From Dehalococcoidales bacterium (lineage in GTDB: Bacteria > Chloroflexota > Dehalococcoidia > Dehalococcoidales > BS750m-G39): DNA of 38,006 bases. Location of the stretch: NCBI GenBank assembly GCA_016783245.1, contig JADHWY010000001.1, positions 1 to 38,006 of the forward strand. Direction: 5' to 3'. Under the pieces are notes generated by a model. The model ran no database searches, was not told the origin of the DNA, and was given only the letters and a program-made list of their open reading frames with translations. Positions 1 through 38,006 of this stretch are shown here, in pieces (positions within the stretch are counted from its first letter, which is position 1; the number at the start of each line of letters is the position of its first letter). The translations under genes and the position numbers were made by a program.

Positions 1-43
1 TCGGTTCCGAAGACCGATGCTCTGTCCGCTGAGCTATAGGCGC
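1..43 (-). tRNA. tRNA-Arg (TCG), 3' part cut by window edge
   Basis: The reverse complement begins GCGCCTATAGCTCAGC, a standard acceptor arm and D-arm start. It continues to an anticodon stem TCGGT/ACCGA around the loop CTTCGGA, so the anticodon is TCG, which reads CGA (Arg). The variable loop, T-arm and 3' acceptor strand lie beyond the left edge. It is 8 bases downstream of tRNA-His on the same strand and is probably co-transcribed with it. Confidence 0.85.
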
Positions 44-51
44 AAATTCGG

Positions 52-128
52 TGGGGTGAGTGGAGGGATTTGAACCCTCGATCTCCAGGGCCACAACCTG
101 GCGCCTTAACCACTAGGCCACACTCACC
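52..128 (-). tRNA. tRNA-His (GTG)
   Basis: The reverse complement folds as a full tRNA with anticodon loop TTGTGGC, giving anticodon GTG (His). The acceptor stem GTGAGTG/CACTCAC is preceded by an extra G and followed by C73. This gives the G-1:C73 pair that marks tRNA-His. A CCA end is encoded at 52-54. The T-loop TTCAAAT is normal. The tRNA-Pro in this window has no encoded CCA, so CCA encoding is not uniform here. Confidence 0.95.
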
Positions 129-141
129 ACAGGGTATTAAC

Positions 142-170
142 ATTATAGCTAAAAAGCCTTTCCCTTTCAA
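142..170 (-). promoter_or_regulatory. Sigma70-type promoter for the tRNA-His/tRNA-Arg pair
   Basis: On the minus strand TTGAAA (165-170), a 17-base spacer and TATAAT (142-147) lie 13 bases upstream of the tRNA-His 5' end. This is the spacing expected for a short-leader tRNA transcript. Matched by eye to the consensus. Confidence 0.7.
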
Positions 171-181
171 TTATGGAGGGA

Positions 182-472
182 TTATTGGCTGGCCTTTGGA
201 ACCAGCCCTACTATGGTAACCCCGATTCCCCCCTCCCCGTATTCCCCGCCTCGGTACGATGCCACTAAGGAATGTTGAGCTAGGTGCTCGGTGATTGCCC
301 GTCGCAGAGTCCCCGTCCCCTTGCCGTGAACTATCCTGACCTGATTAAGGCCGTCCAGAAAGGCGTCATCGAGGTATTTATCCAGCTTGGGCAGGGCTTC
401 ATCTACAGTGAGCCGACGGAGGTGTAGCTCACCTGGGGTTGTGTTGTCATGATAGTTGTCTTTAGATACCAT
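182..472 (-). CDS. Stand-alone MutS2-type Smr domain protein
   Basis: This 96-residue protein is essentially one Smr domain, the module normally found at the C-terminus of MutS2, where it binds or nicks DNA or RNA. The motif HGKGTGTLR (residues 49-57) and the later GGEYGEGGIGVTIV strand match the MutS2 version closely. The usual LDLRG motif reads LHLRR (16-20). The aspartate linked to nuclease activity is therefore His and the glycine is Arg, so cleavage may be lost while nucleic-acid binding stays; this is an inference. No MutS2 body is encoded next to it, because an in-frame stop lies just upstream of the ATG. It sits 41 bases downstream of the DUF89 gene on the same strand, possibly in one transcript. 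Confidence 0.8.
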   Translation of the reverse strand: MVSKDNYHDNTTPGELHLRRLTVDEALPKLDKYLDDAFLDGLNQVRIVHGKGTGTLRRAITEHLAQHSLVASYRGGEYGEGGIGVTIVGLVPKASQ

Positions 473-513
473 AGCTAAGCCAGTTTAACAAAGTTCCGAA
501 CCCTCTCACAACT

Positions 514-1353
514 TCACCGCAGCAACGCCACATAGCTGTTGAGGGACACTTTGAGGGAGTCAGCTACCGGCTTACATTTAGCCATCAGGCAGTAAAAAAC
601 CTTCCCCCGGGCGGGAAGTTCAGATAGGGATTCCCAGTACCCCATGCCTTTGGCGAAGACAAGGTCGGCAGATTGGAATTCCTGCTTGAACTCATGGGAT
701 GCCTGAGAGAAGTCTATCCCCGGGGTGGCTGTGCCCGTAGTTATAACCTCGCCCAATTTATCTTCTATTCCCGCTCTCCTGAGGTCTTCCAGGGTAATGT
801 CATTCTGCACTGGTGACGCCTTGACCACGTAGGTAACCTGCGTCCATTGTTCCATCAAGGTGATAAGGGGGATGTCCAGTAACGCCTCACCGGCGTTATC
901 TGCTAGATACAGTACCCTGTTCGCCGCCCTCAGCCTCGCCTCGAATTGCCCCGAATGGTCAATGGCGAAGCGCAGCGGTTTCTTTATATCCTCCTTCACG
1001 GTATCAAGGGGCCTGAAAAAATCTATGGCATTGGCCCTTGCTGCCATCTCCAGACAATCCCTGAAATCGCCGAAATTTTCAGCACTTATCTCGCCATACA
1101 ACTCTTGGGCTACCGCTATCTCGCTCTCCTTCATTGCGCGGTAGGGGTCATCGTTGCCGGTTATCTCTCTTATGGCGCGGTGGAGCTCGGTGGCAATAAT
1201 AATGGATACCTGGTGGCAGGAGAAGTTCTTTTCCAGGATTCTTAGCCCTTCTCTCACTGCCTTGGCTTGGAGCTGTTCATCTCCAGTGGCTAACTGTGCT
1301 GCCTGATAGATTAACCTCTGCAGGCATGGATAACACTCTTTGGTAGCTTTCAT
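514..1353 (-). CDS. DUF89/ARMT1-family damage-control phosphatase
   Basis: This 279-residue protein belongs to the DUF89 family, metal-dependent phosphatases thought to remove damaged or surplus phosphometabolites. The bacterial/archaeal class has an N-terminal CxxC, seen here as CYPC (residues 7-10). The metal-site motif DNAGE is at 152-156 and the conserved KGMGYWE is at 235-241, both hallmarks of the fold. The ATG at 1351-1353 was chosen because AGGAGAAGG lies directly before it and the protein then starts nine residues before the usual CYPC; an upstream ATG at 1380 has no such site. It is divergent from the rhomboid gene and may be followed by the Smr gene in one operon. The physiological substrate cannot be told from sequence. 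Confidence 0.85.
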   Translation of the reverse strand: MKATKECYPCLQRLIYQAAQLATGDEQLQAKAVREGLRILEKNFSCHQVSIIIATELHRAIREITGNDDPYRAMKESEIAVAQELYGEISAENFGDFRDCLEMAARANAIDFFRPLDTVKEDIKKPLRFAIDHSGQFEARLRAANRVLYLADNAGEALLDIPLITLMEQWTQVTYVVKASPVQNDITLEDLRRAGIEDKLGEVITTGTATPGIDFSQASHEFKQEFQSADLVFAKGMGYWESLSELPARGKVFYCLMAKCKPVADSLKVSLNSYVALLR

Positions 1354-1443
1354 CCTTCTCCTCTGGATAGAATTAGGCAAGATTTGATGCCAAACCCAAT
1401 TCTACCCTATTTGAGCGCTCGATTGCTATCTCTTGCCTCCTGC

Positions 1444-1473
1444 TTGCTAACGGGGTGGCTTAGGCGTTATTAT
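1444..1473 (+). promoter_or_regulatory. Candidate promoter for the rhomboid gene, almost no leader
   Basis: TTGCTA (1444-1449), an 18-base spacer and TATTAT (1468-1473). The -10 box ends only 9 bases before the ATG at 1483, so transcription would start about 3 bases upstream of the start codon. A longer reading frame from 1384 would make this element coding. Confidence 0.4.
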
Positions 1474-1482
1474 GAAGGGCAA

Positions 1483-2067
1483 ATGATAGTGTATAGAAGC
1501 TCCAGACATTCGACCCTGAACCCGATATGGGTGTTGATAGGGTTAAATGTCATACTATTTATCGTTACCCTTATAGACCGAGATGTCATCTTCCTACTTG
1601 GGTTTAACCCGGCAAGTTTCTCATCCCGGCCCTGGACGATAATAACCAGCCTGTTTATTCATGGCGGCTTCTGGCACATTATAGCTAACATGATAACCTT
1701 CTATTTCTTCGGGAAAAACGTACTTAGATTGGTGGGGGAAAACAAGTTCCTGGCGGTCTATTTCATCGGCGGCATAGTAGGTAATATTCTTTTTATGCTG
1801 CTGGCATCGCCTTATGCCGTAGCTGTGGGAGCCTCGGGGGCTGTCTTTGCTTTGGGCGGTGCCCTTGCTGTAATGAGGCCGAAACTGAGGGTTCTGATAT
1901 TTCCCGTACCCGCTCCGGTGCCTCTTTGGGCGGCGGTAATTGGGGGTTTTGTAGTGCTCCTCTTTGTTCCCGGCATCGCCTGGCAGGCTCACCTCGGAGG
2001 CTTGATTGTTGGTCTCATCGGCGGCTATTTCTTCAGGAAGGCGGAGCGCCGCTTCGCTTTTGCCTGA
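1483..2067 (+). CDS. Rhomboid family intramembrane serine protease
   Basis: This is a 194-residue polytopic membrane protein. The rhomboid catalytic serine is in GASGAVFAL (Ser118) and the catalytic His is in WQAHLGGL (His170). The conserved HGGFWHIIAN segment (60-69) supplies the oxyanion-side His and Asn residues. Around six hydrophobic helices are visible and the size is typical of a minimal bacterial rhomboid. These enzymes cut single-pass membrane proteins within the bilayer; the substrate is unknown here. The ATG at 1483 was chosen because the first transmembrane helix then begins about 15 residues in. The frame stays open back to an ATG at 1384, which would add a 33-residue basic extension with no visible ribosome-binding site. 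A GYD gene follows with its own promoter. Confidence 0.88.
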   Translation: MIVYRSSRHSTLNPIWVLIGLNVILFIVTLIDRDVIFLLGFNPASFSSRPWTIITSLFIHGGFWHIIANMITFYFFGKNVLRLVGENKFLAVYFIGGIVGNILFMLLASPYAVAVGASGAVFALGGALAVMRPKLRVLIFPVPAPVPLWAAVIGGFVVLLFVPGIAWQAHLGGLIVGLIGGYFFRKAERRFAFA

Positions 2068-2085
2068 CCCTGGATGTTGCGTCCA

Positions 2086-2114
2086 TTGACTACCAGCAGA
2101 GTGGGCTTTAATAT
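2086..2114 (+). promoter_or_regulatory. Sigma70-type promoter for the GYD gene
   Basis: TTGACT (2086-2091), a 17-base spacer and TAATAT (2109-2114) lie 47 bases upstream of the GYD start, just past the end of the rhomboid gene. Matched by eye to the consensus. Confidence 0.6.
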
Positions 2115-2161
2115 AGCAAGAGTAGCTGGAATGCGAATCTTGTGAGGAAGGAGGTGGAGCA

Positions 2162-2455
2162 ATGGCCACTTATATGATGTTGGTCCTGCTTACAGGGCAA
2201 GGCGTGCAGAATATTAAAAGCAGTCCTACCCGTGTCGACACGGCCAGGGAAATCTTTCGGGACATGGGGGCAAAGGTGAAAGAGGTCTATCTCTTGATGG
2301 GACGCTATGATATGGCTTTTGTGGTGGAGGCACCGAACTATGAAACTGTAGCTAAGGCTGCCCTCATTCTCGATTCGCTTGGCAGCATGCGCACCGAAAC
2401 CCTCCGCGCTTTCACCGAGGATGAATACCGGAAGATTATTTCTGATATACCATAA
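2162..2455 (+). CDS. GYD domain protein
   Basis: This 97-residue cytosolic protein covers a whole GYD domain, a ferredoxin-like alpha/beta fold of unknown function common in archaea and anaerobic bacteria. The diagnostic region is LMGRYDMAFVVEAP (about residues 45-58), which holds the G-x-Y-D motif as GRYD. The ending MRTETLRAFTEDEYRKI is also typical. A strong AAGGAGGT lies about 7 bases before the ATG. It has its own promoter and precedes folP by 86 bases. The family resembles Lrp/AsnC ligand-binding modules but has no DNA-binding domain here, so direct regulation of DNA is unlikely. Confidence 0.85.
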   Translation: MATYMMLVLLTGQGVQNIKSSPTRVDTAREIFRDMGAKVKEVYLLMGRYDMAFVVEAPNYETVAKAALILDSLGSMRTETLRAFTEDEYRKIISDIP

Positions 2456-2541
2456 TCGGTTATTCACAGCATTGCTGGACGCTCTAGATATCCAATGCTA
2501 GAATTCAACACAGTTTAGTATCTTTTGATAAGGTGTTAGTT

Positions 2542-3402
2542 ATGAAAGGGTTGGGTACTACCAGGTGTGGCAATACCGAGTTCCGTTGGGGGGAACGGAC
2601 CTATGTTATGGGAATTATAAATCTCTCTCCGGACTCTTTCTCTGGCGACGGGATTGCCGACCTCGGAGCAGCGGCGGCACAGGCACATCGTTTTGTCAGC
2701 GAGGGCGCTGATATTCTGGATATTGGCGGTGAGTCTACCCGCCCCGGCTCCACTCCGGTCTCCATTAGTGAGGAAATCAAGCGGGTGGTTCCGATTATAG
2801 AGCGGCTGTCTTCTGAGGTGCCGGTACCGCTGAGCGTTGATACCTATAAGGCGGAGGTGGCGCGCCGGGCACTGGAGGCGGGTGCCGCCATAATAAATGA
2901 CCAGTGGGGCTTGAAGCGAGACCAGCAGCTGGCCGAACTGGCTGCTGAGTGGAACATTCCTCTTATTTTGATGAGTAACCAGCGGGACAAGGGGGGTTAT
3001 GATACCGAGGTCAACCGCGATACAGCCTACTATGAAGACCTTGTGACTGAGGTAACTGCGTCTCTTCGGCAGAGCCTGGAGCTGGCGTTGAAGCTGGGTG
3101 TAGCTCGAGATAATATTATTCTGGACCCCGGCATCGGATTCGGCAAAACCTGGCAGCAGGACATGGAGATTCTTCGCCGCCTGGAGGAGCTAAAACAGCT
3201 GGGCAGGCCTATTTTGATTGGGCCCTCTCGTAAGTCATTTATTGGCTTGGCATTGAACCTCCCTGTGGAGGAGCGGGTGGAAGGTACTGCTGCCGCTGTA
3301 GCTATTGGCATCGCTAAGGGCGTTGATATAGTACGGGTACATGATGTTCAGCAGATGGTGAGGGTCTGCCGATTGAGTGACGCTATCATCCGCTCTGGAT
3401 AA
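2542..3402 (+). CDS. folP: Dihydropteroate synthase
   Basis: This enzyme joins p-aminobenzoate to dihydropterin pyrophosphate to make dihydropteroate, in the folate pathway. The 286-residue TIM barrel shows all the expected motifs in order: INLSPDSF (26-33), DIGGESTRPG (60-69), SVDT (98-101), DPGIGFGKT (195-203), GPSRKSF (227-233) and VRVHD near 264. The ATG at 2542 follows AAGGTG at 7 bases and is preferred to a GTG three codons upstream. Its 3' end overlaps the convergent pabC by 17 bases. The neighbouring pabBAC operon makes its substrate p-aminobenzoate, so folate genes cluster here, though folE is about 18 kb away. Confidence 0.95.
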   Translation: MKGLGTTRCGNTEFRWGERTYVMGIINLSPDSFSGDGIADLGAAAAQAHRFVSEGADILDIGGESTRPGSTPVSISEEIKRVVPIIERLSSEVPVPLSVDTYKAEVARRALEAGAAIINDQWGLKRDQQLAELAAEWNIPLILMSNQRDKGGYDTEVNRDTAYYEDLVTEVTASLRQSLELALKLGVARDNIILDPGIGFGKTWQQDMEILRRLEELKQLGRPILIGPSRKSFIGLALNLPVEERVEGTAAAVAIGIAKGVDIVRVHDVQQMVRVCRLSDAIIRSG

Positions 3403-4240
3403 CCAGTTTCTTATATGCCGCCATCAGCCGTTTGGTGATAGCCTCTGGCCTGCCGGAGGCGACAGGCTTGCCTTCTGCCTCGGTGAGAGGCATAATCTCC
3501 ATAAGCGAGTTGGTCAGGAAGGCTTCCTCAGCCTGGGAAAACTCGTCCGGTTTTATATCCTGTTCAGCGGCATCAATGCCCAGCTTTGAAGCCAACTCCA
3601 GAATCGTCCCTCTGGTAATTCCAGGAAGAATACCGCTTTCCTCTCCCGGCGTCCTTAGTGTACCGTGGGTTACAATGAAGATGTTACTCATGCTGGCTTC
3701 AGCCAGAATCCCTTTCTCGTTGAGGAACAGAGCTTCGTCAGCCCCGGCTGCTCTGGCTTCCTGCCTGGCAAGCATGCTTTCCAGGTGACTGGTTGACTTG
3801 AGCCTGGAGAGGGGCGATTGGCTGTTACGGCGGATGGAGGAGATAATCGCTCTGAACCCCTTTTGGTAAATCTCTTTGGGGTAGGGGTGGTAATGTTGAG
3901 CCATTATCAGCACCGTAGGTTTCTTACATGTGCTGGGGTCGGGGACCATCTTGCCCTCACCGGAGGAGATGGTGATGCGGATACGGGCGTCAACCAGCTT
4001 GTTGACGTGTAGGATATCTATCACTGCCTGCTTCAGCTTTGCTGTCTTGATGGGCACTCCCAGTATGTCGGTGGCATGTGACAGTCGGCTGAGGTGGCTA
4101 TCCATGCGAAATACCTTGCCGCCATAGGCGCGCATGGTCTCAAAGAGGCCGAATCCGTAGAGAAAGCCATAGTCCAGGGGGGATATGCGTGCTTTACTGC
4201 GGGGCATTAGTGAGCCATTGAGGTAAACAATTTCACTCAT
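3386..4240 (-). CDS. pabC: Aminotransferase class IV, probable aminodeoxychorismate lyase
   Basis: This is a 284-residue fold-type IV PLP enzyme. The PLP lysine is most likely Lys148, in SRLKSTSHLESML. The LAEASMSNIFIV segment (about 179-190) is the usual phosphate/cofactor-binding stretch. Class IV includes branched-chain aminotransferase (IlvE), D-amino-acid transaminase and 4-amino-4-deoxychorismate lyase (PabC), and sequence alone separates these poorly. PabC is chosen from context: the gene starts 4 bases after pabA in a pabB-pabA-pabC operon beside folP. PabC releases pyruvate from aminodeoxychorismate to give p-aminobenzoate. The ATG at 4238-4240 follows GGAG at 7 bases; an upstream start at 4273 lies inside pabA and is less likely. 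Confidence 0.8.
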   Translation of the reverse strand: MSEIVYLNGSLMPRSKARISPLDYGFLYGFGLFETMRAYGGKVFRMDSHLSRLSHATDILGVPIKTAKLKQAVIDILHVNKLVDARIRITISSGEGKMVPDPSTCKKPTVLIMAQHYHPYPKEIYQKGFRAIISSIRRNSQSPLSRLKSTSHLESMLARQEARAAGADEALFLNEKGILAEASMSNIFIVTHGTLRTPGEESGILPGITRGTILELASKLGIDAAEQDIKPDEFSQAEEAFLTNSLMEIMPLTEAEGKPVASGRPEAITKRLMAAYKKLVIQSG

Positions 4241-4244
4241 CAGT

Positions 4245-4832
4245 CTACTCCTTAGCCCACCTGGGCTGGACAAATTTTAGGAAGTTTTTGAGCACATCGT
4301 GCCCGACATCGGTCATTATTGATTCCGGGTGGAATTGCACCCCCTCGACGACATATTCCCTGTGTCGCACCCCCATAATCACACCGTCGTCGGTGGTGGC
4401 GGTCAGTTTCAATACCGAAGGGAAGGCGCTGCGGTCTATTACCAGGGAGTGGTAGCGCCCTGCTTCAATGGGGTTGGGAAGTCCCTGGTATACAGTTTTG
4501 CCGTCATGATGGATGAGGGAGCTCTTGCCATGGGTGGGAAGAGAGGCGCCGACAATTTGACCGCCGTAGACATAGCCGATGCACTGGTGCCCGAGGCAGA
4601 CGCCGAGGATGGGGATTTCGCCGGCAAAGCGGCGGATAACATCATTGGCAATACCTGCCTCCAGCGGGGTGCAGGGTCCGGGAGAGATGATAATATGGGA
4701 CGGGCAGAGGCTCTCGATATCTTCTAAAATGATTCGGTCATTGCGGTAAACCGCTGGCTCCCAGCCCAGCTCTCCCAGGTACTGGGCAAGGTTATAGACG
4801 AAGGAATCATAGTTATCAATGATTAATACCAT
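4245..4832 (-). CDS. pabA: Aminodeoxychorismate synthase glutamine amidotransferase subunit
   Basis: This 195-residue class I glutamine amidotransferase hydrolyses glutamine and passes ammonia to PabB. The catalytic triad is Cys79 in GVCLGHQ, with His168 and Glu170 in FHPES. The start IIDNYDSFVYNL and the oxyanion-region SPGPCTP are typical of the PabA/TrpG family. PabA and TrpG are nearly indistinguishable, and one protein often serves both pathways. The assignment follows the partner directly upstream, which is a PabB by its active-site motif. It begins 2 bases after pabB ends and is followed by pabC after 4 bases, so the three are almost certainly translated from one message. Confidence 0.88.
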   Translation of the reverse strand: MVLIIDNYDSFVYNLAQYLGELGWEPAVYRNDRIILEDIESLCPSHIIISPGPCTPLEAGIANDVIRRFAGEIPILGVCLGHQCIGYVYGGQIVGASLPTHGKSSLIHHDGKTVYQGLPNPIEAGRYHSLVIDRSAFPSVLKLTATTDDGVIMGVRHREYVVEGVQFHPESIMTDVGHDVLKNFLKFVQPRWAKE

Positions 4833-4834
4833 AG

Positions 4835-6280
4835 CTACTTCACCGGTGCCTCTACCATATTGATGGCGTTAACCAGCGCCCTGGCTTTATCCAGCGTTTC
4901 CTGATACTCGGCCTCGGGGTCAGAATCATAAACCACGGCTCCGCCCACCTGGTAGTAAGCCTTTCTCCCTTTGATAATAAAAGTGCGGATGACGATGCTA
5001 AGGTCAAGGTCACCGTTGAAGCTCAGATAGCCAATATTTCCGGTATATACGTTCCTCCTTGTCGGCTCCAGTTCATCTATAATCTCCATGGCTCGCACCT
5101 TAGGGGCGCCGGTTATGGAACCGCCGGGAAAGGTGGCTTTGAGCAGGTCGATGCCATTTTTGCCTTCTCTGAGCCTTCCCACTACGGTAGAGGTGAGGTG
5201 AAACACGGTGGGAAACACCTCCAGAATAGCCAATTCGGTCACCTTGACTGTGCCATAGCGACATACGCGACCCAGGTCGTTTCTCTCCAGGTCCACTATC
5301 ATAATATTCTCCGCGCGGTCCTTGACACTGCTTACCAGCTCCTGAGACAGCGCGCCATCTTCTTTTGAGGTCTTCCCTCGCGGGCGGGTGCCCTTGATAG
5401 GTCGTGTCTCTACACGGTCTCCCTGGATGCGGAGAAACCTCTCCGGCGAGGCGCTTATCACTGAGACCTCGTCAAAGCCGAGATAGCAGGCAAAGGGTGC
5501 CGGGTTTATCTGGCGCAGCCGCTGATACAGCTCATAAGGGGCGATGGAAAGCTCGGCTTCGAACCGCTGAGACAGGTTCACCTCAAAAATATCCCCAGCA
5601 ATAATATACTGCCTGGCTTTCTCCACGGCGGCTACATATTCCCGGTGGGTGAAACCCCCTCTGAGGCTCGCTGGTGTGGCAGGGGAGGATATAGGTGTCA
5701 ACGGTGCCTCTGTATCATGTCTCGGCATTTCGGCCAGTTTATCTTTCATCTCATTTAAACGTCGGGCGGCCCTCTTCGTTCTCTCTGGCTCTCTCATTTC
5801 GGGGAAACCGGTGGAGATGATGTAGGCTTTGCCTTGCTGGTTGTCAAGGGCTAAAATCAGGTCGTAAAAACCAAAGTAGCACTCAGGCAGCTGGAGGTCA
5901 TCAATGGTGGTGCTGGGCAGACGTTCAATAAAATGACAGAGGTCATAGCTGAAGTAACCTACTGCCCCGCCTATGAACGGCACTGGTGGGGAATCAGACT
6001 CCAGGCGGTAAACTTCGAGGAAGTGATTGAGCACATCGAAGGGGTTGCCCTGTAGGCTGCTCTGTTCAGCACCTCGGGTGATAGTTATCTCAGTTCCGCG
6101 ACTGCTCACTACCAGGAAGGGATTGCTGCTCATAAAGGAATAGCATCCTAGCTTATGAGGGTCCATGCCACTGTCTAAGAAGAAACTGAACCGATTGTCT
6201 TTGAGGAGTTGGAAGACTTCAGGTGGCGACAATGGTAACTCTATTTCTTCTATCAGTGGACGGCGAGGTATTCTGACCAT
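4835..6280 (-). CDS. pabB: Aminodeoxychorismate synthase component I
   Basis: This 481-residue chorismate-utilising enzyme converts chorismate and ammonia to 4-amino-4-deoxychorismate. The N-terminal TrpE/PabB-like domain (about 10-160) is followed by the chorismate-binding domain (about 210-475), which contains PIKGTRPRG (294-302). The lysine in PIKGT (Lys296) is the mark of PabB; anthranilate synthase has alanine there (PIAGT). Other conserved stretches are ERNDLGRV, FPGGSITGAPK and YQVGGAVVYDSDPE. It heads the pabBAC operon. The ATG at 6278-6280 has no obvious Shine-Dalgarno sequence despite a leader of roughly 38 bases from the promoter proposed here. Confidence 0.93.
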   Translation of the reverse strand: MVRIPRRPLIEEIELPLSPPEVFQLLKDNRFSFFLDSGMDPHKLGCYSFMSSNPFLVVSSRGTEITITRGAEQSSLQGNPFDVLNHFLEVYRLESDSPPVPFIGGAVGYFSYDLCHFIERLPSTTIDDLQLPECYFGFYDLILALDNQQGKAYIISTGFPEMREPERTKRAARRLNEMKDKLAEMPRHDTEAPLTPISSPATPASLRGGFTHREYVAAVEKARQYIIAGDIFEVNLSQRFEAELSIAPYELYQRLRQINPAPFACYLGFDEVSVISASPERFLRIQGDRVETRPIKGTRPRGKTSKEDGALSQELVSSVKDRAENIMIVDLERNDLGRVCRYGTVKVTELAILEVFPTVFHLTSTVVGRLREGKNGIDLLKATFPGGSITGAPKVRAMEIIDELEPTRRNVYTGNIGYLSFNGDLDLSIVIRTFIIKGRKAYYQVGGAVVYDSDPEAEYQETLDKARALVNAINMVEAPVK

Positions 6281-6324
6281 AGAATTAACTGGTTGAGTAT
6301 TCAGTCTTAGTGGTGGTTATCTGC

Positions 6325-6353
6325 ATCATACAACAGGGGGAAAGCTCAGTCAA
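6325..6353 (-). promoter_or_regulatory. Sigma70-type promoter for pabBAC
   Basis: On the minus strand TTGACT (6348-6353), a 17-base spacer and TATGAT (6325-6330) lie 44 bases upstream of the pabB start. This is a near-consensus match. It diverges from the glutaredoxin promoter across the same 230-base gap. Confidence 0.7.
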
Positions 6354-6469
6354 TCAAGTACGGGGTGGGGCTTCTTACAGAGGAACGCCTGCCTGTGATA
6401 GAATATTGTCAGGAATCAGTTTGGGATGTTAATTGAAGAATCAACCAAGATTAAACTTAACCTGGAATG

Positions 6470-6498
6470 TTGACATCTCTTATAGGCGGAGATAAGAT
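6470..6498 (+). promoter_or_regulatory. Sigma70-type promoter for the glutaredoxin gene
   Basis: A perfect -35 TTGACA (6470-6475), a 17-base spacer and TAAGAT (6493-6498) lie 30 bases before the proposed GTG start. No CsoR-like inverted repeat is visible here, so this gene is probably not under the same control as the copper cluster it faces. Confidence 0.75.
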
Positions 6499-6528
6499 TT
6501 CGTTGCATTCTGTATGGGAGGTAAGAGA

Positions 6529-6771
6529 GTGAGTGATAAGAAAGTAGTGGTCTATTCCACACCTACCTGCCCCTATTGTAAGAGGGTAAAGCATTATCTT
6601 GACCAAAAAGGCATCTCCTATGTTGAGCATAATGTGGCTGAGGATAAGAAGGCAGCTCAGGAGATGATGCGGAAAACGAAGCAGATGGGCGTCCCTGTAA
6701 TCGTCATCGATGATGATGAAATCGTGGTGGGTTTCGACCAGACCCTGCTGGACAAATTGCTCTCAGAGTAG
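6529..6771 (+). CDS. Glutaredoxin-like thiol-disulfide protein
   Basis: This 80-residue thioredoxin-fold protein has the active site CPYC (residues 14-17), the typical glutaredoxin/NrdH dithiol motif. A conserved cis-proline loop follows (GVPVIVID), then GFDQTLLDKLL. It probably reduces disulfides or handles glutaredoxin-type transfer in the cytosol; its electron donor is not visible. The GTG at 6529 was chosen because GGGAGG lies 7 bases before it. An in-frame ATG at 6514 would place that GGGAGG inside the gene. It converges on the copper cluster with a 20-base gap to the YHS gene, but transcription is from its own promoter. Confidence 0.87.
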   Translation: MSDKKVVVYSTPTCPYCKRVKHYLDQKGISYVEHNVAEDKKAAQEMMRKTKQMGVPVIVIDDDEIVVGFDQTLLDKLLSE

Positions 6772-6791
6772 TCGCTTGGGGATGACCAGCC

Positions 6792-6947
6792 CTACTTCTT
6801 CTCCTCGGCCAGATATTTCTTCGGGTTCTGGTCGAAAGCCTTTTTACACCACATGGCGCAGAAGTAGTATTTCTTTCCCTTGTATTCGGATGTAGCTACT
6901 GCTTTGCTCTCCTCAACCTCCATCTTGCAGACAGGGTCAACTGCCAT
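6792..6947 (-). CDS. YHS domain mini-protein, last gene of the copper cluster
   Basis: This 51-residue protein is a single YHS domain. It has DPVCKMEV (residues 4-11), then KYYFCAMWCKKAF (about 26-38) and a lysine-rich tail. The conserved Cys of DPVC and the C-x3-C of the FCAMWC segment are the likely metal ligands. YHS modules occur in P-type ATPases and multicopper proteins and are linked to copper or other heavy-metal handling. The start is supported by AAGGAGGTG about 4 bases before the ATG. It begins 16 bases after copA ends on the same strand, so it is probably co-transcribed and may act as a small metal carrier for CopA; this is an inference. Confidence 0.85.
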   Translation of the reverse strand: MAVDPVCKMEVEESKAVATSEYKGKKYYFCAMWCKKAFDQNPKKYLAEEKK

Positions 6948-6963
6948 CGGACACCTCCTTTGA

Positions 6964-9486
6964 TTAATCTGCGAATTTGGCTGGCTTAAATTTCTTTAGG
7001 CGCAGTGAGTTGGTTACCACGGTAATGGAGCTGGCGGCCATAGCACCCGCAGCTAACATGGGATTCAAGAACCCATATTCACCCAGGATGAAGCGTAGTC
7101 CTGAGGGTACACCGGTCTGCCCGAAGACGAAAAATAGTGCTCCGGCAGCCACGGGAATAAGGGCGCTATTGTAGGCGAATGCCCAGAAGAGGTTTTGCTT
7201 GATGATTCTCAAGGTTCGCTTACTCAGGGTGATGGCAGTGACTACCCCCCTCAGGTCTCCGCTGATGAGGGTAATATTCGCTGCCTCCATAGCCACATCT
7301 GTCCCGGTGCCGATGGCGATACCCACATCCGCCTGAGCCAGAGCTGGGGCGTCATTTATCCCATCGCCTACCATGGCGACTATCTTCCCCTTATCCTGAA
7401 GCTTCTTTACCTCCTGGGATTTGTGTTCCGGCAGCACCTCAGCGAGGGCGCGGTCAATGCCTACCTCCTGGGCAATAGCATCAGCGGTGCGCTGATTGTC
7501 ACCAGTGAGCATCACCACCTCAAGCCCAAGGCGATGCAGCTCTCTCACTGCCTCTTTTGAGTTTGGCTTGAGGGTATCAGCTACGGCGATTATTCCGGCG
7601 GCTTGACCACCAATGCCCAGAAACATGGGGGTTTTCCCCTCATGGGAGAACTGAAAGGCCTTTTCCTCCAGACCCTCCATGGGGACTTCCTGCTCTTGCA
7701 TCAGTTTCAGATTACCCAGAAGCACCTTCTGCCCATTTACCTTGGCTTCAATACCATGACCGGCGATAGCGTTAAACTCAGTGGCATCGACTAGAGAGAG
7801 ATTCTTTTCCTTAGCTGCATTGACGATGGACTCTCCGAGTGGATGCTCGGAGCCTCGCTCCGCCGAGGCGGCCATCATGAGCAGCTCCTCTTCTCGAAAG
7901 TCAGGGGTGGCTACTACATCGGTTACCACTGGCTGACCCTGGGTGAGGGTGCCAGTTTTATCCAGGATAATGGCTTTTATCTTATGGGCTGTCTCCAGAG
8001 CCTCACCACTGCGGATAAGGACGCCGTTCTCGGCGCCTTTACCCGTCCCCACCATGATGGCGGTGGGGGTTGCCAGACCCAGAGCGCAGGGGCAGGCGAT
8101 AATGAGCACAGCGACGAAATTGAGCAGGGCAAAGGTGAGGGCGGGAACTGGTCCTATCGAGTACCAGATTATAAAAGTAGCGGCGGCAATGCCGATAACT
8201 ATGGGCACGAAGTAGCTGGAGATAACATCAGCCAGGCGCTGGATAGGAGCCTTGCTTCCCTGAGCTTCCTCCACCAGCTTGATAATCTGGGCCAGTGCTG
8301 TATCCTTACCCACCTTGGTCGCTTCAAAGCGAAAGCTGCCCGTCTTGTTGATGGTGGCGCCAATAACCTCGTCGCCAGCCCTCTTTTCCACAGGCATACT
8401 TTCACCAGTAACCATAGACTCATCAATACTGGAATAGCCCTCTTTAACGATGCCATCCACCGGCACCTTCTCCCCAGGCCGCACGATGACGATATCCCCT
8501 ACCACTACCTCTTCCACCGGTATATCTCGCTCCTCGCCTTGGCGCACTACCCTGGCTGTCTTGGCCTGCATACCGATGAGCTTCTTGATAGCCTCTGAGG
8601 TTTGTCCCTTAGCTCTAGCCTCCAGGAAGCGCCCGAGCAGGATAAGGGCGATAATGATGGCCGCGGTGTCAAAATAGACACTGGCCTCCCGTCCACCAGC
8701 GGCGAAGAAGCTGGGGAATAGAATAGCCGTCACGCTATAGAAATAGGCAGCTGATGTGCCGACGGCAATGAGGGTGTTCATGTTGGCTCTTTTGTGCTTT
8801 AAGGCTGCCCAAAAACCTTTGTAGAATTGCCAGCCTGCCCAGAATTGAACCGGCGTGGCCAGCGCCCAGAGAAGGTAGTGATTGCCTAAAGATGAAGGCA
8901 TCCACCCCCCTGAGAACTCAGAGATGGCGACAAGGAGCATGAAAAGACCTATGGTGCCGGCAAAGATTACCTTGTTCCACAGGGCGCGAACCTCCTGGCG
9001 GGCAGCCGCTGCCACGACATCGGGCTCGGCGATGCCCTCAGCGCTAACCTCAGCCTGGATGCTGTATCCGGCTCCTTCCACCGCCTGCCTGAAGTCGGCC
9101 ATACTGGACTCGCCCTCTAAGTATTGGATTGTTGCCTTCTCGCTGGCCAGATTAACATTAACTGAGATTACCCCCGGCACCTTAGCCAGGGCTTTCTCAA
9201 TGTTGGCCGCGCATGAAGCACAGGTCATGCCACCTACGCTAAAGGTTGTTTTCGCCACCGCCACGCCGTAACCCACATCCGAGATGGTATCCATCAATGT
9301 CTTTGTATCTACTTTGCTTGGCTCGTATTCAATAGACGCCTTTTCGCTGGCTAGGTTGACATTGACCCGGGATACCCCCGGTAGCTTAGAAAGCCCCTTC
9401 TCAATAGTAGTTGCACAAGAGGCACAAGTCATGCCTGTTATGTGAATATGGGTCTTCCTTTTCCCCCTTTTGGTTTCCTTTGCCAT
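6964..9486 (-). CDS. copA: Copper-exporting P-type ATPase (P1B-1)
   Basis: This 840-residue membrane ATPase pumps Cu+ out of the cytosol. Two N-terminal heavy-metal-binding domains each carry GMTCASC (Cys21/Cys24 and Cys89/Cys92). The transport-site motif CPC is at 465-467 and the phosphorylation site DKTGTLT begins at Asp509. The nucleotide-domain SEHPLGE and hinge [13 protein letters not shown] are present. The P1B-1 copper signature is complete, with AYNSA in helix 7 and MAASS in helix 8. TGES (360-363) is the actuator loop. The gene lies near the end of a CsoR-headed cluster, preceded by an 83-base gap and followed at 16 bases by the YHS gene. Copper rather than silver or zinc is supported by the motifs and the CsoR neighbour. 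Confidence 0.96.
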
Positions 9487-9569
9487 TTTCCTTAGCCTCC
9501 TCAGGCTAGGTTCTGCCTAGCGACTGGAAGCTATCTGCTCCCAGTTTCGGCTGTCTCAGGCCTGCATCT

Positions 9570-9722
9570 CTAGATTTCTTTATTTATAATCTTCTCTTTT
9601 AGAACTTCCCATTCACTCTTGGTCAAAACGCAGGTATTGTCCTTCTCGCCTATCTCGACATGGTCGTCATCTAATTTAACCACTGGACAATGTCCTGAAC
9701 CGCACAAGTTCACGATTTTCAT
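9570..9722 (-). CDS. 50-residue cysteine mini-protein in copper cluster, function unknown
   Basis: This short open frame codes for 50 residues and has a strong AAGGAGGTG 7 bases before its ATG, which makes it very likely translated. It starts MKIVNLCGSGHCPVVKL and has Cys7, Cys12 and His11 in a CGSGHC motif, with a third Cys near residue 31 (NTCVLT). The rest is acidic and then lysine-rich (WEVLKEKI). I do not recognise a named family. The CxxxHC arrangement and its place between the Met-rich lipoprotein and copA suggest a cytosolic metal-binding role, but this is inferred from position. It has no signal peptide or membrane segment. Confidence 0.75.
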   Translation of the reverse strand: MKIVNLCGSGHCPVVKLDDDHVEIGEKDNTCVLTKSEWEVLKEKIINKEI

Positions 9723-9782
9723 CTTTCTCACCTCCTTTCATTGTTACAATCTCTGGTTTTTTATTCCGTTTTCATGGCAGGG

Positions 9783-10535
9783 TCAGTGCTCAAAATCCTC
9801 CATTTGGATGAAGGGGCCGTGCCAGTTGTGGTACCATACCGCTCCGTCGTAGCCATTAACGCTCAGCATCCCCTCTATCCTCCCGTTCTCTAGGGTGTGC
9901 ATAGTATAATAGCCATAGAAAACTTCTGCCTCGCCCGTGGTAACCCCGGGCAGGTTGGTATCCAGAAATTGCTGGGCGAGTTCCTCGGCCTGCTCCTCGG
10001 TTACAGTCATGTCGGCAGCGGGTGATGCGTCTTTGTTGTAACTGCCCATCATTCCGTATTTGGTGTTCCACATCATATTGGGCCCCATCTCGGGATAGAC
10101 CTGGCCGGTGTATTTATCAATCAGGAGTTCCATAGCGTGGATGCCGGTGGTCTCATCCTCTACCTCGGCATAGAAGTTCCAGGTAAATTCCATAACCTCA
10201 ACAGCGGCTAGGTCCTGCCAGTAGGCGTTTAGATAGCGCTCTACTGACTCGGCTGCCTGGTCGATGGTAATTTGTTCTGCGTCCGGGTTGTATCCACCCC
10301 ATCCTCCCATCATGCTGCCTGGTCCCATCATGCCACCGTGCCTCATCATGCCGCTGGAGCCCATCATTCCCCCATATCCCGTCATGCTGTTGGAGCCCAT
10401 CATTTCCTCGTATTCTGTCGTTCCCTCGTTTCCCATCATGCCCCCCGGGTATAGCTGTCTCCCGCCGGGGACACAAGCCACTGCAGCTAGCGGCACTATT
10501 AGCGCAATCAGACCGACTAATAACCACTTCTTCAT
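9783..10535 (-). CDS. Met-rich lipoprotein with PepSY-like domains, probable extracytoplasmic copper binder
   Basis: This 250-residue secreted protein starts with a signal sequence ending LAAVAC, so Cys21 is the likely lipidation site (Ala at -3 is a less common lipobox residue). Residues 33-76 contain 13 methionines, mostly as MM pairs with Gly and one RHGG. They form three 12-residue repeats at 45-56, 57-68 and 69-80. Met-rich tracts of this kind bind Cu+ in periplasmic copper proteins. Two PepSY-like segments follow, one starting ITIDQAAESVERYL (about 89) and one MTVTEEQAEELAQQFL (about 176). The lgt gene lies directly upstream and copA two genes downstream, which fits a surface copper buffer or sensor. 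AGGAGGAAAGG precedes the ATG. Confidence 0.8.
   Translation of the reverse strand: MKKWLLVGLIALIVPLAAVACVPGGRQLYPGGMMGNEGTTEYEEMMGSNSMTGYGGMMGSSGMMRHGGMMGPGSMMGGWGGYNPDAEQITIDQAAESVERYLNAYWQDLAAVEVMEFTWNFYAEVEDETTGIHAMELLIDKYTGQVYPEMGPNMMWNTKYGMMGSYNKDASPAADMTVTEEQAEELAQQFLDTNLPGVTTGEAEVFYGYYTMHTLENGRIEGMLSVNGYDGAVWYHNWHGPFIQMEDFEH
10296..10403 (-). repeat. Three in-frame 36-bp repeats encoding the Met-rich tract
   Basis: Codons 45-80 of the lipoprotein gene form three tandem 12-codon units, each beginning Met-Met-Gly and ending Gly-Gly. The DNA copies are similar but not identical (recurring cccatcat on the plus strand). This fits an older expansion kept by protein-level selection, or a tract able to change copy number. 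Confidence 0.7.
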
Positions 10536-10549
10536 CTATCCTTTCCTCC

Positions 10550-10578
10550 TTTATAGCTTATAAGATTTTTGTTGTCAA
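10550..10578 (-). promoter_or_regulatory. Candidate internal promoter for the lipoprotein gene
   Basis: On the minus strand TTGACA (10573-10578), a 17-base spacer and TATAAA (10550-10555) lie in the 113-base gap after lgt. The fit is good, but the -10 box ends only 14 bases before the ATG, so the leader would be about 8 bases and would lose part of the Shine-Dalgarno sequence. Confidence 0.4.
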
Positions 10579-10648
10579 TTGAGCGGGTGCTCTTCTCTCT
10601 GGTACATATTGTCCATAATATAGCTTCCCTTTATGGGGCCGAGCCGCT

Positions 10649-11467
10649 TTATGCCGAAGTCATAGGTTCAGGCTCATTTTCTAGCGGTACTCGCTTGCGA
10701 GCTAAATAGATTATGGCTATCACGGAGCTTACAAGGGCGAACATGGATATTACTTGTGCCTGTTGCAATCCCCAAAGTGTGATGTTTTCCTGTCGTACGA
10801 AGGTAAGGACGAGGCGTCCGAGGGAGTAGAGCGACACGTAGCTCAGGAATAACATTCCGTCTTTCTCAAAGCGGTAGCCGAGCTTCCCGATTACCAGCAG
10901 GGTTACCGCGTTCCAGATTATCTCATACAGTGGGTAGGGATGAGTTGGTATGCCAAACAGGTGTGGCGGAATCGAAGCACCGGGGTGGATGTAGATAAAG
11001 CCCCAGGGCAGGCTGGTAACACCACCGTAGGCATCTCCATTGATAATACAAGCGATTCTGCCTATGATAAATGCGACAAGTAACCCTGGAGCTAGCGCAT
11101 CACCAAGTCGACCTAGCGGAATATGTTTTATCCTGGCGCAAATAATAGTTCCTATCGCTGCCCCAATCAGCCCACCCCAGATAGCCAGGCCTCCCTGCTG
11201 GAGGTAAAATACCTGAGCTGGGTAGCTCATATAATGCGCCCAATGGTCTGCTACATGGAATAATCTGGCGCCTACTATGGCGCCAATCAGCATCCATGGA
11301 GCGACGGAGGAGATATCCTTTGTTGGAATTCCCTTTTTCTTGAGTCGGTGTGCTGTTATCAGCACGGCTGCTAGCACTGCCAAAATTATAATCAAACCGT
11401 ACCAGCGAAGCTCGAGAAATCCAATACGGAAGATTACCGGGTCTACATTAATAATGATGCCGTTCAT
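10649..11467 (-). CDS. lgt: Prolipoprotein diacylglyceryl transferase, diverged active-site motifs
   Basis: This 272-residue protein has about seven transmembrane helices. Lgt transfers diacylglycerol from phosphatidylglycerol to the lipobox cysteine of prolipoproteins at the membrane. The family signature is recognisable at 136-148 as GRIACIINGDAYG, but the usual Asn after GR-x-G is Cys140 and the usual Glu is Asp145. The HGGL motif reads WGGL (Trp97). The late R-x3-E-x2-R motif reads RLVLTFVR, with Thr222 for Glu. Arg137, Arg218, HPYPLYE and the overall length are kept. It starts 15 bases after the NfeD-like gene and is followed by a lipoprotein gene, its obvious possible substrate. Whether it is the cell's general Lgt or a cluster-specific copy cannot be told here. 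Confidence 0.88.
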   Translation of the reverse strand: MNGIIINVDPVIFRIGFLELRWYGLIIILAVLAAVLITAHRLKKKGIPTKDISSVAPWMLIGAIVGARLFHVADHWAHYMSYPAQVFYLQQGGLAIWGGLIGAAIGTIICARIKHIPLGRLGDALAPGLLVAFIIGRIACIINGDAYGGVTSLPWGFIYIHPGASIPPHLFGIPTHPYPLYEIIWNAVTLLVIGKLGYRFEKDGMLFLSYVSLYSLGRLVLTFVRQENITLWGLQQAQVISMFALVSSVIAIIYLARKRVPLENEPEPMTSA

Positions 11468-11482
11468 TTAACCCTCTCCAAT

Positions 11483-11875
11483 TTAATTTGTTCCTGCAGC
11501 AGAAGGTTGCTTTGGATAGGGGTGAATGCGTTTGACTATCAGCGTAATTCCATCTACTGCCCCTATGTTTACTCTTTCTCCGAGGTGCAAGACGTTATGG
11601 GATTTGGCACTCCATAATTCACCTTGGGAGCGGACCAGGTATTGAGCGTGGTCTCCTGGCTTCAACCTGGATACCACTTCAGCTTCAGTCCCAATCAGGC
11701 TCTCTGCCCCGGTTTCTGGGCGCTTCTTCATTGCCTTTCTTATGAGCCTGTAAGATAAACCAGATATCAATACTATGACCGCATAGATTGGTATGGCGAA
11801 GTCCAGAGGCATAAACCAAAAAATGGGTAGTGCCAGTAGCGGCATTAACAATATCAGATGACACATCTTATCCAC
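11483..11875 (-). CDS. NfeD-like short membrane protein
   Basis: This 130-residue protein has two N-terminal transmembrane segments (about 5-22 and 27-46). A C-terminal domain (about 58-122) follows, starting LIGTEAEVVSRLKPG and ending GITLIVKRI. This matches the OB-fold domain of NfeD proteins, which usually partner with SPFH/stomatin-like membrane proteins. No SPFH gene is present nearby, so the partner, if any, is elsewhere. The start is a GTG at 11873-11875 close behind GGAGGCGG; an ATG three codons in (11866) is an alternative with longer spacing. It lies between the RnfB-like gene and lgt, 15 bases before lgt. Its role in the copper cluster is unknown. Confidence 0.75.
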   Translation of the reverse strand: MDKMCHLILLMPLLALPIFWFMPLDFAIPIYAVIVLISGLSYRLIRKAMKKRPETGAESLIGTEAEVVSRLKPGDHAQYLVRSQGELWSAKSHNVLHLGERVNIGAVDGITLIVKRIHPYPKQPSAAGTN

Positions 11876-11926
11876 CCGCCTCCATTTTTCTGGCTCTCCA
11901 CCGAAAGATGGGGGTTTACAATTCCT

Positions 11927-12814
11927 CTATGGAATATCGGCATGACATCCCCCAGATCCCTCTGCGGCGCGTATTATTACCCTCTCCGGTTCGGGCGCTT
12001 TGTCCCACTTGGTGAAATCAGCCAATGTATGCTGTTCGCAGACATCTATGCATTTACCGCAGAGGGTGCATTTCTCTTGAATAAATTCAGGTACGGCTTT
12101 CTCCTTGTTCCACACTATGGCTTCATCCTCACAGGCCTTATAGCACTTTCGGCAGTGGGTACAGGCATAATCACATCTCTCTCTCCCTGGAATATTCCTT
12201 AGTGGTTTGTAATTGCAGAGGAAGGTAATCCTTGTCTCTGCTGGGACCAATTCAATGAGGTTTTGCGAGCACTCGATTACACAAAGTCCACACCCGGTAC
12301 ACAATCGGGGGTCAATGACAGCCACGCCTTTCTCTGGGTTTATAGATATTGCATCCGCGGGACATACCTTGAGGCAGTCTCCGAGACCCAAGCAGGCGAA
12401 GGGGCATTTTTTATAGCCGCTGAGAAGTTGTGTCGCTGCTTTGCACGTCTCTATCCCGGAGTAATTGAGCACAGTTTCTGAGTTTCCAGTGCAATGGATA
12501 AGAGCCTTTTTGCTCATCCCCGCGGCATCCAAAGATACACCGAGCGCCTTTTCCAGTCGTCCTAGCCCTTCAGGGTCCTGCAGCACAAAAGCGCATGGTG
12601 TCTTAGTGACTAAGTCTGAATTTTGTGACAGTGCTCGAGCATAGCCAAAACAGCTTGGGTAGCCACAGGCACCACAGTTAATCCCGGGCAGGATAGACTT
12701 TAGCTCCTCCGCCTTTTCCAGCCCTTTTACCTTTTGCGGAATCCTGATGTGTGCCAGGTATATTGATAACCCGCTTGCTAATCCTATGGCTATAAGCACA
12801 CCTATGTAAATCAT
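11927..12814 (-). CDS. RnfB-like polyferredoxin, membrane-anchored, without other rnf genes
   Basis: This 295-residue protein has an N-terminal membrane helix (about 2-22) and then the RnfB-type [4Fe-4S] domain with Cys47, Cys50, Cys55 and Cys74 (GINCGACGYPSCFGY). Ferredoxin-type clusters follow: CLGLGDCLKVCP, CTGCGLCVIEC, CTHCRKCYKAC and CTLCGKCIDVC. RnfB is the electron-entry subunit of the Rnf ferredoxin:NAD oxidoreductase, but rnfA, C, D, E and G are all absent here. The protein is therefore better called RnfB-like, perhaps a redox partner of another membrane enzyme. It follows csoR after 96 bases on the same strand, suggesting copper-responsive expression. One possible role is to keep copper reduced or to repair Fe-S damage; this is speculative. 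Confidence 0.85.
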   Translation of the reverse strand: MIYIGVLIAIGLASGLSIYLAHIRIPQKVKGLEKAEELKSILPGINCGACGYPSCFGYARALSQNSDLVTKTPCAFVLQDPEGLGRLEKALGVSLDAAGMSKKALIHCTGNSETVLNYSGIETCKAATQLLSGYKKCPFACLGLGDCLKVCPADAISINPEKGVAVIDPRLCTGCGLCVIECSQNLIELVPAETRITFLCNYKPLRNIPGRERCDYACTHCRKCYKACEDEAIVWNKEKAVPEFIQEKCTLCGKCIDVCEQHTLADFTKWDKAPEPERVIIRAAEGSGGCHADIP

Positions 12815-12910
12815 TTTATCCTAGCCCCCTCCACAGAACTTCGATAAACCCTATCTCTTGGCGGCGACTTAGTTAATATAATCCTCTTCTTACTTAGTTC
12901 ATCATACCTG

Positions 12911-13204
12911 TTACCGCTTCATAGCCTTCCGTATCGCCCCCAGCAGTTCCGTGACGTATTCCTCCTCGCCGTGCTGGTTGCGGATAGCATCAGCGACGCA
13001 GCCCTTAATATGACTTTCCAGGATAAGTAATGAGACCTCGCCGGCGGCTGCCGAGAGAGCAGATAACTGCTGGACAATGTCTATACAGTAACGGCCCTCG
13101 GCAATCATTTGTTGAATACCCTTAGCCTGACCCTCAATTTTCCTCATCCTTGTCAGTAGAGACGATTTATCCTTGGTGTATCGATACTGACTTGTTGTAG
13201 GCAT
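12911..13204 (-). CDS. csoR: CsoR-type copper-sensing repressor
   Basis: This 97-residue all-alpha protein belongs to the CsoR/RcnR/FrmR family. The Cu+ site of CsoR is complete: Cys40 in RYCIDIVQQL, then His65 and Cys69 in ESHIKGC. The 25- and 4-residue spacings are the same as in characterised CsoR, and a Tyr directly precedes the first Cys. RcnR and FrmR use different N-terminal ligands. The family releases DNA when copper binds. The second ATG (13202-13204) was chosen because AAGGAGG is then 6 bases upstream; the first ATG (13207) is too close. A perfect inverted repeat overlaps the promoter just upstream, so it probably represses itself and the downstream copper genes through copA. Confidence 0.93.
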   Translation of the reverse strand: MPTTSQYRYTKDKSSLLTRMRKIEGQAKGIQQMIAEGRYCIDIVQQLSALSAAAGEVSLLILESHIKGCVADAIRNQHGEEEYVTELLGAIRKAMKR

Positions 13205-13252
13205 CATATTCCTCCTTACCAGCTAATAGCTGTATAACAGGTGAGTACCTGT

Positions 13253-13280
13253 ATATACCCTATACTAGCATAGGGTATAT
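13253..13280 (-). promoter_or_regulatory. Probable CsoR operator, perfect 11-bp inverted repeat
   Basis: The plus strand reads ATATACCCTAT (13253-13263), a 6-base centre and ATAGGGTATAT (13270-13280), a perfect two-fold repeat. TACCC/GGGTA half-sites are typical of CsoR-family operators. It covers the -10 box and part of the spacer of the csoR promoter, the position expected for a repressor. No second copy was seen before copA or the glutaredoxin gene. Confidence 0.85.
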
Positions 13281-13290
13281 CTTTTGTCAA
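13262..13290 (-). promoter_or_regulatory. csoR / copper cluster promoter
   Basis: On the minus strand TTGACA (13285-13290), a 17-base spacer and TAGTAT (13262-13267) lie 57 bases upstream of the csoR start. The CsoR inverted repeat overlaps the -10 box and most of the spacer. Confidence 0.8.
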
Positions 13291-13409
13291 GTCACTTATC
13301 TGGTTGACATAAAATATCATTTGGGCTGAGCCATTCGATTGTAAGAATATTGGCTATCAGGCTTGTTGTGGCTTGGTTTGTTAGCCCTGCCCTGATGCCG
13401 GGGGTGTGA

Positions 13410-13583
13410 ACATCCGCTGGCCGATGCTTCTTCCTCAACCTGTTCGGTGACAAACCATTGCAGGAAGCAGCTGCTCAGCGTTTTGATGATTACCTGTTGG
13501 CAAGAGGCGTTGAAGATGTGGATGTCGGCAAAGAGAAGTCCGAGTCAGGTATCGGGGTGAGAGGATTTGAACCTCCGACCACC
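13410..13583 (+). pseudogene. Possible gene remnant running into tRNA-Pro
   Basis: Between a TGA at 13407 and a TGA at 13584 one frame is open for 58 codons. From about 13425 it reads like protein, for example FFLNLFGDKPLQEAAAQRF and DDYLLARGVEDVDVG. There is no ATG, GTG or TTG with a ribosome-binding site, and the frame runs into the tRNA-Pro gene on the other strand. It may be the decayed end of a lost gene or a chance open frame. No family is recognised. The rest of the 13,291-13,551 gap shows nothing else. Confidence 0.2.
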
Positions 13584-13625
13584 TGAACCCCATTCAGGTG
13601 CGCTACCTGGCTGCGCTACACCCCG
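13552..13625 (-). tRNA. tRNA-Pro (GGG)
   Basis: The reverse complement begins CGGGGTGTAGCGCAGC, the C1-starting form typical of bacterial tRNA-Pro. The acceptor stem CGGGGTG/CACCCCG, anticodon stem CCTGA/TCAGG with loop ATGGGGT, and T-loop TTCAAAT are complete. The anticodon is GGG (Pro, codon CCC). Position 73 is A and CCA is not encoded. Confidence 0.93.
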
Positions 13626-13641
13626 TCCGTTATCTTCTCAT

Positions 13642-13670
13642 ATGCTAGCACAATTTATTTTCCAGGGCAA
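13642..13670 (-). promoter_or_regulatory. Candidate promoter for tRNA-Pro
   Basis: On the minus strand TTGCCC (13665-13670), a 17-base spacer and TAGCAT (13642-13647) end 16 bases before the tRNA 5' end. The match is moderate but well placed. Confidence 0.5.
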
Positions 13671-13748
13671 ATAGTTGTAGACAGCATAGCTTCAAATCTG
13701 GTAACATTAATGTCTTGGCAGTCCGGGCGGGGAGAGGTTGTCAGCGCT

Positions 13749-14243
13749 ATGGCGATTCGGGCATTGTGTCACCTTCCTGGTGATACTGTATTGAGGCAGA
13801 AAGCGACAAGAGTGCCATCCATCGATGGCTCCATTCAGCAGCTTATTGATGACATGGTGGAGACAATGCGGCAGGCAGATGGTATAGGTCTAGCTGCTCC
13901 TCAGGTGGGGGTGCCTCTGCGGGTGATAGTGCTCCAGATGCCTGAAGAGGAGCTTATGGTTATTATCAACCCAGAGATAGTGAAAAGTGATGGGGAGCGG
14001 GAGGTGACCGAGGGTTGCCTCAGTGTCCCCGGCTATGCTGGCGAGATAAAGCGTTCAGTCTCCGTCACTGTTAAAGGCTTGAATCGACAGGGGAAGGCAA
14101 TCAGGATTAAGGCAACCGGACTCATGGCTCAGGCTCTGGAGCATGAGCTTGACCACCTCGATGGCGTTTTGTTTATTGACCATGTAAAAAGTAGGGATAA
14201 GTTGTACAAGGTTGAGGCCGGAACTGGCCCTGAGGAGTTATGA
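13749..14243 (+). CDS. def: Peptide deformylase
   Basis: This enzyme removes the formyl group from the N-terminal Met of new proteins. The 164-residue metalloprotein has all three family motifs: [10 protein letters not shown] (45-54), EGCLSVPG (88-95, with metal ligand Cys90) and HELDH (132-136, the two His ligands and catalytic Glu). The start [19 protein letters not shown] is typical of the family and the ATG at 13749 gives the usual length. An upstream in-frame ATG at 13710 would add 13 residues with no visible ribosome site. A HAD phosphatase gene begins 1 base after the stop codon, so the two are translationally linked. Confidence 0.93.
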
Positions 14244-14244
14244 A

Positions 14245-14883
14245 GTGGAGAAGACCTTGGTTCAGTGTGATTTCGATGGCACTATTACCGAGAAGGATGT
14301 CAGCTTTCTGATATTGGATGCCTATACCGGTGGAGGTTGGAAACAGATATGGAACCAGTATCAGGGAGGCAAGATATCTGTGGGTGCTTTTAATACCAGA
14401 GCATTTGCTATGGTTAAAGCTGATGAACAGGCACTGCTCAGCTTCATCAAGAGCAGGGTGAGGATACGAGCCGGATTTGACGAATTGCTGGCCTGTTGTG
14501 AGAGGAAGGGCTTTAAGTTTACCATTGTAAGCAATGGGCTGGATTTCTACATAAAGGCAATCTTGAGAGATATAGGTATCGACAATATAGATGTCTTCGC
14601 CGCCCAGACCCGGTTCGAGACCAGCGGTATTGATGTCCGCTATATCGGTCCCCAGGGCGAGCAATTAGAGGATAGCTTTAAGGACGCATATGTTAGATTA
14701 TTTAGAGGCAGGGGTTATCGAGTAGCGTATATCGGGAACGGCGCCTCCGACCTATCTCCGGCAAGGCAGTCCCAATATATTTTCGCCACGGGTGACCTAC
14801 TAGCAAAGTGCAAGAATATGAAGCTTGCTTATACCCCTTTTGCGGACCTTAATGATGTCGTCAAAGTCCTGGAGCTTATGTAG
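14245..14883 (+). CDS. HAD-superfamily phosphatase (MtnX / phosphoserine phosphatase-like)
   Basis: This 212-residue cytosolic phosphatase carries the HAD motifs: DFDGT with Asp9 and Asp11, the serine of IVSNG (Ser96), and GNGASD (164-169). The sequence QCDFDGTITEKDVSF and the late position of the loops resemble the MtnX subgroup (methionine-salvage phosphatase) and phosphoserine phosphatases. No other methionine-salvage gene is near, so the substrate stays open. The GTG at 14245 was chosen because GAGGAG lies 7 bases upstream, inside the end of def; a TTG at 14212 would overlap def by 32 bases. Its last 8 bases overlap the convergent YggS gene. Confidence 0.8.
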   Translation: MEKTLVQCDFDGTITEKDVSFLILDAYTGGGWKQIWNQYQGGKISVGAFNTRAFAMVKADEQALLSFIKSRVRIRAGFDELLACCERKGFKFTIVSNGLDFYIKAILRDIGIDNIDVFAAQTRFETSGIDVRYIGPQGEQLEDSFKDAYVRLFRGRGYRVAYIGNGASDLSPARQSQYIFATGDLLAKCKNMKLAYTPFADLNDVVKVLELM

Positions 14884-15568
14884 TCCCATAATCCCTTTCG
14901 CCAAAGATTTTGCTTCCTATTCTCACTATATTGGCCCCTTCTTCTATAGCAATCTTATAGGAATTGGTCATCCCCATAGAGAGATATCGCATATCAACAT
15001 TGGGAAGCTGAAGCTGCTCGATTCTTTCAAATATCTTTCTTGTCTCCACGAAGTAGGGCCTGGAATCTTCAGGGTCGCCCGCGAAAGGACCCATAGTCAT
15101 CAGCCCCATGACCTTGATGTTCTGATAGGCTGATATCTCCCTTATTAATTGCTCCGCTTCCTCAGGGAGGATACCTGCCTTCTGTTCCTCCCGTCCGCTG
15201 TTTATCTCAATCAATATCGGCATAACCTTGCCTATTTGGCTGCATCTTTTATCGATCTCTCTGGCTAACTCTGAAGAGTCAACGGTTTCAATCATGTCAA
15301 ATATCCTTACCGCCTTTTTAATCTTATTCTTTTGAAGGTGCCCGATGAAGTGCCACTTTACTCTATTTCCTGCCGTCTCATAGGCTCTCTCTGCTTCCTG
15401 AACATAGTTCTCGCCTATAATTTTTACTCCTGCCTCCGCTGCTTCCAGGATTTCTGCGGGCTGTCTGGTCTTGGCAGCAGCTACCAGCTCCACACCGGCA
15501 GGTAGTTCACTCAAGATTTGGCTGACATTTTGTTCTATCATTTTCAATCGGGTAAGGTATTTTAGCAT
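14876..15568 (-). CDS. YggS/PLPBP family pyridoxal phosphate homeostasis protein
   Basis: This 230-residue single-domain alanine-racemase-like TIM barrel binds PLP through Lys33 in AAAKTR. It has the family motifs GENYVQEA, WHFIGHLQKNK, MGLMTMGP and YLSMGMTNSYKIAIEEGA. Members have no known catalytic activity; they buffer PLP and affect amino-acid balance. The usual SMGMSxD reads SMGMTNS here, a mild variation. The ATG at 15566-15568 has a weak ribosome site, and an ATG nine codons in (15541) is possible. The gene is divergent from the Mrp-type gene and convergent with the HAD phosphatase, overlapping it by 8 bases. Confidence 0.9.
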   Translation of the reverse strand: MLKYLTRLKMIEQNVSQILSELPAGVELVAAAKTRQPAEILEAAEAGVKIIGENYVQEAERAYETAGNRVKWHFIGHLQKNKIKKAVRIFDMIETVDSSELAREIDKRCSQIGKVMPILIEINSGREEQKAGILPEEAEQLIREISAYQNIKVMGLMTMGPFAGDPEDSRPYFVETRKIFERIEQLQLPNVDMRYLSMGMTNSYKIAIEEGANIVRIGSKIFGERDYGTT

Positions 15569-15578
15569 TTTATACTAG

Positions 15579-15607
15579 TTGCCGAAAAGCAGAGACTGAG
15601 TTATATT
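15579..15607 (+). promoter_or_regulatory. Candidate promoter for the Mrp-type gene
   Basis: TTGCCG (15579-15584), a 17-base spacer and TATATT (15602-15607) lie 33 bases before the ATG at 15641, in the short divergent gap with the YggS gene. Confidence 0.55.
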
Positions 15608-15640
15608 ATTAGGGATGGGCCACAGTGAAAGGAGAAGCCT

Positions 15641-16651
15641 ATGGCAACTGAGGTGCAGGTGAGAGAGAGTCTGGGGGAGATATTGGTTCCCGGTGTTAAG
15701 CGCAGCCTGGCGGTAATGAATCTGGTACGCAAGGTGGTTGTCTCCGACCACGGAGTCGATATTACGCTAGCCTCGACAGCTCTGAATGAGTCCGCTCGAG
15801 ATTGGATTGCCGCCAAGGCAAAAACAGTTGTAGGAAAGCTGACCGATGTAGATGGAGTGGATGTGGGCTTTGTTGAGGCTAAGCCTGGTGAGTTAAATCA
15901 GGTTAAAAATATCATTGCTATAATGAGTGGCAAGGGGGGAGTTGGCAAATCATTGGTGGCTGGACTTGTTGCTGTTGGTCTCAGGCGGCAGGGTAGCGAA
16001 GTGGGTATTCTGGATGCCGATATCACCGGCCCCAGTATTCCCAAGATGTTTGGCATTAATGAGCGACCCGCTGGTAGCGATACCGGGTTTATGCCGGTGC
16101 TTTCAAGGTCGGGGATAGAGGTGATGTCTATCAATCTTCTCCTGCCTCAGGAGGATGAGAGTGTTCTCTGGCGTGGTCCCCTGATATCCAGAGCGGTTAC
16201 CCAATTCTGGCAGGAGGTGCTTTGGGGTAAGCTTGATTATCTGGTGGTGGACCTGCCGCCGGGAACTGCTGATGTGCCTCTCACTGTGATGCAGACGATT
16301 CCTGTATCCGGGATAGTCATCGTCTTTACCCCTCAGGATTTAACCACTATGATAGTTAAAAAAGCAATACGTATGGCGAAGAAGATGGGCAAACCTATTA
16401 TTGGCGTGGTGGAGAATATGAGCTATTTATATGTGCCGGAAATAGACAAGCGAATTGAGCTCTTCGGCAAGGGTAAGGGTAGGGAGATGACGCAGGCTGC
16501 CGGAGCTCCTCTTTTGGCACAGTTGCCTATAGACCCGGAGTTAGCCAGGTTGTGTGACGAAGGAAATATAGAACGCTACGACTCTGATGTCTTGACCAGC
16601 CTGAGAAAGGCTCTGACCAAGGCATTGCCCCTGACCGAAGGAAAGGAGTGA
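15641..16651 (+). CDS. Mrp/NBP35-type P-loop ATPase (Fe-S carrier family) lacking the CxxC
   Basis: This 336-residue protein has an N-terminal MIP18-like domain (about 5-85), then a deviant Walker A GKGGVGKS (97-104), DADITGPS (125-132) and the Walker B region VVDLPPGTAD. The layout is that of ApbC/Mrp Fe-S carrier ATPases. In most of these the C-terminal VENMSY is followed by a CPxC motif that holds a bridging [4Fe-4S] cluster. Here VENMSY (257-262) is followed by LYVPEIDKRIELFGKG, with no cysteine, so cluster carriage in the usual way is doubtful. AAGGAGAAG precedes the ATG. mobB begins 6 bases after the stop, so the two are one operon, which may hint at a link to molybdoenzyme maturation. 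Confidence 0.88.
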   Translation: MATEVQVRESLGEILVPGVKRSLAVMNLVRKVVVSDHGVDITLASTALNESARDWIAAKAKTVVGKLTDVDGVDVGFVEAKPGELNQVKNIIAIMSGKGGVGKSLVAGLVAVGLRRQGSEVGILDADITGPSIPKMFGINERPAGSDTGFMPVLSRSGIEVMSINLLLPQEDESVLWRGPLISRAVTQFWQEVLWGKLDYLVVDLPPGTADVPLTVMQTIPVSGIVIVFTPQDLTTMIVKKAIRMAKKMGKPIIGVVENMSYLYVPEIDKRIELFGKGKGREMTQAAGAPLLAQLPIDPELARLCDEGNIERYDSDVLTSLRKALTKALPLTEGKE

Positions 16652-16657
16652 AGCAAA

Positions 16658-17308
16658 ATGCCTCCCATAGTTTCCATTGTAGGTAGAGCGCAATCAGGAA
16701 AGACGACCCTGGTGAAGAAACTGATCGGGGAGTTAAAGTCGAGGGGTTATGGGGTGGCTACCATTAAGCATGCCCCCAAAGGCATGACCTTTGATGAGAC
16801 CGATAAAGATAGCTGGCAGCACATTCAGGCTGGAAGTGAGGCTACGGTGGTTGCTTCGCCGGATAGGGTGGTGCTGATTAAGCCTGTCGCTGAGGAGCTG
16901 GCTCTCGATGAGCTAGCCCCGCTCTTTGGCGAGGATTATGATATCGTCCTTGCTGAAGGTTTCAAGCAGGGTGATTCCCCTAAAATAGAGGTCCACCGCA
17001 GGAAGATTGGTCCACCCCTTACCAATATCAAGAAGCTTATTGCCATAGTCACCGACGAGCCTCTGGAAACCAAAATAAGGCAGTTTTCTCTGCAGGACAT
17101 CAAGGGTCTTGCTGACCTTCTGGAGGAGGGCTTCATCAAGCCCCGGCAGGAACGGCTTTCCCTTTATGTGAATAAAGCTCTCGTATCCATGGGTTCCTTC
17201 CCTAAGGGGATTATCACCAATATCATCCTCGCTATGGCTGCTTCCCTGAAGGGGGTGGGGAAGGTCAGGAGCCTGGAGATATTCTTAAGGCGAGGTTCAG
17301 GGAAGTAA
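16658..17308 (+). CDS. mobB: MobB, molybdopterin-guanine dinucleotide adapter GTPase
   Basis: This 216-residue P-loop protein helps make the guanine-dinucleotide form of molybdenum cofactor, as partner of MobA. Walker A is GRAQSGKTTL (9-18). The family blocks VATIKHAP, DSWQHIQAGS and LAEGFKQGDSPKIEVHR follow. It is about 40 residues longer than the E. coli protein. The extra C-terminal part (about 165-212) includes NKALVSMGSFPKGI and AASLKGVGKVRSLEIFLRR. I recall similar tails on MobB of archaea and other anaerobes. It is translated directly after the Mrp-type gene (6-base gap). A cofactor of this type suggests molybdo- or tungsto-oxidoreductases in the cell, none of which is in this window. 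Confidence 0.87.
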   Translation: MPPIVSIVGRAQSGKTTLVKKLIGELKSRGYGVATIKHAPKGMTFDETDKDSWQHIQAGSEATVVASPDRVVLIKPVAEELALDELAPLFGEDYDIVLAEGFKQGDSPKIEVHRRKIGPPLTNIKKLIAIVTDEPLETKIRQFSLQDIKGLADLLEEGFIKPRQERLSLYVNKALVSMGSFPKGIITNIILAMAASLKGVGKVRSLEIFLRRGSGK

Positions 17309-17371
17309 TCAGGGCTGATATATTGATTTTCCCTCTCTGAAGCCCCCCTTTATGCTTGAAAAGATTGCGGT

Positions 17372-17400
17372 TTTACGTTATAAATAGAGGGTATTATACT
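17372..17400 (+). promoter_or_regulatory. Candidate promoter for the foldase gene
   Basis: TTTACG (17372-17377), a 17-base spacer and TATACT (17395-17400) lie 58 bases before the TTG start of the peptidyl-prolyl isomerase, in the 150-base gap after mobB. The -10 box is strong and the -35 box moderate. Confidence 0.5.
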
Positions 17401-17458
17401 TTAGAAGATTCTTTGTTAGCCCACTCTCAGTTGGGGTTGCCGATGAAAAGGACTAGGT

Positions 17459-18706
17459 TTGGCTAAAAAGAAGGTAGAGAAACCGAAGCGCGAGATTACC
17501 AGACGCCAGCGTTCCCACTGGCAGCGGCAAAAGGAAAGGCAACGTCGTATTCTTATCGTAGGAATAGCTGTTATTGCCGCCGTGGGCGGAATTTTGGGGG
17601 GCGGGTGGTATACAAATGAATACCAGCCGCTGCGGCAAACTGTAATCAGGGTCAATGATACCGAGTTCAGCATGCGGTATTACATAGATATGCTTGAATT
17701 GCAATATATACATGGTGTAAGCAGTGATGTGGTGACATTTATTGAGCAGGGTGAGCTGATAAGGCAGGGGGTTGAGGCTGAAAATCTGGGTATCACTGTC
17801 AGCGATAGTGAGATTGATGAGGAGCTTAAGAACTACGACCCTCCATTAGGCAGGAAGTATCGGGATGTAGCCAGGGCCAGTATATTAACGGAGAAATTGC
17901 TAAGTGAGCACTTTGAACGAGAGATCCCGTTATCCACTGAGCAGAGACAGGTGATGGCAATGTTCCTGGAGAGTGAGGACCAGGTGGCTGAGGTTAGGAC
18001 TAGGTTGGAAAATGGCGAAGATTTTGGGCAGCTGGCTGGCGAGCTTTCCCTGGAAGTTTTCTCCAAAAATGATAATGGCGACCTCGGCTGGCATCCCAGG
18101 GGTATCTTATCTGAACTACTGGCCACCTCCGTGCCTGAGGATTATGCCTTTGCTTCTGAGGTGGGGGTGTTAAGTAGGCCACTGCAAGATGAAGCCACAC
18201 ACAAAGGCGTTGGCTACTGGGTGATTGAGATGCTGGAGAGAGATGAGGAGAAGGCTCACACCAGAGCAATTTTACTGGGCAGTGAGCAGGAGGCGCAGGG
18301 GATAATGGCTCGATTGGAAGGCGGCGAGGATTTTGCTGGGCTGGCTGAGGAGTTTTCTCAGGATATTGGCTCCAGGGGTGAGGGGGGTGACATGGGCTGG
18401 CTAGAGTCGGAGGATGTAGCTGCGATATTTAAGGACTTTATGTTAAACTCCGAGCCTGGGGAGCTTAGCCATCTGATAAGGGATGACGGGGCGAGAACTA
18501 TGGGAGGGTATTGGCTGGTAAAGGTTGTGGACAGGGATGATAACAGGAAGATTGAAGATGATGAGAGGGAGTTGTTGAAACTAAAGGCACTGGATGAGTG
18601 GATAGCCTCGTTGTGGGATAACCCGGAGAACGAGGTTGAGGATTATCTGGATAGTGAGAAGATGGCGTGGGCGATAGAAAGAGCCAGAAGGAATGTACCT
18701 AGATAG
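17459..18706 (+). CDS. Membrane-anchored peptidyl-prolyl isomerase with two parvulin domains
   Basis: This 415-residue protein has a very basic N-terminus (1-30), one membrane helix (about 31-49) and a SurA/PrsA-like helical region (about 60-155). Two parvulin domains follow (about 162-260 and 266-360), each with a GEDF block and a G-D-x-G-W turn (NDNGDLGW; GEGGDMGW). The domain order is that of an extracytoplasmic foldase. The start is a TTG at 17459, because an in-frame TGA lies at 17444 and no ATG precedes the conserved part; AAGGA is 6 bases upstream. It is anchored by an uncleaved helix rather than a lipid. hom begins 13 bases after its stop, so transcription probably continues into hom-thrC-folE. 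Confidence 0.87.
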   Translation: MAKKKVEKPKREITRRQRSHWQRQKERQRRILIVGIAVIAAVGGILGGGWYTNEYQPLRQTVIRVNDTEFSMRYYIDMLELQYIHGVSSDVVTFIEQGELIRQGVEAENLGITVSDSEIDEELKNYDPPLGRKYRDVARASILTEKLLSEHFEREIPLSTEQRQVMAMFLESEDQVAEVRTRLENGEDFGQLAGELSLEVFSKNDNGDLGWHPRGILSELLATSVPEDYAFASEVGVLSRPLQDEATHKGVGYWVIEMLERDEEKAHTRAILLGSEQEAQGIMARLEGGEDFAGLAEEFSQDIGSRGEGGDMGWLESEDVAAIFKDFMLNSEPGELSHLIRDDGARTMGGYWLVKVVDRDDNRKIEDDERELLKLKALDEWIASLWDNPENEVEDYLDSEKMAWAIERARRNVPR

Positions 18707-18719
18707 TGGGGCTAAAGCG

Positions 18720-20021
18720 ATGAAGAAACAGAGTATCGGAGTTGGCTTAATAGGGTTGGGGACAATTGCTGGGCAGGTAGCCAAGGTTTTAATAGAAAAA
18801 TCAGACGCTCTGGCTGAGCATGTTGGTTGTCCTCTTGTCCTGCGAAAGGTAAAAGTTCTGCCTCAAGATTTAACCAGGCCGCAGGCAAAAGAGCTGGATT
18901 CAAAGCTGTTTACTACCGACACTGACGAATTTTTCGCCACTCCGGAGATAGACATAGTGGTTGAAGCCATAGGGGGCGAGAACCCGGCGCGGGAATATTT
19001 AAACAGGGCGCTTTCTAGCGGCAAGCATGTAGTCACCTCCAATAAAGAGGTCATTGCCAAGCACGGGGCAGAGTTTCTGAGCCTGGCTCAGTTGAATGGG
19101 GTGGGGCTGCATTATGAGGCTGCGGTGGGTGGTGGCATCCCCCTTATCGGTCCCTTTCAGCGTGACCTGCTGGCTAACGAGATAAGCGGTATTTACGCCA
19201 TAATAAATGGTACTACCAACTTTATTCTCACCAGGATGGCCAGAGACGGTATGGACTTCCCCTCGGCTCTCAGTCGGGCTCAGGAATTGGGCTACGCTGA
19301 AGCCAATCCACGGGATGACATAGAGGGGATAGACGCTACCTATAAGCTGGCTATCCTCTCCTCTTTAGCTTTTCACAGTCGGGTTCGCCCGGATGATATC
19401 TACCGTGAGGGGATTTCACGGCTTAGCAGCCGCGATTTTCAGTATGCCAGCGAGCTTGGTTTTGCCATAAAGCTTCTGGCTATAGCCAAACAGAGCGATG
19501 ATTCCATTGAGGTGCGGGTTCACCCCGTGTTTATCCCTGAAGATTCTCTACTGGCTAAGGTTGAGGGTGTTTATAATGCTATTCTGGTTGAAGGCGACCT
19601 GGTGGGCAAGGTGCTTTTCTTTGGTGAAGGCGCTGGCCCTTTAGCCACCAGCAGCGCCGTGGTGGCCAATATTGTGGCGGCGGCAAAAGATGTTGTTGTT
19701 GGGGTCGGCGGCGGAGCCTATTGGAAGGCGGAGACAGGCAAACAGGTTAAACCGATGGCGGAGATTGAGACACGATATTACCTCAGGCTCAATGTTGCTG
19801 ACAAACCTGGCGTTTTAGCCCAGATTTCTAAGGTTCTGGGTGACCACCAAATTAGTATTTCTTCATTTATTCAGAAGCTGACTGATTCAGCGGCTCAGAC
19901 TGCTGAAATTGTTATCATGACTCGTCCCGCTCAGGAAAAGGCAATGCAGCAGGCTCTTGACGAGCTGGCATCCCTTCAGGTAGTTAAGGAGATAAGCAAC
20001 TTTATCCGGGTGGAGGCTTGA
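18720..20021 (+). CDS. hom: Homoserine dehydrogenase with C-terminal ACT domain
   Basis: This 433-residue NAD(P)-dependent enzyme reduces aspartate semialdehyde to homoserine for threonine and methionine synthesis. The Rossmann motif GLGTIAGQ is at 12-19. Catalytic-domain stretches AAVGGGIPLIGP, INGTTNFILTRM and EANPRDDIEGIDATYKL are clear. An ACT domain (about 348-425, starting LRLNVADKPGVLAQIS) suggests feedback control by an amino acid, usually threonine. The ATG at 18720 was chosen; an ATG at 18693 would overlap the foldase gene by 14 bases. thrC overlaps its stop codon, so the next enzyme but one of the pathway is made from the same message. Homoserine kinase is not in the window. Confidence 0.95.
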   Translation: MKKQSIGVGLIGLGTIAGQVAKVLIEKSDALAEHVGCPLVLRKVKVLPQDLTRPQAKELDSKLFTTDTDEFFATPEIDIVVEAIGGENPAREYLNRALSSGKHVVTSNKEVIAKHGAEFLSLAQLNGVGLHYEAAVGGGIPLIGPFQRDLLANEISGIYAIINGTTNFILTRMARDGMDFPSALSRAQELGYAEANPRDDIEGIDATYKLAILSSLAFHSRVRPDDIYREGISRLSSRDFQYASELGFAIKLLAIAKQSDDSIEVRVHPVFIPEDSLLAKVEGVYNAILVEGDLVGKVLFFGEGAGPLATSSAVVANIVAAAKDVVVGVGGGAYWKAETGKQVKPMAEIETRYYLRLNVADKPGVLAQISKVLGDHQISISSFIQKLTDSAAQTAEIVIMTRPAQEKAMQQALDELASLQVVKEISNFIRVEA

Positions 20022-21085
20022 GCAGAGGGATGATGAAACCCGGAGTTCTGAACAGGTATAAAGACCTCCTTCCGGTTACGGCCAAGACACCCCTGTTCTC
20101 AATGGGTGAAGGGAGTACCCCTCTGGTCAGATGCGGCGGGCTGGAGAAGGAGATTGGTTGTGGGGGGTTGTATTTCAAGCTGGAGGGGTGTAACCCTACC
20201 GGCTCATTTAAAGATAGAGGTATGGTGGTTGCTGTAGCTAAGGCGCTGGAGGCGGGCAGCAAGGCGGTGATGTGTGCCTCAACCGGTAATACCAGTGCCT
20301 CTGCTGCTGCCTACGCTGCTTATTGTGGGCTTAGCGTGGTTATTGTTGTCCCTAAAGCCAAGATTGCCCTGGGAAAGCTGGCTCAGGCTATCATCTATAA
20401 GGCTAAGATAGTCAGTATAGATGGAAATTTTGACCAGGCTCTAAGCATAGTGAGAGGGTTAACTGATAAGCATCCCATTACTCTGGTGAACTCGCTTAAT
20501 CCCTATCGTATAGAGGGGCAGAAAACTGCCTCCTTCGAGATTGTTGATGTTTTAGGCGATGCCCCTGACTATCTCTTTATCCCGGTAGGTAACGCTGGTA
20601 ATATTACCGCTTACTGGAAGGGCTTTGTGGAATATTATGAGAAGGGAAAAGCCAAGACTAAACCCAAGATGATGGGGTTTCAAGCCGAGGGCGCTGCCCC
20701 TATTGTTCGCGGTTGTGCCATTGAGGAGCCGGAGACTGTGGCTTCAGCAATACGGATAGGCAATCCGGCCAGCTGGCAGAAGGCGGTAGCCGCCCGCGAT
20801 GATTCTGGCGGAATTATTGACATGGTCGGCGATGGAGAGATTCTGTCTGCTCAGAGCCTTCTGGCTGCCAAGGGCGGCATCTTTGGTGAGCCAGCCTCAG
20901 CTGCTTCATTAGCTGGGCTTATTAAGCTCTCTCGCAGTGGCGTGGATTTCTCACAGAAGAGGGTTGTTTGTGTGGTAACTGGCACCGGGCTTAAGGACAC
21001 CGATATTGCTTTGAAGAATGCGGAGCCTTTTCTTGAGCTTCCAGCAGATTTACCGGCTGTGGAGCGGGCTTTGGGGTGGGGCTAA
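20018..21085 (+). CDS. thrC: Threonine synthase
   Basis: This 355-residue fold-type II PLP enzyme turns O-phosphohomoserine into threonine. The PLP lysine is Lys65 in TGSFKDRGM. The phosphate-binding glycine loop is PVGNAGNITA, and CASTGNTSASAAAYAAYCG holds the conserved cofactor contact. Length and motifs fit the short bacterial class. The TTG at 20018 overlaps the hom stop as TTGA, suggesting coupled translation. ATG codons at 20030 and 20033 are alternatives, and none of the three has an ideally spaced ribosome site. Its stop is 12 bases before the GTG of folE. Confidence 0.93.
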   Translation: MSRGMMKPGVLNRYKDLLPVTAKTPLFSMGEGSTPLVRCGGLEKEIGCGGLYFKLEGCNPTGSFKDRGMVVAVAKALEAGSKAVMCASTGNTSASAAAYAAYCGLSVVIVVPKAKIALGKLAQAIIYKAKIVSIDGNFDQALSIVRGLTDKHPITLVNSLNPYRIEGQKTASFEIVDVLGDAPDYLFIPVGNAGNITAYWKGFVEYYEKGKAKTKPKMMGFQAEGAAPIVRGCAIEEPETVASAIRIGNPASWQKAVAARDDSGGIIDMVGDGEILSAQSLLAAKGGIFGEPASAASLAGLIKLSRSGVDFSQKRVVCVVTGTGLKDTDIALKNAEPFLELPADLPAVERALGWG

Positions 21086-21097
21086 AAGGAGGGCAAA

Positions 21098-21664
21098 GTG
21101 ATTGACCAGGATAAAATCAAAAAAGCGATAACTTCTATTATTGAGGCTATTGGTGAGGACCCTGCCAGAGAAGGTCTGGTGGATACCCCCAGCCGCGTGG
21201 CGGAGATGTATACCGAGCTTTTTATGGGGGTGGATAAGGATGCCAAGGAGGAGATGCGGGTAGTTTATGAGGCAGGACATCGGGAGATGGTAGTTTTGAG
21301 GTATGTCCCCTTTTATTCTATGTGTGAACATCACCTTTTGCCGTTTTATGGGGTGGCTCACATAGGTTATATTCCTGATGTTGATGGGCGTGTTGTCGGT
21401 ATTAGCAAATTAGCACGAGTGGTAGAGATAACCGCCAGGCGTCCTCAGATTCAGGAGAGAATGACTACTGAGATTGCTGATGCTATTGTGGATGGACTAA
21501 ATCCTGCCGGGGTGGCGGTGGTGGTTCAGGCGGAACACCTGTGTATGATTATGCGTGGCATCAAAAAACCGGGAAGCAATATTGTTACCTCAGCTGTCAG
21601 GGGTACCTTCCGTACTCATCCAGAAACCAGAGCCGAGTTCTTCTCTCTGGTACAGGGTAAGTAA
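21098..21664 (+). CDS. folE: GTP cyclohydrolase I
   Basis: This enzyme converts GTP to dihydroneopterin triphosphate, the first step of folate synthesis. It has 188 residues, the usual length. The zinc ligands are Cys76 and His79 in SMCEHHLLPF, and Cys149 in AEHLCMIMRG. PSRVAEMYTELF and LARVVEITARRPQ are also conserved. The start is a GTG with AGGAGG 5 bases upstream. It follows thrC by 12 bases and so is probably the last gene of the foldase-hom-thrC-folE transcript, far from folP and pabBAC. It converges on the YjbQ gene with only 7 bases between stops. Confidence 0.96.
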   Translation: MIDQDKIKKAITSIIEAIGEDPAREGLVDTPSRVAEMYTELFMGVDKDAKEEMRVVYEAGHREMVVLRYVPFYSMCEHHLLPFYGVAHIGYIPDVDGRVVGISKLARVVEITARRPQIQERMTTEIADAIVDGLNPAGVAVVVQAEHLCMIMRGIKKPGSNIVTSAVRGTFRTHPETRAEFFSLVQGK

Positions 21665-21671
21665 GTAGGTA

Positions 21672-22088
21672 TTACTCACCCATAATTTGCAAGATAATCT
21701 GCCTTGACCTCGGCCGGTTGTCGAAGTCTACCACCACTATCTGCTGCCAGGTGCCCAGGCTCAATTTTTTCTCATTGAAGGGGACTACCAGCGAGGCACC
21801 GAGTAATGAAGCGCGGACATGAGAGTATCCATTGCCATCACCCCAGCGGCGGTCATGGTCATAGGGGATGCTCTTGGGGATGTTTCGCTCCCACATACCC
21901 TGGAAGTCAGAAATCAAACCTGGCTCATACTCAATGGTAGATATTCCAGCGGTGGAACCGGTTACAAAGAGGGTAGCCGTCCCATTGTTTATCCCGGCTT
22001 GAGCAACCTCCTGCTCTACCTGGGGGGTAATATCAATAATGTCACACTCCCCTTTGCTCTCAAAATTTATTTTCTTAGTGACTATCAT
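21672..22088 (-). CDS. YjbQ/UPF0047 family protein
   Basis: This 138-residue cytosolic protein belongs to the YjbQ family, small trimeric beta proteins. Typical blocks are TLFVTGSTAGISTIEYEPG, GDGNGYSHVRASLLG and LGTWQQIVVVDFDNRPR. Members have been linked to a secondary thiamine-phosphate synthase activity, but the true role is unsettled. The start has AGGAGGT about 9 bases upstream. It is the last minus-strand gene of the long pyrimidine run, 50 bases after the DUF2284 gene, and may or may not share that transcript. Confidence 0.88.
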   Translation of the reverse strand: MIVTKKINFESKGECDIIDITPQVEQEVAQAGINNGTATLFVTGSTAGISTIEYEPGLISDFQGMWERNIPKSIPYDHDRRWGDGNGYSHVRASLLGASLVVPFNEKKLSLGTWQQIVVVDFDNRPRSRQIILQIMGE

Positions 22089-22138
22089 CCTAGGGTTACC
22101 TCCTGATTTTAAGACCCATCTGAGCTTCTTATTTTATT

Positions 22139-22780
22139 TCAATAGATGAGCACTAGCCCCAGCTTTGTTCCGTGGGGCACCTCTGGTGGTGGTAGGGATC
22201 GTCCGATAGGATAGATGTCCCAGCCTACCTTTGCTGCCATGGTGAAAGCATCCATCCCCACTGCTTCCATAGAGGATCTGGCCATTGGGAAATGCTTACA
22301 AGATTGTCCTGGTACCAGGGCAATACACTCGGTATTAGGGCAGAAGGTATTTTTGCATGATCCACCAGCAAATGCGAGGGCTAGGTGGTAGCCATCATAG
22401 AAGGCCTCGGCCTCAATCCTGGCCGCGATCTCGTAATTTTTCATTGCGGATGGGGTTGACAATCTCTTCTCTCTGACCTCAGGGCCGGCTAGCTCTTTAG
22501 AGGGTACCTTTATCATGCTAAATATGGCGTACCGGAAGTTATTCACTACTCTTCTAACTAGAGCTAGGTCCATTGCATAAGGAGGACAGTTAACATTGGT
22601 TCCATAGAAGGGGCATCTGGGATAAGTACATTTCCCTAGCACTCTATCGTCAATCAATATCATATCGGTGGTGATAATCTTGGCGTCTGTGGCGCCAAGC
22701 TCAAGAGCCCTTCGTCGGTATCTTTCGAGGTCTTGTTGAAGCACCTCATCAGGAATTTTCTCTACAATTTTACGAACCAT
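22139..22780 (-). CDS. DUF2284 predicted metal-binding protein
   Basis: This 213-residue cysteine-rich cytosolic protein matches the DUF2284 family of anaerobes. The N-terminal set is Cys51, Cys56 and Cys65 (CTYPRCPFYG then NVNCPPY), the standard C-x4-C-x8-CPPY signature. A second set lies in GGSCKNTFCPNTECI and GQSCKHFPMARSSMEAVGMD. Binding of an Fe-S cluster or another metal is likely but unproven. It begins 26 bases downstream of pyrK on the same strand, behind GGGAGG. Function unknown. Confidence 0.82.
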   Translation of the reverse strand: MVRKIVEKIPDEVLQQDLERYRRRALELGATDAKIITTDMILIDDRVLGKCTYPRCPFYGTNVNCPPYAMDLALVRRVVNNFRYAIFSMIKVPSKELAGPEVREKRLSTPSAMKNYEIAARIEAEAFYDGYHLALAFAGGSCKNTFCPNTECIALVPGQSCKHFPMARSSMEAVGMDAFTMAAKVGWDIYPIGRSLPPPEVPHGTKLGLVLIY

Positions 22781-22806
22781 TGTGATGCCTCCCTTGATAT
22801 TTATGT

Positions 22807-23604
22807 TTAATAATCTAGTTCATCCCAGATGATATCATCTAGGTTGAATACGGGGCCATCCTTACATACCTGCTTCAGCCCACTTTTTGTCTTCACCGTG
22901 CACCCATAGCACACTCCAAGCCCACATCCCATCCTCACCTCCAGAGAAACCTGGGTTGGTTTATCTTTCAGCAGTTCCTCTCTTTTACTATACATTTCTT
23001 TATACATACCGAGAGGACCGCAGACAAACACCTGGTCCGCCCGGCCAGTATATTGAGGGAGGAGGTCGGTTACCTTGCCCCTGTATCCGACCGTGCCATC
23101 TTCCGTGGCTGAGACCAGTTTGATTTGTGGAGGTATAGAGCACCTATTCCTGTCTGCTGTTCCGTAGAGCAGCGTTACTGAGCATCTCTTCTTCAATGCT
23201 TCCTGTGCCAGAAAGTATAGTGGGGCAATGCCGTTGCCTCCTGCCACTAAAAGTAGATTATTTGAGTCAGGATTGATAGAGAAGCCATTGCCCAGTGGTC
23301 CGAGCAGGTCTATAGTGTTGCCCTTTTGGCGTTTAGATAGCCAGTATGTACCGTTGCCTACTACGTTGAATAAGAGGGCAAGCTTATCACCGTCTGTTTG
23401 GTGGACACTTAAAGGACGGCGTAGCGGTAATTCATCATCCTCGCCACAGCGTACCATGACAAATTGCCCTGGCTTTGCTTCTGAAGTCATCTCAGGGCAG
23501 TTCAGCCGCATAAGCCAGGTGCCGGCGTATTTTTGGCGTCCCTGGGATAAAAATTCTTCCCAAAGCTTCTCGTTGGATATTACAGTCGCTACAACCTGCT
23601 TCAA
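22807..23604 (-). CDS. pyrK: Dihydroorotate dehydrogenase electron-transfer subunit
   Basis: This 265-residue FAD/[2Fe-2S] flavoprotein passes electrons from the PyrD catalytic subunit to NAD+. The FAD-binding RRPLS is at 62-66, the NAD-binding [10 protein letters not shown] at 121-130 and FVCGPLGMY near 193-201. The [2Fe-2S] ligands are Cys227, Cys232, Cys235 and Cys247 ([11 protein letters not shown] then QVCKDGP). Its TTG start overlaps the carB stop as TTGA, so the two are co-translated. PyrK normally sits beside pyrD, but no dihydroorotate dehydrogenase gene is in this window; the next gene is DUF2284. Confidence 0.92.
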
Positions 23605-26600
23605 GGCAGCTTCTCTTTTCCTGCTCGGTATCGCGGTAGGGGTTGGATGCTGTAAATCTGGCTTCCATTGACCAGCGCCTCGGCTGCCGCTCGAGCGGTG
23701 TCAAGGGAGGTAAAGCAGGGGATGCGTTTCTCAACAACCGCCCGACGGATATGGAAGCCGTCTCTCAGTGGGACGCGGCCTCCGGTAATGGTGTTGACCA
23801 CGCCATTTACTGTGCCATCGTTGATGATATCGATAATATTGGGGTGTCCTTCACTCAATTTCTTGCTTATCATGGTCACCGGAAGTCCGGCAGCCTCAAT
23901 CATAGCTGCTGTGCCCTCGGTGGCATACAGCTTGTAGCCTGCCGTAGAGAACCTTCTGATTATTGGTAGCGCTTCAGGCTTGTCCCTGTCGGCAATGCTG
24001 AACAGTATCGCCCCTTGAGGCGGTAGCATCAGTCCGGCGGCGAGAAGAGCCTTGGCTAAAGCGGCATCAAAGGTATAGTCGATTCCCATGACCTCTCCAG
24101 TGGACTTCATTTCCGGACCGAGGTAGGTGTCAACGCCAACCAGTTTCGACATGGAGAAGACAGGGGCTTTGATAGCCACCAGGTCTTGTTTTTCCCATAA
24201 TCCAGTTTCATAGCCCTGCTCCTTGAGGCTCTCACCCAGCATAACCTTGGTTGTCACCTTTACCATGGGCACGCCGGTAACCTTGGAGATGAAGGGGATG
24301 GTGCGGCTAGCCCGAGGGTTGACCTCAAGGACATAAACCGATGACCCTTTATCGCTGGGCATGATGACGAACTGAATATTCATTAACCCCTTAACTTCGA
24401 GTCCCAGTCCTATCCTGACGGCGTATTCGATAATAGTTTCTACCTCTTGCTCGGTAAGGTTTACCCCAGGGTAAACTGCCATGGAATCTCCACTGTGGAC
24501 TCCTGCCCGTTCGATATGCTCCATGATTCCGGGAATGAGCACACGTTCCCCATCGCCAATGGCGTCAACCTCCACCTCTTTCCCTTCCAGGTACTTGTCA
24601 ATGAGGATGGGGTGTTTGGTGTCCAGCTCTATGGCCTGGTTCATATAACGAATAAGCTCGCTGGCATTAGGCACTATCTCCATGGCTCTGCCGCCGAGGA
24701 CGTAGCTGGGGCGGACCAATACCGGGTAACCGATGAGCTTGGCTATGTTAAGGGCTTCGTCTACGGAGGTTACCCCCGCTCCCGGTGGCTGGGGGACGCC
24801 TATCTGGTTAAGGAAGCGTTCAAACCTTCGTCTGTCCTCTGCCAGGTCAATAACATCGGCGCTGGAGCCGAGGAGGGGCATGCCGCTGCGAGTCAACGGC
24901 TCAGCCAGGTTTATGGCTGTTTGACCACCAAACTGAACTATAGATGGTGAGGGGATATTGCCCCCGGATTTGTCTTCCCGGCTCTCATTTTCCAGGATGT
25001 CACGCAGGCTTTCCTCATCCAGGGCTTCGAAGTAGAGGCGGTCGCTGGTGTCAAAGTCAGTGGATACTGTTTCGGGGTTGGAGTTGACCATGATGCTCTT
25101 GAAACCGGCTTCCTGAAGTGCCCAGGCTGAGTGAACGCTGCAGTAGTCGAACTCGATACCCTGTCCAATGCGGATGGGCCCGCTGCCGATGACTACCGCC
25201 CTGTTCCCCTGAAGAGGCTCAGCCTCGTTCTCCTCTTCGTAGGTGCTGTAGAAGTAGGGGGTGGCGGCGTCAAATTCAGCGGCGCAGGTATCTACCATCT
25301 TATAGACGGGGCGGATATTCCATTCATGGCGCAGCTCTCTAACCTGCTCAGTGAGTCTATCAGCCAGAGTTCCAACCTGCTCGTCGGAGAAGCCAAGTCG
25401 TTTCGCCTTTCGCAGAAGTTCTGGCGTCAGCGACTCTGATAAAAGTTGCTTTTCCATATTGACGATATTCTGGAACTTGTTGAGGAACCAGAGGTCAATG
25501 TCGGTATGCTCAGTCAACTGTTCAATGGTTATCCCTCTTCTCAGGGCAGCCATTATTGCCCACAATCGGATGTCGTTGGGCTTCAGGTGATAGGAGTTGA
25601 TATTTTCCCCCATCTCCCAATTCTGGTCTTCCCACAATAGTGACCTCTTGCCGAACTCCAGGGAGCGGATGGCTTTCTGAAGGGCGGACTCAAATGTCCT
25701 GTCAATAGCCATCACCTCGCCGGTGGCTTTCATCTGGGTGCCGATAATTCTGTCGCCGGAGGCGAACTTATCGAAGGGCCAGCGGGGAATCTTAACCACC
25801 AGGTAGTCCAGTGCCGGCTCAAAGGCAGCCATCGTTTTCCCCGTTACCGCATTGGGGATTTCATCCAGCCTTTTACCCACTGCTATCTTGGCTGCCACCC
25901 TGGCGATGGGATAGCCGGTGGCTTTACTGGCCAGGGCGGATGAGCGGCTGACGCGGGGGTTGACCTCGATGACGTAGTACTGCTCGCTTCTGGGGTCGAG
26001 GGCAAACTGTACATTACAGCCCCCCTCCACGCCCAGGGCGCGGATAATCTTGAGGCTGGCTGTCCTCAGCATCTGGTACTCTTTGTTGGTCAGTGTCTGG
26101 CTGGGAGCGACTACGATACTATCGCCGGTATGCACCCCCATAGGGTCGATATTCTCCATATTACAGACGGTGATGCAGTTATCGGCGCCGTCACGCATTA
26201 CCTCATATTCTATTTCCTTCCACCCTTCCACCGATTCCTCCAGCAGCACCTGGTGGATGGGACTTGCCGACAGCCCGGCGGTTACTATCTGCTCCAGCTC
26301 GCCTCTGGTGTAGGCTATGCCTCCCCCCGTTCCCCCCAGGGTGTAGGCAGGGCGGATGACAATGGGCAGGCCCATCCTGTCAGCTACCTCTCTGGCTTGC
26401 TCCAGGGTGTTGACGGTGGCGCTCTCCGGCACCGGCTCCCCGATTTTGAGGAGCATATCCTTAAACAGCTCTCGGTCTTCGGCGTTTCTGATTGTCTGTA
26501 TCGGGGTTCCCAGCGACCTGACATTATATTTATCCAGAACGCCGGCATCAGCCAACTCTACCGCCAGGTTAAGCCCGGTCTGCCCGCCGAGGGTAGGGAG

Positions 26601-26846
26601 CAGCCCGTCGGGGCGCTCCTGCTCTATAATGCGGCTTACCGAGTCCACGGTGAGCGGCTCTATATAGATGATATCGGCGATGCCCTCATCGGTCATAATG
26701 GTGGCTGGGTTGGAGTTGACCAGCACCGAGATGACCCCCTCCTCCCGCATCGCTTTGCACGCCTGAGTGCCGGCGTAGTCAAACTCCGCCGCCTGCCCGA
26801 TGATTATGGGCCCTGAGCCGATTATTAGTACTTTAGATGGTTTCAA
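23601..26846 (-). CDS. carB: Carbamoyl-phosphate synthase large subunit
   Basis: This 1081-residue subunit makes carbamoyl phosphate from bicarbonate, ammonia and two ATP, for pyrimidine and arginine synthesis. The two homologous ATP-grasp halves are visible from their starts, [17 protein letters not shown] (near 10) and [17 protein letters not shown] (near 560). A C-terminal MGS-like allosteric domain follows (about 940 on, starting [12 protein letters not shown]). The length is normal. The start is a TTG whose AAGGAG ribosome site is formed by the last codons of the upstream EVE gene. In most genomes carB directly follows carA; here two unrelated genes lie between them. Confidence 0.96.
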
Positions 26847-26848
26847 GT

Positions 26849-27328
26849 TTACTCCTTACCAATGACATTAAAGACCCTTTTTCTCATTTCTGACTCAATT
26901 ACTTCAAAATCTTCTTCTGAGATTTCTCTTAGGCTATGGTGATAAAAATGTCCCCATTTTTCCTTATTTTTTACAAATTGCAGATATTTATTGACTCCTT
27001 GAGCGGGTAGCATTCTATTATCCGTTAATACGAGGACTTTTTTAGTACGAAATCGGAGAGGGTATATAATCCTCTTTTGCTCTTTTTCATCCGCCCAAAT
27101 CAAGCCTTGCAAAGCCTTATCTGAGTTGCTTGGCTTATATTCAGATTCGGCCGTGTATGTAGCCCCAAAAACCTTCTCAGACTTTATGTAGCAGGCAAAA
27201 CTATCACCTTTTTCTATTCGTTTAACCCTTTTTAGACAATTATCTTTAAAACCTTCCACATTAAAGTTTCTCGACGCACTAGCATCAAAGTTCTTGCGAG
27301 TTGTAACAACCAGCCAATATTTATTCAT
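26849..27328 (-). CDS. EVE (PUA-like) domain protein inserted in the pyr operon
   Basis: This 159-residue protein is one EVE domain. It starts [13 protein letters not shown], has [19 protein letters not shown] in the middle and ends with [21 protein letters not shown] and [13 protein letters not shown] domains are PUA/YTH-like folds; some bind modified bases in DNA or RNA and occur with restriction or other defence genes. No such partner is here. The gene is visibly more AT-rich than carA and carB. GGAGG lies 6 bases before its ATG, and its last codons carry the carB ribosome site with only 2 bases between the genes. Acquisition by transfer is likely; a role in pyrimidine synthesis is not suggested by the fold. 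Confidence 0.82.
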
Positions 27329-27366
27329 AATATACCTCCATCTTCTACCTCGCCCCTTCTATTTAC

Positions 27367-27627
27367 TTACCCTTTCCGTCTGTAGTCTGGGCAGAAAATA
27401 GCACAAGGGCGTTCAGGGCGCTGACATGCGCTTCTCCAGTCATACATACAGCTATCACACAGATACTCTCCCTTTCTAAGTCTTGGAATCAACTCTTGCC
27501 TCTGTTCCAGTTCCACTTCGGAGAATGTAAAGTGGCAACATTGACATTCGTTTCCAAGGAAATACGTGTCCTTTTGACATTTGGGACAATATCTCGTTCC
27601 GTAATACCGTTCGCCCTTCTTAGCCAT
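27367..27627 (-). CDS. Small cysteine-rich, zinc-ribbon-like protein
   Basis: This 86-residue protein contains ten cysteines. They fall as CPKC (14-17), CQCC (28-31), CDSC (57-60) and a last group (Cys68, Cys75, Cys79) within CQRPERPCAIFCPDYRRKG. The pairs suggest two zinc-binding knuckles. The late C-x2-PERP...CPDY motif is something I have seen in uncharacterised small proteins of anaerobes, without a known function. It lies 38 bases upstream of the EVE gene on the same strand and downstream of the hairpin-rich spacer after carA. AAGGAAG lies about 8 bases before the ATG. Gene confidence is good; function is unknown. Confidence 0.7.
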   Translation of the reverse strand: MAKKGERYYGTRYCPKCQKDTYFLGNECQCCHFTFSEVELEQRQELIPRLRKGEYLCDSCMYDWRSACQRPERPCAIFCPDYRRKG

Positions 27628-27812
27628 TGTTAAGACTTCCTTATTTATTTTGTCCTTTCCCTCACCATCTCCTTTTCTACCTCACCCCCTTAATCCCTGT
27701 TTAAATCCCTCTCGCTCTCCCTTTGCCAAAGGGAGAAGTTGTCATGTTTCCCCATTTTTCAAAGGGGGAGGTTTGGGTGGAGAGGGGCGAAGCCCCTCTA
27801 AAACTCCCCTTT
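27628..27812. repeat. Hairpin-rich spacer after carA, possible small repeat element
   Basis: This 185-base gap is pyrimidine-rich on the plus strand and holds three inverted repeats. TCTCCCTTTG/CAAAGGGAGA is perfect over 10 bp at 27716-27736. CCCC-A-TTT/AAA-GGGG is at 27750-27767. AGAGGGGC-gaa-GCCCCTCT is perfect over 8 bp at 27781-27799. No open frame with a start signal is visible. The layout suggests a dispersed palindromic repeat unit, but only this copy is in the window. No T-run follows any stem on either strand, so a standard intrinsic terminator is not supported. Confidence 0.5.
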
Positions 27813-28919
27813 TTATTTTGCTTCTTTTATCATCTCCATAAACTTGTCAAACATATAGACATTATCCCAGGGGCCGGGGGAGGCTTCGGAGTGGTACTGG
27901 ATGGCGAATATGGGTAGCTCCCGGTGGCGCAGCCCCTCTACGGTGTCGTCATTGAGGTTGATATGGCTTACCTCCAGCCCGTTTTTGAGGGTATCGGGGT
28001 CAACGGCGTAGCCGTGGTTCTGGGCGGTTATATATACCCTGCCCGTATCCAGGTCTCTGACGGGGTGATTACCGCCGCGGTGCCCGAACTTGAGCTTGAA
28101 GGTCTTAGCCCCGAAGGCGCGGGCGATAAGCTGGGAGCCGAGACAGATGCCCATTATCGGCTTTTTGCCCATCAGTTGCTTAACCGTCTCTACCGCATAG
28201 TCCAGCAGTTCGGGGTCACCGGGGCCGGGGGAAAGCATTATGCCGTCCGGCTTCATATTCAGGATATCCTGGGGTGGGGTGGTGCAGGGCACTGCGGTTA
28301 CCTCACAGCCCAGCCGGCTCAGGATGCGGAGGATATTATATTTCAAGCCGCAGTCAAGGGCGACGACTTTACATAAAGATTGTTTGCTCTTTTTGGGTGA
28401 GGCTGGCTCTGGTTTCCACTGGTAGGGGGCATCGGTGGTTACCTGCCTGACGAAGTCCTCTGAGCCGTAGCGGGGCAGGGTCTTTAGCTCTGCCAGAGCC
28501 TGCTCGGGGGTCTTATCATTGGTGATGATGCCCATCATTACCCCCGATGTGCGAAGTCGGCGGGTAATGGCCCTGGTATCCACGCCGTAGATGCCGGGTA
28601 TGTTATATTCCTTGAGGAACTGACCGAGGGTGCCGGAGCTGAGATAATGGTTGGGCTCAAGGCACTCCTCTCTGACCACAAAGCCTCTTACCTGTATCTT
28701 CCTGGACTCGTAATCGTCCTTATTGATGCCGTAGTTGCCGATGAGGGGATAGGTGGGGACCACAATCTGCCCGGCATAGGAGGGGTCGGTGAGCATCTCC
28801 TGATAGCCCACCATGCTGGTATTGAATACCACCTCGCCATGGATGCTGTCCTCGGCACCAAAGGAATGGCCGTGATAAGTGGTGCCATCTTCTAAGACTA
28901 ATATTGCCTCTCTGGTCAT
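27813..28919 (-). CDS. carA: Carbamoyl-phosphate synthase small (glutaminase) subunit
   Basis: This 368-residue subunit hydrolyses glutamine and channels ammonia to CarB. The N-terminal CPSase domain (about 1-150, with FNTSMVGYQEMLTDPSY) precedes a class I amidotransferase domain. The catalytic residues are Cys259 in GICLGSQ and His343/Glu345 in QYHSEASPGP. The motif usually reads GICLGHQ, so Ser replaces His next to the nucleophile loop, a mild change. The ATG overlaps the pyrC stop as ATGA, showing translational coupling. Downstream on the same strand come the hairpin-rich spacer, two small genes and then carB. Confidence 0.95.
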   Translation of the reverse strand: MTREAILVLEDGTTYHGHSFGAEDSIHGEVVFNTSMVGYQEMLTDPSYAGQIVVPTYPLIGNYGINKDDYESRKIQVRGFVVREECLEPNHYLSSGTLGQFLKEYNIPGIYGVDTRAITRRLRTSGVMMGIITNDKTPEQALAELKTLPRYGSEDFVRQVTTDAPYQWKPEPASPKKSKQSLCKVVALDCGLKYNILRILSRLGCEVTAVPCTTPPQDILNMKPDGIMLSPGPGDPELLDYAVETVKQLMGKKPIMGICLGSQLIARAFGAKTFKLKFGHRGGNHPVRDLDTGRVYITAQNHGYAVDPDTLKNGLEVSHINLNDDTVEGLRHRELPIFAIQYHSEASPGPWDNVYMFDKFMEMIKEAK

Positions 28920-30235
28920 CGACTCTCCCTCACCATAATAGAATCATCCTGATAAACTAGCCTTCCCTGAGATATAGTTGTCAACACCCTGCCTTTAAGG
29001 GTGGAGCCGGCCAGGGGGGTATTCTTTCCTTTGGAGGCAAAAGCCTTGGTATCCACCACCCACTCCTTATCGGGGTCAAAGATAGTGATATCAGCCGAAG
29101 CCCCAACTTCAAGGCTGCCCAGCTTTCCGTATCTGTCGCCGATAATTCTTGCCGGTTCGCAGGTGAGCTTGGAGATGAGGGTGGTCGGAGTTAGCTGCCC
29201 GCTGTGTACCAGGCTCATCAGGCTGCCCAGGGCGGTTTCCAAGCCACTGATGCCGGAGGGAGCCAGGGCAAATTCAGATGCTTTATCGGCTTCGGTGTGG
29301 GGGGCGTGGTCGGTGGCAATGGCATCTATTATATTTTCATTAAGCCCCTGAATCAGGGCTTTGATATCTTGCTTTGTCCGCAGTGGCGGGTTCACCTTGG
29401 CATTGGTGTTATAGCCGATGACCGTTTCCTCGGTCAGGGTGAGGTGGTGGGGGGTAACCTCGGCGGTAACCTTGGCGCCCTTTTCCTTAGCCTGACGGAT
29501 AAGCTCTACCGAGACTGTGGTGGAGACGTGAGCGATGTGCAGTCTGGCTCCGGTGAGCAGTGCTAGACTAAGGTCACGGGAGACCATAATTTCCTCGGCG
29601 GCAGGTGGTATCCCCTGAAGGCCCAGCTTGGTTGCTGTCGCCCCTTCATTCATAACTCCGCCGGCGCTAAGCGATGTGTCCTCGCTGTGGTCAATAAGGG
29701 GTAAACCAATGGCTCGGCTATGCTCTAAAGCGCGGCACATCAGGCCTGTGTCCTGTACGGGGCTGCCGTCGTCGCTGAAGGCGATTACCCCGGCTGAAAC
29801 CATCTCGTCCATAGGGGCTAGCTCTTTCCCTTTCCTCTGCTTAGAGATACAGCCGATGGGCAGGATACGGACCACGCCCTCTGATGAGGCTAAAGACATT
29901 ACATAAGCTATAGTAAAACGGTTATCCAGCGGCGGCCTGGTGTTGGGCATGCAGCAGATGGTGGTGAAGCCGCCCCTGGCAGCGGCCCTGCTTCCGGTGG
30001 CGATGGTTTCCTGGTTCTCAAAACCGGGCTGTCTCAGGTGACAGTGGAGGTCAATAAACCCGGGGCAGACTATCAGCCCTTGAGCGGGAAGGGTGGCATA
30101 ATCTGGTTGGGGTGGGGCTGCCTCCCCCTTGCCCAGCCAGGCAATCTTGCCCTCGACGACAAGTAGGCTACCAATATTATCTATCCCTTGGCTGGGGTCA
30201 ATTATATGCCCCCCCTGAATAACTAAGGGCTTCAT
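28916..30235 (-). CDS. pyrC: Dihydroorotase
   Basis: This 439-residue amidohydrolase closes carbamoyl-aspartate to dihydroorotate. The zinc-binding DLHCHLRQPG gives His64 and His66. Downstream are GFTTICCMPNTRPPLDN, DHSEDTSLSAGG, TAEVTPHHLTLTEE and the catalytic aspartate region DAIATDHAPHT. The length and motifs fit the class I (PyrC type 1) enzymes of Gram-positive bacteria. Its ATG overlaps the pyrB stop and its stop overlaps the carA start, both as ATGA, so pyrB-pyrC-carA are tightly coupled. Confidence 0.95.
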   Translation of the reverse strand: MKPLVIQGGHIIDPSQGIDNIGSLLVVEGKIAWLGKGEAAPPQPDYATLPAQGLIVCPGFIDLHCHLRQPGFENQETIATGSRAAARGGFTTICCMPNTRPPLDNRFTIAYVMSLASSEGVVRILPIGCISKQRKGKELAPMDEMVSAGVIAFSDDGSPVQDTGLMCRALEHSRAIGLPLIDHSEDTSLSAGGVMNEGATATKLGLQGIPPAAEEIMVSRDLSLALLTGARLHIAHVSTTVSVELIRQAKEKGAKVTAEVTPHHLTLTEETVIGYNTNAKVNPPLRTKQDIKALIQGLNENIIDAIATDHAPHTEADKASEFALAPSGISGLETALGSLMSLVHSGQLTPTTLISKLTCEPARIIGDRYGKLGSLEVGASADITIFDPDKEWVVDTKAFASKGKNTPLAGSTLKGRVLTTISQGRLVYQDDSIMVRESR

Positions 30236-31674
30236 TGTTCTTTGCTCATCTTTCCCCTGTCATCTCCGGTCTCATGCTCTCCTTTGGCGTAGTGGCTGGG
30301 CTTGAAACCGTGAGCCCCGGCGTCGCTTTCTGAATCGAAAATAATCAGATTCTCCGGTTTAATCTTTCTCGTCCAATGACTATCAGCGCTATGATATTTT
30401 TTCTCAGCCAGTATTCCTTCATGCCATTCTGTACTGGCAATATATTTGGGCTCGAAACCATGCTCACAATAGGCACACCTCAGTGTCAGAGGCCTACTTT
30501 TGACTATCTTGAATTCGGGTTTGAGGTACTTTATTTCGGTTTCCTGTACCGAGACACATCTGGGATTGGGGCATCTCACGCCGTATTCACGCTGGTAAAC
30601 AGGGTAGTCTGTTTGAGGCAAAGAGTCTTCTTGAGCAGGGGAAATTTCCTTGACTCCCAACAATGAGGCAATTAACGCCATTCTGACTGGCACTCCTAAG
30701 GCTGCCTGCTTGAAGTACATACTTCGTGGGTCAGTATCCAGCTCGTAGGCTAGCTCATCAACCCGGGGCAGGGGGTGCATAATAAGGGTTTTCTTAAACT
30801 CCTTTTCTTTAAGTAGCTTCTTATCTACCACCGGGTATCTTTCCTCGGACTCTTTTCCTTCCTTGGAGGCAGCAAACCGCTCCTTTTGAGGTCGGGTAAC
30901 ATAAAGGGCGTCGACTCCTTTTTCTAATTCCACCTGGAGACTGAGGTTAGGCATCATGGCTAGTTGATGTGGGCTTCCCGGTGTTATGTATATGGCATCG
31001 AGGGTTGAGGGCATTTTCTTGACAGCTGAGTTAGCGGCATCATATTTCTCAAGTTCACCCCCGTATTCGGTGACCAGCTTATCGATAATGTGTTGTGGCA
31101 CTTCCAGGCCTGGAGAGGGGCAAAAGAGAATATCGGCTCCGAGTTTAGCCAGAGCGAACATCAGGGAATGCACCGTTCGTCCATATTTCAGGTCGCCCCA
31201 CAGGGCAATCTTCAGCCCTTTGATGGTTTGCCGTGCCTTCTTGATGGTATAGAGGTCCAATAGTGTCTGGGTTGGGTGCTGGTGGCCTCCGTCACCAGCA
31301 TTTATCACTGGAACGCCAGCATAGTCGGCGACTACCTTGACTGCCCCTTCCCAGGGGTGCCGGATGACAATAATATCAGCATAACTGCCGATTACTCTGG
31401 CCATATCGGCAATGCTTTCACCTTTAGCAAGTGAGGTTGCCTTTACATCAACTGCAGTGACGACACTGCCCCCGAGTCTATGTATTGCGGTTTCAAATGA
31501 TAGGCGTGTCCTGGTGCTGGGTTCGAAAAACAGGCTAGCCATAACCTTACCCCGGCACAGGCCGAGCTGTTTTCCCATGGAGTCTGACATTTCATCAGCT
31601 AGGGAGAACAGTGCCTCCATCTCCCCATTGGATAGGTCATCTATGGTTACCAGGCTTCTGTTTACAAGAGCCAT
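30232..31674 (-). CDS. pyrB: Aspartate carbamoyltransferase fused to a PyrI-like zinc domain
   Basis: This 480-residue enzyme joins carbamoyl phosphate and aspartate. The catalytic part (about 1-340) has FEPSTRTRLSFETA, GDGGHQHPTQTLLDL, GDLKYGRTVHSL and HPLPRVDEL, close to the E. coli catalytic chain. It is followed by a zinc knuckle with Cys368, Cys373, Cys400 and Cys403 (CPNPRC then CAYCEHGF), the C-x4-C-x26-C-x2-C arrangement of the PyrI regulatory chain. The PyrI nucleotide-binding domain is not present. A further 75-residue tail (EWHEGILAEKKYHSADS and on) is unlike anything I know. The ATG at 31674 follows AAGGA, which overlaps the pyrR end; an upstream ATG at 31722 would overlap pyrR by 47 bases. 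Confidence 0.93.
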   Translation of the reverse strand: MALVNRSLVTIDDLSNGEMEALFSLADEMSDSMGKQLGLCRGKVMASLFFEPSTRTRLSFETAIHRLGGSVVTAVDVKATSLAKGESIADMARVIGSYADIIVIRHPWEGAVKVVADYAGVPVINAGDGGHQHPTQTLLDLYTIKKARQTIKGLKIALWGDLKYGRTVHSLMFALAKLGADILFCPSPGLEVPQHIIDKLVTEYGGELEKYDAANSAVKKMPSTLDAIYITPGSPHQLAMMPNLSLQVELEKGVDALYVTRPQKERFAASKEGKESEERYPVVDKKLLKEKEFKKTLIMHPLPRVDELAYELDTDPRSMYFKQAALGVPVRMALIASLLGVKEISPAQEDSLPQTDYPVYQREYGVRCPNPRCVSVQETEIKYLKPEFKIVKSRPLTLRCAYCEHGFEPKYIASTEWHEGILAEKKYHSADSHWTRKIKPENLIIFDSESDAGAHGFKPSHYAKGEHETGDDRGKMSKEQ

Positions 31675-31675
31675 A

Positions 31676-32257
31676 TTAGTTCCTTCCGGAGCAATCTGCT
31701 TTGCTCGGTTTAGTTCTGTCATCTGCCGTATCTGTTATAGCTACCTCATCTATACCGTCGGTTTCCAGTAGTTGAACCTGTATCTCCTCATGTCTGGAGC
31801 TGGGCACATTCTTGCCCACATAGTTAGCCCGTATCGGCATCTCGCGATGGCCGCGGTCAACAAGCACGGCTAGTTGAATCAAATTTGGTCGTCCCAGGTC
31901 AATGAGGGCATCCATAGCGGCACGGGCACTGCGTCCCGTGTATAAAACATCATCAACCAGCACTATGGACTTATCGTCGATGCTGGCTGGGATGTCAGTA
32001 TGCTGGACGATGGGTTGGTGATTTGTTGAGGAGAGGTCATCTCGGTACAGGCTAATGTCCAGGGCGCCAATAGGTATCTTCAGTCCTTCGAAGTCTTCGA
32101 TTAAGGCGGCCAGTCGGTTGGCCAGAGGCACCCCGCGGGTGCGCATGCCAACCAGCACCAGGTGCTCAGCACTTTTATTTTGCTCTACGATTTCGTGGGC
32201 AATGCGCGCCAGAGTTCTTTTGATGTCCTCTGGGGTCATTATAACTTTTTTAGGCAT
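31676..32257 (-). CDS. pyrR: PyrR, pyrimidine operon regulator / uracil phosphoribosyltransferase
   Basis: This 193-residue PRT-fold protein binds UMP/UTP and the pyr mRNA leader, and usually also makes UMP from uracil. The PRPP loop is [40 protein letters not shown] and [19 protein letters not shown] are typical. It heads pyrR-pyrB-pyrC-carA-x-x-carB-pyrK. The ATG at 32255-32257 was chosen over an upstream in-frame ATG at 32284, because the latter lies inside the leader hairpin and AGAGGTT precedes the chosen one. Its own ribosome site sits in the 3' arm of that hairpin, so PyrR probably controls its own translation as well as or instead of transcription. Confidence 0.93.
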
Positions 32258-32335
32258 AAAATAACCTCTTGCCTGTGCTGGCAAGAGGTCCTGCTATTCA
32301 GGTTCCTTCATTTCCCTTGCCAGCCTCTCCGGACT
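32258..32335 (-). promoter_or_regulatory. PyrR-responsive leader: binding loop, antiterminator and hairpin over the ribosome site
   Basis: On the minus strand the segment 32335-32314 begins AGTCCGGAGAGGCTGGCAAG, a close match to the conserved PyrR-binding loop (consensus ARUCC-N-GNGAGGYU). Further down, ACCTCTTGCC (32289-32280) and GGCAAGAGGT (32273-32264) form a perfect 10-bp hairpin with a 6-base loop, followed by TATTTT and the ATG. The binding-loop piece GCTGGCAAG (32324-32316) is fully complementary to CTTGCCAGC (32285-32277), which overlaps the hairpin 5' arm. The helix can extend to about 12 bp with one G-U. This gives the three competing structures of a PyrR attenuator. The 3' hairpin arm includes the AGAGGT ribosome site. 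Confidence 0.88.
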
Positions 32336-32372
32336 AGCTTAAAGGTTTCTATTTGCTTCTATCTAGGAGGCT

Positions 32373-32402
32373 ATTATATCATATTAATATAAGCTATAGC
32401 AA
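32373..32402 (-). promoter_or_regulatory. Promoter of the pyrimidine operon
   Basis: On the minus strand TTGCTA (32397-32402), an 18-base spacer and a perfect TATAAT (32373-32378) lie about 115 bases upstream of pyrR. This leaves room for the PyrR-binding leader in the transcript. Confidence 0.75.
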
Positions 32403-32507
32403 ATAGCACCAAAGTAGATTTTTCTTTATAGCAAAGCTATTGACCGGTAGCTGGTTTGGAACTATATAATTTCTCAGGCAATTCTATTTTCTGGGAGGGA
32501 AGTGAAA

Positions 32508-33290
32508 ATGTCGCAAGAATTAAAGGAGAAGTTGAGGGCGGAAGGCTTGAATGAAGGGTTTGATTTTTTTGGTGTGGTTGATGCTGCCGAACTGGCAAAG
32601 GTCCCTTTCCCGCCACATCGGTGTCTGGACACACCCCAGGGATTCCTGCCCGAAGCCAAAAGCGTTGCTGTGTTTGGGATGCATGTCTGGGACCCATTAT
32701 TTAACGCGGTGATAACATCGGTGCTGCCTGACGGGGCTATCCCCTTCGATGATGTCCCTGGTTCTCAGTACTATAACCTCTACTATGAGCTTACAGAGGC
32801 GAGGGCGCACCGCGTGGCGCAGGTGCTGCGGGATGCTGGGTACAAGACGGTGGTGACGCACTTCGTCCATGCCAAGGCGGCAGCAACCATGGCTGGACTG
32901 GGCTGGATTGGTAAGCATACCCTATGTATTACTCCCCAGCTTGGTCCCCGGGTGCGATGGTGCTGTATAGTGACCGATGCTGTTCTGCCTTATGACGAAC
33001 CCTATACCAATGACCTTTGCCTTGGCTGTGATGACCTATGTATAAAAGCTTGTCCCACCAAGGCTATTATTCCTGGTTACTCCCAGGGTGTGGAGCCGGG
33101 GAAGAAGGTGGACTTCGAGAAGTGCATTGTTCCGCAGGAGATGCTGGCGGAACCCGATGAAGGCTGGCAGAAGTATGCCAAGAAGTACACCAGGCGCGGT
33201 TTCACCGAATGCTTGATATGTCATGATGCCTGCCCTGTGGGCAAGGAGGAGCATGAGCGGAGGCTCAAAGAGTATACCGCCAAACCGTGA
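32508..33290 (+). CDS. QueG-like (epoxyqueuosine reductase-related) iron-sulfur protein
   Basis: This 260-residue cytosolic protein resembles the core of QueG and related cobalamin/Fe-S reductases. The segment AGLGWIGKHTLCITPQLGPR (about 129-148) is characteristic of the family. Two ferredoxin-like cysteine groups follow: Cys171, Cys174, Cys178, Cys182 (CLGCDDLCIKACP) and Cys206 with Cys235, Cys238, Cys242 (CLICHDACP). It is shorter than QueG (about 350-380) and the first group has C-x2-C-x3-C instead of C-x2-C-x2-C. Queuosine synthesis is therefore not assured, and other QueG-like proteins of anaerobes have unknown substrates. The ATG at 32508 follows GGAGGG at 8 bases. Its stop is 2 bases from that of the convergent acr3. 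Confidence 0.75.
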   Translation: MSQELKEKLRAEGLNEGFDFFGVVDAAELAKVPFPPHRCLDTPQGFLPEAKSVAVFGMHVWDPLFNAVITSVLPDGAIPFDDVPGSQYYNLYYELTEARAHRVAQVLRDAGYKTVVTHFVHAKAAATMAGLGWIGKHTLCITPQLGPRVRWCCIVTDAVLPYDEPYTNDLCLGCDDLCIKACPTKAIIPGYSQGVEPGKKVDFEKCIVPQEMLAEPDEGWQKYAKKYTRRGFTECLICHDACPVGKEEHERRLKEYTAKP

Positions 33291-33292
33291 AG

Positions 33293-34375
33293 TTAATTGA
33301 CAGGCAGTTGCGTCTTATAGTTGAAAAAGCCTTTTGTCCTGCGGCAGAGCCATACCAGAAATAGCATAAATGGGACTTCTGTCAACACCCCAACCACGGT
33401 GGCGAGGGCGGCTCCGGAGGTTACGCCGAAGATAGTTATGGCTACCGCCACGGCTACCTCGAAGTGATTACTGCCGGCAATGAGGGCAGTGGGCGCCGCA
33501 TCCTCATAGGGAAGGTGCATGCGCTTGGACATGATGTAGGCGATGCCGAAAACGAGGAGGATATTGAGGAATATGGGGATGGCAATCATGCCTACTACTG
33601 CTGGCATCTCAATGATTATGCTGCCCTGCAGAGTGAACAATATCACCAGAGTGCCGAGAAGGGCAATTATTGATACCATGCGTAGTTTAGGAACTAACCT
33701 GGATTCAAACCACTCGGAGCCTCTTCGTGTAAGTGCCCAGCGTCGGGTAAGGTAGCCCAGAATAAGGGGAGTGCCGATATAGATTCCCACCGAAAAGGCT
33801 ATAGTTCTCCACGGTACTATAATCCCTGAAATACCAAGCAGCAACTGTGCCAGGGGGGCATAGAGGGCCACCATGGTTAGAGAGTTTACGGCGGTCATCA
33901 TCACCGTGTGTCCCATGTTTCCCCTTGCCAGGTGACTCCACATAAGGACCATAGCGGTGCAGGGGGCAACGCCGAGAAGGATTAGCCCTGCCTGATATGA
34001 CTGGGCCATTTCAGGAGACAGGTAGCCCTTGAAGACTATGGTCAGAAACACCATGCCAAGGAGAGCCATGGTGAAAGGCTTGATTGCCCAGTTAGCGATA
34101 AGCGTGGCTGCGATTGGCTTGGGGGTTTTGCCTGCCCTTAACACCTGGCCGAATGGTATCTGCACCATTATGGGATATATCATAAAGAATAGGCCGATAG
34201 CCACCGGAATGGACACGCCGGCATATGTTAGTTCGCCTAGAGCGGTGGAGAATTGGGGGAAAGCCCTTCCCATCCCTATCCCGGCGCCAATACCCAGCGC
34301 TACCCACAGGGTAAGATACTTCTCCCAGATTCCGAGTTTTCTTTCCTTGTTGTCCTCTGATTTAGTCTGCTCCAT
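33293..34375 (-). CDS. acr3: ACR3-family arsenite efflux permease
   Basis: This 360-residue protein has about ten membrane helices and exports arsenite. The conserved Cys139 in GVAPCTAMVLMWSHLARGN is the mark of the ACR3 family, and the late SNHFEVAVAVAI and LTEVPFML segments hold the conserved polar residues. ACR3 is unrelated to the ArsB permease. It lies 19 bases downstream of arsR on the same strand, forming a two-gene resistance operon. No arsenate reductase (arsC) or ArsA ATPase is present, so this operon handles arsenite only, unless a reductase lies elsewhere. Confidence 0.95.
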   Translation of the reverse strand: MEQTKSEDNKERKLGIWEKYLTLWVALGIGAGIGMGRAFPQFSTALGELTYAGVSIPVAIGLFFMIYPIMVQIPFGQVLRAGKTPKPIAATLIANWAIKPFTMALLGMVFLTIVFKGYLSPEMAQSYQAGLILLGVAPCTAMVLMWSHLARGNMGHTVMMTAVNSLTMVALYAPLAQLLLGISGIIVPWRTIAFSVGIYIGTPLILGYLTRRWALTRRGSEWFESRLVPKLRMVSIIALLGTLVILFTLQGSIIIEMPAVVGMIAIPIFLNILLVFGIAYIMSKRMHLPYEDAAPTALIAGSNHFEVAVAVAITIFGVTSGAALATVVGVLTEVPFMLFLVWLCRRTKGFFNYKTQLPVN

Positions 34376-34394
34376 AAATAGTGCCCTATCTATA

Positions 34395-34748
34395 TCAGCG
34401 ATTTTGCCCGCATCCAGGGCCTGTTCTTACGGCGTGTTTTAGCCTTTTCTTGTCTTGTTTTAAAACCTCGTCACTGAGGGGGGAATCTTTAAGCAGTTTG
34501 GCTAAAGACACGGCGTAACGATTTACTGTCTGCCGGTCCAGGGAATAGATTATCCATGCCCCGTCGCGTCTTGCTGTCAGGAAACCGGCATCCTGAAGGA
34601 TGCCGAGATTGCGCGATGCCCTGGATTGGGATATATCCAGAGCCTGCATAACCTCGCAGACACAACACTCCTTCTCCAGCAATACCTCCATAATCCTGAG
34701 CCTGGTTTCGTCGGAGAGTGCTCTTAGTGCCTTAATCAAGTCGTGCAT
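34395..34748 (-). CDS. arsR: ArsR-family arsenite-responsive repressor
   Basis: This 117-residue winged-helix protein has the arsenic-binding motif as ECCVCEVMQAL (Cys28, Cys29, Cys31), equal to the ELCVCDL site in helix alpha3 of E. coli ArsR. The recognition helix is SQSRASRNLGILQDAG. Arsenite binding to the cysteines would release it from DNA. The ATG at 34748 follows GGGAGGG at 5 bases; an upstream start at 34766 would lie in the operator region. It precedes acr3 and sits just downstream of a 20-bp palindrome and a strong promoter, so it should regulate itself and acr3. Confidence 0.93.
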   Translation of the reverse strand: MHDLIKALRALSDETRLRIMEVLLEKECCVCEVMQALDISQSRASRNLGILQDAGFLTARRDGAWIIYSLDRQTVNRYAVSLAKLLKDSPLSDEVLKQDKKRLKHAVRTGPGCGQNR

Positions 34749-34772
34749 GACTTCCCTCCCAATCATAAGCGC

Positions 34773-34792
34773 ATAAGCGCATATGCGCTTAT
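34773..34792 (-). promoter_or_regulatory. Probable ArsR operator, perfect 20-bp palindrome plus a third half-site
   Basis: ATAAGCGCATATGCGCTTAT is a perfect palindrome directly downstream of the arsR -10 box, so it covers the start of transcription. A further copy of the half-site ATAAGCGC is joined directly to it at 34765-34772, giving three half-sites, two of them in tandem. The position fits repression by a dimeric ArsR. Confidence 0.85.
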
Positions 34793-34821
34793 ATCATACT
34801 GTTTTTCCTTCCGCCTGTCAA
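34793..34821 (-). promoter_or_regulatory. arsR-acr3 promoter
   Basis: On the minus strand a perfect TTGACA (34816-34821), a 17-base spacer and TATGAT (34793-34798) lie 44 bases upstream of arsR. The palindromic operator abuts the -10 box on its downstream side. Confidence 0.85.
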
Positions 34822-34849
34822 TGCTTTATCACATCTCTGCGGATTCTCC

Positions 34850-34878
34850 TTTCAACTGAGCTGCGTCAATGTTATAAT
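34850..34878 (+). promoter_or_regulatory. Promoter of the helicase gene, almost no leader
   Basis: TTTCAA (34850-34855), a 17-base spacer and a perfect TATAAT (34873-34878). The -10 box ends 9 bases before the ATG at 34888, so the message would start only about 3 bases upstream of the start codon. Confidence 0.65.
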
Positions 34879-34887
34879 AGAAGGTGT

Positions 34888-37062
34888 ATGGATATTCTGG
34901 CTGAGCTTAACCCGGCGCAGCGGGAGGCGGTGGAGGCAATTGATGGTCCGGTGCTCATCCTAGCTGGTCCCGGCAGTGGTAAAACCAGGGTTATCACCCA
35001 CCGTATCGCCTATCTGATTAAGGTTTGTGGTGTAAGCCCGCGTTGCATTATTGCGGTTACCTTCACCAATAAGGCTGCCAAGGAGATGGAGGAGAGGCTT
35101 TCTCGTCTTGTTGGCAGCCGACTCAAGGATTTAACCCTGGGCACCTTTCATGCTATCTGTGCCCGCATTCTGCGCAGGGATGGTGGGGGAATTGGTGTTG
35201 ACCCTAGATTTGTCATCTATGATGAAGAAGACCAGATAAGCCTAATCAAGCGCAGTATTCAGGAGGTGGGGCTTGAATCTAAACAGTATGCCCCTCGGGC
35301 GATAGCCTCAGCCATAAGCGCAGCTAAGGTCAGGTTGATAATACCCAGAGACTATATTAAGCATAGTCGCAGCTATTTTGAGGAGGTGGTACAGCGGGTC
35401 TATGAGCGTTATCAGCAGCTGCTCACCGAAAGTAGTGCCCTGGACTTTGATGACCTGTTAATGAAGACGGTACTGCTCTTCAGAAACAGCCCTGAGGTGC
35501 TGGCTAAATACCAGGAGAGATATCATTATATTCAGGTAGATGAGTTTCAGGATACTAATCTGGTTCAGTATGAACTGGTAAGGCAGCTGGGGGGGAAGTA
35601 TGGCAACATCTGTGTCGTCGGTGACCCTGACCAGTCTATCTACTCCTGGCGATTTGCTGACCTGCGCAATATTCTTAGCTTTGAGAGGGACTATTCGGAG
35701 GCCAAAATTGTGTTGCTGGAGCAGAATTACCGCTCGACAAAGAAGATTCTGGAGACGGCATCCTCACTCATATCAGCCAATCAGCAGCATAAACCCAGGG
35801 AGCTGTGGACGGAGAATGAGGCGGGCGAGTTAATCACGGTGGTGGAAGCCTATACCGAGCAGGAGGAAGCCCAGTTTGTGGTTAATGAGATTGAGAGCCT
35901 GGTAAGTCAAAAGAAGGCTGGTCTGGGCGACTGTGCTGTAATGTATCGCACTAATGCCCAGTCAAGGGTTCTTGAAGAGGGGTTTGTTCGCTATGGAACC
36001 TCCTATAAACTGGTAGCGGGCACTCGTTTCTATGAGAGGCGGGAGGTCAAGGATATTATTGCCTACCTCAGGCTTATTCAGAATCCCCATGATACCGTTA
36101 GCCTGCTTCGAATAGTCAATGTCCCTCAGCGTGGCATTGGTCAGCAGACTCTAGTCAAATTATCCGGCTGGGCACAGTTGCTGGGAGTCTCTCAGTATGA
36201 GGCGTTGCATTCCATCAGTGAAACCAAGGACGATATGAAACCTCCGTTTAACCCTCGTATTACCAAGGTGTTGGTTGGCTTTATCAGCATGGTGGATGAG
36301 TTCACTGCCCAGAGTCGGAAGCTCAACCTGGTTGAGCTGTTCGATCTGGTGGTCGAGCGCTGTGGTTACGAGGAGTATATTCTAAACCAACCAGGTGGCG
36401 AGGAGCGTTGGGACAATATCCTCGAGCTTCGCACCCTGGTTCAGCAGTATAGCGATATGAAACCTCTCCAGGGCTTAGCCGACTTCCTGGAAGGGGTAAC
36501 CCTGGTTTCCGATGTAGATGGGCTTGATGAGAGTGTCGACGCGGTAACCCTGATTACCCTTCACCAGGCGAAGGGCCTGGAGTTTCCCGTGGTGTTTATC
36601 GTGGGCATGGAGGATGGAATCCTGCCTCATTTTAAATCACTTGATGACCCTGTCCAGATGGAGGAGGAACGGCGGCTATGTTATGTCGGCATCACCAGAG
36701 CCAAGCAGAGGGTGTATCTGGTTCATGCCTTCCGTCGCAGCCTGATGGGGAGCACCGTGGTCAATAAACCATCGCGCTTCTTAGGAGATATACCCGGGCA
36801 CCTGATTTCAGGTGGCGATTTGTGGCAGGGGGAGGAGAATCAGGCGGCGGCGACGATGTATTCCTGGGATAAGCCTTCGGCTCCACACCCCACCATCCAG
36901 AAACTGAGGACTGGCAGCCATGTACGCCATGCCGCATTTGGTGCAGGAGTGGTGGTAAGCTATCAGCCGATGGATGGCGACGCCGAGGTGGTGATTGCCT
37001 TCGACGAGGTGGGAATTAAGAAACTTTTGTTAAGCTTTGCCCACCTGGAGGAAGCGGATTAA
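34888..37062 (+). CDS. pcrA: UvrD/PcrA-type superfamily 1 DNA helicase
   Basis: This 724-residue 3'-5' DNA helicase acts in repair and replication restart. All core motifs are present: GPGSGKT (27-33), TFTNKAAKEMEERL (Ia), VDEFQDTNLVQYEL (II), GDPDQSIYSWR (III), EQNYRSTKKIL (IV), TLHQAKGLEFPVVFIVG (V) and YVGITRAKQRVYLVHA (VI). A C-terminal Tudor-like segment typical of PcrA starts GSHVRHAAFGAGVV. The ATG at 34888 was chosen; the frame is open back to 34783, but that stretch is the arsR operator and promoter region. PcrA and UvrD are hard to tell apart, and the Gram-positive-like length and tail favour PcrA. mutL follows with its own promoter. Confidence 0.95.
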   Translation: MDILAELNPAQREAVEAIDGPVLILAGPGSGKTRVITHRIAYLIKVCGVSPRCIIAVTFTNKAAKEMEERLSRLVGSRLKDLTLGTFHAICARILRRDGGGIGVDPRFVIYDEEDQISLIKRSIQEVGLESKQYAPRAIASAISAAKVRLIIPRDYIKHSRSYFEEVVQRVYERYQQLLTESSALDFDDLLMKTVLLFRNSPEVLAKYQERYHYIQVDEFQDTNLVQYELVRQLGGKYGNICVVGDPDQSIYSWRFADLRNILSFERDYSEAKIVLLEQNYRSTKKILETASSLISANQQHKPRELWTENEAGELITVVEAYTEQEEAQFVVNEIESLVSQKKAGLGDCAVMYRTNAQSRVLEEGFVRYGTSYKLVAGTRFYERREVKDIIAYLRLIQNPHDTVSLLRIVNVPQRGIGQQTLVKLSGWAQLLGVSQYEALHSISETKDDMKPPFNPRITKVLVGFISMVDEFTAQSRKLNLVELFDLVVERCGYEEYILNQPGGEERWDNILELRTLVQQYSDMKPLQGLADFLEGVTLVSDVDGLDESVDAVTLITLHQAKGLEFPVVFIVGMEDGILPHFKSLDDPVQMEEERRLCYVGITRAKQRVYLVHAFRRSLMGSTVVNKPSRFLGDIPGHLISGGDLWQGEENQAAATMYSWDKPSAPHPTIQKLRTGSHVRHAAFGAGVVVSYQPMDGDAEVVIAFDEVGIKKLLLSFAHLEEAD

Positions 37063-37068
37063 AGGCTA

Positions 37069-37097
37069 TTGACAAACTACACGGAAGCGTGTATTAT
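37069..37097 (+). promoter_or_regulatory. Promoter of mutL, almost no leader
   Basis: A perfect TTGACA (37069-37074), a 17-base spacer and TATTAT (37092-37097) begin 6 bases after the helicase stop codon. The ATG of mutL is 8 bases after the -10 box and has no purine-rich ribosome site, so the message is probably leaderless or nearly so. Confidence 0.75.
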
Positions 37098-37105
37098 TAA
37101 CTGGT

Positions 37106-38006
37106 ATGCCCATTAAAGTTTTAGACCCTAAACTGGTGTCCCGTATTGCTGCCGGGGAGGTGGTGGAGAGACCAGCCTCGGTGGTTAAGGAGCTGGTGGA
37201 GAACTCATTGGATGCCGGCGCCAGCCAGATTTCCATTGAGGCTAGGGGTGGTGGGGTAAGCCTGATAAGAGTGGTGGATAATGGGGCGGGAATCCCATCG
37301 GGAGAGGTGGAGCTTGCCTTCGACCGCTATGCTACCAGCAAGGTAGAAGGTCTTGATGACCTGGACTCTATTTCGACCCTCGGTTTTCGCGGTGAAGCCC
37401 TGCCCAGTATTGCTGCGGTAGCGGAGGTGGACATTGTTACCTGTGCTGCCCGTGAGACTACAGGTGCTCACCTCAGCTTGAGAGACGGAAGGGTGGTCGG
37501 TCGGGAGAGTGAGGGGCGCTCTCAGGGCACCACAGTTACCGTTAGGAATCTCTTCCGCAGGGTGCCGGCAAGGTTAAAATTCCTTAAGTCGCCAGCCACA
37601 GAGAATAGCCACATTGCCAATATAGTGACCCGATATGCCTTTGCCTTCCCCGAGGTTAAGTTTGTCCTGCTCATTGATGGCAGGGGGGCGCTTTCAACAC
37701 CGGGCAGTGGTCGGCTGATAGACAGCATAATTGAGGTCTACGGCTCAGAGGTAGCCCGGAATATGCTGGAGATTGAGAGGGGGAGGTGGGAGGGTAGGGC
37801 AGCAACCTCATCACTCCTGGTAATGGGAATGGTAGGCTCGCCGGCAATAGGGCGTGCCAGTCGGGATTACCTCAATCTCTTTGTCAATCATCGCTGGATA
37901 AACAGTCGGCTGTTAGCCTGGGCGGTGGAGGAGGCTTATCACGGGCTGCTGATGAAGGGGAAACACCCCGTTGCCGTTATTGATATCATTCTTCCTCCCC
38001 AAGAGG
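37106..38006 (+). CDS. mutL: DNA mismatch repair protein MutL, N-terminal part (cut by window edge)
   Basis: The first 300 codons of mutL are open to the end of the window. MutL couples MutS recognition to strand removal. The GHKL ATPase motifs are clear: VVKELVENSLDAGA with the catalytic Glu and Asn, VVDNGAGI, ATSKVEGLDDL and TLGFRGEALPSIA. The conserved RNLFRRVPARLKFLKS follows. The ATG at 37106 starts PIKVLDPKLVSRIAAGEVV, the usual MutL beginning. The C-terminal dimerisation and possible endonuclease domain lie outside, so its presence cannot be judged. It follows the helicase after 43 bases and has its own consensus promoter. Confidence 0.96.
   Translation, partial: MPIKVLDPKLVSRIAAGEVVERPASVVKELVENSLDAGASQISIEARGGGVSLIRVVDNGAGIPSGEVELAFDRYATSKVEGLDDLDSISTLGFRGEALPSIAAVAEVDIVTCAARETTGAHLSLRDGRVVGRESEGRSQGTTVTVRNLFRRVPARLKFLKSPATENSHIANIVTRYAFAFPEVKFVLLIDGRGALSTPGSGRLIDSIIEVYGSEVARNMLEIERGRWEGRAATSSLLVMGMVGSPAIGRASRDYLNLFVNHRWINSRLLAWAVEEAYHGLLMKGKHPVAVIDIILPPQE

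Follow-up and report, generated by a model that had tools for sequence, protein, structure and literature searches.

PepSY domains, which are common, are still poorly understood, and the locus analyzed here raises the question of what a lipoprotein might do that joins two PepSY-like segments to a methionine-rich tract and is encoded close to a copper pump. The gene, coding for 250 amino acids, is located at 9783..10535 (-) in the window, i.e., the whole analyzed stretch of 38,006 nucleotides from a Dehalococcoidales bacterium. The original prediction, made from the sequence, was that the protein could represent an undescribed copper buffer or sensor at the cell surface with a possibly variable number of methionine repeats.

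A lipoprotein gene between csoR and copA

The lipoprotein gene occurs in one copy in the assembly, and its open reading frame is taken as real from homologues in other phyla and from an upstream GGAGG that reads as a ribosome-binding-like sequence. Direct reading of the sequence places a signal peptide with the lipobox AVAC at residues 1–21 (10473..10535, -), with Cys21 as the residue to be lipidated. This lipobox, which is common to most of the Dehalococcoidia-type relatives L002–L009, bears out the predicted lipoprotein. A gene for the prolipoprotein diacylglyceryl transferase Lgt (10649..11467, -; PF01790, E 2e-57) lies 113 nt upstream.

Both genes belong to a co-directional series with gaps of 15–113 nt, encoding in order a CsoR-family repressor, an RnfB-like ferredoxin protein, NfeD, Lgt, the lipoprotein, a 53-residue protein with three cysteines, CopA, and a YHS protein. 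The repressor gene (12911..13207, -; PF02583, E 1e-25; best NCBIfam match RicR, below its cut-off) encodes Cys41, His66, and Cys70, whose spacing is that of the Cu(I) site known from CsoR. Motif scans revealed that the csoR promoter is overlain by a perfect inverted repeat of 11 bp (ATATACCCTAT-N6-ATAGGGTATAT, 13253..13280, no strand assigned), a probable CsoR operator that overlaps the -10 region. Even with three mismatches allowed, the assembly contains this palindrome only once; its expected count in the window is 0.01, and a comparable palindrome-like sequence can be recognized by eye at the same place in the relative L002. The promoter scan also proposed a sigma-70-like promoter, TTGACA-17-TAGTAT (13262..13290, -), although its matches overall appeared at chance frequency; apart from the csoR palindrome, the terminator and promoter scan as a whole stayed at chance level.

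Downstream of the lipoprotein gene by 296 nt, with only the 53-residue open reading frame between them, follows the gene for a CopA-type P1B ATPase with two HMA domains and a CPC motif (6964..9486, -; PF00122 and two PF00403 matches), and beyond it the gene for the small YHS-domain protein (6792..6947, -; PF04945, E 1e-15). Because the repressor carries the Cys-His-Cys set, a single palindrome covers its promoter, and copA runs in the same direction, control of this cluster by copper is well supported. CsoR would bind the palindrome, and transcription would probably extend through the lipoprotein gene and copA.

The 53-residue protein (9570..9731, -) is conserved, undescribed, and encoded in 26 of 197 genomes of the class; no Pfam or NCBIfam family matched it above cut-off. 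The protein, which sits between the lipoprotein and copA, shows the motif CGSGHCP...C. Its family has a second copy in the assembly (C52:5149-5304), and members lie near PepSY or ATPase genes in the genomes G037 and G017. Elsewhere in the window, an SBF-fold transporter (33293-34375, -; PF01758) is possibly an arsenite exporter of the ACR3 type.

A variable methionine-rich arm

The part of the protein that follows the lipid anchor, residues 33–80 (10296..10439, -), is a methionine-rich tract. Counting confirmed exactly 13 methionines in the 44 residues 33–76, a number reached in 29 of 20,000 shuffles of the whole protein, and among the 64 open reading frames of at least 80 codons in the window, the lipoprotein alone exceeds 6 methionines per 44 residues. 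The triplet MMG starts at residues 33, 45, 57, and 69, i.e., at three full 12-residue intervals, with a further MMG at residue 75; four evenly spaced MMG triplets arose once in 200,000 shuffles of the tract. The proposed tandem 12-residue units are thus exact in their spacing, but the basic repeat is shorter. Tandem Repeats Finder detected a DNA period of 18 nt, corresponding to the hexads MMGNEG, TTEYEE, MMGSNS, MTGYGG, MMGSSG, MMRHGG, MMGPGS, and MMGGWG, and the 12-residue unit is therefore a pair of 6-residue half-units. Since the four 36-nt units share only 50–75% pairwise identity, the repeat has already diverged and is no longer fresh. AlphaFold2, run with a 73-row alignment, assigned most of the tract pLDDT values below 55, which predicts disorder.

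Across relatives, the number of MMG triplets in the tract ranges from 0 to 9, in agreement with the predicted variability. Two pairs of loci, L012/L016 and L046/L059, have cores that are 94–97% identical and yet differ by 2–3 MMG, from which copy number appears to change fast, although the sequences are metagenome assemblies. The commonest spacings between MMG triplets are 5, 7, and 10 residues; a spacing of 12 is rare among relatives and particular to the window protein, and we rejected a functional role for it. Methionine doublets are kept in most tracts despite changing length and spacing. The tract does not, however, run through the whole family: it is down to 2–5 methionines in some members from Chloroflexota, and the Bathyarchaeota members L055 and L069 lack it altogether. 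Homologues that lose the tract in an unchanged gene context would speak against the predicted role, and these two are not strictly such cases, as they adjoin genes for SHOCT proteins and not copA.

A tandem PepSY core with invariant residues

Beyond the tract, the AlphaFold2 model from the same 73-row alignment contains a confident core at approximately residues 84–245, mostly with pLDDT above 90. Modeled alone, this core reached a mean pLDDT of 91.9 and a pTM of 0.86 and consists of two repeats of a helix plus an antiparallel sheet. The first PepSY-like domain (approximately residues 86–150; 10086..10280, -) is delimited by the core model and by Pfam PepSY matches in relatives, the second (approximately residues 176–243; 9807..10010, -) by the core model. 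The top match among solved structures is the C-terminal domain of YpeB (PDB 5boi), itself a tandem PepSY protein (Foldseek E 1.5e-4, probability 1.00; VIA Z 6.2–6.6, which is moderate). The window protein gave no Pfam PepSY match at E <= 1, either to PF03413 or to its sub-profiles; PepSY was matched by 40 of 73 relatives at E <= 0.05 (best 2e-6), and YPEB_PepSY1-2 by 35. Good support therefore exists for the two PepSY-like segments of the original prediction, chiefly by way of the family, from the relatives' Pfam matches together with the core model and its fold match to YpeB.

Other searches delimit what the protein resembles. Pfam matches to DUF4901, DUF6022, and Metal_resist fell far below cut-offs (Metal_resist at E 0.38). 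No Pfam or NCBIfam profile of copper-binding families such as CusF and PcoE/SilE matched at E <= 1, and no metal-binding profile gave a match. Sequence searches of solved structures with full-length and core profiles found no relative; a TraH match at E 0.063 was taken as chance. Copper amine oxidases that appeared in the VIA lists were not regarded as kin, as they share only the shape of a small alpha/beta domain (Z ~5). UipA is absent from the fold matches listed, which has no bearing on kinship.

With YpeB as the best fold match and YPEB_PepSY1-2 matched by some members, the protein could be a YpeB-like, peptidase- or cell-wall-related PepSY protein with a low-complexity linker. We give this only a very slight probability: peptidase or wall genes are not recurrent neighbors of the family, the neighbors are metal-related, and a low-complexity linker alone leaves the methionine doublets unexplained. 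YpeB is the closest solved fold to the core, but the two share 12–13% identity, and YpeB is a spore germination protein whose annotation has no metal link.

The strongest conservation lies in the core. Met154, Trp156, Met223, Trp234, His236, Trp238, and His239 are identical in all 78 core sequences, and Met155 (77 of 78) and Met150 (75 of 78) are nearly so; this invariance spans Chloroflexota, Ca. Methanoperedens, and Bathyarchaeota. Most of these residues fall into two motifs, PEMGPNMMWNTKY at residues 148–160 (10056..10094, -) and WYHNWHG at residues 234–240 (9816..9836, -), which in their general forms PEMGPNMMWN and WYHxWHG follow the first and second PepSY repeats, respectively, at corresponding ends. 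Fixed residues in the core are the pattern expected if the defining function resides in the core and not in the arm. Invariance of Trp and Met may also reflect packing, which counts against reading these positions as a metal site.

Surface methionine tracts can quench oxidants, and the arm might accordingly be a sacrificial oxidant sink attached to a structural PepSY module, with metal incidental; thioredoxin-like neighbors in Methanoperedens would suit this role. Such a sink would leave the invariant His and Trp residues unexplained, methionine sulfoxide reductase is absent from the recurrent neighbor families, and the host lineages are mostly anaerobes. We regard it as highly improbable.

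The combination of a methionine arm, tandem PepSY domains, and an invariant Met/His/Trp core did not turn up in Pfam, NCBIfam, solved structures, or the searched literature, where we also found no description of methionine-rich PepSY copper proteins, of PepSY proteins in Methanoperedens, or of the motif GPNMMWN. That the combination is undescribed, as originally proposed, is in line with these searches, in which no curated family fitted.

Relatives, their neighborhoods, and a proposed function

A homologue scan of species genomes yielded 98 homologous loci, of which 80 were kept. The hosts are Chloroflexota, Ca. Methanoperedens, Bathyarchaeota, and one Desulforamulus, and presence is patchy, with the gene found in 2 of 11 genomes of the host family and 19 of 393 genomes of the class. 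In a tree of the cores, nine rows from Dehalococcoidia and other Chloroflexota cluster with the window copy (support 100/99), whose nearest relative is L002. This is apparently a large and widespread family that has so far been left unnamed and without description. A decayed copy, L103:1495-1756 (-), consists of fragments with stops just upstream of an ATPase with a CPH motif and a Met/His-rich N-terminus.

The predicted proximity to copA holds for the window but does not generalize. CsoR and CopA occur together near only the window copy and its nearest relative L002, where csoR and copA lie ~6 kb away; L083 (genome G263), a close copy of L002, shares its contig with a csoR gene at a distance of ~6 kb. 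Copper-type ATPases stand near a few other relatives. A cupredoxin-HMA-ATPase fusion gene is next on the same strand at L082 (genome G006, from a different genus of the host family), a YHS-CopA fusion is encoded near L076, and L031, like the decayed L103, lies near a CPH-motif ATPase. At L082, a single open reading frame (L082:2-1159, -) combines a cupredoxin and an HMA domain with a membrane segment and the beginning of a P-type ATPase, and the contig ends inside it. CopA-resembling regions were found at 15 of 80 loci, many of them not of the copper type, and we rejected a general association with copA.

Most relatives instead adjoin genes for ArsR regulators, SHOCT membrane proteins, thioredoxin-like proteins, DsrE, FAD sulfide-dehydrogenase-like proteins, cysteine desulfurase, or sensor kinases, and DUF302 is also among the recurrent neighbors. 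The term copper buffer may therefore be too specific for the protein. These neighbors, together with P-type ATPases of mixed metal type, including some without a copper signature, would fit a broader stress protein for soft metals or thiol-redox chemistry (Ag, Hg, Cd, As, or persulfide) that came to lie in a copper operon here by chance. The window copy, however, comes under a regulator of the CsoR type that has copper ligands, and a copper-type pump lies nearby; the copper link is repeated at L082, and arms with methionine only and few cysteines make Cu(I) or Ag(I) a better fit than Hg or As. We consider such a broader stress protein rather unlikely.

Methionine motifs recur in the neighboring genes themselves. 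Loops resembling GMMGPGMMG are present in many of the SHOCT partners (e.g., L002:1729-2085) and are the same kind of methionine motif as in the lipoprotein, but the SHOCT proteins are short and have no PepSY domain; no such SHOCT protein was found in the window's assembly. Near L038, a kinase confirmed by Pfam (L038:5551-7023) has a methionine-rich loop, with 17 methionines in all. Methionine-rich stretches occur in the sensory regions of this protein and of two other kinases or kinase-like proteins (L037:2539-4398 and L077:4003-5466), and are reminiscent of metal-sensing kinases. A similar methionine cluster, with up to 13 methionines in 44 residues, was seen in Methanoperedens proteins of ~400 residues (L010:10476-11687 and L046_1), the L010 copy of which has no Pfam match. 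The pattern suggests methionine-based soft-metal chemistry as a theme of these neighborhoods, with a metal that may differ between hosts.

A histidine kinase and a response regulator adjoin several Chloroflexota relatives, and PepSY proteins are common beside two-component systems, with one of them acting on the kinase (PMC12714742). The lipoprotein could by analogy be an extracytoplasmic signaling accessory that binds and modulates a sensor kinase, whether or not in a metal-dependent manner, in the way that DbfQ acts on DbfS. This appears improbable for the window copy, which no kinase gene or two-component system adjoins and whose predicted regulator is the cytoplasmic CsoR; nor are kinases recurrent direct neighbors of the Methanoperedens and Dehalococcoidia-type relatives.

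We instead propose that the protein is a lipid-anchored, extracytoplasmic capture protein for soft metals, Cu(I) in this organism, a reading drawn from sequence comparisons that we give an even chance of being correct. Within the tandem PepSY core, Met 150, 154, 155, and 223, His 236 and 239, and Trp 156, 234, and 238 would build a fixed site, and the disordered arm between anchor and core would supply additional Cu(I) ligands of low specificity in a number that expands and shrinks. On entry of copper into the cell, CsoR would sense the metal and leave the operator, which would induce the cluster with the lipoprotein, CopA, and the YHS protein; exported Cu(I) would then be buffered by the lipoprotein at the outer face of the membrane. 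Soft-metal capture is supported by the invariant core, the kept methionine doublets, the csoR cluster, the copper links at L082, L002, and L083, the methionine-bearing neighbors, and the precedent of the tandem PepSY proteins UipA and LanP. It is weakened by the majority of relatives that are not beside copper genes, by tracts that are absent or poor in some members, and by the missing match to any metal profile.

CusF, PcoE/SilE, and CopI hold copper with Met/His ligands outside the cytoplasm, and CopI was also encountered in this analysis. They have other folds than the lipoprotein and gave no profile match to it, and we know of no methionine-rich copper protein that joins a methionine arm to a tandem PepSY core. 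Metal-binding tandem PepSY proteins and methionine-rich copper proteins are each known.

UipA of Microbacterium is described as a tandem PepSY protein that binds uranyl and iron (PMC8963506). Like the lipoprotein, with its lipobox and tandem PepSY core, it is membrane-anchored, extracytoplasmic, and metal-related, and it has two-component genes adjacent, as do some relatives here. UipA reportedly spans the membrane once and binds uranyl on a negatively charged face, unlike a lipoprotein whose methionine arm and invariant Met/His/Trp residues point to soft metals. We do not place the lipoprotein in the UipA group, from which it is set apart by UipA's description and not by sequence comparison. 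LanP (lanpepsy) of Methylobacillus flagellatus is likewise a secreted protein with two PepSY domains that binds metal ions, in its case lanthanides (PMC11845868). It differs in being periplasmic and in its Asp/Glu lanthanide sites, and no methionine tract is mentioned there.

Taken more broadly, the conserved residues could mark an undescribed family of extracytoplasmic proteins in Chloroflexota and archaea, including the methane-oxidizing Methanoperedens; in such proteins, a new invariant Met/Trp/His site for Cu(I) or Ag(I) would be part of the PepSY fold, while a fast-varying, disordered methionine arm would tune metal capacity, a proposal we make tentatively and judge less probable than its negation. 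The ligands of UipA and LanP, the two tandem PepSY proteins for which the papers considered here describe ligands, are hard metals (uranyl and lanthanides) and iron. A conserved set of soft ligands in a tandem PepSY core would, if true, extend metal binding by this fold to copper-like ions and open a concrete way to study how uncultured Chloroflexota and Methanoperedens handle copper, and the variable arm would be a natural test of whether the length of a methionine tract tracks metal capacity.
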